From Cocleimonas flava (GTDB taxonomy: Bacteria; Pseudomonadota; Gammaproteobacteria; Thiotrichales; Thiotrichaceae): DNA of 64,000 nucleotides. Shown piece after piece: positions 1 to 64,000 of this stretch. A program made the translations under genes and the position numbers. The stretch is from positions 1,241,351-1,305,350 of the forward strand of contig NZ_SMFQ01000002.1 in the NCBI RefSeq assembly GCF_004339015.1, read 5' to 3'. A model generated the notes under the pieces. The model was given only the letters and a program-made list of their open reading frames with translations, had not been told where the DNA came from and did no database searches. Numbering within the stretch: position 1 is the stretch's first letter; each line of letters opens with the position of its first letter.

Positions 1-1118
1 GTTGCGCCAACGGCATGCCCTGAACGTCCAACGCGTTGTAAAAATGCGGCAATCGACCGAGGTGAACCGAGTTGCACAACCAGATCAATATCACCAATAT
101 CGATACCTAATTCTAAGGAGGCTGTGGCGACTAAGCATTTAAGATTACCTGCTTTCAGGCGTTGCTCGGCTTCGAGTCGTTTTTCTTTTGCCATACTGCC
201 ATGGTGCGCCATGACGTTTTCTTCGCCTATTCGATCAGCCATGCTTTTGGCAACGCGTTCGGCTAAGCGTCGAGTATTTACAAAGATCAGAACCGATTTA
301 TGCGTATTGGAAAAGTATTCGAGGCGCGCGTAAATCTCTTCCCAGATTTCATTCGACATGATTGCGCTAAGTGGTGAGGCTGGCATTTCAATGGCAAGAT
401 CGCGCTCGCGAGAATGACCTGTGTCGATAATCGCGCATTCCTCATCGCGATCACCGACTAGAAACTTCGCCATGGTCTCGATGGGTTTCTGTGTGGCGGA
501 TAAACCGATGCGTTGCAGATGAGATTCTGGATTGTGTTCTTTAGTGAGCGCTTCCAGTCTTTCTAATGAGAGTGTTAGGTGTGAGCCACGTTTACTCCCT
601 GCGATGGCGTGAATTTCATCGATGATGACGGTTTGCACGGTGCTTAACATTTTTCTGCCAGACTCAGAAGTCAGCATAATGTAGATCGACTCTGGGGTGG
701 TGACGAGGATATGCGGCGGTGTGCGAATCGCTTTGGCACGCTCAGCCTGAGGTGTGTCACCGGTTCTCACCCAGGCGCGCGCATCGACATCGTGTAAACC
801 TAATTCTAATAGTGAATCACGGACGCCTTGCAACGGTTGTTGTAAGTTGATTTGAATATCGTTGGAAAGGGCTTTTAATGGTGAGATATAAAGAACGCGG
901 GTTTCATCTTCCAGCCCGCGTTCCAGTCCTTCTTTTATTAGCTGGTCGATCGCTGATAAAAATGCGGCGAGCGTTTTACCCGAACCTGTTGGCGCTGCGA
1001 GTAATGTGTGTTTCCCCTGATTTATTGCAGACCACGATTGCTCCTGAACATCCGTTGCTGCTTTAAAGTTAGAATTAAACCAGCGGGTGATGGCCGGATG
1101 GAAACTAGGAGAACTCAT
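1..1118 (-). CDS. lhr: Lhr-type DEAD/DEAH-box ATP-dependent helicase, 5' part only
   Basis: The reading frame starts at an ATG (complement of 1116-1118) and runs off the left edge, so only about 372 N-terminal residues are present. Visible helicase motifs are a Q-motif-like VQEQSW near residue 24, Walker A APTGSGKT at 42-49, motif II DEIH at 167-170 followed by [18 protein letters not shown], and motif III within [11 protein letters not shown]. The DEIHA...KRGSHL signature and SATQKPIE are typical of Lhr, a superfamily 2 DNA/RNA helicase linked to repair. Full Lhr proteins are about 850 to 1500 residues, so whether this is the core or the long form cannot be seen. It is divergent from the K+ channel gene. 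Confidence 0.88.
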
Positions 1119-1204
1119 TATATGATAATACGCTTTTTGTTCGCTTTTCTCCAGTCTGTAATTATTTTGCCCTTTTAACAGACATTTAGCTGATCTATGT
1201 TCTG

Positions 1205-1234
1205 AAAAAACTCGCTAAAAGTGGGGGGGTGTAT
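1205..1234 (+). repeat. Dispersed G-run element, copy 1 (shortened)
   Basis: An A-tract (1205-1210) is followed by ctcgct and then AAAAGT, seven G, TGTAT (1217-1234). It matches the dispersed family, and most closely the right half of the copy at 53986-54005 (tcgctcataagt plus the G-run). Unlike most copies it lies in a divergent intergenic region, ending 14 nt before the ATG of the channel gene. It therefore cannot serve as a terminator of that gene. Confidence 0.7.
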
Positions 1235-1248
1235 TGTAGAATAAAGAA

Positions 1249-2265
1249 ATGAGCGAAACGCGACGTAAATGGCTGTATCAAGTATTAGAAAAAAGTCATA
1301 ACAGTACTTTTGGGTATGTCATCAATATCAGTTTGATGGTGTTGATTTTTTTGAATGTGGTCAGCATTGTTGCGGCATCTGAGCAGAGTATTCATGATAA
1401 GTACGCCGTGTTTTTTCGCTGGATGGATTTGTTTGCATTGGTGGTTTTCACCATTGAATACTTTATGCGTATCTGGGTATCTATCGAAAGAGAATCGAAA
1501 GATGAACGTCGCCCGATAATGACTCGTCTACGCTATATGATTACCCCAATGGCACTGGTGGATTTATTGGCGATATTACCGTCTTATTTACTTTTCCTCG
1601 GTCACGATTTTCTTATTTTAAGGGCATTGCGATTAATCAGAGTGTTTAAGTTGACGCGTTATTCGCGGTCGATGGAATTGCTCACCACTGTTTTTAAACA
1701 AGAAGCCGAGACAATTCTTTCGGCAATATTCGTGTTGATGATTCTTATTGTGATTTCAGCATCGGGTATCCATATTGTTGAAGGAAAAATTCAACCAGAA
1801 GAATTCGGAAGCATTCCAAGGGCTTTGTGGTGGGCAACGGTTACATTGACGACGGTAGGTTATGGTGATGTCGTTCCGGTAACCGGAATAGGGCGTGCGC
1901 TTGGTATATTAATAGTAATCACCGGTGTCGGTATGGCAGCGTTACCTGCAGGTATATTGGCTGCTGGTTTTACATCGGAAGTGACGCGTAGGAGAGAGCA
2001 TTTTAAGACTGCGCTGATGGTTTGGGTAGAAGACGGCACTTTTAGTAAACATGAAAATTCCGAATTTATTGAGTTGAGATTGAATCTCGGCATATCTAGA
2101 ACAGACGCAGCCATCATGCTGCGTGAAGCCAGAGCAATAAATAAACGGAATAAAGTTAAAAAAAATAACACCAGTGTCAACGTCTGCCCCAATTGCGGAT
2201 TTGATCACAATGAACATGCTGCTGAAGCAGCTAAAGAAAATGCGATTAGCAAAGATAGAGAATAA
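1249..2265 (+). CDS. Voltage-gated potassium channel (ion transporter family, six TM)
   Basis: This 338-residue inner-membrane protein has the Kv plan. Four helices come first, the fourth being an Arg-rich S4-like segment (LRALRLIRVFKLTRYSRS, about residues 124-141). A pore loop follows with the K+ selectivity filter TTVGYGD at residues 201-207, and then S6. A cytoplasmic tail of about 90 residues ends with a CPNCGF pair that could bind a metal. The family conducts K+ and adjusts membrane potential. The next gene, a hemerythrin-like protein, starts 4 nt after the stop, so the two are probably co-transcribed. No strong Shine-Dalgarno precedes the ATG. Confidence 0.9.
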   Translation: MSETRRKWLYQVLEKSHNSTFGYVINISLMVLIFLNVVSIVAASEQSIHDKYAVFFRWMDLFALVVFTIEYFMRIWVSIERESKDERRPIMTRLRYMITPMALVDLLAILPSYLLFLGHDFLILRALRLIRVFKLTRYSRSMELLTTVFKQEAETILSAIFVLMILIVISASGIHIVEGKIQPEEFGSIPRALWWATVTLTTVGYGDVVPVTGIGRALGILIVITGVGMAALPAGILAAGFTSEVTRRREHFKTALMVWVEDGTFSKHENSEFIELRLNLGISRTDAAIMLREARAINKRNKVKKNNTSVNVCPNCGFDHNEHAAEAAKENAISKDRE

Positions 2266-2269
2266 TTAA

Positions 2270-2704
2270 ATGAAAAGAGCGGAACAATTACAAGACTTGT
2301 CGAGAGAGCACCACGGATCATTGGTGATGGCTAAACGCATTGCTGAGGTTGCTGAATCTGGAGATGAAGCAGCCATTGCGGAGGCAATCGAAAAGGTTAA
2401 AGATTACTATGAAAATGAGCTAGAAGTGCATTTTCAGCACGAAGAGCGAACCATTTTCGCCCCGATCTTTAAAGAGTATAGAGAGCATATTGGCATCGCC
2501 ACACAGCTATTAAAAGAGCATGGTGCAATGCGAATGTTAATGCCAAAACTTCATGTGGCCAGTGCAAGAGAAGATCTGGCGGAGTTTGCAAGCATGCTAA
2601 AAAATCACACGCGTATTGAAGAAAGAGAGTTGTTCCCGATTGTGGAATCAACCTTTAGTGATGAGCAGCTGGATGCAATCCTGAATTTTGTGCCTTTAGA
2701 TTAA
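2270..2704 (+). CDS. Hemerythrin HHE cation-binding domain protein
   Basis: The 144-residue soluble protein is almost all one four-helix hemerythrin-like bundle. His and Glu pairs are spaced as in HHE proteins: REHHG near residue 14, HFQHEE near 54, KEHGAM near 83 and NHTRIEERELFP near 110. Such proteins bind a di-iron centre and act in O2, NO or oxidative-stress sensing, or in iron handling. Only 4 nt separate it from the K+ channel gene, so the pair may link channel activity to a redox signal; that is inference. Confidence 0.82.
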   Translation: MKRAEQLQDLSREHHGSLVMAKRIAEVAESGDEAAIAEAIEKVKDYYENELEVHFQHEERTIFAPIFKEYREHIGIATQLLKEHGAMRMLMPKLHVASAREDLAEFASMLKNHTRIEERELFPIVESTFSDEQLDAILNFVPLD

Positions 2705-2707
2705 TCA

Positions 2708-2738
2708 TAAAAAAACCTCCCCAAAGTGGGGAGGTAGC
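2708..2738. terminator. Bidirectional intrinsic terminator, palindromic member of the G-run family
   Basis: The stem ACCTCCCC (2715-2722) pairs perfectly with GGGGAGGT (2728-2735) around the loop AAAGT. An A-tract (2708-2715) on the left acts as the T-tract for transcripts coming from the minus-strand gene ending at 2785. On the right the sequence is U-rich only after about 9 nt. The CCCCAAAGT-GGGG core resembles the dispersed element at 5737-5752. Confidence 0.8.
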
Positions 2739-2784
2739 TATCTGTTTTTTTATACTGTTTACACGAATGGAATCGTTTAGTGAA

Positions 2785-3357
2785 TTAAGCTTTTTTCATG
2801 TAAGAGGCGCGAAGTACGATACGAGTACCATTAATGCGCCCTTCGATTTGTGAGGTGTCATCAGTAAGCGATATGCCTTTTACTAAGGTGCCGCGTTTTG
2901 CGGTGAAGTTTGCGCCTTGAATCACCAAATCTTTAACCAATGTAACAGAGTCGCCGTTATTTAATGCTGTTCCGTTAACATCTAAGGTTGGTTCATCATT
3001 ATCTGCGCCTGGACCTACACCTGCCATTGCCCACTTTTTTGTCTCGTCTTCTAAATACATCATATCTAAAAGATCTTGCGGCCAACCTTCACTTTTCAGG
3101 CTATTAAGCAGTCTCCATGCCATCACTTGAACGGCTGGTATCTGACTCCACATGCTGTCATTCAAACAACGCCAGTGATTTGCATCCATGCTGGATGGGT
3201 TTTCAATTTGGGATTTACAGGTTTCGCAAATTATGATGCTGGTATCAACTGTCGGGTTGGTTTCCGGTGGTACTACAAAAACACTCAGATCATTTTCTGC
3301 CGAGCATAGTTCGCATTTGCTTTCACTTCGGTCTTTTAGGGATTGTTCTAGGCTCAT
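2785..3357 (-). CDS. PhnA/YjdM-family zinc-ribbon protein
   Basis: The 190-residue protein has an N-terminal Zn-ribbon-like region (CELC near residue 16 and CETC near 45). Its C-terminal PhnA domain begins near residue 120 (DVNGTALNNGDSVTLVKDL, then TLVKGISL and IEGRINGTRIVL). The E. coli relative was named after the phosphonate operon, but it is not needed for phosphonate use and its biochemical role is unsettled. The Shine-Dalgarno GAGAAGAGAGAG lies just before the ATG. The downstream terminator is the hairpin at 2715-2735. Confidence 0.8.
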   Translation of the reverse strand: MSLEQSLKDRSESKCELCSAENDLSVFVVPPETNPTVDTSIIICETCKSQIENPSSMDANHWRCLNDSMWSQIPAVQVMAWRLLNSLKSEGWPQDLLDMMYLEDETKKWAMAGVGPGADNDEPTLDVNGTALNNGDSVTLVKDLVIQGANFTAKRGTLVKGISLTDDTSQIEGRINGTRIVLRASYMKKA

Positions 3358-3438
3358 CTCTCTCTTCTCGCAATAGTAATCTGTTTTTGGGTGATGCTAA
3401 AAAAAACGGGATTATGCCACAGATGAAGAATCAGATGT

Positions 3439-4053
3439 TTAGGATTTTGGGCGCCAGATAATGGATTCGAGAGACCAGCCTTGTAAAACATCTGCAGGTG
3501 GAATTTTGCCTGTAACCGGGTTATCCCACTTGCCATTGAAGACATAGAGAATATTTGGTGTATTCGGAGCGTAGCACAGTACTTTTCCAGACATATCAGA
3601 ATAGCCTGCCTGGCATTGCTCATTTTGACCGTAGGTATACACTTTATTGTAGAGTGTCCCAAGATGATGACCTAGGCTGTTCTGGATAATGTTGTCTTCA
3701 ATAATGACTGAGTAAATGTTTTTGTGTGCCGCATCAGGGATGATATTTAATATGGTTTTTACGCCTTCCGAAATGCGTATGGCTGGAAATGGATTACCAT
3801 CCTGAAAATTGACCTCTTCAACAACACTGTAATCGCTAAATGCCAAGGTCATCTGGTGCATATTGAATGATGTAGTGGCATTGATGGGACCAATACCATC
3901 TGCAGATAAAATTATGGTTTTATCTTCCACAGCTGCTGTGGTGTCTTGTTTGGCATCATCATTATCACAAGCTGTTAAGCCTAAAGATAAAATAAGGGTG
4001 AATAAGAACACTGATAACGTATTTTTAGATACGTTTAGTACTGCATTTTCCAT
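3439..4053 (-). CDS. Putative lipoprotein, DUF1131/YfeY-like
   Basis: The 204-residue protein begins with a lipoprotein signal: a hydrophobic stretch, then GLTAC with the lipidated Cys at about residue 29. The mature part contains DGIGPINATTSFN near residue 50 and later GQNEQCQAGYSDMSGKVLCY and VFNGKWD, which resemble the DUF1131 family. E. coli YfeY of this family is a sigma-E-regulated lipoprotein of unknown role. The family call is from memory of the motif and is moderate. It is transcribed towards the PhnA gene, with 81 nt between them. Confidence 0.6.
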   Translation of the reverse strand: MENAVLNVSKNTLSVFLFTLILSLGLTACDNDDAKQDTTAAVEDKTIILSADGIGPINATTSFNMHQMTLAFSDYSVVEEVNFQDGNPFPAIRISEGVKTILNIIPDAAHKNIYSVIIEDNIIQNSLGHHLGTLYNKVYTYGQNEQCQAGYSDMSGKVLCYAPNTPNILYVFNGKWDNPVTGKIPPADVLQGWSLESIIWRPKS

Positions 4054-4380
4054 AATAAATTTTTATCCATATATAGTTGCCTAACTATTGAGCATTCTCT
4101 CATAAAGCAATTACGAGAACAATCAGGCGAGAGTGTATATGGGGGACTTGATTGAGGATAAGTTCGATAATTTTGAACTTTCTTTGATGTCTGCTAACTA
4201 AAGGGTTTGATGTTATTTACACAATTGTTATTTTTTATATATTTTATTGTTAGAAATGCATAAAAAATAAGCGAAAGAAAGTTTAAATTAAGCTTTATTA
4301 GCAAATCATCTTTTGCTAATATGCGCCGAAATTGGCACTTATCCCCCCTTTTGGAGTGTCAGAACGAGGAAGAAATTAAG
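4054..4380. other. Divergent intergenic region with palindrome and structured leader
   Basis: This 327-nt gap separates the YfeY-like gene from the 3D-domain gene. It is very AT-rich. It contains a perfect 9-bp inverted repeat (4297-4320) and then, between it and the gene, GGCACTTATCCCCCCTTTTGG (4334-4354). The latter is flanked by weakly pairing GGCACT and AGTGTC. I recognise no known riboswitch class. Confidence 0.5.
4297..4320. promoter_or_regulatory. Perfect 9-bp inverted repeat upstream of the 3D-domain gene
   Basis: ATTAGCAAA (4297-4305) and TTTGCTAAT (4312-4320) are exact reverse complements around a 6-nt loop. No T-tract follows, so it is not a clear terminator. It lies 60 nt upstream of the chosen ATG and could be an operator or an mRNA leader hairpin. 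Confidence 0.45.
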
Positions 4381-4983
4381 ATGTTTACTAATAAACCCCT
4401 TAGCGTTTATGGATTAACGCTAGCTGTGCTATTGAGTTTTGTATTCTCAATGTCAGCAAATGCAAGCCCACGGAATAAGAACAGCGTTATCACTAAAACG
4501 AAAACTGCTGAAGAAACCAGGCAACTACAACTAGCATATAAAGCGTTGATTGCAGAGTTTGATAAAAAAGCAGCTTCTGTCAAAGCGAAATTATCATCAG
4601 AAAAGAGCAGCGGAAAAGCAAAGTTAGTTAAAGCGTCTTTAACCGCGGCTAACTACTCTGATTATGATAAAAGCCTACATGTGACAGCAACTGCATACAC
4701 TTCTCATGCTGATCAAACAGATAGCACCCCTAATATTGCTGCATGGGGAGATAGATTGAAGCCCGGTATGAAAGCAATTGCGGTATCTCGTGATCTTTTA
4801 AAAGTACACGGATTAAAGCATAAGCAAAAAGTGAGAATCAAAGGCCTAGAAGGCGAATACGTTGTGCTAGATAAAATGAACAAGCGCTGGCGCAAGAAAA
4901 TCGATATTTATATGGGTATGAACAAACGTAAGGCATTTAAATGGGGTCGTCGAAAAGTAGAAATACTTTGGAACCAAATCTAA
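4381..4983 (+). CDS. Secreted 3D-domain (MltA/RpfB C-terminal-like) protein
   Basis: The start is placed at 4381 because it has a Shine-Dalgarno (GAGGAAG, 4366-4372) and yields a clean signal peptide ending in SANA near residue 29. The in-frame ATG at 4321 would add 20 unlikely residues. The 200-residue product has a Lys-rich linker. Its C-terminal 3D domain is VTATAYTS near residue 100, then AWGDRLKPGMKAIAVSRD and LDKMNKRWRKKIDIYMG. The 3D fold is shared with MltA-type lytic transglycosylases and RpfB, so a periplasmic peptidoglycan role is plausible. Whether the catalytic Asp set is complete is uncertain. Confidence 0.75.
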   Translation: MFTNKPLSVYGLTLAVLLSFVFSMSANASPRNKNSVITKTKTAEETRQLQLAYKALIAEFDKKAASVKAKLSSEKSSGKAKLVKASLTAANYSDYDKSLHVTATAYTSHADQTDSTPNIAAWGDRLKPGMKAIAVSRDLLKVHGLKHKQKVRIKGLEGEYVVLDKMNKRWRKKIDIYMGMNKRKAFKWGRRKVEILWNQI

Positions 4984-5019
4984 TTTATACCCTCTAACGT
5001 TTAAAGAACATCCCCTTTG

Positions 5020-5045
5020 GCCTGCAACTTAGCAGGCTTTTTTTA
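5020..5045 (+). terminator. Intrinsic terminator after the 3D-domain gene
   Basis: GCCTGC (5020-5025) and GCAGGC (5032-5037) pair around the loop AACTTA, followed by an eight-T tract. It lies 36 nt after the stop codon. Confidence 0.88.
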
Positions 5046-5111
5046 TGCCTTTTTTTACGACAATGATTATTATCGTTTTTAGATTACTGGTATTTGCCCA
5101 TCACTCTCAGG

Positions 5112-5684
5112 TTAATGGAATAGATTGTTGGCAATTATGAGTAAAATATTTAGCCCAAGAATCGCAACTAACGGTGATAAATCCATCATGCCTACAAGTG
5201 GAACAACTTTACGAATAGGTCTTAAAATAGGGTTAGTCAGGCTGTTAATTAATGGCACCAATGGGTTGCCTTGAGCGTTTCCTACCCAGCTCAAAACCGC
5301 CTGGATAATAAGAGCAATGATGTAAATCCAGATTATGGTTTTTACCAATTCTCCCAAGGCAAACAGTAAGGTTTCAGGGAACATAATTGCACCCTTACTA
5401 ATCAGGAACAGTAAACTTAACTTTATCCAGGTTAACGCGTAAGCCAAAACAACCGCAGATGTGTCGACACTTCCGAATGACGGAATAAAGCGTCTGAGTG
5501 GCACTAACACAGGGTTTGTTATTTTTACCAAAAACTGTGAGAAAGGGTTATGAAAGCTCGCGCGCGCAAAGCCCAGCAGTAGACGAATCACCACCGCACC
5601 GATATATAAAGAAAAAACGGTTTCTATTAAAAAGATAACGATTTGAGAGACGACTGAAAGTCCTAATATTGATAAACCTAACAC
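5112..5684 (-). CDS. yggT: YggT-family membrane protein with two YGGT domains
   Basis: The 190-residue inner-membrane protein contains two YGGT units. Each has a hydrophobic helix pair and a conserved NPFSQFLVKITNPVLVPLRR-type segment, near residue 45 and again near 140 (NPLVPLINSLTNPILRPIRK). The family is widespread; proposed roles include osmotic tolerance and cell-division or plastid-division factors, with no agreed biochemistry. It is the last gene of the conserved yggS-proC-yggT cluster, 75 nt downstream of proC. A dispersed G-run element lies in the gap. Confidence 0.88.
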   Translation of the reverse strand: MLGLSILGLSVVSQIVIFLIETVFSLYIGAVVIRLLLGFARASFHNPFSQFLVKITNPVLVPLRRFIPSFGSVDTSAVVLAYALTWIKLSLLFLISKGAIMFPETLLFALGELVKTIIWIYIIALIIQAVLSWVGNAQGNPLVPLINSLTNPILRPIRKVVPLVGMMDLSPLVAILGLNILLIIANNLFH

Positions 5685-5730
5685 TGATAACTTCTCCAGT
5701 TATTATTGGGTGATAATGTAAAAAAGGGAA

Positions 5731-5758
5731 AAAAGGCCCCAAAGTAGGGGGGTGGCTT
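5731..5758 (+). repeat. Dispersed G-run element, copy 3
   Basis: AAAAGGCCCCAAAGTA, six G, TGGCTTTT. On the minus strand (the direction of proC) it reads as a C-run, the loop TACTTT, four G, then a T-tract, and it begins 2 nt after the proC stop. It lies between proC and yggT, so as a terminator it would attenuate yggT. Confidence 0.8.
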
Positions 5759-5759
5759 T

Positions 5760-6575
5760 TTATATTTTACTTAATTCTTTCGAGCGAATTGCAGCTGCAA
5801 CCAATGCTTCTTCAAAGATGCTAGGTAAGCCGCCATCCACAAGTTTTTTTAAAGCTGCTTCGGTGGTTCCGCCTTTTGATGTGACTCTTTGACGTAACAC
5901 AGATGCATCATCGCTACTTTCTAAAGCTAGTTTAGCCGCGCCAAACGCAGTTTGTAAGACCAGTAAGCGGGCGTCTTCAGCGCTTAATCCCATTTTTTGC
6001 GCGGCTTCCTGCATTGCTTCCATAACCAGGAAGAAATATGCCGGACCGCTACCAGATACAGCGGTAACCGTATCCATTAAACCTTCATTATCTAACCAAA
6101 GTGTACTTCCGACTGCGCGCATAATGCTTTCAGCCAGATTCTTTTGTTCTTCTGACACTTGTTCATTCGCAAAAAGCCCTGTCATTCCAGACTGCACCAG
6201 CGAAGGTGTATTTGGCATACAGCGAACAACCGCGGGAGAATAACCTCCTAACCACTTTTCAAGATTTTCTAAATTAATGCCTGCCGCGATAGAAATAACC
6301 AAGGGATTTTGAGCCTCAAAGACTTCTGCGAGTGGTTCGCACACCATCTGCATAATCTGAGGTTTAACCGCAAGAACAACAACATCCGCACCATCAATAG
6401 CTTCGGCGTTATTTACATAAGAGTTTATAGCTGCCCAGTTTGCAGTAATACCCGTCAATTGTTCTTCATTAGGGTCTGAAATACGAATGTTATGCTTACT
6501 GCCGTCTTGAACTAAACCTGCTATTAGACTGCGAGACATGTTTCCCGCGCCAATAAAAGTGATCGTTTTTCCCAT
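5760..6575 (-). CDS. proC: Pyrroline-5-carboxylate reductase
   Basis: The 271-residue cytosolic enzyme reduces 1-pyrroline-5-carboxylate to L-proline with NAD(P)H, the last step of proline synthesis. The N-terminal Rossmann motif is FIGAGNMSRSLIAGL (residues 6-20), followed by VVLAVKPQ and the catalytic-region ISIAAG. The C-terminal substrate signature TSKGGTTEAAL lies near residue 233. The length is usual for the family. The order yggS-proC-yggT, divergent from pilT, is conserved in gammaproteobacteria. Confidence 0.95.
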   Translation of the reverse strand: MGKTITFIGAGNMSRSLIAGLVQDGSKHNIRISDPNEEQLTGITANWAAINSYVNNAEAIDGADVVVLAVKPQIMQMVCEPLAEVFEAQNPLVISIAAGINLENLEKWLGGYSPAVVRCMPNTPSLVQSGMTGLFANEQVSEEQKNLAESIMRAVGSTLWLDNEGLMDTVTAVSGSGPAYFFLVMEAMQEAAQKMGLSAEDARLLVLQTAFGAAKLALESSDDASVLRQRVTSKGGTTEAALKKLVDGGLPSIFEEALVAAAIRSKELSKI

Positions 6576-6605
6576 GCTATTAAGTAATCCCTGTGTGAAT
6601 GTATT

Positions 6606-7295
6606 TTAGTATTCGCGTTGACCAAAAATGGCTGTGCCTATTCTAACCATGGTCGAGCCGCCTGCAATAGCGGCTTCTATATCATTACTCATACCCATTG
6701 AAAGTGTATCAAGCTCTATCCCTAGTTCAAGGCTTAGTGCCTCTTTTATGGCACTGACTTTAGCAAATACGTCGAGTTGTTTGTCGAAGTCATCTTCAGG
6801 AGCGGGAATAACCATCAAGCCTCTAAGAGTCAAATGAGGCAGTTTGATAATTTCTTTCGCTACATTTGTTACTTCATCTACTGAAAGACCAGATTTACTC
6901 TCTTCACCGCTGATATTCAATTGAATGCAAACAGAGAGTGGGTCTAGGTTTTCTGGGCGTTGATCATTCAGTCTTTGCGCTATCTTCAGGCGATCAATAG
7001 TGTGAACCCAGTCTGCAATTTCAGCTATTTTTTTGGTCTTATTGGATTGTAACGGACCTATAAAGTGCCATTCGATATCTAAGTCAGATAACTCCTGATA
7101 TTTATCCCAGAGTTCTTGTACGTAATTCTCGCCGAATGCTCTTTGGCCGCATTCATAAGCTTCTCGTATTTTGGTGCTGTCGTGCTTTTTACTTACGGCG
7201 AGTAGTTTGACTGAATTTTCTGCTCGATTATATTGCAGTGAATACTTTTTCAGTTTTGCACCGATTGTCTGGAGATTGTCACTTATTTGAGTCAT
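6606..7295 (-). CDS. yggS: Pyridoxal phosphate homeostasis protein, YggS/PROSC family
   Basis: The start is set at 7295 (MTQISDNLQTIGAKL), where YggS proteins normally begin; an upstream in-frame ATG at 7367 would add 24 residues unlike the family. The 229-residue PLP-binding TIM-barrel has LLAVSKKH with the PLP-binding Lys near residue 36, FGENYVQEL, WHFIGPLQSNK and GMSNDIEAAI...STMVRIGTAIFG. It binds PLP without a known catalytic reaction and buffers the PLP pool. proC follows 30 nt downstream. Confidence 0.93.
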   Translation of the reverse strand: MTQISDNLQTIGAKLKKYSLQYNRAENSVKLLAVSKKHDSTKIREAYECGQRAFGENYVQELWDKYQELSDLDIEWHFIGPLQSNKTKKIAEIADWVHTIDRLKIAQRLNDQRPENLDPLSVCIQLNISGEESKSGLSVDEVTNVAKEIIKLPHLTLRGLMVIPAPEDDFDKQLDVFAKVSAIKEALSLELGIELDTLSMGMSNDIEAAIAGGSTMVRIGTAIFGQREY

Positions 7296-7456
7296 ATATG
7301 ATAAATTTATGGCGTAAATGTCAGTAGTAATAGTTTTTGGCACTGGGGATAGTGCCCTAACTAGCATCTAAATAACAATGGAAACGATGTTATTAGAATA
7401 AAAGAATTTAAATACTGACTCCAATAATTAATAACAATAAATAAAAGTAGTCATTT

Positions 7457-8503
7457 ATGGATATTACACAGTTACTCGCTTTCTCGGTAAAAAACAAAGC
7501 ATCAGATTTACATATTTCAGCAGGGGAGCCACCGATTATTCGTGTCGATGGTGATATGCGTCGAGTCAATATGCCTGAACTAGAGCACAAAGAAGTGCAT
7601 AGTATGGTGTACGACATCATGAATGACAAACAGCGTAAAGCTTACGAGGAAAATTGGGAAACTGACTTTTCCTTTGAAATTCCCGGTGTGGCTCGTTTTC
7701 GTGTAAACGCATTTAATCAGAATCGTGGTGCAGCAGCGGTATTTCGTACCATCCCCAGTAAAGTACTTTCGCTAGAAGACCTAGATGCTCCGGCAATCTT
7801 CAAGAAGATTTCTGATAAGCCTCGTGGATTGGTATTGGTTACAGGACCAACAGGTTCTGGTAAATCAACTACGCTGGCGGCAATGATCGACTACAAGAAT
7901 GAAACCGATCACGGTCACATTCTAACGATCGAAGACCCAATAGAATTTGTTCACAACAGTAAAAAGAGTTTGGTTAACCAGCGTGAAGTTCACCGTGATA
8001 CGCAAAGTTTTGATGCATCACTTAGATCTGCACTTCGTGAAGATCCAGATACTATTCTGGTTGGTGAGATGCGTGACCTTGAAACGATTCGTTTGGCGCT
8101 AACAGCGGCAGAAACAGGTCACTTGGTATTCGGGACACTACATACAACTAGTGCGCCTAAAACCATTGACCGTATTGTTGATGTTTTCCCAGCGGCAGAA
8201 AAAGACATGGTGAGATCAATGATTTCTTCATCGTTGCAGGCAATCATTTCACAAACACTACTAAAACGTGTTCAGGGTGGTCGAGTAGCGGCACATGAAA
8301 TATTGATTGGTACTAACGCAATTCGCAGCATGATTAAAGAAAACAAGCTGGCACAAATGCGTTCTGCCCTTCAAACAGGTGCAGCAGACGGTATGCAGAC
8401 ACTGGATCAAAGTCTACAGAAGTTAATGACCTTGGGTCATATCTCTCGTGATGTTGCTATGAAGAAGGCAGATAATCCACAAGCGATTATGGAACGAAGC
8501 TAA
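7457..8503 (+). CDS. pilT: Type IV pilus retraction ATPase PilT
   Basis: The 348-residue hexameric motor powers pilus retraction, hence twitching and DNA uptake. The N-terminal PAS-like domain carries ASDLHIS. The RecA-like ATPase follows, with Walker A GPTGSGKST (130-138), the Asp-box IEDPIEF, Walker B ILVGEMRD (200-207), the His-box GHLVFGTLHT, and the PilT C-terminal motif region as AIRSMIKE. The length and the ASDLHIS start match canonical PilT. It is the first of three consecutive paralogues and is divergent from yggS. Confidence 0.95.
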   Translation: MDITQLLAFSVKNKASDLHISAGEPPIIRVDGDMRRVNMPELEHKEVHSMVYDIMNDKQRKAYEENWETDFSFEIPGVARFRVNAFNQNRGAAAVFRTIPSKVLSLEDLDAPAIFKKISDKPRGLVLVTGPTGSGKSTTLAAMIDYKNETDHGHILTIEDPIEFVHNSKKSLVNQREVHRDTQSFDASLRSALREDPDTILVGEMRDLETIRLALTAAETGHLVFGTLHTTSAPKTIDRIVDVFPAAEKDMVRSMISSSLQAIISQTLLKRVQGGRVAAHEILIGTNAIRSMIKENKLAQMRSALQTGAADGMQTLDQSLQKLMTLGHISRDVAMKKADNPQAIMERS

Positions 8504-8601
8504 TTTTTAGCCAATCGGATAAAAATCTGCATAAGAATGGCTTGTTGATACAAAAGCAATCACATTAAGAATAATAACGATTATAAAAGTGAAGAATAAA
8601 A

Positions 8602-9765
8602 ATGGATAAAGAAAGCGCGATAAGTTACGTCCACCAGTTGTTAGATTCAACTCTGGATAAGAATGCATCTGACTTGTTTATTACTTCGATGGCTGCCCCA
8701 TCAATTAAAGTTGATGGTCAAATGAAGCCTCTGTCGAACCAGAAGCTGAATGCAGAGCAGGCAGGTTTTATTGTTCGTTCGATTTTAAATGATAAGCAAT
8801 TGAAAGAATTCGAAGAGCACATGGAGTGTAACTTCGCGATTAGCTTGCCAGGTAAAGCCCGTTTTCGTGTGAATACATTTACACAACGTGGCGCGCCAGG
8901 CATGGTTTTACGACATATCCCTGATTATATTCCTTCGTTTAAAGAGTTAGTACTTCCACCCGTTTTGAAAGACATTGCGATGACAAAACGTGGTTTGGTT
9001 ATCATGGTGGGTGCGACAGGTTCTGGTAAATCTACCAGCTTGGCTTCGATGATCGATTACAGAAATAAAAACTCAATGGGTCACATTGTTACGATTGAAG
9101 ACCCGATTGAATTCACTCACGAGCATCATCAGTGCTTAGTGACTCAACGTGAAGTGGGTGTTGATACAGATAGCTATGAAATAGCGATGAAAAACACCTT
9201 ACGACAAGCACCAGACGTTATTCTGCTAGGTGAGGTAAGAGATAGAGAAACCATGGAGTATGCGATCGCTTACGCAGAAACGGGACATCTATGTTTGACC
9301 ACATTGCATGCAAACAGTACCAACCAGGCACTTGATAGAATTATCAACTTCTTCCCGGAAGAACGTCGTGATCAATTGCTTATGGATTTGTCATTAAACC
9401 TCAAAGGTGTGGTATCACAACGCCTCGTAAGAAAAGTTAAAGATGACGGTCGTTTACCTGCGGTAGAAGTGATGTTGAATACACCGATGATGGCAGACTT
9501 GATTTACAGAGGTGATATTCCAGCGATTAAAGAATTAATTTCTAAATCTAACCAGTTGGGCATGTGTACTTTCGATCAGGCGCTATTCCGCTTAATTGAT
9601 GCTGGTATGATTACGGTTAAGGAAGGTTTACGCAATGCTGATTCGGTGAATGATTTACGTCTTCAGTTGAAGTTGAATAGCCGTCAGGCGAAGAAAGGTG
9701 ATTTCTTTAAGGGTACTGAGTCACTTGCGATGGAAACATTGGACGAGTACACACCTAAACTATAA
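8602..9765 (+). CDS. pilU: PilU-type accessory retraction ATPase
   Basis: The 387-residue PilT paralogue has N-terminal ASDLFIT, Walker A GATGSGKST (137-145), IEDPIEFTHEHHQC, Walker B ILLGEVRD and GHLCLTTLHANS, features typical of PilU. PilU needs PilT for retraction and strengthens it under load. It has a longer C-terminal tail than PilT. The gap to pilT is 98 nt, without an obvious terminator, so co-transcription is likely. Confidence 0.9.
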   Translation: MDKESAISYVHQLLDSTLDKNASDLFITSMAAPSIKVDGQMKPLSNQKLNAEQAGFIVRSILNDKQLKEFEEHMECNFAISLPGKARFRVNTFTQRGAPGMVLRHIPDYIPSFKELVLPPVLKDIAMTKRGLVIMVGATGSGKSTSLASMIDYRNKNSMGHIVTIEDPIEFTHEHHQCLVTQREVGVDTDSYEIAMKNTLRQAPDVILLGEVRDRETMEYAIAYAETGHLCLTTLHANSTNQALDRIINFFPEERRDQLLMDLSLNLKGVVSQRLVRKVKDDGRLPAVEVMLNTPMMADLIYRGDIPAIKELISKSNQLGMCTFDQALFRLIDAGMITVKEGLRNADSVNDLRLQLKLNSRQAKKGDFFKGTESLAMETLDEYTPKL

Positions 9766-9862
9766 TAAACCTTAGGGCTTAAACAGTAGCGTTACTAGAA
9801 TCGTTAATAAAAAATAACTAATAAAAAATCACATTGATTGATCTTTCAAGGCTGAAAACATT

Positions 9863-10993
9863 ATGAAACTAATCCCCTATCTAGAGCTTATGGTCAAAAG
9901 AGAAGCTTCTGACTTGTACTTAACTACAGGTGCTTTTGCTTCTATCAAAGTCATGGGAAGCCTTGAGAGCATTTCAAAAAATAAATTGATGCCTGGCGTT
10001 ATCGCCGCATTTGCCAAAGAGTTGTTATCCGATAAAGAATGGGCCGTTTTTCATCGTACCAAAGAGATGAATAAAGGTGTTTCGGTCAGAGACCTTGGTC
10101 GCTTCCGAGTCAATGTCTACTTTCAGCGTGGCGAAGTATCGATGGTTATTCGTTATGTAAGATCAGATATTCTGGCTCCTGAAGCCTTGGGATTACCGGA
10201 AGTTTTAAAAGATTTGGTGATGAAAAAAGAAGGTTTATTCTTGTTCGTAGGCTCTACCGGTGCGGGTAAATCAACGTCGATGTCATCACTGATTCAATAC
10301 AGAAATCAACGTGCTTCGGGGCATATTCTAACCATTGAAGATCCTATCGAATTTACTTACCGGCATGATAAATCCATTATCGGACAGCGCGAAGTAGGGT
10401 TTGATACACACTCTTATGAAAATGCCATGCGAGAAGCCATGCGTGAAGCACCTGATGTCATTATGGTAGGTGAGATTAGAAGTACTGCAACCGTAGAAGC
10501 AGCAATGGGTTTTGCCGATACTGGTCACCTCGTTATCAGTACCCTGCATGCAACAAACTCGATTCAGGCACTGGAACGTTTAATTTACTTGCTGCCTGCT
10601 GATCAAAAAGACCGTGTGTTAATGGATCTATCTTTGAACCTGAATGCGATCATTGCGCAGCGTCTTATTCCAAGTCTGGATGGTCGTTATGCCCTTGCTA
10701 CTGAAGTGTTGGTGAATTCACCGTTTTCAGCAGAAGTTATTCGAAAAGGACGTATGCAAGAGCTTAAAGATATCATTGAGAAAGGTGGCGCGGATGGTAT
10801 GCACACCTTCGACCAGTCACTTGCTGAGTTATTTAAAGCGGGTAAAATATCTCGTGAAAATGCACTTGAACATGCGAGTTCTAAAAACAACCTTGAATGG
10901 ATGCTTAGCTTTGACGGTAAAGCCGAAGAGCAGAATGAGCGTTCCATCAATAGTAAACCTGTATTATCTGGGGCCTTACCAGAGATTTCTTAA
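9863..10993 (+). CDS. Third PilT/PilU-family ATPase
   Basis: The 376-residue protein has ASDLYLT, Walker A GSTGAGKST (130-138), IEDPIEFTYRHDKS, Walker B VIMVGEIRS and GHLVISTLHATNS. By its HDKSIIGQREVGFDT segment and C-terminal length it is nearer PilU than PilT. The Walker B region ends in EIRS rather than the ERRD/EMRD of most PilT-type proteins. A second PilU-like gene directly behind pilTU is less common. It could be a specialised accessory motor. A strong terminator follows at 11007-11045. Confidence 0.85.
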   Translation: MKLIPYLELMVKREASDLYLTTGAFASIKVMGSLESISKNKLMPGVIAAFAKELLSDKEWAVFHRTKEMNKGVSVRDLGRFRVNVYFQRGEVSMVIRYVRSDILAPEALGLPEVLKDLVMKKEGLFLFVGSTGAGKSTSMSSLIQYRNQRASGHILTIEDPIEFTYRHDKSIIGQREVGFDTHSYENAMREAMREAPDVIMVGEIRSTATVEAAMGFADTGHLVISTLHATNSIQALERLIYLLPADQKDRVLMDLSLNLNAIIAQRLIPSLDGRYALATEVLVNSPFSAEVIRKGRMQELKDIIEKGGADGMHTFDQSLAELFKAGKISRENALEHASSKNNLEWMLSFDGKAEEQNERSINSKPVLSGALPEIS

Positions 10994-11006
10994 ACCATTC
11001 TTTACT

Positions 11007-11045
11007 GAGCCTTCTTTGGATTCACTCTCAAGAAGGCTCTTTTCT
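11007..11045 (+). terminator. Intrinsic terminator of the pilT-pilU-pilU-like operon
   Basis: GAGCCTTCTT (11007-11016) pairs exactly with AAGAAGGCTC (11030-11039) over a 13-nt loop, followed by TTTTCTCTT. Confidence 0.85.
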
Positions 11046-11173
11046 CTTCGTTCTTAAGAAATACCACTTACTCAACAAACACCATTAAAGAAACTTTTAT
11101 TGAGAAATAAAGGTTTACTATCTATAGTAATAGCTCGCTTAATTTCTTTTATACAAAGTACGAGGAGCCTTAC

Positions 11174-11719
11174 TTGAATATCAATGACTTGCTTTTTGAT
11201 AAAAACAATACAGATGCAATTTCGGAATTTGCCAATAATTTTGGTGTCAATGAATCTGAAGCCAAAGACGCAATCTCATCTTTAGCAGACTCTCTTTCCC
11301 GCGGTCTCGGAGCAAATACACAAGAGGTTAAAGGCCTTGATAGCTTGATGGAGGCTTTAGAGAAAGGAAACCATTCCCGTTACCTGGATGACCCTTCTTT
11401 ATTGGGTAAGAAAGAAACGACTCAAGAAGGAAACGACATCCTCGGTCATATTTTTGGCGATAAAGATGTTAGCCGTCATGTGGCGAAACGTTCATCGAAA
11501 GAAACAGGACTAGGAAGTAGTTTATTGAAGAAGATGTTGCCTGTTGTAGCAACAATGGTAATGGCTTCTTTAGGCAAGAAGATGCTTGGTGGTAGTAAAA
11601 CTGCGCCATCTAGACAGGAATCTTCAGGTTTTCTGACTAATTTACTCGATGCCGATAAAGACGGTTCTATGATAGATGATGTTTTAGGCATGGCGTTTAA
11701 AGCATTTATGGCACGTTAA
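11174..11719 (+). CDS. DUF937-like protein of unknown function
   Basis: The start is a TTG, supported by a close Shine-Dalgarno (GAGGAG) a few nt upstream; no in-frame ATG is nearby. The 181-residue protein begins NINDLLFDKNNTDAI and has an alpha-helical N-terminal half. A hydrophobic Ala/Met-rich segment follows (LLKKMLPVVATMVMASLGKKML, about residues 118-139), and the end is NLLDADKDGSMIDDVLGM. The last motif and the LLKKMLPVVA segment match DUF937 proteins as I remember them. Its function is unknown; it is probably cytosolic or membrane-associated. Confidence 0.65.
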   Translation: MNINDLLFDKNNTDAISEFANNFGVNESEAKDAISSLADSLSRGLGANTQEVKGLDSLMEALEKGNHSRYLDDPSLLGKKETTQEGNDILGHIFGDKDVSRHVAKRSSKETGLGSSLLKKMLPVVATMVMASLGKKMLGGSKTAPSRQESSGFLTNLLDADKDGSMIDDVLGMAFKAFMAR

Positions 11720-11724
11720 AAAGT

Positions 11725-11800
11725 ACCTGGTTCTGCATAAATTCTATATACATTTTCGAATAACAAAAACGTAATAACATTCAGAAGTGTGGAGGTGGCT
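11725..11800 (+). repeat. 76-bp dispersed element, long form (copy A)
   Basis: Aligned without gaps to 53933-54008, it matches at about 57 of 76 positions by eye. Shared blocks include CCT-GTTCTGC, AATTCTAT, TTTTC-AATAACAAA and the terminal AGT..GG.GGTG. The right end (GAAGTGTGGAGGTGGCT) is a degenerate form of the G-run core. The element starts 6 nt after the DUF937 stop codon. Confidence 0.75.
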
Positions 11801-11835
11801 ATTTTCTAGCTGATAATTGCTTTGAAAATAACGAA

Positions 11836-11866
11836 AGCCACCCCCCTACTTTGGGGCGGTTTTTTT
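11836..11866 (-). terminator. Intrinsic terminator made of an inverted G-run element (copy 4)
   Basis: On the plus strand: AGCCA, six C, TACTTT, GGGGCGG, then seven T. ACC and CCCC pair with GGGG and GGT around one bulged C. The T-tract makes it a good terminator for the DUF937 gene. It faces the G-run end of the 76-bp element, so GGTGGCT (11794-11800) and AGCCACC (11836-11842) can also pair. Confidence 0.8.
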
Positions 11867-11909
11867 AGTAATGCCTTGTGTAACGACAAATGGCTGGACG
11901 ATTTAATCG

Positions 11910-13049
11910 TTAAATAAAGCTATTGACGATGTCATTAACGAAATGCCAGCCTTTATCTGTTGGTTTATATTTTTCATTGTCGTATTCGATCAATTCTTTT
12001 TGTATTAATGTATTTAATTTCTCTTCAACAGCAGAAAAAGAAAGCAGCGTTCTGGTCTCAAACAGCTCTTTAGTGAAGCCTTCTTTTAATCGCGCAGCAT
12101 TCAACATAAATTCAAAATCAAGGTCTTCTGTGGCCAGTTTTTTCTCGCTGGAACGAGCTTTGCCATTAATACCTTCACCCATATATTTTTCTGGATGACG
12201 ATATTTTGTGTGACGCTTAATCTCACCATCAGGCATGCTGATTTTTCCATGAGCACCAGCGCCAATCCCCAAGTAATCCCCAAACTGCCAATAATTTAGA
12301 TTGTGTCGACACTGTTTGCCTTCTTTGGCATAAGCGGATACTTCATACTGATAATAACCAGCATCCGCTAGAAGTTTTTGACCTCGTTGTTGCATCTCCC
12401 AGAGTATTTCATCGTTTGGAGTAACCGGTGGAGAGTGATGAAATAGGGTGTTTTCTTCGATGGTTAATTGGTACCACGAGATATGAGTGGGGTTGGCATC
12501 TATTGCTTGTTGAAGGTCAGCAATGGCTTGATCTATTGTTTGTTTAGGTAAGCCATACATAATATCCAGATTAAAATTATCGAAGCCTGCCTGTTTCGCA
12601 ATGTGAGTCGATTTTTGTGCTTCATTTGCACCGTGAATTCTTCCTAAGGCTTTCAGGTGCTTGTTATTAAAACTCTGGATGCCAATGGAAAGACGGTTGA
12701 TTCCTGCTTGTCGATAAGCACTAAAACGCTCTTGTTCAAAAGTACCAGGATTAGCTTCCATGGTAATTTCTGTATTCGGGCGAATAGTTAGCCTTTCTCT
12801 TAAGCTGGATAAGAGTTGATCCATAGCCTTAGCTGAATACAGGCTAGGGGTTCCGCCGCCGATAAAAATCGATTCAATTGATCTGCCCCATATTTGAGGT
12901 AGTTCTGATTCCAAGTCGTTGATCAGTGCATCCGAGTATTGTGCTTCAGGGATTTCTCCCTTGGCTTGATGTGAGTTGAAATCACAATATGGGCATTTTT
13001 TTACACACCAGGGGATGTGAACATAGAGGCTTAACGGAATAGGTGTCAT
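11910..13049 (-). CDS. hemW: HemW, radical SAM heme chaperone (HemN-like)
   Basis: The 379-residue protein has the radical SAM cluster motif CxxxCxxC (Cys 15, 19 and 22 in PWCVKKCPYCDF). Phe follows where HemN has a further Cys; this is the HemW pattern. Further motifs are FIGGGTPSL, EANPGTF, GINRLSIGIQSF and the C-terminal HemN domain. HemW binds heme and is implicated in its delivery; it is often misnamed coproporphyrinogen oxidase. It lies directly downstream of rsmA (18 nt) on the same strand. Confidence 0.92.
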   Translation of the reverse strand: MTPIPLSLYVHIPWCVKKCPYCDFNSHQAKGEIPEAQYSDALINDLESELPQIWGRSIESIFIGGGTPSLYSAKAMDQLLSSLRERLTIRPNTEITMEANPGTFEQERFSAYRQAGINRLSIGIQSFNNKHLKALGRIHGANEAQKSTHIAKQAGFDNFNLDIMYGLPKQTIDQAIADLQQAIDANPTHISWYQLTIEENTLFHHSPPVTPNDEILWEMQQRGQKLLADAGYYQYEVSAYAKEGKQCRHNLNYWQFGDYLGIGAGAHGKISMPDGEIKRHTKYRHPEKYMGEGINGKARSSEKKLATEDLDFEFMLNAARLKEGFTKELFETRTLLSFSAVEEKLNTLIQKELIEYDNEKYKPTDKGWHFVNDIVNSFI

Positions 13050-13067
13050 TTAGGTTTTGATGCTATT

Positions 13068-13892
13068 TTATTTTTTACTGTCATTCTTGCTCTCAATATT
13101 GCTCTCAATATTGCTCTCAATATTACTAAGAGTAACAAAGTCTTTCACACTCAGGCTTTCTGCCCTTAAAGAAGGGTCTATCCCAGCAGCTTCAATTTGC
13201 TCGGCAGTCAGCATTTTCTTCAAATTATTGCGCAGTGTTTTGCGTCTCATTGAAAAGGCTTGTGCTACTAATCGAGACAGATGTTCCTCGTCATTCGCTT
13301 GATGAGGAGGCTTGTCCCACGGTGTTAACTTTAAAATAGCAGAGTCAACTTTAGGCGGCGGTGAAAATGATTCTGGCCCGACAAAAAACAAGTATTCACA
13401 ATTGCAAAAATATTGGACCATTACAGAAAGTCGACCAAAGGTTTTTGAGCCAGGATCCGCTGTTATCCTATTAACCACTTCATTTTGTAACATAAAGTGC
13501 ATATCAGATATTTGATGTCTGTATTCAAGCAAATGAAAGATGAGTGGCGTGGAAATATTGTAAGGGAGATTACCTACTACTCTTAACTTCGTGTCACTGC
13601 TTTCATCTTGAAGTAAGGTTCTAAAATCGAACTTCAAAGCATCGACGCCATGAATATTGAGTTTAGGATTATTCTTTTGCTGGAGTCGGGCAATCACATC
13701 TCTGTCTATTTCCACAACGTTAAGCGAATCTATTTTATCTAGAAGTGGAAATGTTAATGCGCCAAGACCTGGGCCGATTTCAACAATTTTTTCATTGGGT
13801 TTAGGGTTAATTTCATAGATCAACTTTTCAATCACAGAGTGATCGTTCAGAAAATGTTGTCCGAAGCGTTTTTTTGTTTTGTAGTCCTGCAT
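13068..13892 (-). CDS. rsmA: 16S rRNA dimethyltransferase RsmA (KsgA)
   Basis: The enzyme dimethylates two adjacent adenines in the 3' hairpin of 16S rRNA during 30S maturation. The 274 residues include QHFLND, the SAM-binding VEIGPGLGALT (about 38-48) and the catalytic NLPYNIS. The C-terminal tail is unusual: NIES is repeated three times, encoded by three exact copies of a 12-nt unit. The family normally ends near residue 260 without such a tail. Confidence 0.95.
   Translation of the reverse strand: MQDYKTKKRFGQHFLNDHSVIEKLIYEINPKPNEKIVEIGPGLGALTFPLLDKIDSLNVVEIDRDVIARLQQKNNPKLNIHGVDALKFDFRTLLQDESSDTKLRVVGNLPYNISTPLIFHLLEYRHQISDMHFMLQNEVVNRITADPGSKTFGRLSVMVQYFCNCEYLFFVGPESFSPPPKVDSAILKLTPWDKPPHQANDEEHLSRLVAQAFSMRRKTLRNNLKKMLTAEQIEAAGIDPSLRAESLSVKDFVTLSNIESNIESNIESKNDSKK
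13089..13124. repeat. Three exact 12-nt tandem repeats inside the rsmA 3' end
   Basis: GCTCTCAATATT occurs three times head to tail (13089-13100, 13101-13112, 13113-13124). It encodes NIES repeats on the minus strand. Copy-number change would be in frame. Confidence 0.95.
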
Positions 13893-13914
13893 GTATTTAC
13901 TCCGGAAAAAATTA

Positions 13915-13943
13915 AGCCCCCAAAAAGGGGGCTAATTATAACC
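13915..13943 (-). terminator. Intrinsic terminator of the coiled-coil OmpA gene
   Basis: AGCCCCC (13915-13921) pairs with GGGGGCT (13927-13933). Read on the minus strand, the hairpin is followed by AATTTTTTCC. It separates the OmpA-like gene from rsmA. Confidence 0.8.
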
Positions 13944-13979
13944 TGTTCTATCGCTTTGTTACTGTTTCTTTGAAAGAGA

Positions 13980-16784
13980 TTAGTTAATGATTTTTAATTC
14001 AACGCGACGATTATTTGCACGTCCACTTTCAGTTTTATTGTCAGCAACAGGCTCTTTTTCACCATAGCCGCTTGCGGTTAGTTTGTTTGCATTAACGCCT
14101 TGTTTGATTAATTCAATCATCACTGAATTTGCTCTGCGTTTTGATAAGCGTTTGTTCACTAAAGCAAGTCCTTGATTGTCAGTGTAGCCAGCAACCTCAA
14201 TATTTAAATTAGGGTTTTGTTTAATCGTAGCAGCTGCAGCTTTGATTATTGGGAGCGAGCTTGGTGTTAAATTTGCCGAACCAGTGGCAAAGTTAACACC
14301 TTTTAGTGTGATATTTTCGGTCGGAGTACAGCCAAATCCATTAACTTCTGAGCCAGCTTCTGATGTTGGGCAAAGGTCATTTGCATCGGCTATACCATCT
14401 TTGTCAGTGTCGACAATATTTGGACAGCCCTCTATATTTACTTCCTGTCCCGAAGGTGTTGCTGGGCACTTATCTTTGCTATCAATGACACTATCATTGT
14501 CAGAATCAGCCGTTGCAGCTTTTAGCTTTGCACTTAAATCGTCCTCTTTAGAGCTTAAGTCTTTATACGCACTTTTCAGTGCATCTAATTCGCTGGTGGT
14601 TGCCATTAAAGTGGCTATTTTTTGGCTTTGCTCAGATGAGTTATTTTCCAAAGTCGAGATTTTTTCTAATAAAGACGTTTTTGCGTCTTCAGATTCTTTT
14701 AGTTTAGCTTGTAACTTATCTATTTCGAGTTTACGAGAATTCGCCGTTTGTTGAGCTGCAGAGAGTTCATCAAGTTTTTGCTTGAGTGCGGTATTTTCAT
14801 CGTTCTTGGTTTTATAAGCACTTTTTAGCGCGTCAAGTTCAACTGCTGATTTTCCAAAAGCGGTTAGTTTTCTGGTTTGAGAGCTAATGCTAGCAGTCGC
14901 TGTTGAGAGTTGAGATTTCAGTGTCTTATGGGAATTATCAAGCTCTGATAAGCGTTTTTTAAGTAATGCATTTTCTTCGTTGAGTTTTGAGTAGGTGCTT
15001 TTTAGTGCTTCTAGTTCTGCCGTAGATTTTCCTAAAGCAGTTAATTTAGTCGTTTGTGTGCTGATATTAGCTGTGGCTGTTTCTAGCTTTGCTTGTAGTG
15101 ATTTATATGAGTTATCAAGCTCGGATAATTGTTTCTTAAGCGCAACGTTTTCGTCATTACGTTCTTTGTATGCGCTTTGTAATGCGGTCAGCTCATTGGA
15201 TGCTTGAGTCAGCGCTGTAATTTTCCTTGTTTGCTCGCTTGCGTTTTTGTTGGCTAAATCAAGCTGGCTTTTAAAGCTAATACTGGCATCTTTTGCTGCA
15301 CTCAGCTCTTTTTGTAACTTATCAATTGTTTCTTTGGCCTGAGTTGATTTTAATGTGATGGCTGTTTTTTCAGTATCGAAAAGTGTTTGAATGTTGGATT
15401 TTTCTTTATCAAGTTCGGCTAACTGTTGCTTAAGTAGCGTGTTTTCGTCGTTTCGCTCTTTGAATGTGTTTTTTAAAGCAGTTAGCTCGGCTGCTGATTG
15501 ACTTAAAATATTGAGTTTCTGTAAGGTGCTAGCAGCTTCACTTTGTGTTTGCATTAACTGAGAACTCAATGACTTGTTAAAGCCATCAAGTTTCGAAAGA
15601 CTATCTTTGAGCTGCATGTTTTCTTCATTGCGTTCTTTAAAAGTGCTTTTTAATGCTGTGAGTTCGACATCTGTTTGAGCTAATGCGGTTAATTTTCTCG
15701 CCTGATTACTTGCCTCACTTTCTAATGACGCAAACTTAGACTGTAATGTTTTATATTCATCGTCTAGTTTTGCCAGTTTCTCTTTTAGTGTGGCTACCTC
15801 TTCACTTCTATCTTTGTAAGCACTTTTAAGAGCCGTTAATTCCACATCGGATTGTCCAAGTGCGGTTAATTTTCTTGCTTGGTTACTAGCTTCGGTTTCT
15901 AAAGAGGCAAACTGCGACTGTAGAGATTTGTAATCATTATCTAGTTTTTCTAACTCAGTTTTTAACGTGGTTGTTTCATCATCCTTTGCTATGAAATCAC
16001 TTTTTAAAGTATTCAGTTCTGCATCACTTTGTTTTAAAGAAGTAATCATGAGAGCTTGAGACCCTGCCTGTTCTTCAGCAGTTGATAAGCGAGCTTGTAA
16101 ATCTTTATTAGCAACTTCAAGGTTGCTTATTGTCTTGTTTAACTCTTCTAGTACTTGTTTTTCTTTGTTTGCTTCAGTATCTGATTTGGCTTGTGTGGCC
16201 TTGAAATCAGATATCTGTTTTTCTAGCTCGTTTACCTTTTCTTTTAGTGCGATGTTTTCATTACTACCGGCACTAATTATTTTTTGACTATCGGAGAATT
16301 GGTTTTGTGTATCTGCAATAACTTGATTCAATTCTGCAATTTTCTGTTTCGATGCCGATGATGCTGCATCATATTTTTGTTGTAAGTTTTGGAGTTTTTC
16401 GTCACTTGCGCATTTGTGCTGCAACTCTGGGGCTGATGTTTGAGTTTTGGCTTGAATAGGCGGAGCAGTATTGAAAAAAGGGCTTGGAGGTGGCAGTAAG
16501 CCAAGGGGTTCATTCTGAGTAGGGTATGGTATTACTTCTGGTATCGGCACAGGTTGTGGAAAACCGATATTGCTTCCTAAGTTTTCCATTGGGTAGATTG
16601 CATGAGGCATGTTTATTGGTGCAACAGGAACTGGTACGCAGTCTCCCCAGGCTATAAGGCCATGATTGTTTCCCCAGATGGGAGAGGGCATTTCAAAATT
16701 TTGTGGATAACCTTCTGCGTTACTTTGTTGAATTGTTAAGCCTAAAAAGCTGCTTATTAACAATGTTTTGATAGTTACGTGCAT
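13980..16784 (-). CDS. Large coiled-coil OmpA-family protein with thrombospondin type 3 repeats
   Basis: The 934-residue exported protein has a signal peptide to about residue 23 and a Pro-rich segment to about 110. A very long alpha-helical coiled coil (about 130-750) contains eight recognisable modules of about 59 residues. Each has an ELTALKSAY-KERNEEN-LK-L-LD pattern and ends RKLTALGQ. Two Ca2+-binding TSP3-like repeats follow (DSDNDSVIDSKDKC and DTDKDGIADANDLC, about 755-815). The C-terminal OmpA domain (about 822-934) has NIEVAGYTDNQG and GRANNRRVEL for peptidoglycan binding. It probably spans the periplasm or extends from the wall. The Shine-Dalgarno is GGAGG. It follows the small membrane-protein gene by 24 nt. 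Confidence 0.85.
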   Translation of the reverse strand: MHVTIKTLLISSFLGLTIQQSNAEGYPQNFEMPSPIWGNNHGLIAWGDCVPVPVAPINMPHAIYPMENLGSNIGFPQPVPIPEVIPYPTQNEPLGLLPPPSPFFNTAPPIQAKTQTSAPELQHKCASDEKLQNLQQKYDAASSASKQKIAELNQVIADTQNQFSDSQKIISAGSNENIALKEKVNELEKQISDFKATQAKSDTEANKEKQVLEELNKTISNLEVANKDLQARLSTAEEQAGSQALMITSLKQSDAELNTLKSDFIAKDDETTTLKTELEKLDNDYKSLQSQFASLETEASNQARKLTALGQSDVELTALKSAYKDRSEEVATLKEKLAKLDDEYKTLQSKFASLESEASNQARKLTALAQTDVELTALKSTFKERNEENMQLKDSLSKLDGFNKSLSSQLMQTQSEAASTLQKLNILSQSAAELTALKNTFKERNDENTLLKQQLAELDKEKSNIQTLFDTEKTAITLKSTQAKETIDKLQKELSAAKDASISFKSQLDLANKNASEQTRKITALTQASNELTALQSAYKERNDENVALKKQLSELDNSYKSLQAKLETATANISTQTTKLTALGKSTAELEALKSTYSKLNEENALLKKRLSELDNSHKTLKSQLSTATASISSQTRKLTAFGKSAVELDALKSAYKTKNDENTALKQKLDELSAAQQTANSRKLEIDKLQAKLKESEDAKTSLLEKISTLENNSSEQSQKIATLMATTSELDALKSAYKDLSSKEDDLSAKLKAATADSDNDSVIDSKDKCPATPSGQEVNIEGCPNIVDTDKDGIADANDLCPTSEAGSEVNGFGCTPTENITLKGVNFATGSANLTPSSLPIIKAAAATIKQNPNLNIEVAGYTDNQGLALVNKRLSKRRANSVMIELIKQGVNANKLTASGYGEKEPVADNKTESGRANNRRVELKIIN

Positions 16785-16808
16785 TAAATGCCTCCAAAAT
16801 TATATAAA

Positions 16809-17231
16809 TTATTCTCTGCCGCCTAGAGCAAAATCGCGACGTGCCGCGGCTATTGTGATTGTGAAACCAGCTATAACATCTATAAATGACATTATGGTTA
16901 AAAATAGAAATGTAGAGTCCCCTTTGTCGCCAATAGACCAGGGAAATACCATCCAGGATACAAGAAATCCTACAAATACAATGGTAGATAAAGTGTGATC
17001 TACGATTGAGATACTTGATGTCCGAGTTGATTTAAATATCTCAATATACAGTGTGATAAGACCAGTCAACGTTACTACATCACTCCAGGTAGGCTTCCAA
17101 ACTGACCCTGATGGCAAACCAACATGGAATAACACATGATTTAATCTTTCAGGGAAGTAGCCTATTTGATGTAGCCCCCAGAATGCTATTAGTAAAAAAG
17201 CAAAAAGTGGAAAAATTTTAAAAATAAACAT
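16809..17231 (-). CDS. Small four-helix membrane protein of unknown function
   Basis: I chose the ATG at 17231 (MFIFKIFPLFAFLL) because AGGAAGGG lies just upstream. The longer frame from 17327 lacks such a site. The 140-residue product has about four hydrophobic segments: an N-terminal FPLFAFLLIAFWGL, one near VVTLTGLITLYI, one at IVFVGFLVSWMVF, and FLTIMSFIDVIAGFTITIA. It ends in a basic tail. I recognise no family. It is the first gene of a likely two-gene operon with the coiled-coil OmpA protein and may serve the same envelope structure. Confidence 0.7.
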   Translation of the reverse strand: MFIFKIFPLFAFLLIAFWGLHQIGYFPERLNHVLFHVGLPSGSVWKPTWSDVVTLTGLITLYIEIFKSTRTSSISIVDHTLSTIVFVGFLVSWMVFPWSIGDKGDSTFLFLTIMSFIDVIAGFTITIAAARRDFALGGRE

Positions 17232-17633
17232 GCTAGTACCCTTCCTATAAAGGATTGTAATTTCAAGCGTGAAATTGTTCACAATCAAATATATACGAGA
17301 ACTAAAATTGATTCTCTTATTTCTCAAAAACTAGTCTACATTCAAGCCATATAACTACGTGTCATCAGTATACCTAAAGTTCAGATTGCATTCTCAAATT
17401 GGATTAATAAATAAGCTTGTTTGATCTTGCTTGTAAAAATACTGGCATCAATTCACTGATGAAAGGTACTAATCGCCTATTTGCTCTGACAGGTGGAATT
17501 CTTTCACATTACAACTCATTAGATAATTCTCACATGCTAAATGCGTATTGGACGTAAGCGGTAGATAGCCATCGACCCAATGTATGAAGCGATGATTATT
17601 TACACCTATTAACTTTGTATAGAGAGAAAAGTA
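17232..17633. other. 402-nt divergent regulatory region of the surface locus
   Basis: It holds the promoters of the small membrane-protein operon (minus) and the giant OmpA/tandem-95 gene (plus). A perfect 7-bp hairpin AATTTCA-AGCG-TGAAATT lies at 17259-17276, near the minus-strand start. I see no clear sigma-70 promoter and no riboswitch. Confidence 0.45.
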
Positions 17634-20600
17634 ATGAGAAATAAAACTACAACATACAAATGGGCATATTTACCGTTTGTTTTTAGTTCAGCAGCTATAT
17701 TAGCAACTCAAGCTACAGCAGGACCTGTAGCAGGAAGTCAGCAATATCAAGATGCTAAACAAGTAAATAGAGCCAACCACGAATATGTTGGTGGTAACAC
17801 ACAGATTGGATTTGGTATTACAGATGAAGGTGATACTGACGTTGAATTCAATCAAGTACTTTCTGAAAGCGATAATCACAGCACAAGTGCTGGTTTATGG
17901 GCTGGATATGACTTGCAAGGCGACGAAAAAGGCCTGCTAGGTCGTGGTGCACAAATTAATCACAACTGGGTATCACGTGATGCATCAGGTCGTGCTACAC
18001 GAGTTAATAAAGTATTCGCTGCTTATGATCGTAATGAAGATGATCATGAAAAAGCAACAGTTGGTTACGGCCAGGAAAATGAGCATTTATTCTGGGAAGG
18101 TCACGTAAGTAAAGGGCTTTCAGGCAGACAAAATACTCGAAGCAATGGCGTTTCTGATCGTGCATACGCATGGGGCGCTGGTGGTAGTGTTGGTAAATTC
18201 ATTCCAGAAGCTAACTTGCGTGTTCGTGCGGGTTTAGACCATGAGTGGAGTGATAAAGTTGGTGTTGGTGAGAAAGATGCTAGAAATACAACGCTTTCTG
18301 CTGGTATAGAAAAATTCTTCCAGGGAACAGGACATAGCGTATCTTTAGATGTAGCTGGTTCTAAGCAATCTGGTGGTTACCTAGATGGTGGAACAGATGA
18401 TACTGATGTAACGGGTAGACTTGGTTATAAGTATGACTTCGGTGGTGCAAGTATTTATCAGCCTGATAGACGTTACCGTCGTGTTCGTGTAGAAGTTCCT
18501 GGAAAAGCGACTCCTCCACGTTATGTACAGAAGCAACAATTTAAGCGTGTTCCTACGTATAAGACTGTTCCTGTATATGGTAAGAAAACAGTTAAGAAGC
18601 CTTACAAGCAATTAGTGAAGAGCACTATGGAGCTCGAAGGTCAGACTTTCTTTAAATTGAATAGCTCTAAGCTTATTCCTTCTGCTCAAACTCGTTTGAA
18701 GCAAATTGCAGCTCAAATTCGTAAGTCAGGATATAAAGGTTCTATCAGAATTACAGGTAATACATGTGGTCTAGGTGATCCAGTATATGACCAAATCCTA
18801 TCTGAGAAGCGTGCGAAAGCGGTTAAAAACTTCTTAATCAAGAACGGATTTAACCCTGATCATTTAGTTGCACGTGGTTTAGGTAAAGGACATCCAAAGT
18901 ACCCACGTACTCCTGATCAAGACTTCAAAAACCGTCGTGTTGATATCGAGTATGTTTCTGAGAAGCAAATTTACAAAACAGGTTACAGAACAGAGACACA
19001 AAATGTTCAAACAGGTACACGTCAAGTAGCTACAGGCTTTAAGAATGTTCCTGCTGGTTCTAAGAATGTAATGATTGATAATGGTAAAGCGGGAAGTCCT
19101 CGTGTAGTTTGGAGAACAGAAGCAATACCTACATCTCCTGCATGGATCAAGCGTGCACTGCATAACAACATTAAGCATGATAGAAATATCAATACTTATG
19201 AGACAACTGAAGGCAGCACGCTAGGTAATAGTAACAATGGTCCAGTAGCTGTAGATGACTCAACTAAAGTATCTTGTAATGGCGGTCCGGTAACTATTAA
19301 TGCACTAGGTAATGACAGTGATGCTGATAATGATGCATTGTCTGTAATTGGATTTACCCAGCCTGCAAATGGTACAGTTACTCAAGTGTCTAATGGTGTA
19401 TTTGAATACACACCAAATGCTGGCACATGTGGAATAGATGATGAGTTTACTTACACGATTTCTGATGGAAATGGTGGTACGGATACTGCAACTGTAACGG
19501 TTTCTGTAGATGCAGAAGTAGATGACACAGTTAAAGCAGCAAATGATTCGGCTACCACAGACCAAGGTCAAGCGGTAACAATTGATGTGCTTGATAATGA
19601 TGATGCGGATGCTTCAATTACACGTATCGTTACTGGTCCTTCTAACGGAACTGCAATTATCGTTAATGACCAAATCGTTTACACGCCTAATGCAGACTTC
19701 ACAGGAACTGATACATTAACGTATGAAGTTGAAGATCCAAGCGGCAACGTAGCGACGGCAACAGTAACTATCACTGTTAATGGTCCAGTTGACGATTCTG
19801 TTAATGCTGCAAATGACACCAAAAATACGGGTAAAGATGTACCTGTTACGATTGATGTGTTGTCGAACGATGATGCAGATGCAACTATCGTACCCGGCTC
19901 ATTAAGCACACCTACAAATGGCGGCACAGTAAGTATTGTTGATGGTAAAGTTTTATATACACCAGCAGCGGGATATGTCGGTACAGATACCTTTACTTAC
20001 CAGGTGACAGATGCAGCCGGAAATGTTGATACTGCAACAGTAACGGTAACAATCACTGAAACGGATACTTCTGTTAATGCTGTAAACGATACAAGAACAA
20101 CTGATAAAGATTCACCTATCACGATTAATGTTCTAGCTAATGACGACTCAGATGCAACGATTGTTCCTGGTTCTTTAAGCACCCCAGAAAACGGCGGTAC
20201 AGTTACTATCGTTGGTGGACAAGTTCTATACACTCCAGCAGCAGGTTACGTTGGTACAGATACATTTACTTATCAGGTAACAGATGCAGCAGGAAATGTA
20301 GATACTGCAACAGTTACAGTGACGATTACCGAAACTGATACTTCTGTAAATGCAGAGAATGATTCTGAAACGACTGATAAAGATGAGTCTATCAAAATTA
20401 ATGTTCTAGCTAATGATGACTCAGATGCAACTATCGTAGCGGGCTCTTTAAGCACTCCAGCAAATGGTGGTACGGTTAGTATCGTTGGTGGTCAGGTTCT
20501 ATACACACCAGCACCAGGTTACGTTGGTACAGATACCTTTACTTACCAAGTAACGGATGCAGCAGGAAATGTTGATACTGCAACTGTGACAGTAACGATC

Positions 20601-21755
20601 GAAGAGACAGATACATCTGTAAATGCAGAGAATGATTCTGAAACGACTAATAAAGATGAGTCTATCAAAATTAATGTTCTAGCTAATGATGATTCAGATG
20701 CAACTATCGTTGCAGGCTCTTTAAGTACTCCAGCAAATGGTGGTACTGTTAGTATCGTTGGTGGTCAGGTTATGTACACGCCAGCACCAGGTTATGTTGG
20801 TACAGATACATTTACTTATCAGATCACGGATGCAGCAGGAAATGTAGATACTGCAACGGTAACAGTAACCATTTTAGAGACTGACAAATCAGTTGATGCT
20901 AAGAATGATGTTAGAACAACTGACTTAAATACTCCTCTGACTATTGATGTTCTAAGTAACGATGATGATGATGCTGAATTAGTTCCTGGGTCGCTTAGTA
21001 CACCAACTAAAGGTGGAACCGTTAGTATCGTAGGTGATGAAATTAAGTACACCCCGGCAACAGGATTCATTGGTGTTGAGACGTTTACTTACCAAGTGAC
21101 AGATGCTGCTGGAAATACAGATACTGCGACTGTAACAGTCACAGTAGAGGGACCAGCTAATACGGCTCCGATTGCGAAAGATGATTCAGCTACAGCAGCT
21201 TGTAGTGCCATTAATATAGATGTGCTAAATAATGACACAGACGCTGACGCAGATGATGTTTTGAGTATTATTGGAGTAGATGGTGTAAGTATTGGAGCTA
21301 TGGCTTCAATCGTAGGTGGAATGATCGTTTATACGCCTAACCCAGATACTTGTGGCAAAGGTGGTTCAGATAGCTTTACTTACACAATTTCTGATGGTGC
21401 AGGCCACACTGCTTCTGCCACGGTTGACATAAGTCTTAAAGGTGTATCAGGTGGAACTATTAATGCTGAGCCTGATGATGTTATGACGAATCAAGACACC
21501 TCTGTAGATATACACCCTCTACGTAATGATACTGGTTCGGGTATTAAAATCATCGCAGTTGATGCTCCTAAGAACGGAACAGTTACTTTTACTGGTAGTA
21601 AGGTAACTTACACTCCAAACCCAGGATACACAGGTTCGGATAGCTTCTGGTACGACATCGTGAATACGACAGGTCCTAATAAAGGTGAAGGCACTGCTGC
21701 ATTGATCTATGTAGATGTTGTCGAAGGATGTGCTACTGGTTACAAGTGTAATTAA
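17634..21755 (+). CDS. Giant outer-membrane protein: N-terminal barrel, OmpA domain, nine tandem-95 Ig-like domains
   Basis: The 1373-residue protein has a signal peptide to about residue 29. A Gly/aromatic-rich region of alternating strands (about 40-285) looks like a beta-barrel. A basic Tyr/Lys-rich linker follows, then an OmpA-type peptidoglycan-binding domain (about 332-445; FFKLNSSKLIPSAQ, EKRAKAV, FKNRRVDIEYV). A second linker leads to nine cadherin/VCBS-like repeats of about 91-97 residues (536-1362). These have motifs NDTRTTDKDSPITINVLAND, YTPAAGYVGTDTFTYQVTDA and GNVDTATVTVT. Repeats 1 and 8 carry Cys pairs, and the C-terminus is CATGYKCN. It is probably a surface adhesin. It is also reminiscent of intimin-type proteins but with an OmpA domain inserted. 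Confidence 0.82.
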   Translation: MRNKTTTYKWAYLPFVFSSAAILATQATAGPVAGSQQYQDAKQVNRANHEYVGGNTQIGFGITDEGDTDVEFNQVLSESDNHSTSAGLWAGYDLQGDEKGLLGRGAQINHNWVSRDASGRATRVNKVFAAYDRNEDDHEKATVGYGQENEHLFWEGHVSKGLSGRQNTRSNGVSDRAYAWGAGGSVGKFIPEANLRVRAGLDHEWSDKVGVGEKDARNTTLSAGIEKFFQGTGHSVSLDVAGSKQSGGYLDGGTDDTDVTGRLGYKYDFGGASIYQPDRRYRRVRVEVPGKATPPRYVQKQQFKRVPTYKTVPVYGKKTVKKPYKQLVKSTMELEGQTFFKLNSSKLIPSAQTRLKQIAAQIRKSGYKGSIRITGNTCGLGDPVYDQILSEKRAKAVKNFLIKNGFNPDHLVARGLGKGHPKYPRTPDQDFKNRRVDIEYVSEKQIYKTGYRTETQNVQTGTRQVATGFKNVPAGSKNVMIDNGKAGSPRVVWRTEAIPTSPAWIKRALHNNIKHDRNINTYETTEGSTLGNSNNGPVAVDDSTKVSCNGGPVTINALGNDSDADNDALSVIGFTQPANGTVTQVSNGVFEYTPNAGTCGIDDEFTYTISDGNGGTDTATVTVSVDAEVDDTVKAANDSATTDQGQAVTIDVLDNDDADASITRIVTGPSNGTAIIVNDQIVYTPNADFTGTDTLTYEVEDPSGNVATATVTITVNGPVDDSVNAANDTKNTGKDVPVTIDVLSNDDADATIVPGSLSTPTNGGTVSIVDGKVLYTPAAGYVGTDTFTYQVTDAAGNVDTATVTVTITETDTSVNAVNDTRTTDKDSPITINVLANDDSDATIVPGSLSTPENGGTVTIVGGQVLYTPAAGYVGTDTFTYQVTDAAGNVDTATVTVTITETDTSVNAENDSETTDKDESIKINVLANDDSDATIVAGSLSTPANGGTVSIVGGQVLYTPAPGYVGTDTFTYQVTDAAGNVDTATVTVTIEETDTSVNAENDSETTNKDESIKINVLANDDSDATIVAGSLSTPANGGTVSIVGGQVMYTPAPGYVGTDTFTYQITDAAGNVDTATVTVTILETDKSVDAKNDVRTTDLNTPLTIDVLSNDDDDAELVPGSLSTPTKGGTVSIVGDEIKYTPATGFIGVETFTYQVTDAAGNTDTATVTVTVEGPANTAPIAKDDSATAACSAINIDVLNNDTDADADDVLSIIGVDGVSIGAMASIVGGMIVYTPNPDTCGKGGSDSFTYTISDGAGHTASATVDISLKGVSGGTINAEPDDVMTNQDTSVDIHPLRNDTGSGIKIIAVDAPKNGTVTFTGSKVTYTPNPGYTGSDSFWYDIVNTTGPNKGEGTAALIYVDVVEGCATGYKCN
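19789..21150 (+). repeat. Near-identical 273-nt coding repeats in the tandem-95 region
   Basis: Five consecutive Ig-like units are highly similar at the DNA level, especially the two at about 20338-20883. Those share long exact stretches, such as the segment encoding NAENDSETT-KDESIKINVL. Codon use differs between the units but the register is constant, suggesting recent duplication with some divergence. Confidence 0.85.
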
Positions 21756-21796
21756 ACCGAGTTAGTAGGATGTAAATTGATCAAGGATGATCGGAA

Positions 21797-21827
21797 AAGC
21801 CACAGTTTATACTGTGGCTTTTTTTTG
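21797..21827 (+). terminator. Intrinsic terminator of the giant OmpA/tandem-95 gene
   Basis: AAGCCACAGT (21797-21806) and ACTGTGGCTT (21811-21820) form a perfect 10-bp stem with a TTAT loop, followed by a run of T. Confidence 0.92.
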
Positions 21828-21930
21828 TTTATAGACTTCATAAAAAACTTAGTTTGAAATCTTCAAGGATATTAACGTTGGAATTCTTAGCTATGTTAAG
21901 CTTCTTAAAATTTATAAATCCCCTTTAATC

Positions 21931-22488
21931 ATGTCCAAGAATAAAACGAGTAATACGCCAGTAAAAGCATCCAGAAAACGACGATGGTTTCGTTTTCTAA
22001 TTGAAATACTTTTAATCGTAGGTATAGTTGTCGGAATTCGAGCCTGGCAACAAAAAGACTTGGTGAGCGGAGTTGCCCCAAGCTTTCAAAGTGTCATGAT
22101 TGATGGCAAAACAGTGAATCTTGAAGACTATACGGGAAAGCCTTTATTGCTTCATTTCTGGGCGAGCTGGTGCCCTTTTTGTGAGTTTGAAGAAAGCAGT
22201 ATTACCGATATTCAACAAGATTGGTCGGTATTGAGTGTTGCTTACCAATCCGGTGATAAAGACGAAGTCGTTAAGCATATGCAAGAAAAAGGCATAGAAA
22301 GCTGGCCAACAATCATCGATGCTGACAGTAGGTTGGCAGATCTATTTGGCGTTAAAGGTGTACCAACAAGTTACATTATCGATGGAAATGGAAACATACG
22401 ATTTACAGAAGTTGGTTTAACGAGTGGATGGGGTTTAAGAGCAAGAATGTGGTGGGCTGATAAATTTAAAATTAAGAACGCTGATTAA
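21931..22488 (+). CDS. Membrane-anchored thioredoxin-like protein (TlpA/ScsD type)
   Basis: The 185-residue protein has a basic N-terminus and one TM anchor (about 18-36, FLIEILLIVGIVVGI). A periplasmic thioredoxin fold follows, with HFWASWCPFCEFEE and the redox CPFC near residues 76-79. A cis-Pro loop is present as GVKGVPTSYIIDGNG. TlpA-like proteins reduce or exchange disulfides in exported proteins. It stands alone between two 3' ends, and a G-run element begins 2 nt after its stop. Confidence 0.85.
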   Translation: MSKNKTSNTPVKASRKRRWFRFLIEILLIVGIVVGIRAWQQKDLVSGVAPSFQSVMIDGKTVNLEDYTGKPLLLHFWASWCPFCEFEESSITDIQQDWSVLSVAYQSGDKDEVVKHMQEKGIESWPTIIDADSRLADLFGVKGVPTSYIIDGNGNIRFTEVGLTSGWGLRARMWWADKFKIKNAD

Positions 22489-22489
22489 T

Positions 22490-22520
22490 AAAAAATGTGC
22501 CCGTAAGTAGGGGGGTGTAT
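22490..22520 (+). repeat. Dispersed G-run element, copy 5
   Basis: AAAAAATGTGCCCGTAAGTA, then six G and TGTAT. It lies between convergent genes. On the minus strand (the direction of yaaA, ending at 22558) it reads as a C-run, a loop, GGG and a T-tract. CCC and GGG can pair around GTAAGTA. Confidence 0.8.
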
Positions 22521-22557
22521 AAACCCTTAATCCGCGTCTAATTTGCTAGAGATTTTC

Positions 22558-23340
22558 TTACTTCTTAGCTGGTTGTGGCCTTGAAAACACCCAGTTGTTA
22601 TCTGTTGATTCTTTAGCATCAAATTTATAGCCATCCGAACCAAAGTCCTTGATATCTTCAGGATGCTCAATGCGATTTCTTAAAATGAAATCTGCCATCA
22701 TTCCACGAGCCTTTTTAGCAAAAATAGCGATTACTCGCGTTTTTCCATCTTTAGTTTCTTTAAAATTAACAGATAGAATTTTGCCATCTAAAATCTTAGG
22801 CTTTACTGATTTAAAGTATTCGTTAGAAGCCAGGTTGATAAGGACTTTTTCGGTTTGTCCTTCCAGGCTTTCATTTAACTGCTGAGTTATTTTATCGCCC
22901 CAGAATTGGTACAGATTATCACCACGTGGGTTTTTTAGTCTGGTCTTCATTTCTAGGCGGTAGGGTTGAATAAGGTCCATAGGACGAAGTGCGCCATATA
23001 GGCCGGATAAAATTCTAAGATGGTTTTGTGCGTAGGCTAAATCATCGTCGTTATAGCTCTCTTTTTGAATACCCGAATACACGTCACCTTTGAAAGCAAA
23101 CAGAGCTGCTTTGGCATTTTGTGTATTAAAGTCACGATTCCAGTCTTGAAATCGTTGAACATTCAAATTTGATATATTCTCGCTCACATCCATAAGCTCA
23201 CTGACATCTTCCGAACTGAGCTTTTTAGCTTCATTGATCAGAAGTTGTGAATCAGCGAGTTGATCAGGAAGAGTGTGAATATCCGAGGGTGTCGGGGTTT
23301 CAAAATCTTGTCCTTTGGATGGAGAGAGAGTAATTATCAT
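22558..23340 (-). CDS. yaaA: Peroxide stress protein YaaA (DUF328)
   Basis: The 260-residue cytosolic protein matches YaaA along its length: MIITLSPSKGQDFETP at the start, AFKGDVYSGI near residue 83, LRILSGLYGALRPMDLIQPYRLEM near 106 and NLASNEYFKSV near 170. In E. coli YaaA lowers intracellular iron during H2O2 stress and belongs to the OxyR regulon. The ferredoxin gene ends 5 nt upstream, so both are probably one transcript. Confidence 0.93.
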   Translation of the reverse strand: MIITLSPSKGQDFETPTPSDIHTLPDQLADSQLLINEAKKLSSEDVSELMDVSENISNLNVQRFQDWNRDFNTQNAKAALFAFKGDVYSGIQKESYNDDDLAYAQNHLRILSGLYGALRPMDLIQPYRLEMKTRLKNPRGDNLYQFWGDKITQQLNESLEGQTEKVLINLASNEYFKSVKPKILDGKILSVNFKETKDGKTRVIAIFAKKARGMMADFILRNRIEHPEDIKDFGSDGYKFDAKESTDNNWVFSRPQPAKK

Positions 23341-23345
23341 AAAAT

Positions 23346-23603
<258 letters not shown>

Positions 23604-23726
23604 TTATTTCTTAGCTAGTCGTATATTTGGTGTGATTTTAACAGTACACCATTAAAAAAACAGTAACCTTTATCAATATATGCTTATATAAGGATGATAA
23701 TGGGAAAAGCAAATAGAGAGTCTACA

Positions 23727-24248
<522 letters not shown>

Positions 24249-24251
24249 CTA

Positions 24252-24632
24252 TTAGAGCGCCATTACTGCATCAGCTTCAATTTCAACACCTTTAGGCAGT
24301 GCTGATATTTGTAAAGCGGCACGCGCAGGATAAGGTTGTGACATAAACTCAGCCATGACTTCATTTACGGTTGCAAAGTTACTCAGGTCCGTTAAGAAAA
24401 TATTGATTTTTACTATATCGTTAATTGTTCCGCCTGCAGCTTCTGTTATAGCAGCCAGGTTTCTGAAGACTTGGCGTGCGTTTTCAGCGAAATCGCCTTC
24501 AACAACTTCCATTGTTTCAGGTACTAAAGGAATCTGCCCTGAAATATAAACCGTATTGTCAACTTTAACAGCTTGAGAATAAGTGCCTATAGCTTGTGGT
24601 GCATTTGTCGTTGAAATTATTTCCTTGCTCAT
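24252..24632 (-). CDS. ridA: RidA-family enamine/imine deaminase
   Basis: The start at 24632 (MSKEIISTTNAPQAIG) has AGGATTT upstream and matches family N-termini. The 126-residue trimeric protein shows GTYSQAVKV, YISGQIPLVP, the substrate-binding Arg in YPARAALQISALPKG and the final VEIEADAVM. RidA hydrolyses reactive 2-aminoacrylate formed by PLP enzymes such as the threonine dehydratase also encoded in this window. It lies directly downstream of spoT, a common order. Confidence 0.94.
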   Translation of the reverse strand: MSKEIISTTNAPQAIGTYSQAVKVDNTVYISGQIPLVPETMEVVEGDFAENARQVFRNLAAITEAAGGTINDIVKINIFLTDLSNFATVNEVMAEFMSQPYPARAALQISALPKGVEIEADAVMAL

Positions 24633-24651
24633 TTTAAATCCTAATAATGTA

Positions 24652-26814
24652 TTAACTGGTTTTTTCGAAAACTCTGGCAACATCAAGTACATGATGTAGG
24701 TTATTTATAGCTTCTGCAATTTTTCTAAGGTGATTTGCGTCGCTAACTTGTATTAAAAAATACATGTCTTTTATATCACGATCACCGCTGATATTTATAT
24801 CTTCTATATTAACCTGCATTTTCTCTAACAGGTCAGTAATGTGTGAAAGTACGCCAACCCGATTTCTTACCTGCACATTTAATGCAGCAAGAAAATGACT
24901 TTCCTGGCTAGTATCATCAACCCAGGCGATACTGAAAATATCTTTTTGATTGAGGCGTGAGTTACGTGATAAAGCGGGACAATTTGCACGGTGTACTTCT
25001 AAACCACTTTGCTCATCAAGCCTTGCGACGATCATATCATTGGGAATAGGGTAGCAGCAGGGCTGTAGGTGTACAGCAAGCCCTTCGGTTCCTTTGATGA
25101 GTAATAGCTGATCTTTATTTTCTTCTTCGCTGAGCGGAATCAATCGATCATCATTAAGTAAACGCCTAGCCACTAACTTTGCCGATTGGCTGCCTTTTGC
25201 TACGCTGATATATAAGGCGTCAGTGTTTTTAAGGTCGAGGGCCTTGAGTGTTAAATCAAAGTTTTCTTTAGGTATGGACTTTAATGTGTGGTTATAAGGT
25301 TGTAATGCTTTATCAAGGATCTGTTTGCCTAAAGATAAGAACTCATGTGTTTTACGTTTATTTATCCAGCCGCGAATAGACGAGCGGGCTTTTGCCGTAA
25401 TCACATAATTTAACCAGGACGAATGAGGCGTAGCTTCTTCATCGGTAAGAATTAAAACTGTAGCGCCATTGGGTAAAGCCGTATTGAGTCTTGCAGGTTC
25501 ACCATCGATAACTGCAGAAACACATTTGTCACCAACTTCAGTATGAATTGAGTAAGCAAAATCAATGGGGGTTGCACCTTTGGGTAAAACTTTTACCTCC
25601 CCTCGGGGAGTTGATACATATATTTCGCTTAAGAATAAATCAGCTTTCATGTCCTCCAGAAATTCTGCGGCATTCCCAGTAACTTTCTGTATTTCTTCGA
25701 CTTGCTGTAACCATCGATTGAGATACATTTGTGACTTATCGGAAGACTTTAGTAATTCTGGATAGCGTTTAGGTGCCACGATACCGTATTGAGCAATCTG
25801 GTACATTTCATGGCTTTGTATTTGTACAAAAATCAGCTGTCTTTGAGGTGTTAACAGAGCAGTTTGCAACGCTTGGAAACCATAGCCTTTAGGGGTTGCA
25901 ATGAAATCTTTAAAAGAGCCCAGTTTAGGGTGAAATAGCTGATGTAGAATGCCTAATGTCAGATAGCATTCGTTGGTTGTATCAACTAAAACTCTAACTT
26001 CAAGCGCTTCTTTGCTATTGATGATGCGCTTTCTACCATTGCTTCTTTCTATGCGTTTGTAGACTTTGTAGATGTTTTTATTCCAGCGGAATACTTGAGC
26101 TTTAAGGTTGTTTTCAGATAAGGCTTGGGAAATATTAGAAACAATTTCCTGATGTTTTTCTTCGTTATCCGCATTAAATTTCTCTAATGCTTGTGCCAGT
26201 AGTTTGGCGCGCCAGGGGTGTAAGTGTTTGAAGGCATTGATTTGTAGATCTTTGCGCATGGTGTTCATTCCCATGCGTCGGGCTAGTGGTACATGAATGT
26301 CTAAGGTTTCTTTGGCGATTCGTCGGCGCGATGCGGGGCTTCTTACGCCCAGTGTTTTTACATTGTGTAGCCGGTCGGCAAGTTTAATCAAAACGACTCG
26401 ATAATCTTGAGTCATAGCTGCCATCATTTTCTGAAAGCTAGCAGCTGCGGCTTCTTGTTTGGTGTTAAATTCACCACCTGCAAGTTTTGTAACGCCGTCA
26501 ACCAGGTCGGCAACTACTTTGCCAAATTGCTTCGTTATATCTTCTTTGGAAAAATCGGTGTCTTCAATAACATCATGTAGCAACGCGGCACAGACAGTGT
26601 CGGCGTCCATGTGAAATTCTGCCAGTGTGTGGGCAACTTCGAGGGGGTGAAAAATATAAAATTCGCCGGACTTTCTAACAACGCCTTCATGCGCTTCTGC
26701 GGCTAAGAGAAAAGCGCTGTAGACTCTACTGATGTCTTCAGCGCTCATGTAGCGCGAAACTACCTCCGTAAGATCGGATGCCTTAATTAGAGGTGGTTTG
26801 GCTTCCTCGGACAT
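24652..26814 (-). CDS. spoT: Bifunctional (p)ppGpp synthetase/hydrolase SpoT
   Basis: The 720-residue protein has the complete Rel/Spo order. An HD hydrolase comes first (FHPLEVAHTL near residue 55 and LLHDVIEDTDF near 78, so hydrolysis should be active). A synthetase domain is next (about 240-350), then a TGS domain (VYVSTPRGEVKVLPKGATPIDFAY region, near residue 400) and a C-terminal ACT domain. An intact HD motif argues for SpoT rather than RelA. The synthetase region carries TPKGYGFQALQTAL where active enzymes usually have KGYQSLHT, so synthesis may be weak. It is co-directional with rpoZ (63 nt) and ridA. Confidence 0.93.
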   Translation of the reverse strand: MSEEAKPPLIKASDLTEVVSRYMSAEDISRVYSAFLLAAEAHEGVVRKSGEFYIFHPLEVAHTLAEFHMDADTVCAALLHDVIEDTDFSKEDITKQFGKVVADLVDGVTKLAGGEFNTKQEAAAASFQKMMAAMTQDYRVVLIKLADRLHNVKTLGVRSPASRRRIAKETLDIHVPLARRMGMNTMRKDLQINAFKHLHPWRAKLLAQALEKFNADNEEKHQEIVSNISQALSENNLKAQVFRWNKNIYKVYKRIERSNGRKRIINSKEALEVRVLVDTTNECYLTLGILHQLFHPKLGSFKDFIATPKGYGFQALQTALLTPQRQLIFVQIQSHEMYQIAQYGIVAPKRYPELLKSSDKSQMYLNRWLQQVEEIQKVTGNAAEFLEDMKADLFLSEIYVSTPRGEVKVLPKGATPIDFAYSIHTEVGDKCVSAVIDGEPARLNTALPNGATVLILTDEEATPHSSWLNYVITAKARSSIRGWINKRKTHEFLSLGKQILDKALQPYNHTLKSIPKENFDLTLKALDLKNTDALYISVAKGSQSAKLVARRLLNDDRLIPLSEEENKDQLLLIKGTEGLAVHLQPCCYPIPNDMIVARLDEQSGLEVHRANCPALSRNSRLNQKDIFSIAWVDDTSQESHFLAALNVQVRNRVGVLSHITDLLEKMQVNIEDINISGDRDIKDMYFLIQVSDANHLRKIAEAINNLHHVLDVARVFEKTS

Positions 26815-26877
26815 AATCTGGTGCTCTTTACTCAGCTTTTAAAAACTAAGGTGCAAGGAAGCTGAATAAAAAACTTA

Positions 26878-27141
26878 TTAACCAATACTAATTTCAACAG
26901 GTTCTTGAGACTGGTCTTGATCTAATGTCATTTCATGAGGAGCTTCTAATTCAGCAGCGCTTTCTACGCTCACGTTTTCTGCGATCTCACGTAATGCAAT
27001 AACTACAGGCTTGTCGTTATCTTCTTCAACAAGTGGTTGAGCGCCATCGGCAATATCTCTTGCGCGCTTAGAGGCTTTTAATACTAATTCGTAGTTTGTG
27101 TCTACAAACTCTAAACAATCTTCTACTGTTACACGGGCCAT
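26878..27141 (-). CDS. rpoZ: RNA polymerase omega subunit
   Basis: The 87-residue protein has the omega signature [33 protein letters not shown] and [10 protein letters not shown]. Omega helps assemble RNA polymerase and forms part of a (p)ppGpp site, matching its position upstream of spoT. The gmk gene that often precedes rpoZ is absent; hemH is divergent instead. Confidence 0.95.
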
Positions 27142-27297
27142 GATTACACCTTTAAAAAATTCATTAAAATATAACCTCCAGTATAAACGCCAAACTATAA
27201 AAAGATAAGAGTTAGTTAGCGATTATCCGACTAATAGAGCGCTAATAATGGATTAATTTTATGTTATTCTGCTTTTTTTCTATCCTGAGACCTAAAA

Positions 27298-28410
27298 GTG
27301 GCAAAAGTGAAGAGTGACAAGACTTTTTTTCATGGGAAATCTGAGAGTACAGGTGTCCTTTTAATTAATCTTGGGACACCGCAAGAACCGACAAAATCCT
27401 CCGTCAGAAGTTTTTTGAAACAGTTTTTGTCAGATGGTCGTGTGATCGAAATACCAAAGTTAGTGTGGCTTCCTATTCTGTACGGATTTATTTTGCCGCG
27501 ACGCCCAGAAGCCAGCGCAAGAAATTATAAAAAAGTCTGGATGGATGAAGGTTCTCCTCTGATGCATTACAGCTTACGTCAGCAAAAGCTATTGCAAAAA
27601 GAAATGGAATCCCGATTTAGTGGTCCGGTGCATATCGAATTAGCCATGCGCTATGGCGATCCAGATATACAGGCAGGCATTGATAAACTACAGGAAAAAG
27701 GCGTAAGACGAGTACTTATTTTGCCTTTGTATCCGCAGTATTCAGCCACCACAACCGCCACCAGTTTTGATGAGATTTTCAAAGTCTTCAGTGCTAGACG
27801 ATGGATACCAGAACTACGTTTCGTTGCGCAATATCATGATCATCCCTCGTATATCAACGCTTTGGCAGAAAGCGTGAAGGATTTTTGGAAAACGAATAAG
27901 CGAAGCGAAGTATTGCTCATGTCTTTCCATGGTTTACCGAAGAGAAATTTAGAATTGGGAGACCCTTACTTTTGCCATTGTCACAAGACGGGGCGGTTAC
28001 TGGCAGAAAAACTGGACTTGAAAGAAAGTGAGTGGAAACTTACCTTTCAGTCACGATTTGGCAAGGCAGAGTGGCTAAAACCTTATACTGATAAAACCCT
28101 TAGTGAAATGCCTGCCGAAGGGATTAAATCAGTTGATGTCGTTTGCCCGGGTTTTCCTTCTGATTGTATTGAAACACTGGAAGAAATTAACATGGAAAAC
28201 CGCGGCTATTTCATGGAGGCCGGAGGTCAGGATTATCAATATATTCCTGCATTAAATGATAACCCGGAGCATGTAAAAGCGTTGGCAGACATTGTTCAAC
28301 AGCATACCCAAGGCTGGCCTGAAACAGAAAGTGACTGGCAGGCTTCAAACGCGGAAAAACAAAGTGAAATTTCCAAGAAGCAGGCGCAAAAACATGGGGC
28401 GAAACTATGA
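27298..28410 (+). CDS. hemH: Ferrochelatase
   Basis: The enzyme inserts Fe2+ into protoporphyrin IX, the last step of heme synthesis. The start is a GTG. In the 370 residues, GVLLINLGTPQEP opens the domain, LPLYPQYSATTTA follows, LLMSFHGLPKRNLELGDPY carries the metal-binding His, and VVCPGFPSDCIETLEEI the conserved Glu. A charged Gln/Lys-rich tail of about 30 residues exceeds the core. Its stop overlaps the next ATG (ATGA). Confidence 0.95.
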   Translation: MAKVKSDKTFFHGKSESTGVLLINLGTPQEPTKSSVRSFLKQFLSDGRVIEIPKLVWLPILYGFILPRRPEASARNYKKVWMDEGSPLMHYSLRQQKLLQKEMESRFSGPVHIELAMRYGDPDIQAGIDKLQEKGVRRVLILPLYPQYSATTTATSFDEIFKVFSARRWIPELRFVAQYHDHPSYINALAESVKDFWKTNKRSEVLLMSFHGLPKRNLELGDPYFCHCHKTGRLLAEKLDLKESEWKLTFQSRFGKAEWLKPYTDKTLSEMPAEGIKSVDVVCPGFPSDCIETLEEINMENRGYFMEAGGQDYQYIPALNDNPEHVKALADIVQQHTQGWPETESDWQASNAEKQSEISKKQAQKHGAKL

Positions 28411-29180
28411 GTAACGCGGTCTCCACAGATCAAAAAATCGGTTTGATTTTGATTGGGGATGAGCTGCTTAACGGTTCTCGTCAAGACAAGCACATGGCCC
28501 GTGTAATAGAGATATTAAAAGCCAGAGGGATGTCTTTAAGTTGGGTCAGAATGATTGTGGATACTCGCGAAGAAATCGTGGCTAATTTGAAACAGACCAA
28601 AGCCCTCAATGATGTGGTTTTCAGTTTTGGCGGCATTGGTGCCACACCAGATGACCAAACCCGAGCGGCAGCCTCTGAAGCGTTTAATCAAAAGTTTATT
28701 CGTCACCCTGAGGCAAAAGCACTTATTGAAGATAAATTCGGTGAAAGTGCGTATCCGAGTCGGATATTAATGGCAGATTTGCCCGAACACGCCACAATGA
28801 TTCCTAATCCGGTTAATCAAGTGCCAGGTTTTAAAATTGAGCATCACCATTTTGTGCCCGGTTTTCCTGATATGGCTTGGCCAATGGTTGAATGGGTGCT
28901 TGATACTTATTACACCCACTTAAAAAATGATACGCCTAATGTCGAATGGCGCTGGGATATTCTGGGTACGCCAGAGAGTGTTTTGTTGCCGATGATGAAT
29001 GAATTATTAAAGAAGTTCGAAGCGGTTAATTTATCAAGCTTGCCGAGCACGGTGAGAAGAGGTGATTTAATTGATTTTGGATTGAAAGGCCCAGAAGAAG
29101 ATGTCACCAAAGCGGCCAAATGGCTGGAAGAAAAATTACAAGCAATGGATGTTGCGTACAAATTTAGAGAGGCCAAGTAG
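28407..29180 (+). CDS. CinA N-terminal-like molybdopterin-binding domain protein
   Basis: The 257-residue protein is a stand-alone MoaB/MogA-like domain as found at the N-terminus of CinA: IGLILIGDELLNGSRQDKH, DVVFSFGGIGATPDDQTR and FVPGFPDMAWPM. The deamidase domain is missing here and occurs separately at 40078-40554. The related CinA half has ADP-ribose or NAD-linked pyrophosphatase activity in some bacteria; for this single-domain form the activity is unproven. It overlaps hemH by 4 nt. Confidence 0.85.
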   Translation: MSNAVSTDQKIGLILIGDELLNGSRQDKHMARVIEILKARGMSLSWVRMIVDTREEIVANLKQTKALNDVVFSFGGIGATPDDQTRAAASEAFNQKFIRHPEAKALIEDKFGESAYPSRILMADLPEHATMIPNPVNQVPGFKIEHHHFVPGFPDMAWPMVEWVLDTYYTHLKNDTPNVEWRWDILGTPESVLLPMMNELLKKFEAVNLSSLPSTVRRGDLIDFGLKGPEEDVTKAAKWLEEKLQAMDVAYKFREAK

Positions 29181-29316
29181 TTTGTTTTTTGTTGTAATGA
29201 TTAGTGTTGAATGTCGAATAAATCCATTGAAAACCAAGCTTAATTCCTCTTATTTGGTCTTTGTCAATAAAGCGATTAATAAGTTAGTCCTTAACCAAAT
29301 AGCGCCAAACAAGAAA

Positions 29317-29350
29317 GAAAAAAAGGCCTGTAAGTGGGGGGGTGTCATTG
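29317..29350 (+). repeat. Dispersed G-run element, copy 6
   Basis: An A-tract, GGCCTGTAAGT, seven G, TGTCAT. It lies within a plus-strand gene series (CinA-like, then acyltransferase). The C-rich strand runs against the flanking genes, so a terminator role for those genes does not fit. Confidence 0.75.
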
Positions 29351-29387
29351 CCTTAAATAAAAGCACTGATTTTTCAGGTGCGCACTC

Positions 29388-30311
29388 ATGAGTCAGCAAT
29401 GCGGGATTAAATTTACCGCTTCACTGATGCACCCTAAATACTGGCTCACATGGGTGGGTCTCGGTATTTTTTACTTGATCTCATATATGCCTGCGTCTGT
29501 GCGGCACATGGTCGGTCGCAGAATTGGAAGCTTCATGTATAGAAGTCCACGGCGACGAAATACGGTGATTTCAAATCTTGAGATTGCCTTCCCTGAATTA
29601 AGCTCAGAAGCGTTAGAGGATTTAGCCCAGAAAAATATGGAATGGTATGGCTGTGGCTTAATTGATTACAGCTTAATTATCTTTACCAGTCGCAAGCGCT
29701 TAAGCAAGTTTATCGAGATTGAAGGGAAGGAGCACATTGAGCAAGCCGTTCAAAATCAACAAAATGTCATTATCTTGCTTGCACACAGTGTGATGCTGGA
29801 GTTTGCGCCAACGGCCATCGGCGCAGAATATGACATCTTCGGCTCCTACAAAACTTCTAAAAATCCGGTGATGGATTGGATCATCGCGAAAAGTCGCTGC
29901 CGTCATGCCAGCTTGGTCGTATCCAGAGATGAGGGTTTGCGAAAGCTGGTGAAATCAATGTCGCCCGGAAGGTTGATGGTGTTTCTGCCAGATGAAGATT
30001 TGGGTCTGGATAATTCAGTGTTTGTGCCTTTTTTCAGCAGACAGAAATCAACACTAACAACAACCGCGCGTTTGGCAAAAATGGGAAAGGCTGTAGCACT
30101 AACTACATTTGCTTACTATGATAAAGATAAAAGAAAATATATTGCCAAAATTTCTAAGCCATTAGAGAATTACCCCTCTAAAGATGCCGCTGCTGATGCA
30201 CAAAACATGAATCAAGCACTTGAAGCTATCATTAGACAACACCCAGAGCAGTATATGTGGTCCATGAAATGGTATAAAACACGCCCAGAGGGCGAGGCAA
30301 AAGTGTATTAA
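29388..30311 (+). CDS. LpxL/HtrB-family lipid A acyltransferase-like protein
   Basis: The 307-residue protein has an N-terminal membrane anchor (WLTWVGLGIFYLISYMP). The acyltransferase core has the HxxxxE catalytic pair as AHSVMLE near residues 131-137, FGSYKTSKNPVMD, VFLPDEDLG and a final QYMWSMKWYKTRPEGE. The final motif is characteristic of LpxL/LpxM late acyltransferases, which add secondary acyl chains to lipid A at the inner membrane. Which chain position is acylated cannot be told. Confidence 0.85.
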   Translation: MSQQCGIKFTASLMHPKYWLTWVGLGIFYLISYMPASVRHMVGRRIGSFMYRSPRRRNTVISNLEIAFPELSSEALEDLAQKNMEWYGCGLIDYSLIIFTSRKRLSKFIEIEGKEHIEQAVQNQQNVIILLAHSVMLEFAPTAIGAEYDIFGSYKTSKNPVMDWIIAKSRCRHASLVVSRDEGLRKLVKSMSPGRLMVFLPDEDLGLDNSVFVPFFSRQKSTLTTTARLAKMGKAVALTTFAYYDKDKRKYIAKISKPLENYPSKDAAADAQNMNQALEAIIRQHPEQYMWSMKWYKTRPEGEAKVY

Positions 30312-31181
30312 ATGGCAATTTTATTTCCCGTTCTATTCCCTATATTCGTATTAATTCTTGTTGGTTACCTGTATGCCAAATTTCGTCATGTCGACATGGA
30401 ATTTGCCAACCGTACCAATATGGAAATTTTCATACCTGCGCTCTTGATCGAAGCCCTGTCCCGTAAAAGTTTTAACCTGATAGACTATCAATTGCTTGCC
30501 ATTGCAGGGTTGTTAGTGGTGTTGCTTTCAGGCGTATTGGCTTACACCTTTGCCAAAGCGTTTAAGCTATCGGTTCCTATGTTTGTCCCTTCCATGATGT
30601 TTAACAACTGTGGAAATATGGGATTGCCATTGGCTATCTTAGCATTTGGAGAAGAGGCTTTAAGTGCTGCGGTGGTGTTGTTTCTAGTGTCTAATCTACT
30701 GCATTTTACTTTAGGTACTTATATCGTTGGCGGTAAAATATCTTGGTGGAACCTACTCAAAATGCCGGTAAATATCGCCACTATTATCGGTTTGGTGATT
30801 AGTTTCACGCATTGGGAAATGCCCGAGGTTATCCATATTCCAATTCAAATGTTGTCGCAAGTTGCGATTCCATTGATGCTGGTGTCATTAGGCGTGCGCA
30901 TGACGACGGTCGATTTAAGTGCATGGCGCTTAGGAATGATAGGGGCAATTTTGTGTCCACTATTTAGTATTGTAGTTGCCTTTGGTTTATTGCTCTTTAT
31001 GCCGATAGAACCTGCACAGCGTGTACAACTGTTGATATTCGCGACTCTGCCTCCTGCTGTTTTGAATTATATGTTTGCCGAAAAATACAATCAGCAACCA
31101 ACTGAAGTGGCATCTATGGTCGTTGTTGGAAATGCTCTGTCGCTGTTCACATTGGCATTGATGCTACTGTATCTCGAGTAA
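30312..31181 (+). CDS. AEC-family auxin-efflux-like permease
   Basis: The 289-residue, about ten-helix inner-membrane protein belongs to the auxin efflux carrier family. Motifs are FANRTNMEIFIPALLIEAL, MFNNCGNMGLPLAILAFGEEAL, IPLMLVSLGVRMT and LPPAVLNYMFAEKYNQ. Bacterial members export or import small carboxylates or amino acids; the substrate is unknown. It begins on the base after the acyltransferase stop, so the two are co-transcribed. Confidence 0.88.
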   Translation: MAILFPVLFPIFVLILVGYLYAKFRHVDMEFANRTNMEIFIPALLIEALSRKSFNLIDYQLLAIAGLLVVLLSGVLAYTFAKAFKLSVPMFVPSMMFNNCGNMGLPLAILAFGEEALSAAVVLFLVSNLLHFTLGTYIVGGKISWWNLLKMPVNIATIIGLVISFTHWEMPEVIHIPIQMLSQVAIPLMLVSLGVRMTTVDLSAWRLGMIGAILCPLFSIVVAFGLLLFMPIEPAQRVQLLIFATLPPAVLNYMFAEKYNQQPTEVASMVVVGNALSLFTLALMLLYLE

Positions 31182-31261
31182 AGTTTATCCGTTTAGCTTG
31201 TTGCCAATCCTTGGTTTAGGATTGATAATCAACTCATTGAAAATTAGTCAGTGAAATTGTC

Positions 31262-32326
31262 ATGAGTAAGTTCTGGAGTAAACGCACACACGAGCTCAGC
31301 CCTTATACGGCCGGAGAACAGCCGCAAGATCAGCAGTATACAAAACTCAATACTAATGAGAATCCCTATCCACCATCTCCATTAGCGATTGAAGCAATGC
31401 GGGCGGCGTCTGGTGAGGCGATGCGTTTGTACCCCGATCCGAATTCATTCGAGCTAAAGAAAGCTATTTCTGAATACTATTCTGTCTGGACAGATCAGGT
31501 CTTTGTAGGGAATAGTTCAGATGAAGTGTTGGCGCATGCCTTTGTTGCCTTACTCAAGCACTCTAAACCGCTACTGTTTCCTGATATCAGCTATAGCTTT
31601 TATCCTTCTTACTGCAAATTATTTGATATCAATTATAAGCAGGTTCCACTTGCAGATGATTTTACGATTGATCTGAATGATTACAGTGAGGCCACGGCAG
31701 ATGAAGTGGGATCAATCATCTTTCCGAACCCCAATGCGCCCACAGGTATAGCATTAACGCTGGTTGAAATTGAAAAAATTCTTAAAGCCAACCCGGAATC
31801 GCCGGTTGTGATTGATGAAGCCTATGTTGATTTTGGCGCGCGTACCGCCATTTCCTTAGTCAACGATTACCCTAATCTATTAGTGACTCAAACATTTTCC
31901 AAGTCTCGTTCATTGGCGGGTTTACGTGTTGGTTTTGCGATTGGCTCGGTGGAAATGATCGAAGCGCTGGAAAGGGTGAAAAACTCGTTTAATGCTTACC
32001 CATTAGATAGAGCAGCGATTGCCGGTGCGGCAGCTTCAATAAAAGACAGAGCATATTTTCAAGAGAGCTGTTCCAGAATTATAAAGACGCGTGAAAGAGT
32101 ATCTGATGATTTATCAGACTTAGGTTTTACCGTGCTGCCGTCTAAAGCGAATTTTGTGTTTGCCAAGCCAGAAAAAAACGCAGAAAAACTGTATCTGGAT
32201 TTAAAAGAAAACGGTGTACTCGTGCGTTATTTTAATGCGCCCCGAATCAATGGGTTCTTGAGGATAACAATTGGTACAGATGAAGATATGGATGTCTTTA
32301 TGGGTAAACTTAAACAGCTTCTTTAG
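31262..32326 (+). CDS. hisC: Histidinol-phosphate aminotransferase
   Basis: The 354-residue class I/II PLP enzyme converts imidazole-acetol phosphate to histidinol phosphate. Motifs are KLNTNENPYPPSP, FPNPNAPTG, VVIDEAYVDF and the PLP Lys at residue 214 in TQTFSKSRSLAGLRVGF. The AYVDF segment and length indicate HisC, although HisC-like enzymes can also act on aromatic substrates. No other his genes are nearby. Confidence 0.9.
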   Translation: MSKFWSKRTHELSPYTAGEQPQDQQYTKLNTNENPYPPSPLAIEAMRAASGEAMRLYPDPNSFELKKAISEYYSVWTDQVFVGNSSDEVLAHAFVALLKHSKPLLFPDISYSFYPSYCKLFDINYKQVPLADDFTIDLNDYSEATADEVGSIIFPNPNAPTGIALTLVEIEKILKANPESPVVIDEAYVDFGARTAISLVNDYPNLLVTQTFSKSRSLAGLRVGFAIGSVEMIEALERVKNSFNAYPLDRAAIAGAAASIKDRAYFQESCSRIIKTRERVSDDLSDLGFTVLPSKANFVFAKPEKNAEKLYLDLKENGVLVRYFNAPRINGFLRITIGTDEDMDVFMGKLKQLL

Positions 32327-32355
32327 TTGAAGTATAAATGGTTGAAGTATAAATC
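32326..32355 (+). repeat. 15-bp tandem duplication at the hisC 3' end
   Basis: GTTGAAGTATAAATG (32326-32340), overlapping the last base of the TAG stop, is followed by GTTGAAGTATAAATC (32341-32355). It looks like a simple duplication. Confidence 0.85.
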
Positions 32356-32388
32356 TTCCTATAAGGCACTAAAAATACCGAGCACTCT

Positions 32389-32420
32389 AAAAAAAGTGCC
32401 TCAAAGTAGGGGGGTGGCTT
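32389..32420 (+). repeat. Dispersed G-run element, copy 7
   Basis: An A-tract, GTGCCTCAAAGTA, six G, TGGCTT. AGTGCCT can pair with AGGCACT at 32364-32370, a relic of an inverted partner. It sits between convergent genes and is oriented as a terminator for the minus-strand gene ending at 32459. Confidence 0.8.
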
Positions 32421-32458
32421 ATAAACATCGCCCTGCTTTAATTGGTTTATTTGACGGC

Positions 32459-32698
32459 TCAGTTGCCGAGTATTCCTGAGTATTCGTCCGTTGGATCAGA
32501 GAAAAGGTCTTCAATTTTCCGATACAAAATAAATTGGCGGAGTTCATATTCAATTTCTTCAATCACGTAAGTACTTTGACTTTCCATCAAAAAATCAAGA
32601 TCTTCGCCAGTCGAATAAAAAGAATCTGAGAGTGCATACGTTGCTGGTGCAGATACACATAGGCATAGCACAAGACTAAGTTTCATTAAGTAATTCAT
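32459..32698 (-). CDS. Small secreted protein of unknown function
   Basis: The 79-residue frame begins with a convincing signal peptide (basic start, LVLCLCVSAPATYA, cleavage near residue 23). The mature part is very acidic, about 55 residues, with YVIEEIEYELRQFILY. I recognise no family. The ATG at 32698 or the in-frame ATG four codons later (MKLSLVLC) could be used; neither has a strong Shine-Dalgarno. It is probably a real periplasmic protein given the signal and the terminator-like element behind it. Confidence 0.55.
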   Translation of the reverse strand: MNYLMKLSLVLCLCVSAPATYALSDSFYSTGEDLDFLMESQSTYVIEEIEYELRQFILYRKIEDLFSDPTDEYSGILGN

Positions 32699-32833
32699 TT
32701 CAAGCCCGAAATTTTTATTTGCTAATTGTTAGTATTAGTTCACATTATATTAATTCATATTGTTTCTTTTGTGAAGCGTTGAATCACGCTATAACAGGCT
32801 TTTAGCGTGTTTTCTCTGGTTTAATAAGTCGAT

Positions 32834-34837
32834 TTATCTTTCAAGTAATTTACCAACTGATGCCCTTAGCAGTTTGATTGCATCTTTCTTCCCACTGATG
32901 TTTCCCGCCATTCTCTGAGTCAGCTCTTTCCAGTTATTTTTTTGTAACACTTTGATGATTAGGGTGTGCTTTTCATTTGCCGTTAACTCATTGTTTTTTG
33001 GTAATTTACGTAGCGTGAGTTCCCATATTAGTGCGAGTGTATTTTCATAGCCTCTGAAGTCGTTGGCAAAACCATGTAACTGAGATATAGAAAAAGCCTC
33101 CAAAGTGGGGGGGTGACTAAGTTTATTTGATAAGTCAGAGAGTATTGCGAAGGCCAGGTCGGGTTCTAAGTCTCGCAAAGGGTCGCTTAAAAGGTGAGGA
33201 AAGTTTTGTGCGAAGTTATTCTGGGCCTTGTTTAATAGATCTATTCCATCTGTTGATTTTGGTTTTAACATCACAATAGAGTGTGAACCGCTACTGGCGT
33301 CACGCTTCATTCCTAAATAAGCCGAATGAAATCCTGATGACTGCCAAAAATGTAATAGCTGCGTGGTAGCGCCAAAACTGGTGCTGACGTAATCTGCAGT
33401 GGATGATTCCAGAAGTTTATCTAACAGATAACTGCCGATACCTCGCCCTTGCAATTCTGGGTGGACTGCAATTCGACTGATTCTATCGCCAGAGAGTTGA
33501 ATGGCAGATTCTACGCCCGCATTGACGGAAAGCGATTGCGCAACAAGGTGGCCTTGTATACGTCGTTTTCCTGCAAAAATATCCGTGCTTAAGGTCTTAT
33601 CAATTTCTCCTTCACGAATGATCAACGCAACCGCAATAATGAGATTATTTTGCGTTACGGAATAAAGCGTTACTTCATCATCATCGAGTAGGTGCATCAA
33701 ATCTGAAGGTTTGGTTTGGTAATGTGCGCCGACCAACAAGCCAAAGATTGCCTTGAGTTTGTTATCATCCGCTATCATCTCCGCTTTATTGATATTCGAA
33801 AATTCACAGTCTGCTAAATCAAGTTTTTCATCAAAGTTCTTGGGTAAATCACAAGGTTCTGCATCGAGCAATAAGGCATCAAAGGTAAACTGTTCGAGTG
33901 AGTCATTCTCGTTCCAGCGTATCGGTGTGTTCAGATGAAAGCTGTTCCAGTCTGGCGTTTGTGTGTCTAAGACCTTCTTGAAATTAATGGAAAAACCACG
34001 GCCACTGCCTTCGTAACCATGTTGTGTACTGGCAAAGACAATTCTGGAATAGTGGCTTAGTAAGTCTGTCAAAATACGAACGGGAATAGCCGCGGCTTCA
34101 TCCACCAATACTAAATCTGCCGATGGTTTGTTCCGCTGTAAATCATCAGGTGAGTAAAAGCTGATGGCGTTATTTTCGACAGCATCGGGGTTTATTCTGG
34201 TCGCATGCTGAAAAACCATGGCGGAGATTTTTTTGCTGGGGGCGCAGACAATGATTTTTTCATAACCTTGATTGATTAATTCTGCTGCGGTAATTCCCAA
34301 GGCAGAAGACTTTCCTCTACCACGATCAGAGCTTAAGACTAAAGGCCTGCGTCTATGGCCTTTAACGACTTGTATGATTTCTTCTACGGCTTGTTTTTGT
34401 TCTACTGTGGCATGAGCTGTAGAGTTAGTTTCCTGATCTCCAATTATCTTGGCGATTGGTTTTTGTAGTTCTGAAAGCGAAGCGTCCTTGGCATTGATAA
34501 ATACAGTGCTTTTAGAAGCTTCGAGCAAACGATCAAAACGTGTCAAAAATAAACTGTTTTCAGCGGTATCTTGTGATTTTAATAACAGTAAATATCCACC
34601 GCAACGAATGGTGCCGGCAATCGCTCCAAATGCGTTGGGATCAAATATATGATGAGAATGAAAAATAACGGCATCACATTCTTGTCCGAGATAACTGTTT
34701 GCCTTTTTCGGGTCTTCAAGCTCAATAGCGTTTATATTTGCCACGAGTTTTCTGGCAATCGCAACACACTCGTCTAACTCGCCAGAAATGACCAACAGAT
34801 GTCGGTCTTCTGAATTGAATGTGAATGATTTAGTCAT
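32834..34837 (-). CDS. tmcA: tRNA(Met) cytidine acetyltransferase TmcA
   Basis: The enzyme acetylates the wobble C34 of elongator tRNA-Met using acetyl-CoA and ATP. The 667 residues show Walker A DRGRGKSSA (171-179), a DEAAAIP helicase motif near 226, a GNAT fold with IAVHPELQGRGIGSYLLDKL near 460, and a C-terminal tRNA-binding region. Residues around 574-582 (SHPPTLEAF) are encoded by a copy of the dispersed G-run element. nadE stops 17 nt upstream, so the two are co-transcribed. Confidence 0.92.
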   Translation of the reverse strand: MTKSFTFNSEDRHLLVISGELDECVAIARKLVANINAIELEDPKKANSYLGQECDAVIFHSHHIFDPNAFGAIAGTIRCGGYLLLLKSQDTAENSLFLTRFDRLLEASKSTVFINAKDASLSELQKPIAKIIGDQETNSTAHATVEQKQAVEEIIQVVKGHRRRPLVLSSDRGRGKSSALGITAAELINQGYEKIIVCAPSKKISAMVFQHATRINPDAVENNAISFYSPDDLQRNKPSADLVLVDEAAAIPVRILTDLLSHYSRIVFASTQHGYEGSGRGFSINFKKVLDTQTPDWNSFHLNTPIRWNENDSLEQFTFDALLLDAEPCDLPKNFDEKLDLADCEFSNINKAEMIADDNKLKAIFGLLVGAHYQTKPSDLMHLLDDDEVTLYSVTQNNLIIAVALIIREGEIDKTLSTDIFAGKRRIQGHLVAQSLSVNAGVESAIQLSGDRISRIAVHPELQGRGIGSYLLDKLLESSTADYVSTSFGATTQLLHFWQSSGFHSAYLGMKRDASSGSHSIVMLKPKSTDGIDLLNKAQNNFAQNFPHLLSDPLRDLEPDLAFAILSDLSNKLSHPPTLEAFSISQLHGFANDFRGYENTLALIWELTLRKLPKNNELTANEKHTLIIKVLQKNNWKELTQRMAGNISGKKDAIKLLRASVGKLLER
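33091..33118 (+). repeat. Dispersed G-run element, copy 8, inside tmcA
   Basis: AAAAAGCCTCCAAAGT, seven G, TGACT. It keeps the A-tract, GCC, AAAGT, G-run and TG order of the family but is translated in frame on the minus strand as part of tmcA. It is the only clear copy within a reading frame. Confidence 0.75.
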
Positions 34838-34854
34838 GGGTTTAATCGAACGTG

Positions 34855-36522
34855 TTAAGTCATATTCCAGCGATAATGGGAAGTAATCGGGTAACGTCGA
34901 TCTTTACCAAACGCGCGTTTGGTGATGCGGATACCTGGCGCTGATTGGCGACGTTTATACTCGTTGAGTAATACCATATTCGCGACGCGTTCAACCATTT
35001 CGGCATCGTAACCCTGGGCAACGATATCATCGACGCTTTGGAATTCTTCGATAAACATTCGCAGTACTGCATCAAGAATATCGTAGGGTGGCAATGAATC
35101 TTCATCAACCTGATCGGGCGCTAATTCGGCAGAAGGAGGGCGAGTGATGACTCTGTCAGGGATGATTTCCTTATAGACTGGATTCTCTACCGTGCCATCG
35201 CCAATCTCATTTCTATAACGGGCCAAATCATACACCGCTGTCTTAAATACATCTTTAAGTGGTGCGTAGCCACCAGCCATGTCGCCATAAAGGGTAGCAT
35301 AGCCAACAGCCATTTCACTTTTATTACCGGTGGCGAGAAGCATTTTTCCCAGTTTATTAGACATCGCCATCAGCAATACGCCGCGTGAGCGAGCCTGGAT
35401 ATTTTCTTCGGTTACATCGCGTTCCAAACCTTCGAATTCGGCAGATAAGGCAGACACAAAGCTTTCGAAGATATTCTCAATCGGTATTTCACGATATTTA
35501 ACGCCTTGAGTTTTCGCCTGTTGCGCCGCATCGTGCTTGCTAATGTCAGCGGTATAACGAAACGGCATCATAATCGCTTCAACATTTTCTGCGCCCAATG
35601 CATCGACGGCAATTGCCAAGGTTAGTGCTGAGTCTATGCCTCCCGAAAGCCCAAGCATCACGCCGGGAAAGCCATTCTTGTTAACGTAATCTTTCACACC
35701 AAGCACAAGTGCATCGTAGATGTTTTTGAGGGTGTGTTGTTCTACAGGCTGTATGGGTTTTTGGGCTTCCTGCTTAAAAAGTGTGTGAGTAAATAGTCCC
35801 GACTCAAAGCTTGGGGCTTGTAATAAAAGCTCACCTTTTTGACTGAAAATCAGTGATTCTCCATCAAAAATCAATTCATCCTGCCCACCTACCAGATTGG
35901 CATATACGATATCGATTTGATTTTTGCTGGAGCGTTTCTTAAGTAATTCGATACGCTCTTTGGTCTTATTGCTACGAAAGGGTGATGCATTCAACACTAA
36001 AAGTACTTCCGCGCCTTCTGCTTTAGCTACTTTCGCAGGTCCTTTGCGCCAGATGTCCTCACAAATGAGCAGGCCCACTTTATGTCCGTTAATTTCCACA
36101 ATACTACTGTTTGGTCGATGACTATCAGTGGCTGAACCTCCACGTCTGAAATAACGTTTCTCATCAAATACGCGGTAATTTGGTAAATGTCGCTTGGCAT
36201 ATTCGTGGATGATTTTGCCATCTTTTAAAACACAGGCCATATTGTAAAGGCGTTTTGCACGAGTGACAGGAGCGCCAATCACAACGGCAATATCAGGTGC
36301 GACCTGCGTTAGGTCTTGCAGCATGGTTTCGACTTTGCGTAAGAAGTTTTGTCTAAAAAGAAGATCTTCAGGCGGATAGCCTGTTATCACTAGCTCAGGG
36401 AATAAAACAACATCCGCATTCTGTTTTTGTGCTTCCAGAATGGCATCTGAAATCATTTTGAAATTTTGTTTAAAACTACCAACGATAGGATTAATCTGAG
36501 CGATAGAAACAGTTAGAGACAT
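34855..36522 (-). CDS. nadE: Glutamine-dependent NAD+ synthetase
   Basis: The 555-residue two-domain enzyme makes NAD+ from deamido-NAD+ using ammonia from glutamine. The N-terminal nitrilase-type amidase has the Glu43-Lys110-Cys154 triad (FPELVITGYPPEDLLF, KRHLPNYRVFDEKRYF, LLICEDIW). The C-terminal synthetase has the P-loop SGGIDS (293-298) and ATGNKSEMAVGYATLYGD. A 9-bp hairpin covers the likely ribosome-binding region directly before the ATG. Confidence 0.95.
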   Translation of the reverse strand: MSLTVSIAQINPIVGSFKQNFKMISDAILEAQKQNADVVLFPELVITGYPPEDLLFRQNFLRKVETMLQDLTQVAPDIAVVIGAPVTRAKRLYNMACVLKDGKIIHEYAKRHLPNYRVFDEKRYFRRGGSATDSHRPNSSIVEINGHKVGLLICEDIWRKGPAKVAKAEGAEVLLVLNASPFRSNKTKERIELLKKRSSKNQIDIVYANLVGGQDELIFDGESLIFSQKGELLLQAPSFESGLFTHTLFKQEAQKPIQPVEQHTLKNIYDALVLGVKDYVNKNGFPGVMLGLSGGIDSALTLAIAVDALGAENVEAIMMPFRYTADISKHDAAQQAKTQGVKYREIPIENIFESFVSALSAEFEGLERDVTEENIQARSRGVLLMAMSNKLGKMLLATGNKSEMAVGYATLYGDMAGGYAPLKDVFKTAVYDLARYRNEIGDGTVENPVYKEIIPDRVITRPPSAELAPDQVDEDSLPPYDILDAVLRMFIEEFQSVDDIVAQGYDAEMVERVANMVLLNEYKRRQSAPGIRITKRAFGKDRRYPITSHYRWNMT

Positions 36523-36527
36523 TGCAT

Positions 36528-36551
36528 AAAGCCTTCATTTAAGAAGGCTTT
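36528..36551 (-). promoter_or_regulatory. Hairpin overlapping the nadE ribosome-binding region
   Basis: AAAGCCTTC (36528-36536) and GAAGGCTTT (36543-36551) form a perfect 9-bp stem ending 5 nt before the nadE ATG. The only Shine-Dalgarno-like bases (AAGG) are in the stem. It could reduce nadE translation or end transcripts from DUF1501, though no T-tract follows on the minus strand. Confidence 0.6.
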
Positions 36552-36611
36552 AATTTTATTAGTCTTTTAATAACATAGCTACTGAAAGTATTGCCTGAAA
36601 ACAGACCTTGT

Positions 36612-36639
36612 AAAAAGTGCCTATAAGTAGGGGGTGAAT
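36612..36639 (+). repeat. Dispersed G-run element, copy 9
   Basis: AAAAAGTGCCTATAAGTA, then five G and TGAAT. It is nearly identical to the arms of the palindrome at 46531-46595. It begins 13 nt after the DUF1501 stop in that gene's direction; CCTA and TAGG can pair around TAAG, followed by CAC and a T-tract on the minus strand. Confidence 0.85.
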
Positions 36640-36652
36640 ATGAGTAAATGGG

Positions 36653-38050
36653 TTAACTCATAAACCCAAGATCATTGGTGTCGAAATTACTTAGATTAGG
36701 GAATATCTCATTCATATCGCTGTCTGACATTCCCATCCATTTGGCTAATGTTGCTCCATATTGGTCGACACCATATTTGGGGATGAAGCGTCCGGTATCC
36801 TGAGCATCATCGGGACCGTCAATAGTTAGATTAATCGGCTCGCCGTGTACTTGGCCGCCCTTAACTGCATCACCCATGATTATATTGTGACCTGCCCATG
36901 CGTGGTCTGTTCCATCACCGTTAATGCTCATGGTGCGACCAAATTCGCTGGCGGTGAAGGTTGTAACGCTGTCTGCAATTCCAAGTTCTACGGTTGTGTC
37001 ATAGAAGCTTTTTAAGGCGTCGTTGAGCTTGCCTAATCGCTCTGCATGGTCGGCTAATTGATTGCCGTGTGTATCCCACCCTCCTAGTGCGACAAAGAAT
37101 ATCTGGCGTTTTTGCCCAAGGTTCTCGCGAATAGAAATCATTTTTGCTGCCATCTTTAATTCAACAGCTAACTCATTATCACTTGGGTATTCGGTTGTGA
37201 TTTCTTGTGCCTGTGCAATTTGTTCTATTAATGAATTGATGCGTTCTTCCGTACTGTTGTAGGTGCTTGTCATGTGTTGCTGTAACAGTGATGAGCTGCT
37301 ACTGGCTTTTATTCTATTCCACGCAGCAATCCTACTTTCTTTGTGTGGACCATTGGGCCAGACATCGGGTGTGAAAGAACGAATTTGGGTGACGCCCTCA
37401 TAAGGGTTTAATACAAAATCCAGTGGTTTTATGCCTTTTTGCCAGACACTATTGCCTGCAAGGCTAAACATTGACGGCTCGGTAGGGTTGCTATTAGCTG
37501 AGGCAAGCATGTCTATCATTCTTCCGCCCCAGCCTGGTGGATGTACGCTGTTTTTGGCTGTGGTTCCAGTTTCCCAGAATTCTTGTTGGTGACTGTGCGA
37601 GAATAAATCTGGTGGTAATTGAACAGATTTATTCTTGAAAGTTTGTCTTGAGGTTGGCTCAATGATTGCGCCTATATTTGTTGCGACCGCTAATTTGTCA
37701 TCATTATATAGCTGTTGTAAATCAGGCAGAGAAGAGTGAAATGCTTGTTCTCCACCTTTTAATGCGTGTAACGAATTTCGTGATAATGCCATGCCTGTTC
37801 TGGCTGCCTGATACTTTTGATAAGCACTTTGCTCGTAGGGAATCATGGTATTAAAAGCATCATTTCCTCCTAACAGGAAAACACATACGAGTGATTTGTG
37901 GTCGTCGAAATGACTGTAATCGCTATCAGCGGCAATCGCTGCATTCATCAGCTGTAGTTTGCCTTGTGTGGCTAGCAAGGATGAGGAGCCAACGCCTACG
38001 GACAGTTTCTTTAAGAAGCTACGACGTGATTGTGAATGTTTTTTAATCAT
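36653..38050 (-). CDS. DUF1501 protein with Tat signal (sulfatase-like fold)
   Basis: The 465-residue protein has a twin-arginine signal (SRRSFLKKLSVGVG) and so is exported folded. DUF1501 features are LVCVFLLGGNDAFNTMIPY near residue 55, FFVALGGWDTHGNQ near 323, TFTASEFGRTMSINGDGTDHAW near 366 and HNIIMGDAVKGG. The family relates to alkaline phosphatase-like metalloenzymes, but its substrates are unknown. It is almost always paired with DUF1800, here 46 nt upstream on the same strand. Confidence 0.92.
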   Translation of the reverse strand: MIKKHSQSRRSFLKKLSVGVGSSSLLATQGKLQLMNAAIAADSDYSHFDDHKSLVCVFLLGGNDAFNTMIPYEQSAYQKYQAARTGMALSRNSLHALKGGEQAFHSSLPDLQQLYNDDKLAVATNIGAIIEPTSRQTFKNKSVQLPPDLFSHSHQQEFWETGTTAKNSVHPPGWGGRMIDMLASANSNPTEPSMFSLAGNSVWQKGIKPLDFVLNPYEGVTQIRSFTPDVWPNGPHKESRIAAWNRIKASSSSSLLQQHMTSTYNSTEERINSLIEQIAQAQEITTEYPSDNELAVELKMAAKMISIRENLGQKRQIFFVALGGWDTHGNQLADHAERLGKLNDALKSFYDTTVELGIADSVTTFTASEFGRTMSINGDGTDHAWAGHNIIMGDAVKGGQVHGEPINLTIDGPDDAQDTGRFIPKYGVDQYGATLAKWMGMSDSDMNEIFPNLSNFDTNDLGFMS

Positions 38051-38096
38051 AATTTTGTCCTTTATTCCTTCTGGTTCGAAGGTTACTTCTTTGCGT

Positions 38097-39908
38097 TTAT
38101 TTTTGGATTAAGTATTCAGGTGAACTGATGATGAGCAATATTGCCTCTCTGGCTTTTTGTAGCTGTCCCTCTCTTCCCTCCTGATAGATGTCCGGGGCAT
38201 TTAGGTGATCAGTGAGGATATCTCGCAGCGATGTGGTCATGTCTTTATCGAGTAATACCAGGTTGAGATAATCCAGTAAATTTTCAGTATCTGCGGCTAA
38301 GTCAGTGACATCCGATAGGTTTAATTTTGAATACCCTTCCAGTTCAGGAGTGATCGGTTTACTGTCGCTGAATTCTTCTATTATCTGGTGAAAAAGATTG
38401 GTACCGGCAACCATGGTGTTCTCGTTGATAATCTGGAATTCAGGCGCACTCAAGCCATTATCGTTTAGCAATCCGCTTGGTGAGTAGTTAGGTTTGTAAA
38501 AATTAAAAACGGATCTGGCTTGCAACGGACCTTGCCCTGTCTTTTGAGCAAACCAGTCTAGCGAGCTATAAAAATTGTAATTTCTGTAGCTACCTTGCCC
38601 ACAGCGCTTGTCTGGTTCCCAGTAATGTCCCACTTTAAGCGATGTTTGCATATTGAAAACACGCCAGAGATGACTCATACGTAACATGGGCTCACGAAGC
38701 TTGCCGAAGCTATCTGGCTTATTTGTTGCCAGTGCTTCGTCATCCAGTAATATGGCGCTTACTACCGCTTTAAGATCGCCTTTAACGCCATTGCCGTTAT
38801 CATTGAATTTTTCCGCCACCCGCTCGACATACTGTGGGCTAGGGTTGCTGGTAACTAAACGTTTAATCAGTTGTTTACTAATGAAGGGGGCGATGTTCTG
38901 GTGTTGAAAAATATTATCGAGCGCAAAGTCTAAATCTTGTCTCGCCGATTGATTGGCGCTACTTTGTGCTCCATTTAATAGCGTTTTTGCAGAGGTGTCG
39001 TGGTATTCCTCAACGGCTACCAATGGCACAGTGTGATCTCCATGACCAAAGTATTCATGCCATTCCAAGTTTGAATAATTCCAGCCAGTAAATACTTTTG
39101 CGAATTCTTCGATGGTTTTCTGATTATAGGTTGGGATTGTTGCGCCATTTGCATCTAACTTTTCGCTACCATCCAGATTTAATTCGTGAACTCCAATGGT
39201 AAATAACTGTAAAAGTTCTCTCGCATAATTCTCATCTGGACGAATCGTACCTTCTGCGTTTGCTTTCTGATTGCGGGACATACTTAAAAAATCACCCATG
39301 GCTGGATGCAAGGTGACATCAGTAAGTAAATTACGATAATTGCCAAAGGCGTGCTTTACCAGAACGTCATAATAACTGGTTACTGCATATTGAAAATCAC
39401 TGAGACCTAAACCCTGTGAGTCTGAAATAACTAAAATTTCGCTTAATGCGAGTGCAACGCGTTGGCGTAATTGGTCTTCAGCGCTTGTAGCGGTTTCCCA
39501 CCAAACTTGATGGCGTGCGTAAACTGCTTCCCATGTGTCGACTAATAGTTTTCCATCATCATCCTTATCAGCACACATTTGTTTAGCGAGTTGCTTAACG
39601 TAAGGGAAGTGGTAGGTTGGTGATGTTAAAAATTGCTGGTTTAGCCATGCATCATAGGTTTCTTTAGCAAGCAATTGATTGATGCTTTCCTTCGTTGGCC
39701 CGTAGGTTGAGCGCGCGAGAAATTTTGATGCATCACGTTGATTTTTAACTTGAATAGAACTCGTGGCGGTTGTTGTTGAGTCTGTAGATGGTGGTGTGGT
39801 TGTTATATCAGGAGTGTTTGACGTCGTTCCTGAGCCGCCTCCACCTCCGCAGGCAGATAGTACAACGGTAGTTACAAATAGGGTGACTATTTTGCAATTA
39901 ATGGACAT
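38097..39908 (-). CDS. DUF1800 lipoprotein
   Basis: The 603-residue protein begins with a lipoprotein signal (VVLSACGGGGG, lipidated Cys 20) and a Thr/Ser-rich linker. The DUF1800 domain follows with AARD-like RDASKFLARSTYGPT, RPDENYARELLQLFTIGVHELN and FAKVFTGWNYS. The function is unknown. Pairing with DUF1501 is conserved across many bacteria and suggests one exported system. Confidence 0.92.
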   Translation of the reverse strand: MSINCKIVTLFVTTVVLSACGGGGGSGTTSNTPDITTTPPSTDSTTTATSSIQVKNQRDASKFLARSTYGPTKESINQLLAKETYDAWLNQQFLTSPTYHFPYVKQLAKQMCADKDDDGKLLVDTWEAVYARHQVWWETATSAEDQLRQRVALALSEILVISDSQGLGLSDFQYAVTSYYDVLVKHAFGNYRNLLTDVTLHPAMGDFLSMSRNQKANAEGTIRPDENYARELLQLFTIGVHELNLDGSEKLDANGATIPTYNQKTIEEFAKVFTGWNYSNLEWHEYFGHGDHTVPLVAVEEYHDTSAKTLLNGAQSSANQSARQDLDFALDNIFQHQNIAPFISKQLIKRLVTSNPSPQYVERVAEKFNDNGNGVKGDLKAVVSAILLDDEALATNKPDSFGKLREPMLRMSHLWRVFNMQTSLKVGHYWEPDKRCGQGSYRNYNFYSSLDWFAQKTGQGPLQARSVFNFYKPNYSPSGLLNDNGLSAPEFQIINENTMVAGTNLFHQIIEEFSDSKPITPELEGYSKLNLSDVTDLAADTENLLDYLNLVLLDKDMTTSLRDILTDHLNAPDIYQEGREGQLQKAREAILLIISSPEYLIQK

Positions 39909-40077
39909 GATACTATCCTTTTTGTCTTATTTTCTAGCGGTGTTAAGACGTAGCTTCTTAGGTACTTTTTTATATTTACTTAAGGCGATTACGTTAATCA
40001 AAGCACATCGTTAGATGGCTAATATGACAACTGACCGCTTAATTTATGCTTAACGTAATTTTTAAAATCTTTACCTT

Positions 40078-40554
40078 ATGACAAATATTCTTAAAGAAGT
40101 TTCAAATAAATTGCATGCTAATCATCTTGTAATGGCTACTGCAGAGTCATGCACAGGTGGTTGGGTTGCCAAGCAAATAACTGATTTAGAGGGTAGTTCT
40201 GCTATTTTTGATCGTGGTTTTGTGACTTATAGCAATGAAGCAAAACAGGATATGTTGGGCGTTTCAGCGGAGACCATCAATGAATTCGGCGCCGTTAGTG
40301 AAGAAGTTGCATTAGAAATGGTTACTGGAGCTATCGAACATTCGAATGCAGATATTGCTGTATCAATAAGCGGTATAGCAGGCCCTGCTGGTGGAACAAA
40401 GTTAAAGCCTGTCGGCACGGTTTGCTTTGGCTGGAAGAAAAAAGAAGGGGAAGCTCGTGCTGAAACAATACTTTTTAAAGGTGATAGGGACAGTGTGAGA
40501 AGTCAGGCTGTGGATTATGCTTTGAGTGGGATAATGAAGTTAATAGATAATTAA
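40078..40554 (+). CDS. pncC: Nicotinamide-nucleotide amidohydrolase (CinA C-terminal domain)
   Basis: The 158-residue enzyme converts NMN to nicotinate mononucleotide in pyridine nucleotide recycling. It carries TAESCTGGWVAKQITDLEGSS near residue 21, FVTYSNEAKQDMLGV, GAVSEEVALEM and ISGIAGPAGGTKLKPVGTV. It is the stand-alone deamidase half of CinA; the other half is at 28407-29180. Its position just upstream of recA is conserved in gammaproteobacteria. Confidence 0.93.
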   Translation: MTNILKEVSNKLHANHLVMATAESCTGGWVAKQITDLEGSSAIFDRGFVTYSNEAKQDMLGVSAETINEFGAVSEEVALEMVTGAIEHSNADIAVSISGIAGPAGGTKLKPVGTVCFGWKKKEGEARAETILFKGDRDSVRSQAVDYALSGIMKLIDN

Positions 40555-40572
40555 ATGCAATTGTTTGCTTTA

Positions 40573-40600
40573 TGTTCGCTTTTATGTTTAAAATAGAACA
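40573..40600. promoter_or_regulatory. 28-nt interrupted palindrome over a putative -10 box upstream of recA
   Basis: TGTTC-gc-TTTTA-tgtt-TAAAA-ta-GAACA reads the same on both strands in its paired blocks. It includes TAAAAT (40589-40594), a good -10, with TTGCTT 18 nt upstream (40565-40570) as a weak -35. No CTG-N10-CAG SOS box is present in this region, so this is a candidate operator for LexA or another regulator. Confidence 0.4.
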
Positions 40601-40723
40601 AACAACGAAATTGTATGATTTAAAAGTACACGTAAATAAGTACAAATGATCAACGAACAATATAACTAAGTATTCATAGAACTTAGATATAACAAAATAA
40701 ATAGATACCGGGAAACGATTAAA

Positions 40724-41767
40724 ATGGATGAGCAAAGAAAACAAGCACTAGCAGCCGCATTAGGACAAATCGAAAGACAGTTTGGTAAAGGGACTGTCAT
40801 GCGTATGGGGGATTCTGCAGCAGCACGAAATATAGAAGTGATATCAACAGGTTCTCTAACACTGGATATTGCTTTGGGTATAGGTGGTTTGCCTAAAGGC
40901 CGTGTTATAGAAATTTACGGTCCAGAATCATCTGGTAAAACAACAATGACATTACATGCTATTGCAGAATGTCAGAAGAACGGCGGTACAGCAGCATTTA
41001 TTGATGCGGAACACGCTCTTGATCCTGGTTATGCAGAAAAACTGGGTGTGAATATTGATGATATGTTGGTATCTCAACCAGACACGGGTGAACAAGCGCT
41101 TGAAGTAACAGATATGTTAGTTCGTTCTGGTGGTGTAGATCTAGTGGTTATCGACTCAGTAGCCGCACTAACACCTAAAGCAGAAATTGAAGGTGACATG
41201 GGTGATTCACACATGGGTCTTCAGGCGCGTTTAATGTCACAAGCGTTACGTAAGTTAACGGCCAATATCAAACGCTCAAACACTATGGTTATCTTTATCA
41301 ACCAGATTCGTATGAAGATTGGCGTGATGTTTGGAAGCCCAGAAACGACAACGGGTGGTAACGCACTTAAGTTTTATGCTTCTGTAAGATTAGATATCAG
41401 ACGTATTGGTGCTGTTAAAAAAGGTGATGAAATCATCGGTAACAGTACGCGTGTAAAAGTGGTTAAAAATAAAATGGCACCTCCATTTAAACAGGCTGAA
41501 TTTGAAATTAAATACGGCGAAGGTGTGTCACATGTTGGAGAGCTTTTGGACTTAGGTGTTCAAGAAGGGATCGTAAATAAAGCAGGTGCCTGGTATAGCT
41601 ACAACAGTGAAAAAATCGGACAAGGTAAAGAAAATTCAGGGGTATATTTGAAAGAGCACCCTGAGATTGCTGAAGAAATAGAAAAACTACTTCGTGAGAA
41701 GCTATTGCCATCTAAAACAGCTGTAGCTGATGCAGAAGAAATTGATGATGCAAAAGAAGTAGATTAA
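40724..41767 (+). CDS. recA: RecA recombinase
   Basis: The 347-residue protein is a full-length RecA, which forms filaments on ssDNA for strand exchange and for LexA self-cleavage. It shows Walker A GPESSGKT (66-73), [17 protein letters not shown], the L2 region [28 protein letters not shown] and an acidic C-terminus ([12 protein letters not shown]). It is followed by a large terminator hairpin and recX. Confidence 0.98.
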
Positions 41768-41819
41768 GAGAGTAGATCTCAAAAGAGATTAATTCTTTTA
41801 TATAAAACCAGTTCCCCTT

Positions 41820-41894
41820 GGTCAAAAAAGGGTGGGGTATCATCCCCCCATAATTTGTGTCAAACACACCCCCACCCTTTTGACCCCTTTTTTT
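41820..41894 (+). terminator. Large terminator hairpin between recA and recX with degenerate inverted G-run copies
   Basis: GGTCAAAAAAGGGTGGGG (41820-41837) pairs with CCCCACCCTTTTGACC (41870-41885), with two extra A in the left arm; seven T follow at 41888-41894. The loop contains GTGT-CAA-ACAC and a C6 run (41843-41848) that can pair with GGGG instead. The right arm read on the minus strand (GGGTGGGGGTGTGTT) resembles the dispersed element. Read-through would supply recX, so it may set the recA:recX ratio. Confidence 0.82.
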
Positions 41895-42011
41895 GAAGAA
41901 TGGGAACTTAGTTACTAATAGATATTTATTAGTTATTAAAACAAAGCACGACAGATTAAATATAAGAAATTAAAGATACAAAAATATAAAACAAGTTAGT
42001 TGGGGTCTACA

Positions 42012-42479
42012 GTGAGTAAATTAGCGTTTAGTAAAAAAGATAATTATACGCGTTGCATGAATTCGGCGATCTATTCACTCGCTATGCGTGAACATTCAAG
42101 ATTAGAATTATTTAATAAATTAAAAGTTAAAGACTTTGCAGAAGGCGTTGACCTTAATAAACTTCTTGATGAGTTGATTGAAAATAATTATTTAAATGAA
42201 GAGCGTTTTGCAGAATGCTTCGTTAGATCAAGAGTAAATCGCGGGCAAGGCCGACTTAAAATAACGAATGAATTACAACGAAAAGGTATTAGCCAATCTC
42301 TAATTCAACAAGCAATCGATAAAAATGAAATTGATTGGTATGAGGTAGCTACAGAGCAAATCGAAAAAAAATACGGAGAGACAACGCCAGTTGATTACAA
42401 GGAAAAAACAAAACGTATGCGTTTTTTGTCTAGTCGAGGTTTTGATACCTACATAATTAGAGATTTAGTTGGCGCATAA
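42012..42479 (+). CDS. recX: RecX regulatory protein
   Basis: RecX binds RecA filaments and limits their extension and activity. I choose the GTG at 42012 (VSKLAFSKKDN), preceded by GGGG; an in-frame TTG at 42000 would add four residues. The 155-residue all-helical protein has three-helix RecX repeats: AIYSLAMREHSRLELFNKL, LIENNYLNEERFAECFVRSR and RMRFLSSRGFDTYIIRDLV. It lies between recA and alaS as in many relatives. Confidence 0.92.
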   Translation: MSKLAFSKKDNYTRCMNSAIYSLAMREHSRLELFNKLKVKDFAEGVDLNKLLDELIENNYLNEERFAECFVRSRVNRGQGRLKITNELQRKGISQSLIQQAIDKNEIDWYEVATEQIEKKYGETTPVDYKEKTKRMRFLSSRGFDTYIIRDLVGA

Positions 42480-42621
42480 CAATAAAAAGTACGATTAATC
42501 TTAAAATTAAGGCTAAAAAGTATCCACTTTTATCAAGCTATATAAGAAAAAACTAACTCTATCTTGAATCTACCTCAACATACATAGACAATAGCCACTT
42601 TATGCACTAGCAGAGTTAAGC

Positions 42622-45258
42622 ATGTCGGTAGATTCAAATAAAAAAATGAGTACAGCTGAAATCAGAAGCAGCTTTCTGGATTTCTTCGCTGGAAAAGGTC
42701 ATACGATTGTTCCATCAAGTTCTCTCATTCCCGGGAATGATAAGACATTATTATTTACCAATGCTGGTATGGTGCAATTTAAAGATATCTTTTTAGGTGA
42801 CGAGAAAAGCAATTTTTCAAGAGCAACCACTTCACAAAGATGTGTACGCGCAGGTGGTAAACATAACGATTTAGAGAACGTAGGTTATACCGCGAGACAT
42901 CATACTTTTTTCGAGATGATGGGTAATTTTAGTTTTGGTGATTACTTTAAAGAAGATGCGATTTTATTCGCATGGGAATATCTAACTGAAGTTCTGAAGC
43001 TGCCTAAAGAGAAACTCTGGGTCACGGTATACGCCGATGATGATGAAGCAGCGAGTATCTGGATTGATAAACTAGGTTTTCCTGCAGATCGTTTGAGTCG
43101 AATTGGTGATAAGCCAGGCAAAAAGTACGAAAGTGATAATTTCTGGGCAATGGGAGATACCGGTCCCTGTGGCCCATGTAGTGAAATATTCTACGATCAT
43201 GGTGAACATATCTGGGGTGGTCCTCCAGGTACACCTGAAGAAGATGGTGATCGATACATAGAAATCTGGAATCTGGTATTCATGCAATACAATCGCGCGA
43301 AAGATGGTGCGATGAGCAATCTTCCAAAGCCTTCAATAGATACGGGTATGGGTCTAGAAAGACTCGCCGCCATACTTCAGGGTGGTCATAGCAATTATGA
43401 TATAGACCTGTTTCAAAACCTCATTAAATTTATTGCGGATCTATCCAACACAAAAGATTTAGACAATGCTTCGTTAAAAGTCATTGCAGACCACATTCGA
43501 TCCTGTGCATTTTTGATCGTAGATGGAGTGATTCCATCGAATGAAGGCAGAGGTTATGTTTTAAGACGCATCATCAGAAGAGCTGCGCGTCATGGGCATA
43601 AACTGGGTTTAGAAAAAGAATTCTTTTATAAGATTGTCGCACCTCTTGTTAAAGAGATGGGTGAAGCCTATCCAGAACTAGTTAAAGCACAGGTAACAGT
43701 TGAAGAGATTCTGTTAAAAGAAGAGAAACGTTTTGCCGAAACGTTAGATCGTGGCATGAAGATACTAAGCACTACAATTCAGGAATTAGAAGGCGATACG
43801 CTTCCTGGTAAAGTGGTATTCAAACTTTATGATACGTATGGATTCCCACTAGATTTAACGGCGGATATTGCACGCGAACATAATCTTGCGATTGATGAAG
43901 CAGGGTTTGATGCTGAAATGAAAATTCAGAAAGACACAGCGTCTTCAGCAGGAAAATTTGGCAGTGATTACACCAATAAACTGGATGTTTCTGGTGAAAC
44001 CAGTTTCAGTGGTTATGAAAAAACCAATGACTCTAGTAAAGTCGAATCTATCTTTTCTGATGGTAAGAAGGTTACTTCGTTGAAAGAAGGCGAGACTGGC
44101 CAAATCATTCTAGGCAATACCCCATTTTATGCAGAATCAGGTGGTCCTGTAGGCGATACTGGAAAGCTGATTTCTGGCAGTAATGTTTTTGATGTGAAAG
44201 ACACGCAAAAGCAAGGCGATGTTTATATTCATTACGGCATTGTATCTTCTGGTTCTTTTGGAACGGGTGATGACGTCATGGCTGAAGTGGATAATGAGCG
44301 TCGACAGGCAATCGTCCTCAACCATTCTGGCACACATTTAATGCATAAGGCTTTAAGACAAGTCTTGGGCGAACATGTTGAACAAAAAGGTTCGTTGGTA
44401 ACGCCAGAAAGATTGCGATTCGATTTCTCTCATGGCGAGCCCATGACTAAAGCAGAAATTGCTGAAGTAGAAAGAATAGTTAATCACGAAATCCGTTTGA
44501 ATGCAGAAGCGAAAGCGGATGTGATGAGCATGGATGATGCTATTGAAAAAGGTGCTATGGCTTTATTCGGTGAAAAATACGGCGATGAAGTACGTGTCGT
44601 GAATATTGGTTACTCCACAGAACTTTGTGGTGGTGTACATGTAAAACGTGCCGGAGATATCGGTTTATTTAAAATCATTAGTGAAGGTGGCGTTGCTGCA
44701 GGCGTGCGACGTATTGAAGCGGTTACAGGTGAAGGTGCAATTAACTGGATTGAAGAGCGTTCTGATCAATTGGAGAACATTGCTTCATTAGTTAAAACAT
44801 CCGCAGGTAATGCTAGCGATAAAGTCACTCAAATCCTTGAAAGATCTCGTGCGTTAGAAAAAGAGCTGGAGCAGTTAAAGACCAAGCTCGCGACTCAAGC
44901 AGGTTCTGACTTGGCATCTCAAGCAGTGGAAGTCGCTGGTATCAAGGTATTGGCTGCCAATCTGGATGGAGCTGATCCTAAATCACTACGCGATACGGTT
45001 GATCAACTTAAGAATAAATTGGGTAAAGCAGCAGTTATTGTTGCGGCCGTTGATGGTGATAAAGTCAGCTTGGTGGCAGGTGTTACTAAAGGTGAGACGG
45101 ACAAAATAAAAGCAGGCGACTTGTTGAAACATGTTGCTAGTCAAATTGATGGCAAAGGTGGCGGAAGACCAGATATGGCGCAGGGTGGCGGTAACAACCC
45201 AAGTGCTTTACCAAAAGCCTTAGAGTCAGTTGTGAGTTGGGTAGAAGGACAAATTTAA
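42622..45258 (+). CDS. alaS: Alanyl-tRNA synthetase
   Basis: The 878-residue class II synthetase charges tRNA-Ala. The N-terminal catalytic core has [43 protein letters not shown] and GMGLERLA. The editing domain carries the zinc-site pairs HSGTHLMH and CGGVH, and a C-terminal DHHA1-like domain ends near [11 protein letters not shown]. Its TAA stop overlaps the lysC ATG, so the genes are translationally coupled. Confidence 0.98.
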
Positions 45259-46499
45259 TGGAAGCTAAAAAGAATAGGTTAGTTGTACAAAAGTACGGCG
45301 GAACCTCTGTAGGTACGGTAGAGCGTATTCAAGAAGTAGCGAATCGTGTGATTCGTTATCGTAATCGTGGTGACTCAGTTGTGGTAGTTTTATCTGCGAT
45401 GTCAGGCGAAACGAATAAACTCGTTGGTTTGATCAACGAGATTAACCCTAATGGTTCTGCGCGTGAAAAAGACGTTGTGCTATCCACAGGTGAGCAAGTC
45501 ACCATCGGTTTACTCAGCCTTGCGCTAGAAGCAAAAGGGTGTGAAGCGCGTTCTTATACCGGTACCCAAGCACGAGTTATTACTGATAACGCCTATAGTA
45601 AAGCTCGTATTAGTGAAATAGATGGCTCTAAAATCAAAGAAGATTTAAACCTGGGAAAAGTAGTCGTTGTGGCTGGTTTTCAGGGAGTCGATGCCGAAGG
45701 AAATATCACAACCTTAGGTCGTGGTGGATCAGATACTACGGCTGTTGCATTAGCAGTAGCTCTAGATGCCGACGAATGCCAAATTTACACAGACGTGGAT
45801 GGTGTATATACAACGGATCCGCGCATGGTTCCTGAGGCTACGCACATTCCAAAACTTGCACTGGAAGAAATGCTGGAAATGGCAAGTCAGGGCTCTAAAG
45901 TACTACAGATTAGAGCGGTAGAATTTGCTTATAAATACAATATGCCGATCAGAGTATTATCAAGCTTTGATGATGGTGATGATGGAAAGAGTACGCTGGT
46001 AACGCGTGAGGAAGATATAATGGAAGAAGTATTAGTTCGCGGTGTCGCGTTTAACAGAGATGAAGCTCAGCTGACAATTACAGGCGTACCAGATCAGCCC
46101 GGTGTTGCGCATAAAATTCTAGGCCCAATATCGGATGCGAATATCGAAGTTGATATGATCGTGCAAAATATTGGAACAGATGGTGCAACCGATTTTACCT
46201 TTACCGTGCATCGCAATGAGTTGGAGCAAGCGAAGAATATTTTGGCTGAAACGGGTAAATCACTCGGTGCGAAGAACTGGTCTAGCGATGATAAAATAGC
46301 AAAAATTTCGATTATTGGTGGTGGCATGAGATCGCATGCGGGTGTTGCTACACAAATGTTTGAAGCGTTAGCTAAAGAAAATATTAATATTCAATTGATT
46401 TCAACATCTGAAATTAAAGTGTCAGTAGTTATTGATGAGAAGTATTTAGAATTAGCCGTTAGAAGCCTACATGAGGCATTTGATCTACACGAAGCATAA
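45258..46499 (+). CDS. lysC: Aspartokinase
   Basis: The start at 45258 overlaps the alaS stop (TAATG) and has AAGGA upstream; a longer frame from 45237 is unlikely. The 413-residue enzyme phosphorylates aspartate, entering lysine/threonine/methionine synthesis. It has VQKYGGTSVG, FQGVDAEGNITTLGRGGSDTTA, TDVDGVYTTDPR and two C-terminal ACT domains (TITGVPDQPGVAHKI and ISIIGGGMRSHAGVA), so it is the monofunctional allosteric type. Confidence 0.96.
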   Translation: MEAKKNRLVVQKYGGTSVGTVERIQEVANRVIRYRNRGDSVVVVLSAMSGETNKLVGLINEINPNGSAREKDVVLSTGEQVTIGLLSLALEAKGCEARSYTGTQARVITDNAYSKARISEIDGSKIKEDLNLGKVVVVAGFQGVDAEGNITTLGRGGSDTTAVALAVALDADECQIYTDVDGVYTTDPRMVPEATHIPKLALEEMLEMASQGSKVLQIRAVEFAYKYNMPIRVLSSFDDGDDGKSTLVTREEDIMEEVLVRGVAFNRDEAQLTITGVPDQPGVAHKILGPISDANIEVDMIVQNIGTDGATDFTFTVHRNELEQAKNILAETGKSLGAKNWSSDDKIAKISIIGGGMRSHAGVATQMFEALAKENINIQLISTSEIKVSVVIDEKYLELAVRSLHEAFDLHEA

Positions 46500-46912
46500 T
46501 AAGCTGTAGGAAGAACGCTAAGTCTATAAAAAATACACCCCCCTACTTATAGGCACTTTTTCTAAAAAAGTGCCTATAAGTAGGGGGGTGTATTTGGTTT
46601 TAAACCAATGAAATACGTGATGTTTTATTTAACTATTCTTAAAAAGTTAAGTCTGTGTTCAGGAGCATCATGCCATTATTGCACCGTATATCGGAAAAAG
46701 TGGTCAAAAATAATAATAAAAACTACAAGTTAACTAACAAATAAAAACAATCTTGTATAAAAGACTTATTTTGACTTTATTGTGTAAACTAAAAGAATGT
46801 TGAACACGTTAGATAAAGAAAAAGTTTGCTAAAGATCCACACGAAAAAGAAATCGAATACAAATATAGCCTCGGGAAAGTGGCTAATAATTATAATAACG
46901 GAGAGTCATTAA
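46500..46912. other. 413-nt lysC-csrA intergenic region
   Basis: It contains the perfect 31-bp inverted G-run pair (46531-46595) and then about 300 nt of AT-rich DNA leading to csrA. A TTGACT occurs at 46769-46774 but has no good -10 at the right distance. The leader has several GGA motifs near csrA (GGGAAAG and GGAGAG) that could be CsrA autoregulatory sites. I find no tRNA gene here. Confidence 0.5.
46531..46595. repeat. Perfect 31-bp inverted repeat made of two G-run elements (copy 10, paired)
   Basis: The arm 46531-46561 is the exact reverse complement of 46565-46595, with a 3-nt loop (CTA). Each arm is a full-length element: an A-tract, GTGCC, TATAAGTA, six G and TGTATTT. It begins 31 nt after the lysC stop. 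As RNA it forms a very stable hairpin, but it is not followed by a T-tract beyond TATTT. Confidence 0.95.
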
Positions 46913-47113
46913 ATGTTAATTTTAACCAGACGCATCGGTGAAACACTGATGATCGGTGATGATGTAAGCATCACGGTGATAGGTGTGAAAGGCAATCAAG
47001 TACGCATAGGTATAGATGCACCGAAAGAAGTAGCAGTGCATCGTGAAGAAATTTTCAAGCGTATTAAAAGTGATGAATTAAGATTAGTAGAGCCAGAAAA
47101 AAGCGCCAGTTAA
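46913..47113 (+). CDS. csrA: Carbon storage regulator CsrA
   Basis: The 66-residue RNA-binding dimer represses or activates translation by binding GGA-containing leaders. The sequence [40 protein letters not shown] and EEIF is canonical, with the RNA-contacting N-terminal LTRR and the later VHREEI both intact. The Shine-Dalgarno GGAGAG itself contains a GGA, compatible with autoregulation. Confidence 0.98.
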
Positions 47114-47181
47114 TTTTCTGCACTCACTCTGCATTAATCTTTAACCATTTCCTTTCAAAAAGTAGTTATTAAACGTGATAG

Positions 47182-47838
47182 TTAATCTATAACTTTCACG
47201 CCTTCTGTTGCGCCCAAAATAAGTACATCTGCCGGACGTCTGGCAAAAAGCCCAACCGTGACAACACCTGGTAGTCTATTAAACTCGTCCTCCATTTTTA
47301 CCGGCTCAAATATTTCCAGACCATGCACATCAAGAATGATGTTGCCATTATCAGTAGTAAAACCCTCACGTAGCTGAGGTTGCCCGCCCATTTTCACAAT
47401 TTCACGAGCAATATAGCTCCTCGCCATTGGAATCACTTCAACAGGTAACGGAAATTTACCCATAACATCGACCAGCTTGCTGTCATCTGCAATACAGATA
47501 AACTTTTCGCTAGCGCCTGCTACGATTTTTTCACGTGTTAATGCGCCGCCACCGCCTTTGATTAAGTTTAGATGTTTATCAGACTCATCTGCGCCATCGA
47601 CATACAGAGATAACTGTCCTGCATCATTAAGATCCATAACAGGAATACCATGGCTTTTCAGCCTTTCTTCACTGGCGATAGAGCTGGCGACGGTTCCATC
47701 TATTTTGCCCTTCATGGACGACAGTAAATCGATGAAATGATTTGCGGTCGATCCTGTTCCTATACCTACAACCATTCCTGATTCAACATATTCGAGTGCA
47801 GCTTGGGCTGCAGCTTTTTTCATTTCATCTTGTGTCAT
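47182..47838 (-). CDS. rpiA: Ribose-5-phosphate isomerase A
   Basis: The 218-residue enzyme interconverts ribose-5-P and ribulose-5-P in the pentose phosphate pathway. Motifs are [42 protein letters not shown] and a C-terminal [17 protein letters not shown]. It is divergent from ilvA, as in E. coli and many relatives where rpiA and ilvA are neighbours. Confidence 0.96.
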
Positions 47839-47963
47839 AAGTTAGTCTCGTAAAAATCGTTACTTAAAGGATCTGTAGATAATACCTAAAGTAAGGATGC
47901 CAAGAAACACTTATACCGCTTTATCACTTGCACCTTTTAACTTCAGCTCGTAAAGTCCGCACC

Positions 47964-49496
47964 ATGGATAAGAAATCAGAAACAACTAATCAAATAATAG
48001 AAAAGATCCTCACTGCAAGAGTCTATGATGTAGCCATTGAGACCCCACTTGATGCTGCAAAGTCTTTATCAAAACGTATTGATAATAAAGTCTTTCTAAA
48101 ACGAGAAGATCTACAGCCAGTATTTTCTTTTAAGTTACGTGGCGCGTTTAATCGCATGTTTCACCTATCTGATGAAGAGAAGCAACGAGGTGTTGTTGCA
48201 GCATCTGCGGGTAATCACGCACAAGGTGTGGCTATATCCGGCGCTAAATTAGGGATTAAATCTACCATCGTAATGCCTAAAATTACGCCGGATATCAAAG
48301 TGAAAGGCGTTGAGTCCCACGGTGGCATCGCTGTTTTACACGGTAATACCTTTGATGATGCCTATGCGCATGCTATGGAGCTTTGCAAAAAAGAAGGTAT
48401 GACCTTTATTCATCCTTTTGATGATTTAGATGTTATCGCTGGTCAAGGCACCATAGGTATGGAGCTGTTACGCCAACACCCTGATCCTATTGATGCCATT
48501 TTCGTCTGTGTCGGTGGCGGTGGTCTAATTTCAGGGATTGCGAGTTACATAAAGTACCTTAGCCCTTCTACGAAAATCATCGGCGTAGAGCACGAAGAGG
48601 CGCCAAGTATGACGCGCGCTATAGAAAAAGGTGAGCGAGTGCTTCTCGATAGTATTGGCACATTTGCTGATGGTGCCGCAGTGCGACAGGCTGGTGAGAA
48701 AACATTTGAGATCGCGCGTGACCTGGTTGATGAAATGATTCTGGTGAGCACCGACGAGACGTGTGCAGCGATTAAGGATGTTTTTGAAGATACCCGTACC
48801 TTATTAGAACCTGCTGGCGCATTGGGCGTTGCAGGGCTTAAGAAATATGTTGCTCAAAGCAACATTAAAGACAAACAACTAATAGCCATTAGCAGTGGCG
48901 CAAATATCAATTTTGATCGTCTGCGCCATGTCGCCGAACGCGCTGAGCTGGGTGAGAAAAGAGAAGCCATATTTGCCGTGACTATTCCAGAACGTCCAAA
49001 TAGTTTTAGGGATTTCTGTAGCGCTTTAGGTGATAGAAGTATTACCGAGTTTAATTACCGCTATTCCGATACCGCAGATGCTCAGGTCTTTACAGGTGTA
49101 AAGATTTCAGAAGGGGATAAAGAGAAGTCTCTGATCATGGAGACCTTGGAACAGAAAGGTTATAAAGTTCTCGATCTAAGTGATAATGAAGTCGCTAAAG
49201 TCCATCTACGTTTTATGGTAGGTGGTCATGCCCAAGGTATTAAAGACGAAGTATTGTATCGCTTTAGTTTTCCAGAACGTCCAGGGGCTTTATTGCACTT
49301 TTTAACCAGTATGGGTGGAATCTGGAATATCAGTTTATTCCATTATCGAAATCACGGTTCTGACTTCGGTCGTGTGCTTACAGGTATTCAAGTTCCAGTG
49401 GATGAAAGAGAAAAATTCTGTGAATTCCTCAAAGACCTGGGATATGAGCATTGGGAAGAGACAAATAACCCTGCATATCAAAGCTTTTTGCGTTAA
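47964..49496 (+). CDS. ilvA: Threonine dehydratase, biosynthetic
   Basis: The start at 47964 (MDKKSETTNQIIEK) gives 510 residues, the usual size; an upstream in-frame ATG at 47928 adds 12. The PLP enzyme converts threonine to 2-oxobutanoate for isoleucine synthesis. The PLP Lys is residue 57 in FSFKLRGAFNRM, followed by ASAGNHAQGVA, VGGGGLISG and two C-terminal ACT-like domains with FPERPGALLHFL, so isoleucine feedback is expected. Confidence 0.95.
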   Translation: MDKKSETTNQIIEKILTARVYDVAIETPLDAAKSLSKRIDNKVFLKREDLQPVFSFKLRGAFNRMFHLSDEEKQRGVVAASAGNHAQGVAISGAKLGIKSTIVMPKITPDIKVKGVESHGGIAVLHGNTFDDAYAHAMELCKKEGMTFIHPFDDLDVIAGQGTIGMELLRQHPDPIDAIFVCVGGGGLISGIASYIKYLSPSTKIIGVEHEEAPSMTRAIEKGERVLLDSIGTFADGAAVRQAGEKTFEIARDLVDEMILVSTDETCAAIKDVFEDTRTLLEPAGALGVAGLKKYVAQSNIKDKQLIAISSGANINFDRLRHVAERAELGEKREAIFAVTIPERPNSFRDFCSALGDRSITEFNYRYSDTADAQVFTGVKISEGDKEKSLIMETLEQKGYKVLDLSDNEVAKVHLRFMVGGHAQGIKDEVLYRFSFPERPGALLHFLTSMGGIWNISLFHYRNHGSDFGRVLTGIQVPVDEREKFCEFLKDLGYEHWEETNNPAYQSFLR

Positions 49497-49552
49497 TTTT
49501 GATGTGATTTTAGTTAAATATGCAAATAATGCTGAATTAGATCAGATTAAGC

Positions 49553-49581
49553 TTGATGCAGTCAGCATGTTTCGCTAAAAT
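49553..49581 (+). promoter_or_regulatory. Sigma-70-type promoter for rpmB-rpmG
   Basis: TTGATG (49553-49558), a 17-nt spacer and TAAAAT (49576-49581) match the consensus at 4/6 and 5/6. Transcription would begin near 49588, giving a leader of about 87 nt before rpmB. Confidence 0.6.
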
Positions 49582-49593
49582 CACTCGCCTTTC

Positions 49594-49643
49594 GACTCTC
49601 CAGTACTTTAGTTTCTTGTTTTAAAGTATCTATTAAGAGAGTC
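49594..49643 (+). promoter_or_regulatory. Two-tier hairpin in the rpmB leader
   Basis: GACTCTC (49594-49600) pairs with GAGAGTC (49637-49643), and inside it TACTTTA (49604-49610) pairs with TAAAGTA (49622-49628). It lies at the 5' end of the predicted rpmBG transcript and is a candidate autoregulatory leader or weak attenuator. Confidence 0.5.
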
Positions 49644-49674
49644 TTTGTAATTATAAGAATTTTGGAGATTTATC

Positions 49675-49911
49675 ATGGCTAAAGTTTGCCAGGTAACAGG
49701 AAAGCGTCCGGTTTCGGGAAATAATGTTTCTCATGCGCACAATAAAACCAAGCGTCGTTTTTTACCTAACTTACACTCTCACCGTTTTTGGGTTGAATCT
49801 GAAAACCGTTTCGTTAAGTTGCGTTTAACGGCAAAAGGAATGCGTATCATCGATAAGAATGGTATTGATTCTGTTTTAGCTGATATCCGTGCTCGCGGCG
49901 AAAAAGTTTAA
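49675..49911 (+). CDS. rpmB: 50S ribosomal protein L28
   Basis: The 78-residue protein matches bacterial L28 along its length ([50 protein letters not shown]). It lacks zinc-ribbon cysteines apart from the single Cys 5. GGAG lies upstream. rpmG follows after 52 nt. Confidence 0.98.
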
Positions 49912-49963
49912 TCCAAGACTGAATATAGTCTTAAACTGTATATAGTCTTAAAGGAGAATAATC

Positions 49964-50119
49964 ATGCGTGATAAAATCAAATTAGTTTCAACTGCTGGTA
50001 CTGGTTACTTCTATACCACTACTAAGAACAAACGTACTATGACTGAGAAATTAGTTATGAAGAAGTACGACCCTAAGGTTCGTAAGCACGTTGAATTTAA
50101 AGAAGCTAAGATCAAGTAA
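49964..50119 (+). CDS. rpmG: 50S ribosomal protein L33
   Basis: The 51-residue product ([50 protein letters not shown]) is L33 of the zinc-free type: the Cys pairs of C+ forms are absent. AAGGAG lies 8 nt before the ATG. It forms the standard rpmB-rpmG operon and is followed by an intrinsic terminator. The spacer contains ATATAGTCTTAAA twice (49923-49935 and 49940-49952). Confidence 0.98.
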
Positions 50120-50152
50120 TTAGATCGTTAAGCTCTTTATAAAGAACAGAAA

Positions 50153-50176
50153 AAGCCCGGTTAGCCGGGCTTTTTT
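50153..50176 (+). terminator. Intrinsic terminator of rpmBG
   Basis: AAGCCCGG (50153-50160) pairs with CCGGGCTT (50165-50172) around TTAG, and TTTTTT follows. Confidence 0.92.
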
Positions 50177-50285
50177 GTGCCTGTTAATCTATTAATAATT
50201 GATCTTGAGTGATTGCAATTCTGTTTCCTAATCCTTTAAAAGCGATATAAATCAACGCATAAAGTAGCCAATAGATTAATTTACA

Positions 50286-50316
50286 AAGCCACCCCCCGGC
50301 TTTGAGGGCTTTTTTT
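50286..50316 (-). repeat. Dispersed G-run element, copy 11 (reverse orientation)
   Basis: On the minus strand: an A-tract, GCCCTCAAAGCC, six G, TGGCTT. On the plus strand it ends in a T-tract, like a second terminator behind rpmBG. TA of the usual AAGTA is CC here. Confidence 0.75.
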
Positions 50317-50418
50317 ATAAGGTCTTATGATTGTTCATCATTTACACATCCATTACCCACAAACAAGTAGCACGAGAGCTACTTGTTTGATTGCCTAATT
50401 GTTTCTTAGCTAATGAAG

Positions 50419-51264
50419 CTAATGAGAAATTTTTACGATTGATTTGTACAAAGTAGAATTTGGGATAGAAACCGTCTCATTGTCCGAAAGCTCGATAATC
50501 GTATTCAAGGTACTCACTTCCTGAATGTTGCCTTTAACATCGTCAATTTCTACGTGCTCACCCGGTTTGAAATGTTCTCGTGCATAAATGCCTGAGAGTA
50601 AATTGTGGGCGACTTCTCTTGCCCCGAACCCCACTGAAAAGGCTAGTGCGAGCATAATGCCGCTAACAACGATCATGATAATGCTATGCAGTAGCTTTGT
50701 TTCTATTTCTAACTGCTCAAGCGCGACTAAAACAATCACAGTCACCATGATGCCGTAGATTAAATTGCCCAAAGACTTGGCGGAATCGGAACCTATGGTA
50801 GAGGGCTTATCAATAATTGAGCGGCGCAGGAATTGTGCGAACATAATTCCGAAGATGACAATAACCAGCGCAGTAATGATTTTAGGTAAAAAGCTGATAA
50901 CACCTTTGAAAAGGTTAACCAATTCGGTCAAGCCCAGTGTGTTCGCCGCGGGAACCAGAAATATAAACAATACCAGCCAAAATATAATTTTTCCGGCGAG
51001 TAGAGAAGGTCGTCTCGCGAGCCCTGCATCTTGCATGACATCGGAAACTCCTGCATTTCTACTCATCCGATCTATGCCAATTTTCCGGAATAATGAGCTA
51101 CCAATCTTTTTAAGAATGAAGGCAATGATTAAACCAACAAGTAAAATTACTACTGCGCCTAAAAGGTTAGGTAAAAAAGCAATCAGATCAGCCCACTGAC
51201 TATTAAGATTTTCTACGACAGTGGTTTTGAGTTTGCTTATATCAAGCAGTGCATCTGTATCCAT
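50419..51264 (-). CDS. Small MscS-type mechanosensitive channel
   Basis: The 281-residue inner-membrane protein has an N-terminal conserved TM helix (FLPNLLGAVVILLVGLIIAFIL), further helices near 90-135 and 165-215, and the MscS pore/beta domain (ALAFSVGFGAREVAHNLLSG, GEHVEIDDVKGNIQEVSTLNT, VSIPNSTLYKS). Such channels release osmolytes on hypo-osmotic shock. It is the last gene of the ECF sigma operon, 48 nt behind a small membrane protein, so it is a likely member of that regulon. Confidence 0.88.
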   Translation of the reverse strand: MDTDALLDISKLKTTVVENLNSQWADLIAFLPNLLGAVVILLVGLIIAFILKKIGSSLFRKIGIDRMSRNAGVSDVMQDAGLARRPSLLAGKIIFWLVLFIFLVPAANTLGLTELVNLFKGVISFLPKIITALVIVIFGIMFAQFLRRSIIDKPSTIGSDSAKSLGNLIYGIMVTVIVLVALEQLEIETKLLHSIIMIVVSGIMLALAFSVGFGAREVAHNLLSGIYAREHFKPGEHVEIDDVKGNIQEVSTLNTIIELSDNETVSIPNSTLYKSIVKISH

Positions 51265-51312
51265 TGAGAATAGTTCCGTTTTATTTAATAGATAAGGTAA
51301 GAGTGTTTGCTC

Positions 51313-51537
51313 TTAAGTTCTACTGGTTAAAAGTTTTAAAAATAATGACAGCATCGAAATCATGGCGAATATGGTATTGCTCGTTAAGATCAGTACATCG
51401 CGTAAAGCAACTTCATGCAGGCTTCGTTGCAGAATAGATCTTATTCGTGACTTTGCAGGTACTTTTGATTTTCTTTTACTCTGCAAGAACAGGTCTTTTA
51501 TTAATAATTCCAGTTCTTTGTTTTCTTCTTGCGTCAT
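51313..51537 (-). CDS. Small single-helix membrane protein, possible anti-sigma or accessory factor
   Basis: The 74-residue frame lies between the ECF sigma gene and mscS with equal 48-nt gaps. It has a charged, helical N-terminal half (KELELLIKDLFLQSKRKSK) and one C-terminal hydrophobic helix (VLILTSNTIFAMISMLSLFL). A cytosolic segment followed by a TM anchor behind a sigma gene is the layout of membrane anti-sigma factors. It is shorter than most and lacks the HxxxCxxC zinc motif, so that role is only a guess. Confidence 0.6.
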   Translation of the reverse strand: MTQEENKELELLIKDLFLQSKRKSKVPAKSRIRSILQRSLHEVALRDVLILTSNTIFAMISMLSLFLKLLTSRT

Positions 51538-51585
51538 TGTCGTTGCTTCATTTAAGTTGAATAAGTTATATAGCGCTTCACACTG

Positions 51586-52167
51586 CTACAAACAGAATTT
51601 TTCGTAGAGGCCTTTGAATTTTTCCAAAGCCCGATAAAACCCCATTTTCGTTGCGCTAAGTTTTTTCCCGATGATTTCAGCAATATCGTCAATCGGTAAT
51701 TCACTGGTGAAACGTAACAGGATCATATCTCGTTCTTCCGCTTTCATTTTGTGAATGACTTCCTGGATACATTTTTTCTCATCAAGTGTTTCTGCATCTT
51801 TGCTGTTGTCTTCATTCTCATCTTGATATTCATCTTCTGCATGTTCGTTGCCATATTCGTAACGCTGATTGTGTAGCTGTTTTTTAGCTAACAAGGTTTT
51901 GCAATGGTTGATGGCAATACTAAATATCCATGTTGTAAACGTTGAGCGGTTATCAAAAGATTGAAGCGCATGGAAAACCTTCATAAAGACTTCCTGAGTA
52001 GCGTCTTCAGCATCACTTTCAGCAGATAAATAACGCTTACACAGATAAAACACTTTTTTCTGGTAGCGTTTAACAAGTTCCTCAAAACCCGAAGGGATAT
52101 AGGGTAGTTGTTCTTTGCAGAGAGCGATCAGTTCATCTTCGCCTAGTAAATTCAGTTCTGTTTTCAT
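51586..52167 (-). CDS. ECF-family RNA polymerase sigma factor
   Basis: The 193-residue protein has sigma region 2 (FEELVKRYQKKVFYLCKRYL, ESDAEDATQEVFMKVFHAL, STFTTWIFSIAINHCKTLL). An acidic linker of about 40 residues (EHAEDEYQDENEDNSKDAE) leads to sigma region 4 (MKAEERDMILLRFTSELPID, IAEIIGKKLSATKMGFYRAL). The linker is longer and more acidic than usual. A promoter-like GTGACTTT-N12-TAAGTCT lies 16 nt before its ATG, matching one before the opposite outer-membrane gene, which points to autoregulation. Confidence 0.92.
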   Translation of the reverse strand: MKTELNLLGEDELIALCKEQLPYIPSGFEELVKRYQKKVFYLCKRYLSAESDAEDATQEVFMKVFHALQSFDNRSTFTTWIFSIAINHCKTLLAKKQLHNQRYEYGNEHAEDEYQDENEDNSKDAETLDEKKCIQEVIHKMKAEERDMILLRFTSELPIDDIAEIIGKKLSATKMGFYRALEKFKGLYEKFCL

Positions 52168-52182
52168 GGTTTAACAGTATTG

Positions 52183-52209
52183 AGACTTAGTCAGTGGATG
52201 AAAAGTCAC
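52183..52209 (-). promoter_or_regulatory. Candidate ECF promoter of the sigma gene
   Basis: On the minus strand: GTGACTTT (52209-52202), a 12-nt spacer, TAAGTCT (52189-52183). It shares both boxes and the exact spacing with the element at 52442-52468. The start codon is only 16 nt downstream, so the mRNA would have a very short leader. Confidence 0.6.
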
Positions 52210-52441
52210 AAAAATATCTTCTCTTATACGGTGATTCTGGCTTTTTCTCTTTTTAGCAAAAACAGAAAAGTCTAATTATTGTGTTAAAGGGATTAATTAT
52301 TGTTGGGTTTCTCGTGGGTTCAGTAAGTAATTGGCTTGCTTAAATAACGTTGCAACAGCCATGTAAATAGGCGTTTAACAGAACACTTATGACTGATTGT
52401 ATCGATTTGTTTGCTTATTTGTTATTTTTTTAATTATTTTT

Positions 52442-52468
52442 GTGACTTTCTGAAATGTGCCTAAGTCT
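52442..52468 (+). promoter_or_regulatory. Candidate ECF promoter of the outer-membrane protein gene
   Basis: GTGACTTT (52442-52449), a 12-nt spacer, TAAGTCT (52462-52468). The spacer sequence is unlike that of the partner promoter while the boxes are identical, as expected for conserved sigma contacts. The leader would be about 80 nt. Confidence 0.62.
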
Positions 52469-52554
52469 AATTATTGAATCCGATAATTTATCGGTAATTT
52501 TAAAAGCTCTTTTAGGAAAGAGTTAAGTGACTTTAATAACAAAGGTATTACTCC

Positions 52555-53727
52555 ATGAAAAAACAAAATGTACTAACTGCTGCTGTAATGATGGCTTTCT
52601 CAGGAACAGCATTTGCTGAGCCTTTAATTACTGACTACAAAGAAGCAACTTCTGCGTATGAAGATGCTTATGTGTCTGGTAACTTTAACTCAAACGATGG
52701 TAATCAGGATCAGGCTAGCTATAACCTGGACCTAACATTGGACTACGAGAAAGTATTCAGCTCTCCAAACCGTAACACTAAAATCGACTTTTTGGGCACA
52801 GGCTCTTCTGCTAAAGGCGGAAATGATGGCGATAAGAGCTCAAGCACTTATCAGGCATTAGGTTCAGCAACAGTAGATAACTACTTCACACCGAATAGCA
52901 ATGCAGGTTTTTGGTATGGTAAAGGCGAAGTTGGCGTTCAAAAAGATCAGGAAGACCCGTTCACAAAAGCAACAGCAGGTATCGGTTATGGCCGTGTTGT
53001 TAACGTAACGCCAATGGCTTATGCAATCAGAATCATGCAAAAACTTCGTGAAGATGGATTTTTGAAAGCTGACCCTAGCAATGATATTTACCAGCAAGTT
53101 GCAGTAATTGTAGATAAAGAGTCTGAGTACAAGTCTAAGTACGGCCTTAAAGATTATAAGCAATACTGGTTACAGGATATTCAGAAAGTTATTGAGACTT
53201 CTGGAATGGTTAAAGGCGACTTTAATGCAAGAGCCGTTGTTCAGACTTACGACGTATTAGAAAACGAGCGTGTTTCTACACGTAAAAACGGTTGGTTAGT
53301 GCGTGCAGGTGTTGGTGCGGTATTAAGTAACTACGACGGTTCAGATGGAAAACCAGCGTTGGAAGTGGGTGCTGAATACCACAGACCAATTAACAACAAG
53401 ACACAGTTCTCAAATGAAGCGATTGCAACAGCTACATTAGATGATGATGACAACGGTTATAACTTCAATAACGCGATGAGTTTAACCTACGAATTGTCTG
53501 ACTTGATCGATTGGGAAAACAAATGGACGTTAGCGTATGCAACATCTGACGATACAGATGATGTTACAACGAACACATTAAGTTCTGCGTTTTACTACAG
53601 CCTAACTAACCAACTTGATTTTGGTGTAGAGGGCAAGTTAACCAAGCTTGATGACAGCATTTCTAATAATGGCAATGACGACGTTGATAAGAGTTTAACA
53701 ATGGGTGTTAAGTACCGTTTGAAGTAA
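52555..53727 (+). CDS. Outer-membrane beta-barrel protein of unknown family
   Basis: The 390-residue protein has a signal peptide (MKKQNVLTAAVMMAFSGTAFA, cleaved near residue 21). Its many amphipathic strands are rich in Gly, Tyr and Asp (for example FWYGKGEVGVQK, GWLVRAGVGAVLSNY, ALEVGAEYHRPI, LDFGVEGKLTKL), ending LTMGVKYRLK. A more helical insert lies near residues 155-220. This looks like an outer-membrane barrel of about 14 strands with a plug or extracellular part. I recognise no named family. The upstream promoter element ties it to the ECF sigma factor. Confidence 0.72.
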   Translation: MKKQNVLTAAVMMAFSGTAFAEPLITDYKEATSAYEDAYVSGNFNSNDGNQDQASYNLDLTLDYEKVFSSPNRNTKIDFLGTGSSAKGGNDGDKSSSTYQALGSATVDNYFTPNSNAGFWYGKGEVGVQKDQEDPFTKATAGIGYGRVVNVTPMAYAIRIMQKLREDGFLKADPSNDIYQQVAVIVDKESEYKSKYGLKDYKQYWLQDIQKVIETSGMVKGDFNARAVVQTYDVLENERVSTRKNGWLVRAGVGAVLSNYDGSDGKPALEVGAEYHRPINNKTQFSNEAIATATLDDDDNGYNFNNAMSLTYELSDLIDWENKWTLAYATSDDTDDVTTNTLSSAFYYSLTNQLDFGVEGKLTKLDDSISNNGNDDVDKSLTMGVKYRLK

Positions 53728-53776
53728 TAGTTGGCAGTAGTACCGTCAGGTGAATCTTCCTAAATGCCTGACGTTT

Positions 53777-53806
53777 TGGGGGTTATTTGTTTAGCCCCCA
53801 CTTTAT
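53777..53806 (+). terminator. First terminator after the outer-membrane protein gene
   Basis: TGGGGGTTA (53777-53785) pairs with TAGCCCCCA (53792-53800), including one G-T pair, then CTTTATTTT. Confidence 0.65.
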
Positions 53807-53861
53807 TTTGGTAGGTTGAAATCCCGAAAGTTTCAATCACTAAAAGTGATTTAAAATCACA

Positions 53862-53889
53862 AAAAAGCCCGGTTTATCCGGGCTTTTTT
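53862..53889 (+). terminator. Second, strong intrinsic terminator
   Basis: AAAAAGCCCGG (53862-53872) pairs with CCGGGCTTTTT (53878-53888) around TTTAT. A further hairpin, AATCACT-AAA-AGTGATT, lies just upstream (53835-53851). Confidence 0.92.
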
Positions 53890-53932
53890 TATGCATAAAG
53901 TTTGTAGTAACTTTTCAGCAATAATAAAAAAC

Positions 53933-54008
53933 GCCTAGTTCTGCGTGAATTCTATTTTCGTTTTCAAATAACAAACACGAAATATCGCTCATAAGTAGGG
54001 GGGTGCCA
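53933..54008 (+). repeat. 76-bp dispersed element, long form (copy B, G-run copy 12)
   Basis: It aligns ungapped with 11725-11800 at about 75 percent identity. Here the G-run end is intact (CATAAGTA, six G, TGCC). Its outer parts (A-tract, GCCTA and ATAAGTA plus the G-run) equal the short element, split by about 53 nt. It ends 29 nt from the stop of the minus-strand channel gene. Confidence 0.8.
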
Positions 54009-54036
54009 AAATTGCTATGGATGAATCAATCAATAA

Positions 54037-56334
54037 TCAACTAGACTCAGACTCATCTTTAGTTTCATTTTGCATGTGTACCACTCGCTGAGGGAATGGT
54101 ATTTCAATACCTTCTTTTCTAAATGCTCTATCAATACTCAGATTTATATCACTGTGAATCAGTAAGCGCTCATCAACGTTTCTTACATAACAACGAAGCT
54201 CGAAGTTTAATGAACTGTCCCCAAATTCTAAAAATAAAGCACGAACACGATAGTCAGGTTGATCAGCAATGACGTCAGGATGCTCGGCAGCGATATTTTT
54301 TAAAATCTCGATGACCTTATCAACATCCGATCCGTAAGCGACACCCACAGGAGCTACCAGACGTCCCACGTTATTGGTCAGCATCCAGTTTGTTACTTGA
54401 TTGGAGATCAGTTCTGAATTGGGTACAATCACATCTGCACGGTTGAAGGTTTGTATGGTTGTGGAGCGAATGCTGATATCTCTGACATAGCCTTCGGTGC
54501 TACCTACTACAACCCAATCACCACGACGAATAGGGCGTTCAAATAGAAGTATTAAACCAGACACAAAGTTGTTAACGATATTTTGTAAGCCGAAACCAAT
54601 ACCAACAGATAACGCACCAGCGATTATCGCTATATTTTGAAAGTTGACACCTAATATGAATAGTGCCCAGATGATTGCCACTGCAACACCCACATAACCG
54701 ACTAAAGTCTGGGTTGCTTCTTTAGCGCCTCGGCTTAAGTTACTGTGCTTTAACCAGCTAGTAACCAGATTGTTTTTAATAAAAGGCAAAATACCCAGAG
54801 CGATTATCAGAACGACTAAAGCGTAAACGATATTGAGTAAGTCAAAGTTCATTGACCCGATTGAAATACCAGATTTCAAAGTGGTTAATAAAGAGGATAT
54901 ACGTTGCTGTGAACTCCCCCAGATATACATTAAGGCAGAAACGCTGGCGAACAGAACAGCGAAGAAAAATAAGATTCGTAACCAGATCACACCCGGAAAC
55001 GCTTTATCTTCTTCAATGCTCATTACCGTGCGTAGTTTCTTCTGCCAGGGAAGTTTGCCTTGATCCAGGCTGTCAAATAATTCGCTACTGATACGCAGCA
55101 AAGTAAAGGCGAAGACAAACACAACCGCTGATAACAATGTTCCTAAATACAGAAGGCTGGCAAAATTACGATAGCCTAATAAAGCAGCAAATACCGCAAT
55201 GAACATCGTCCCGATGGGGATAAGTAATGCAGGCGTGTAAGAGCGTTTAATAGATATATTGCGAATCGCTAACCAGATTAAACAAATAATACTGAACGCA
55301 CCCAGCGTTAAGGCAGAGAGCCAGATTAAATAAAGCGTAATTGAATTGGAAAAACGACCGACTGCAGGGTCGTTGAGCAATATCAGCATTCCACTAAATA
55401 TGATCGTGCCCCATACAAATAATAAGATGGTGCTTCTTGAAAGTATGGGAGTAGAGGAGAATGGTTTTTCAGGAAATAACAGGCCGCGTATGACGGCAAA
55501 AGTTAAAATCAGTACAAATAACATCCTGATAAATTGAATCAAAGCAGATTGCGATGTGGATTGCGAATACAGATAAATGAGGATGAAAAGTGTGGTTATC
55601 AGTGCAGGTGAGGTGCGCCTGATTCCCCTTATTACCGCCAACATGGTTGGGCTAGAAAAATGAGCTGTAGTGGCCTTCTTGGGTTTTGCATTACGGCGCC
55701 ATAACAGGCCGAGTAAAATCCCTACAATCAGAAGCAGTAGTAATGGCCAGCTAAGAGCCTGGTAAGTTTTTTCAGTTAACGGTTTAATGACGGCGAGTTC
55801 TTTTTCTCCCGTTAATTCATTTAAGGTACCTATTTTTTTAACTGCAGCCCAAATCGAAATTTCCTTGCTGAGGAGTTGTTTTTTAAGCAGGTTTAGCCTG
55901 AGTTCTGAAGAGGCGTCACTGATTTCTTTGAGTTGTATTTTTAACAGACTACAGCGTTTTAATTCGTTATCGGCTGCCTGGGATTGTTTTTCGAGTTCTT
56001 GACGCTTAACTTTGATATCAAATTCATCAGTGGTTTGACCATCGCCCAGTAGCTTTAAATTATCTTTAAGGCTTGTTGTTAGGGTTGTATTAGTAGTGAT
56101 GCATTCATCGAGCTTCAGTTCTAGTTCGGTGAATGCTTTTTGTTGCTCATCAATATCCTGAACGCTTAGCTTATTTAACTCATCCGCTGCCTTTAACGCA
56201 TTAAATTGAGTGTTGATCTTGTCGAACATTTTTTGCAGGTCGACTTCATTTTTGGATTCTGCAAATAAGGTAAATGAAGTCGCCAATAGCAAAGAAACTA
56301 TTATGGAAAGAAATAAGCGTTGAAAGTTGCGCAA
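54037..56334 (-). CDS. MscK/MscM-like large mechanosensitive channel
   Basis: The start is a TTG with AGGG upstream. The 765-residue protein has a signal peptide (cleaved after TLFA, about residue 25) and a periplasmic helical domain (about 28-185). About ten membrane helices follow, then a C-terminal MscS core with ALSVGIGFGLQNIVNNFVSG, RPIRRGDWVVVGSTEGYV and VIVPNSELIS. It is smaller than E. coli MscK (about 1120 residues) because the periplasmic domain is shorter. Confidence 0.9.
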   Translation of the reverse strand: MRNFQRLFLSIIVSLLLATSFTLFAESKNEVDLQKMFDKINTQFNALKAADELNKLSVQDIDEQQKAFTELELKLDECITTNTTLTTSLKDNLKLLGDGQTTDEFDIKVKRQELEKQSQAADNELKRCSLLKIQLKEISDASSELRLNLLKKQLLSKEISIWAAVKKIGTLNELTGEKELAVIKPLTEKTYQALSWPLLLLLIVGILLGLLWRRNAKPKKATTAHFSSPTMLAVIRGIRRTSPALITTLFILIYLYSQSTSQSALIQFIRMLFVLILTFAVIRGLLFPEKPFSSTPILSRSTILLFVWGTIIFSGMLILLNDPAVGRFSNSITLYLIWLSALTLGAFSIICLIWLAIRNISIKRSYTPALLIPIGTMFIAVFAALLGYRNFASLLYLGTLLSAVVFVFAFTLLRISSELFDSLDQGKLPWQKKLRTVMSIEEDKAFPGVIWLRILFFFAVLFASVSALMYIWGSSQQRISSLLTTLKSGISIGSMNFDLLNIVYALVVLIIALGILPFIKNNLVTSWLKHSNLSRGAKEATQTLVGYVGVAVAIIWALFILGVNFQNIAIIAGALSVGIGFGLQNIVNNFVSGLILLFERPIRRGDWVVVGSTEGYVRDISIRSTTIQTFNRADVIVPNSELISNQVTNWMLTNNVGRLVAPVGVAYGSDVDKVIEILKNIAAEHPDVIADQPDYRVRALFLEFGDSSLNFELRCYVRNVDERLLIHSDINLSIDRAFRKEGIEIPFPQRVVHMQNETKDESESS

Positions 56335-56442
56335 TGCAGTAACCCTAATATTTATTAAAAAGTAATAATTGAAACGTATTAAAAATGATCATAGTGCCAG
56401 ATCATTATGGCTAAAGTATGAAAACAGTGTGAAAAATCAGCA

Positions 56443-57516
56443 TCATAACCATTTTTTTCGTCTGAAATAGATAAGCAAACCAACACCTACCACGATGAAA
56501 ATAACCCATAGTATAGGATATGCCAGTCGCCATTGAAGTTCTGGCATGTATTCGAAGTTCATTCCATACACGCCTGCTATGAAAGTAAGGGGTATGAATA
56601 TCGATGCGAATACGGTTAATACCTTCATTACTTCATTCATTTTGTTGCTGATGCTGGTTTGATACATATCCATCAAGCCATAAACCATGTCTCTTTGTAG
56701 CTCTATGGTTTCTGAAATCCGCAATACATGGTCATACACATCTCTGAAATAGATTTGCGTTTTTTCTTCAATCAGCGGGCTTTCTACTCTAAGTATAGAA
56801 TTTAATAATTCTCGTAACGGTGAAACGGATCTACGAATATAAATCAGCTCGCGTTTTATATTCTGAATACGTTTTAGTGTGTCCGCCCCCGGGTTTAGCA
56901 ATAATTCTTCTTCTATTGAATCGATAATCTCATCTAACGATTCAAGCAACGCAAAATTCTGGTCAATAATACTGTCCAGTATTGCATAGGTTAGATAGTC
57001 AGGTCCCAGTCCTCTAATTCTATTTTTACTGTTTTGAATGCGTTTTTCTATAGGCTCAAATAAATTGTCCTTTTTTTCCTTGAAGGTAAACACAAAATTA
57101 TTGAGTAGCAGAATACTAATTTGCTCATAGATGACGGTTGAATTTTTGTTTTCTAGAAAAAGCCCCTTCAGAACGATGTATTGATAGTCATCATAGTCTT
57201 CAAATTTTGCTCGTTGGTGTGTATTTAGAATATCTTCCAGTACCAATGGGTGAATGTTAAATGCTTGGCCAATAGATTCGATGATTTCTATATTTTTTAA
57301 ACCTTCTACATTTACCCAGGTAACGGAATTCTTATCTTTGAATTTTAAGATGTCATCGATCGATTCAACGTCCATAACTTCACCCGAATTTTTGGTGTAA
57401 TCGATGATAGTAATATGCTGGTCCTGATCATGAATATCACCAATATGGATCAAAGATCCTGGTGACATGCCGACTTTCTCAGATATGTTGGTTGAATTTT
57501 CTATCATTTTTTTCAC
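56443..57516 (-). CDS. corA: CorA-family Mg2+/Co2+ transporter
   Basis: The 357-residue protein has a large cytosolic N-terminal domain and two C-terminal TM helices. The selectivity-loop GMN occurs as FIAGVYGMNFEYMPEL near residue 320, followed by a basic C-terminus. It forms a pentameric Mg2+ channel. It is co-directional with the DedA gene 91 nt upstream. Confidence 0.95.
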   Translation of the reverse strand: MKKMIENSTNISEKVGMSPGSLIHIGDIHDQDQHITIIDYTKNSGEVMDVESIDDILKFKDKNSVTWVNVEGLKNIEIIESIGQAFNIHPLVLEDILNTHQRAKFEDYDDYQYIVLKGLFLENKNSTVIYEQISILLLNNFVFTFKEKKDNLFEPIEKRIQNSKNRIRGLGPDYLTYAILDSIIDQNFALLESLDEIIDSIEEELLLNPGADTLKRIQNIKRELIYIRRSVSPLRELLNSILRVESPLIEEKTQIYFRDVYDHVLRISETIELQRDMVYGLMDMYQTSISNKMNEVMKVLTVFASIFIPLTFIAGVYGMNFEYMPELQWRLAYPILWVIFIVVGVGLLIYFRRKKWL

Positions 57517-57607
57517 TCACGATTGATGCATCGATATTTATAAAAAGACCATTGTTTCTAGACGTGTACATATAACTTTGCGCACCTTGCTGAAGAAAGT
57601 ATAAAGC

Positions 57608-58177
57608 CTAAACTTTCTTGAGGTTTTTCTTTTCTTTCACTTTATAACGTATCCAGATCAGAATACTCACGCTAATCATTCCAATAATAATGAAAATTTC
57701 GTATTTTTTGATTTTGCCCATTAAAAGTTCGAGTGTAAAACCAAAATAATAACCGGCAATACCAAAGATAATGGCCCAAAGAAGTGCGCCACAGGTATTT
57801 AAAAACAAATATTTAAGCGGAGAAATTTTACTCATACCGAGAATAAAGGGCGTAACGGTTCGCACCCCATAGATAAAACGAAAGCCTAATATGAGTAAGG
57901 TCTGGTGTTTATCCATCAGTGTATGCACTCGACCTACTTTGGATTGCCATTTGGGTCTTTTTTCTAAAAATGCTTTGCCTTTGAAACGACCGATGTAAAA
58001 GTAAAGCTGATCGCCGATTAGCGTTCCAATAAAGGCCGCAAGTATCACCAATGGTAAATCGAGATATCCTCGATGTGCCATGAAACCAGCAATAATCAGG
58101 ATAGTTTCACCTTCTAGAAAAGTGCCGATAAGTACGCTGATGTATCCATAATCAGTGACTAATTGCTGCAAATCCAT
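57608..58177 (-). CDS. DedA-family membrane protein
   Basis: The 189-residue protein has about five hydrophobic segments and the SNARE-associated/DedA signature: GTFLEGETILIIAGFMAHRG, AFIGTLIGDQLYFYIGRFKG and FRFIYGVRTVTPFILGMS. DedA proteins act in lipid carrier recycling or proton-linked transport, and mutants are envelope-sensitive. Neighbours CorA and the DUF202-like gene are on the same strand. Confidence 0.9.
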   Translation of the reverse strand: MDLQQLVTDYGYISVLIGTFLEGETILIIAGFMAHRGYLDLPLVILAAFIGTLIGDQLYFYIGRFKGKAFLEKRPKWQSKVGRVHTLMDKHQTLLILGFRFIYGVRTVTPFILGMSKISPLKYLFLNTCGALLWAIIFGIAGYYFGFTLELLMGKIKKYEIFIIIGMISVSILIWIRYKVKEKKNLKKV

Positions 58178-58192
58178 TTTAGTGTAAAAAAC

Positions 58193-58525
58193 TCAATTGA
58201 TAAGCTCGCCGATAATGGTGTGTTTTAATTTGAGTTGTTTGATGATTAAATCATTGTGATGCATACGCTTTAACGATCGAATAATCAGATAAGCGCCTAA
58301 TACAATCAGGGCTATATTTAACACGAGCAGCGGTATCATAAAGTGCAGCGTCTTGAAGAAATCATAGTATTTCTCCGTGGCTATCAAGAAACTCATAACA
58401 GATAACGGCAGAATCAGTACAGTGATGCCTGTTCGAAGTACAGATAATGACGTACGTTTCTCCGCCAGCAATAACTGCACTTCAGCAATGACGACAGAAT
58501 CTTTTACAATCTTTTCCTCAGTCAA
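58193..58525 (-). CDS. DUF202-like small membrane protein
   Basis: The start is a TTG at 58525, supported by GGGAAGG a few nt upstream. The 110-residue protein has LLAEKRTSLSVLRTGITVLI near residue 18, which resembles the DUF202 RTxLAxxRT motif. Two TM helices follow (LPLSVMSFLIA and IPLLVLNIALIVLGAYLI) and a basic tail. Its function is unknown; it resembles YidH-type proteins and the membrane part of polyphosphate polymerases. Confidence 0.7.
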   Translation of the reverse strand: MTEEKIVKDSVVIAEVQLLLAEKRTSLSVLRTGITVLILPLSVMSFLIATEKYYDFFKTLHFMIPLLVLNIALIVLGAYLIIRSLKRMHHNDLIIKQLKLKHTIIGELIN

Positions 58526-58648
58526 TGTTTACCTTCCCTATAGACCCTATTTGGACAAAATATAATAGCTTTGACTACTTGCAAATACTATTTAACTTTC
58601 ATGTTTCTGCCGTAGGTAGTGGCAGTGTTGTATGCATAAATTTATTAT

Positions 58649-58680
58649 AAAAAAACGGCTGTAAGTAGGGGGGTGTGTTT
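58649..58680 (+). repeat. Dispersed G-run element, copy 13
   Basis: An A-tract, CGGCTGTAAGTA, six G, TGTGTTT. It lies 65 nt past the cls stop in the direction of cls, with the T-tract on the minus strand. Confidence 0.8.
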
Positions 58681-58744
58681 ATCAATAAAATAGTTGTTTA
58701 TCCGCATCTTTTACAGCTATGTAGACGCCCTAATGAGGGTAAAA

Positions 58745-60193
58745 TTACAACAAAGGGCTGGCGAGTCTCAGGATGTTCTGCATAAACTTTCTCAAAAATG
58801 ATCGTTGATTCCATTCTGTAAGCTCAATCTGGTTGGCGCCATCAATATATGTTTGCTGTAAGGTTCTCAGTTGGCGAGTAAACGATTGGTCGTAAATAAA
58901 AAGTGAGACTTCGTAATTCACCCACATACTGCGCATATCGATATTCGCCGTACCAAACATGGATAAAGCGTTATCCACTGAAATAGACTTGGTGTGAAGT
59001 AATCCCTGATGGTAACGGGCGATCTGAATATTTGCGCCCAATAATTCTTCAAAATAAGATTCGCTCGCGTGTCGAGTTAAAAACGAATCTACTTTTTCTG
59101 GCACCACTAATGTGACATTCACACCTCGCGCGGCAGCACCGCGAAGTGCAACTAATAAGGAATCATCTGGAATAAGGTAAGGTGTTGTTAAAACGATTTC
59201 TTCTCGTGCTGCGTAAATTAACGCAAGTATCATTTGCAACAGAGCATCGTTGGTTTGACCAGGTCCCGATGCGATGACTTGCATATTTGAATCGCCACAT
59301 TGTTTGGCAGCGCTAAAATCAACCGAAGCAATCAGGCTTTGTGCCGATTTATTACGCTCGACCACCCAGTCACCCATGACGGTTTCTGCCAATGGGATGA
59401 CAATAGGTCCCTGCAGACGCACCATTGCATCAACCCATTGACCCACGCCCGAATCTTGTTTGAAAAACTCAGGGTCAACCATATTCATGCTGCCCGTCCA
59501 GGCTGTGATTTCATCAATAATGATGATCTTACGATGCAGTCGTAAGTCCGTCCTACCGACTAAAGTACGAAATATGCCAACCGGCAGAGCCTTGAGGAGT
59601 TTAATTCCGGCATGGTCTAACGCTTTTGCCTGTTCGCTATTCCACCATTTTCCCCCGCCAATGTCATCGACAAGAATGTGGCACTTTACACCACGCTCTG
59701 CGGCTTTGATTAACGCTAACGCGACCTTGTCTGCATATCCGCCTTCACTCCAGATATAGAATTCCATAAAAATATTGCGTTTTGCTTTATCGATATCATC
59801 GAGTATGTTTGCGAATACTGAGTGGGCTTCGGGGAATAACTCAAAAGCATTACCAGTCACGGCATAGGTTGCAGCCATCGAATGCCCAAGTTTGCTCATA
59901 GACTGAGCAGCTTCTGGTTGTTTACTCCAGTCAATGAATGTTTCTGGGGAAGTCTTACTTAGACTTGAAAACTTCTTTTGATAAGAGCGAACTTGCTGAA
60001 TGTTATTGCTACGATTAGGCCCAATACGGCGTTCGCCAATTAAGAAGTAAAGCCCAACACCGACCACAGGAAAGGTCATGATAAAAGTTATCCATGCAAG
60101 AGCAATGCTGGATTTTGGGCGTAACATGACAATATGCACCACTGAGCCGGTGGTAACACCTACGTGTAAAATTAGAAGAATATATGACCACAT
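58745..60193 (-). CDS. cls: Cardiolipin synthase (phospholipase D family)
   Basis: The 482-residue enzyme has two N-terminal TM helices and two PLD catalytic motifs: HRKIIIID from His 220 and HTKSISVD from His 400, each with downstream Gly-Ser/Thr-x-N (GSMN and GTANID). It condenses phosphatidylglycerol into cardiolipin at the inner membrane. Full length and two intact HKD sites fit the ClsA/ClsB type with TM anchors, nearest ClsA. Confidence 0.95.
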   Translation of the reverse strand: MWSYILLILHVGVTTGSVVHIVMLRPKSSIALAWITFIMTFPVVGVGLYFLIGERRIGPNRSNNIQQVRSYQKKFSSLSKTSPETFIDWSKQPEAAQSMSKLGHSMAATYAVTGNAFELFPEAHSVFANILDDIDKAKRNIFMEFYIWSEGGYADKVALALIKAAERGVKCHILVDDIGGGKWWNSEQAKALDHAGIKLLKALPVGIFRTLVGRTDLRLHRKIIIIDEITAWTGSMNMVDPEFFKQDSGVGQWVDAMVRLQGPIVIPLAETVMGDWVVERNKSAQSLIASVDFSAAKQCGDSNMQVIASGPGQTNDALLQMILALIYAAREEIVLTTPYLIPDDSLLVALRGAAARGVNVTLVVPEKVDSFLTRHASESYFEELLGANIQIARYHQGLLHTKSISVDNALSMFGTANIDMRSMWVNYEVSLFIYDQSFTRQLRTLQQTYIDGANQIELTEWNQRSFLRKFMQNILRLASPLL

Positions 60194-60501
60194 GATTATA
60201 AAGTGTAAGTTTCTCTAAGTTTAATCCAAGCAATGTGCCCCTTTGATTACAATCATAGGGTGTTCTTTTAGTATTAGCTAGATGATTACCGGGTGATTGA
60301 TTGGGCGAAAACAGAGATTAAATATTAAATTGGTGCACAGGGACAAAAGCACAATAAATGAAAACACAGGTTGTTCTTGTATGTAGTTCTCTTATTCTGG
60401 TTGACAGTTCGTGTACTATTAGGACATATCTTCAGGGAAATTATCTCTCGTTTCTGTTTGATGATTTGTCTACTTACCTTCAAGAATAAAATGGGTTTTT
60501 C
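60194..60501. other. 308-nt divergent intergenic region (cls / MscS-like)
   Basis: The only recognisable signal is TTGACA at 60401-60406, a perfect -35. Spacing to the best -10-like CATATC (60425-60430) is 18 nt, and that hexamer is weak. No repeat element or hairpin of note was seen. Confidence 0.45.
60401..60430 (+). promoter_or_regulatory. Weak sigma-70-like promoter upstream of the MscS-like gene
   Basis: It has a consensus -35 TTGACA but a poor -10 (CATATC, 3/6) after 18 nt. The leader would be about 65 nt. Confidence 0.35.
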
Positions 60502-61560
60502 ATGAATAATCTTATTAGTTTCATTACTCCGTTTATTCCTCTAGTTGCAATGACTGTCTTTGTCGTTACAGTGCTTTGGGGATCGCACAAAGTGTTTATC
60601 TCGCGTCACCCTGAACTTGGAAATGAGAAGTTATTCCCACGACAGCTATTTATGCTGGGTTTAACCTTTGCAGGGATTTTGGCAATCGCACTGACACTGC
60701 CAGTAAAAGAGAGCTCACTAAACCAGATCCTCGCGTTGTTGGGTTTGGTAATCTCGGGAATTATTGCTTTCTCATCCAGTACTATCTTCGCAAATCTTAT
60801 GTCAGGCTTCATGCTGAGAGTGACAAAGCCTTTTAAAACAGGGGATTTTATAGACGTTGGAGATCATTTTGGGCGTGTTGTTGAGCGTGGTTTGTTAGAT
60901 ACAGAGATACAAACAGAAAGCCGGGAGTTGGTGGCTATTCCCAATACTTTTATGATTACCCATCCTATTTCTGTTACTCACAGTTCGGGAGCCATCGTTT
61001 CTACCACTCTTTCACTAGGGTATGACATTCATCATTCAAAAGTTGATGTGATGTTGCTGGATGCTGCTGAAAAATGTGGTCTTGAGGATCCGTTTGTGCA
61101 AGTGCTTGAGCTCGGCAACTATTCAATTACCTATCGAGTGAGTGGCATCTTGTCTGATGTTAAGAGCTTGTTGACGGCGCGCTCTAATCTTTGTCGTTAT
61201 GTATTGGATAGTGTGCATGGAAGCGGCTTTGAGATTATGTCTCCAAGCTTTATGAATCAGCGAAAAGTGCCCGATGATTTAAAGGTGATTCCTGCTAACG
61301 TTATTCAAACGCCTAAAGAAGTTAGTCAGACAGCCGAAAAAGTGGTCTTTGACCTAGCTGAGAAAGCAGAACAAATTGAAAAAAATAAGCAGCAAATGTT
61401 AGAGACAATTGAAGAGTATAAAGAAAAACTCGAAAACTCATCCGACGATGATAAGAAAATCATTCAACAGAGTATTGATGATATTCGCGAGCAACTTAAG
61501 GTTTTTAAGTCGCTCGAAAATGATTCTGAAGACGAAGAGTCTTCAGATAATAAGGGTTAA
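60502..61560 (+). CDS. MscS-family channel with C-terminal coiled coil
   Basis: The 352-residue protein has an N-terminal TM helix (PFIPLVAMTVFVVTVLW), further helices at 52-65 and 73-100, and an MscS-like core (SSTIFANLMSGFMLRVTKPFKTGDFIDVGDHFGRVVERGL, VAIPNTFMITHP). A C-terminal coiled coil (about 262-340; EKAEQIEKNKQQMLETIEEY) ends in an acidic tail. The pore helix is less Gly/Ala regular than canonical MscS. It is the third MscS-type gene within 11 kb. Confidence 0.85.
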   Translation: MNNLISFITPFIPLVAMTVFVVTVLWGSHKVFISRHPELGNEKLFPRQLFMLGLTFAGILAIALTLPVKESSLNQILALLGLVISGIIAFSSSTIFANLMSGFMLRVTKPFKTGDFIDVGDHFGRVVERGLLDTEIQTESRELVAIPNTFMITHPISVTHSSGAIVSTTLSLGYDIHHSKVDVMLLDAAEKCGLEDPFVQVLELGNYSITYRVSGILSDVKSLLTARSNLCRYVLDSVHGSGFEIMSPSFMNQRKVPDDLKVIPANVIQTPKEVSQTAEKVVFDLAEKAEQIEKNKQQMLETIEEYKEKLENSSDDDKKIIQQSIDDIREQLKVFKSLENDSEDEESSDNKG

Positions 61561-61596
61561 CGATTTATAAGCGCTGAGCTTTAGCTGCACTTACAA

Positions 61597-62958
61597 CTAC
61601 AGTAAAAAGATAGTTGCTAGCCCAAGGAAGCTCACAAAACCCACAACATCTGTTGCGGTTGTCAGTGCTACACCGCCTGCAAGAGCTGGATCTATCCCCG
61701 CTTTTTTCATAAGCAGCGGGATCGAAAAGCCAGCTACAGCAGCAACTGCAAGATTGATAACCATCGCTGAGCCTAAAACCAGGCTGATTTTAATGTCTTG
61801 AAACCATAGATAAGAAATACAGCCAACCACAATCGCCCATACAACACCGCTAATAATTGAGATGGTGATTTCTTTATAGGCTAGCCACCGTTGATTCGAC
61901 GAGCTTATTTTACCCATTGCTAAACCACGAATCATTAACGTCAGTGTTTGTGAGCCAGCGATACCGCCCATGCTGGCAACAATCGGCATAAGAACTGCAA
62001 GTGCGACTACTTTTTCCAGCGTGCCTTCAAATAGACCAATCACCCAGGACGCCAAGAAAGCAGTGGCAAGGTTGATACCCAACCAGAATAAACGTCTTTT
62101 TGCGCTCGGTAATACTGGGGAGAACAAATCCTCCTCCTCGTCTAGACCTACCGCACCAAGAATCTGGCGATCTGCTTCTTCATCCAGAATCTCAATCATG
62201 TCGTCGAGTGTAATACGACCAATTAGCTTATTGCCTTCATCGACAACTGGCATTGAGGTCAGATCGTGCTCACGAAAAAGAACGGCTAATTCGTTTTGTG
62301 GCATTTCTGGGGGGACTGATAAAGCCTCGGTGTCCATGACATCAGATACGTGCTTGTCTGGAGAGCTAGTGATTAATTTTGAAAGCGGTAATTCGCCGAG
62401 AAACAAGCCTTCACGATCAATCACCATTAGTCCCATGGTGTGCTCTGGAATAGTCTCCTTTTTTCTCAGGTAGCGTAAGATCGCTTCTAGCGTTACATCA
62501 GAACGAATCGCTATGGCATCGGTTTCCATGAGACGCCCGGCAGTATCTTCGTCAAATGCCAGACAGGCTTCCAGATTTTGTAGTCCATGAAAATCCAGTG
62601 ATTGTCTAATCGCATCACCAAATTCATCAGGCAGGGTATCAACGACATCCGCCAAGTCATTGGTATCCAGATCACTAACCGCATCTACAACTTGTCCGTG
62701 ATCCAGGTATTTTGCCAACGATACTCTGGCAACATCACCTAGCTCTACAAGTACTTCACCGTTGAATTCTTCCGGTATGTATTCCCATAATGCACCACGT
62801 AATGAGTCAGGTATCGACTCCAGTAAATGCACAATTTCAGACGCTTCCAGATTCAGGAAGGTACTGTGTAGCACGTCCTGATTGTTATCCTCTAACGCCT
62901 CTAAGACAGTATCTGTAAGGCTTTGGGTGTTGCTGATTAGTGTATTTGCTTCTGTCAT
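61597..62958 (-). CDS. mgtE: MgtE-family Mg2+ transporter
   Basis: The start is the ATG at 62958 (MTEANTLISN), with GGAA upstream; a TTG four codons earlier is less likely. The 453-residue protein has the MgtE N domain (about 40-135), two CBS domains that sense Mg2+ (about 140-255; MDTEALSVPPEMPQNELAVL, LTSMPVVDEGNKLIGRITLDD) and five C-terminal TM helices (GLFEGTLEKVVALAVLMPIVASMGG, DPALAGGVALTTATDV). Confidence 0.95.
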   Translation of the reverse strand: MTEANTLISNTQSLTDTVLEALEDNNQDVLHSTFLNLEASEIVHLLESIPDSLRGALWEYIPEEFNGEVLVELGDVARVSLAKYLDHGQVVDAVSDLDTNDLADVVDTLPDEFGDAIRQSLDFHGLQNLEACLAFDEDTAGRLMETDAIAIRSDVTLEAILRYLRKKETIPEHTMGLMVIDREGLFLGELPLSKLITSSPDKHVSDVMDTEALSVPPEMPQNELAVLFREHDLTSMPVVDEGNKLIGRITLDDMIEILDEEADRQILGAVGLDEEEDLFSPVLPSAKRRLFWLGINLATAFLASWVIGLFEGTLEKVVALAVLMPIVASMGGIAGSQTLTLMIRGLAMGKISSSNQRWLAYKEITISIISGVVWAIVVGCISYLWFQDIKISLVLGSAMVINLAVAAVAGFSIPLLMKKAGIDPALAGGVALTTATDVVGFVSFLGLATIFLL

Positions 62959-63007
62959 GAGGATTCCCAATTTGTCACTGTTTTAATTTAATAGGGTGGT
63001 TAATATG

Positions 63008-64000
63008 TTACGTACTTACTGATGATTTATCATCTATGTTTACAGCTTCTGGTGTAGCCTCATCGGTCTGATTATTCGGGGAAACCAAATCATTGAGCGG
63101 GTAAATTTGTACTTTTCCAACGCGATTGCTGTGCACATCCAAAGCCAGAAAGCGCAAATCTGATTGTTCAATTTCATCACCAGGTCGTGGCATGCGGCTA
63201 AGATGAGTCATGAATAGACCTGTTATGGTATTTGCATCAACCTCATCGGGGAAATTGATATTCACCACACGCTCAAGATCCATCATCGAAACCAGTCCAT
63301 CAGTTTCCCAGTGGTCGACAACCCAGCGTGCAGCAGCATCTGGCTCATCAATATCCATTTCATCTGCAATCTCGCCAACGATTTCTTCCAGCATATCTTC
63401 CATGGTAACCACACCTGAAAAACTGCCATATTCGTCCATAACCAATGCCATGTGGCTGCGTTTGCCACGCATTGATTCGAGTAAATTAGTAATTGGTTGA
63501 GTTTCAGGAACCAGTAATGCCTCTCTAACATTATCTTTGATAATGGTCATTGGGTCTGGATTGTCTTCATTGGCAATCAGAACATTGTAAAGGTCTTTGA
63601 CTAATAGAATGCCCACAGGCGTGTCAGGGTCACCATCAAACACAGGAAATCGTGAATGCTGTGTCTCTCGAATAATTTTAAGGTTTTCTTCCCAGCTTAG
63701 CTGCAAGTCCAAACCGTCAACTTCGTTTTGAGGCAACATGATTTGCTCAACAGTATGCGAATCAAACTCGAACATATTTTGTAGCATCGCAGCTTTATCA
63801 GTGGTCAGGTCGCCGTGTTTTTCGGAGGTATCAATAATACCTCTGATTTCATCATCAGAAAGCACGTCTGCGTGAGTTGCCTCTTCCACATTGAATAGCG
63901 CGAGGATTGAACCAGAAGCTTTATTCAATAACCAGTTAAGCGGATAAGCCAAAAGGTAAAACCAGTGCAATGGGTAAGCTGTCCACATAGAAACAGGCTC
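63008..64000 (-). CDS. CorC/HlyC-type CBS-domain hemolysin-like protein, 3' part only
   Basis: The frame is open to the right edge, continuing upstream as EPVSMWTAYPLHWFYLLAYPLNWLLN, so the internal Met at 63988 is not the start. The N-terminal DUF21 membrane domain is mostly missing. Present are a conserved region DDEIRGIIDTSEKHGDLTTDKAAMLQN, two CBS domains (MLPQNEVDGLDLQL to MEDMLEEIVGEI) and a C-terminal CorC-HlyC domain. Such DUF21/CBS proteins are linked to Mg2+ or Co2+ efflux. It ends 49 nt upstream of mgtE on the same strand. Confidence 0.88.
   Translation of the reverse strand, partial: EPVSMWTAYPLHWFYLLAYPLNWLLNKASGSILALFNVEEATHADVLSDDEIRGIIDTSEKHGDLTTDKAAMLQNMFEFDSHTVEQIMLPQNEVDGLDLQLSWEENLKIIRETQHSRFPVFDGDPDTPVGILLVKDLYNVLIANEDNPDPMTIIKDNVREALLVPETQPITNLLESMRGKRSHMALVMDEYGSFSGVVTMEDMLEEIVGEIADEMDIDEPDAAARWVVDHWETDGLVSMMDLERVVNINFPDEVDANTITGLFMTHLSRMPRPGDEIEQSDLRFLALDVHSNRVGKVQIYPLNDLVSPNNQTDEATPEAVNIDDKSSVST

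Follow-up and report, generated by a model that had tools for sequence, protein, structure and literature searches.

A SigX-like ECF sigma factor of Cocleimonas flava is very probably an autoregulated envelope sigma factor with a small regulon, reading as promoters two matched bipartite sites between its own gene and a divergent outer-membrane barrel gene. Both sites lie in the 64,000-nt stretch of DNA that was analysed here, referred to as the window.

A matched pair of sites between the sigX-like gene and a barrel gene

Searching the window for the pattern GTGACTTT-N12-TAAGTCT revealed two mismatch-free copies on opposite strands (Table 1). The initial annotation, made from the sequence alone, had described just such a pair, i.e. 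15 box bases and a 12-nt spacing shared by both strands, one site before an ECF sigma gene and the other before a barrel gene, with differing spacers. All of this was borne out: the gap between site and ATG measures 15 bases at the sigma gene and 86 bases at the barrel gene, and the two spacers differ from each other. Two further elements in the intergenic region were considered and set aside. A 13-base repeat, AGTCTAATTATTG, occurs at 52269-52281 and 52464-52476, its second copy overlapping the -10 box of the predicted barrel promoter; it was dropped as a meaningful element, the first copy not being conserved in the related genome G007. A lone GTGACTTT at 52527-52534, just before the barrel start and lacking GTCT at N15, is changed in G007 and thus probably due to chance.

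Table 1. Genes and predicted promoter elements (window positions, except for the rhodanese-domain gene)
Feature	Position	Strand	Remarks
MscS-type channel, CmpX-like, 281 aa	50419-51264	minus	Pfam MS_channel_1st_1, MS_channel_2nd
CfrX-like small protein, 74 aa	51316-51537	minus	C-terminal half hydrophobic (by eye); no Pfam match
SigX-like ECF sigma factor, 193 aa	51586-52167	minus	Pfam Sigma70_r2 and Sigma70_r4_2 above cut-off
Predicted sigX-like promoter	52183-52209	minus	GTGACTTTTCATCCACTGACTAAGTCT
-35 box of predicted sigX-like promoter	52202-52209	minus	GTGACTTT
-10 box of predicted sigX-like promoter	52183-52186	minus	GTCT
Predicted barrel-gene promoter	52442-52468	plus	GTGACTTTCTGAAATGTGCCTAAGTCT
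-35 box of predicted barrel-gene promoter	52442-52449	plus	GTGACTTT
-10 box of predicted barrel-gene promoter	52465-52468	plus	GTCT
Outer-membrane barrel protein, 390 aa, DUF481-like	52555-53727	plus
Rhodanese-domain gene	L003:1785-2537	plus	257 bases from CNNM promoter site

The sigma protein has the make-up of an ECF factor, with regions 2 and 4 in a protein of about 190 aa. A profile search detected SigX-like factors in 14 of the 63 genomes of the order (hereafter sigma-positive), all with E-values of 7.8e-83 or better, followed by a gap to 1.1e-25. In all 14 a CfrX-like gene lies between sigX and an MscS-type gene. When compared with CfrX of Pseudomonas-type genomes (a label given from the gene order of locus L251), the profile of the small protein aligned over most of its length with an E-value of 7.4e-5, a probability of 62 and 11% identity; the MscS-type gene of the window matches its counterpart in the Pseudomonas-type locus at E 7e-45.

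Pfam DUF481 was matched by three of eight barrel homologs (best 9.1e-10), the window copy itself not being among them, and the window protein matched neither OprF nor OmpA. Its structure model suggests 14 strands at a mean pLDDT of 69. A fold search returned general porin-like matches, OmpG being the best, with TM-scores normalized by query length of at most 0.43 among the best 50 matches listed; a PHROGs scan of the protein found nothing. Between strands 6 and 7, residues 153-236 (window 53011-53262) are predicted to form a helical insertion; judged by strand parity, it might face the periplasm. Just before this insertion all eight homologs share the conserved stretch GYGRVVNVTPMA, in which the first G and the residues following it are invariant. 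A gene for a large MscS-type channel of 765 aa (54037-56334, minus strand) converges on the barrel gene and is followed by a CorA gene (56443-57516, minus strand); the ~6 kb around sigX thus hold two genes for mechanosensitive channels and one for CorA. A single contig scan for named relatives yielded 80 loci, none of them closely related: identity over most of the query protein did not exceed 34%.

The conserved core of the site

Throughout the genome of 4,491,576 bases, the 15-base pattern is matched exactly by the window pair and nowhere else. Allowing one mismatch added three sites, one of which precedes a gene; searching with the reversed pattern as control gave none. To define the core we aligned 25 sites of sigma-positive genomes, 15 from barrel genes and 10 from sigX genes; this table leaves out all CNNM sites (see below) and the sigX site of G035, which is identical to that of G019. 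TGACTTT is present in all 25 sites and the first G in 24; in the -10 box TC is found in 25/25, G in 19/25 and the last T in 16/25, and the TAA preceding GTCT is not conserved. Judged from this alignment, the core is GTGACTTT as -35 box, 15 bases and GTCT as -10 box, not the full 15-base pattern. Related genomes support the initial prediction as a promoter reading, but the pattern has to be shortened by its TAA.

Three exact matches to GTGACTTT-N15-GTCT occur in the C. flava genome, located before sigX, before the barrel gene and before a gene for a CNNM/CorC protein. With up to one mismatch there are 39 in all as compared to 40 for the reversed control, i.e. no excess. Of the 36 matches that are not exact, 23 fall within open frames of 150 or more codons. 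For the remaining 13, a mechanical rule assigned a downstream gene in one case; a gene with a longest frame overlapping the site may be overlooked by this rule. Because the one-mismatch count is at background level, the signal resides in the exact sites and not in the loose pattern; the latter was therefore rejected as sole ground for naming targets. Frequent matches inside genes without upstream bias, which the initial annotation had named as evidence against its reading, are accordingly a property of the one-mismatch pattern and not of the three exact matches.

Pooling the 14 sigma-positive genomes gave 28 exact sites, hardly more than the 24 for the reversed control, three genomes having no exact match. 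These 28 comprise 11 sites at barrel genes, three at sigX, three at CNNM genes, one at a rhodanese gene, two at a gene divergent from sigX (G070, G072) and eight that are inside genes or have no evident link. The gene divergent from sigX in G070 and G072 is left unassigned: blast did not identify it as MscS-type, nor did a Pfam search with the 416 aa visible for the G072 copy. In the 18 of 49 sigma-negative genomes used for this count, there were three exact sites versus 17 for the reversed control.

The barrel-gene site follows the sigX-like gene

The barrel family is present in 48 of the 63 genomes, and upstream regions of 52 barrel genes were scored by the best match to the 12 core positions within 350 bases. 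All 13 sigma-positive genomes scored (one copy per genome) have a site with 11 (four genomes) or 12 (nine genomes) matches; its spacing is always N15, and it starts 75-119 bases upstream of the gene. The 32 sigma-negative genomes score at most 10 of 12; two of these 32 upstream regions are only 58 and 138 bases long. Shuffled sequences score 11 in 0.1% of trials. The contrast between sigma-positive and sigma-negative genomes is complete within each of four genera (2 vs 6, 5 vs 6, 3 vs 3 and 3 vs 5), corresponding to a stratified exact P of 6.9e-8, a value that treats genomes of one genus as exchangeable although they are not independent. The other 12 sigma-negative genomes come from genera without a SigX-like factor.

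The fourteenth sigma-positive genome, G067, has no barrel match. Seven extra barrel copies in sigma-positive genomes were also scored, two with a full site and five without; partial hits (G073, G078, G011, the second copy of G066, and G017 on contig C3) were not scored. The second barrel-family gene of C. flava itself (L195, G000:C2:662099-663286, outside the window) has no SigX-like site upstream.

These data also bear on the sites being promoters of RpoE (AlgU/sigma-E), which we consider very unlikely. The AlgU consensus is given as GAACTT-N16/17-TCTNN (PMC7641640), a geometry close to that of the sites described here, with similar spacing and the same TCT end, and the C. flava genome carries an rpoE-rseABC-like operon on contig C3, named from sequence and gene order. 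The -35 boxes differ, however, reading GAAC in RpoE/AlgU promoters and GTGAC here. At least one ECF match was found in 61 of the 63 genomes, irrespective of the SigX-like factor, and therefore 47 of the 49 genomes without this factor have another ECF gene (RpoE identity being examined in the C. flava genome only); yet none of the 32 scored has a barrel site. Moreover, GAACTT-N16/17-TCT scores at most 7 of 9 in the 13 sigma-positive barrel upstream regions, and 29 of 30 Pseudomonas-type loci retain GTGAC upstream of cfrX (see below). RpoE was therefore rejected as owner of the sites, which follow the SigX-like gene and not other ECF genes. No rseA-type gene was found beside the sigma gene of the window, where the next gene encodes the 74-aa protein. 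Within the 32 sigma-negative barrel upstream regions, GAACTT-N16/17-TCT is perfect in two and matches at 8 of 9 positions in four; judging from these sequences, RpoE may have taken over control of the barrel gene in some lineages.

Sites stay with their genes when gene order changes

An N15 site with 10-12 of 12 matches is located 42-50 bases before sigX in 11 of the 14 sigma-positive genomes, the sigX start of G071 being assumed in this count. Genus g5 retains only TC of the sigX -10 box, with 10 of 12 matches. The three genomes without a sigX site all belong to genus g7 and have sigX immediately behind the barrel gene, in the same orientation; in one of them, G017, the contig carries only the end of the barrel gene. 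In the window, where the sigX ATG follows the -10 box after just 15 bases, the leader must be very short, and as the 42-50-base distance is kept in 11/14 genomes, translation of sigX from a very short leader is possible. By eye, no obvious ribosome-binding site precedes the sigX ATG (window 52168-52182).

Gene order itself varies. Barrel gene and sigX are divergent in the window and in L015, L019 and L020; in L016 and L018 the barrel gene is followed by sigX; and in L021 and L022 barrel and CNNM genes are divergent, with a site on each side. As read from these loci, the sites stay with the genes when gene order changes. The autoregulation proposed at the outset is thus supported by a site that keeps its place before sigX in most genomes and moves with its genes through rearrangement.

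The same observations speak to whether the pair could be a duplicated binding site of a repressor or activator instead of a promoter element. Two identical bipartite sites sharing one intergenic region would suit such a regulator, but not the N15 spacing, the asymmetry resembling -35 and -10 boxes and the fixed orientation towards each gene; besides, single sites occur before CNNM genes and before barrel genes far from sigX, and site presence follows the sigma gene. We regard this alternative as less probable still. Chance similarity or a recent local duplication, to which the background level of loose matches might point, is refuted by conservation and can be given almost no weight, considering that the spacers of the window sites differ, that both sites are conserved in G007 with changed spacers, and that 13/13 sigma-positive stand against 0/32 sigma-negative genomes.

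CNNM/CorC and rhodanese genes as further predicted targets

The third exact GTGACTTT-N15-GTCT lies 36 bases before the CNNM/CorC gene, ~12 kb away and beyond the right end of the window. The encoded protein has CNNM, CBS and CorC_HlyC domains. Among seven sigma-positive genomes having an ortholog, six carry an N15 site at 61-77 bases; CNNM of G067 has only an N16 site, 171 bases upstream. The site is absent in both sigma-negative orthologs and in six distant paralogs examined; five of the 14 CNNM-type hits (G075, G080, G081, G082 and the second hit of G026) were not scored. In a comparison of site hits outside long frames, covering 39 of 39 hits in C. flava and 30 of 47 in G007 (those with loci), sigX, the barrel gene and CNNM were the only downstream genes common to both lists.

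A rhodanese-domain gene is divergent from CNNM in C. flava (G000) and in G022, with sites of 10 and 12 matches, respectively; the equivalent position in G007 holds a site with 11 matches. On this sequence comparison the rhodanese gene is likely a fourth target of the SigX-like factor, and CNNM and rhodanese genes probably constitute a second divergent pair under the same factor. The initial annotation had predicted one target besides the sigma gene: this prediction is supported for the barrel gene, whose site comes and goes with the sigma gene in four genera, but at least one more target, CNNM/CorC, and probably two would have to be added.

Relationship to SigX of Pseudomonas

The best NCBIfam model for the sigma factor is SigX (PRK09640 equivalog) at 136.4 bits; because this score is below the curated cut-off of 194, we use the name SigX-like. 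In a midpoint-rooted tree of the 14 proteins and three SigX-type rows versus five other ECF factors of C. flava, several branches being long, the 14 fall together with a Pseudomonas-type SigX and two further SigX-like sequences (support 98/97), apart from the five other ECFs. A SATKM motif near the C-terminus is common to the 14 proteins and Pseudomonas-type SigX of G223 and is absent from the RpoE-like protein of C. flava.

In the comparison locus L251, a CorA-type gene, cfrX, an MscS-type gene, sigX and OprF lie in a row. We examined 30 of the 49 CfrX-positive genomes (those with loci) and found GTGAC-N18/19-GTC 52-55 bases before cfrX in 29 of the 30 loci, the spacing being N18 in 28 and N19 in one, as compared to 0.035 sites per 30 loci expected from shuffles. 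The exception, L254, has GTGACTTT-N14-GTCT at 97 bases before cfrX. Upstream of sigX in these CfrX loci, no equally clear site was seen. The window sites share the GTGAC-N18-GTCT geometry with the Pseudomonas-type cfrX sites.

SigX of P. aeruginosa (ECF102; cmaX-cfrX-cmpX-sigX-oprF) and the factor described here thus have in common the tree group, a CfrX-like protein, a CmpX-like MscS channel and a nearby outer-membrane gene; GTGAC-N18-GTC is shared with Pseudomonas-type cfrX upstream regions. Unlike in P. aeruginosa, sigX comes first here and has a site of its own, a divergent DUF481-like gene stands in place of OprF as outer-membrane gene, the CorA gene stands apart, and the sigma protein falls below the NCBI SigX cut-off. 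SigX has been assigned to ECF102, with CfrX as putative anti-sigma factor and a proposed mechanosensing complex with CmpX and OprF (PMC8999054). Transcription of cfrX-cmpX is reported to be SigX-dependent in P. aeruginosa; a cfrX start mapped there by 5'RACE lies at -208, not at the site found here, and another published start, with a 13-base leader, lies nearer to it (PMC7641640). The same source describes the SigX consensus as not precisely defined. A SigX logo appeared as a figure in a 2015 study (PMC4362757), and for fatty-acid operons one report states no discernible SigX consensus, also noting a ~two-fold higher activity of a sigX reporter without NaCl (PMC3875570). Overexpression of cmpX in P. 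aeruginosa is reported to have left sigX and cfrX transcripts unaltered, although its authors see a hint of partial SigX activity (PMC10965496).

Autoregulation has been called a hallmark of ECF factors, and SigAb of Acinetobacter resembles the SigX-like factor in being an ECF factor that regulates itself and has few direct targets, with three sites; it differs in its boxes (-35 GTCAAC, -10 CGTT) and in having the anti-sigma genes aabA and aabB (PMC12153292). In the literature searched, we recognised no published description of the promoter outside Pseudomonas, and the motif is not claimed here as unpublished.

A model for the SigX-like regulon

According to our model, RNA polymerase carrying the SigX-like factor would read both window sites as promoters. 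The minus-strand site would drive sigX and, as gene order suggests, the CfrX-like and MscS-type genes behind it, resulting in positive autoregulation. The plus-strand site would drive the divergent barrel gene and the third exact copy the gene for the CNNM/CorC membrane protein. By analogy with Pseudomonas SigX, the CfrX-like protein may hold the sigma factor inactive, the MscS-type channel may report membrane tension or composition, and envelope stress would then raise barrel and CNNM protein jointly with the sigma factor and its regulators. The sequences themselves establish exact, conserved sites of fixed spacing and orientation that co-occur with the sigma gene; transcription by the SigX-like factor, positive autoregulation and the operon structure are what we infer from them; anti-sigma action of the CfrX-like protein and tension sensing by the channel are put forward more tentatively, these roles being putative even in Pseudomonas (PMC8999054).

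On comparison of the two groups, GTGAC-N18-GTCT is likely to be the ancestral promoter of SigX-type (ECF102-like) factors, kept between the Cocleimonas family and Pseudomonas-type bacteria. An unrelated DUF481-like barrel would have replaced OprF as outer-membrane partner; on this view the CfrX and CmpX neighbours and the DNA specificity form a stable core, and the outer-membrane target is exchangeable. The comparison provides a sharp, testable promoter with a predicted regulon of three or four genes in a relative. The motif could help to separate direct from indirect SigX targets, and the proposed link between MscS-type channel, CfrX and sigma factor becomes testable by a simple reporter.
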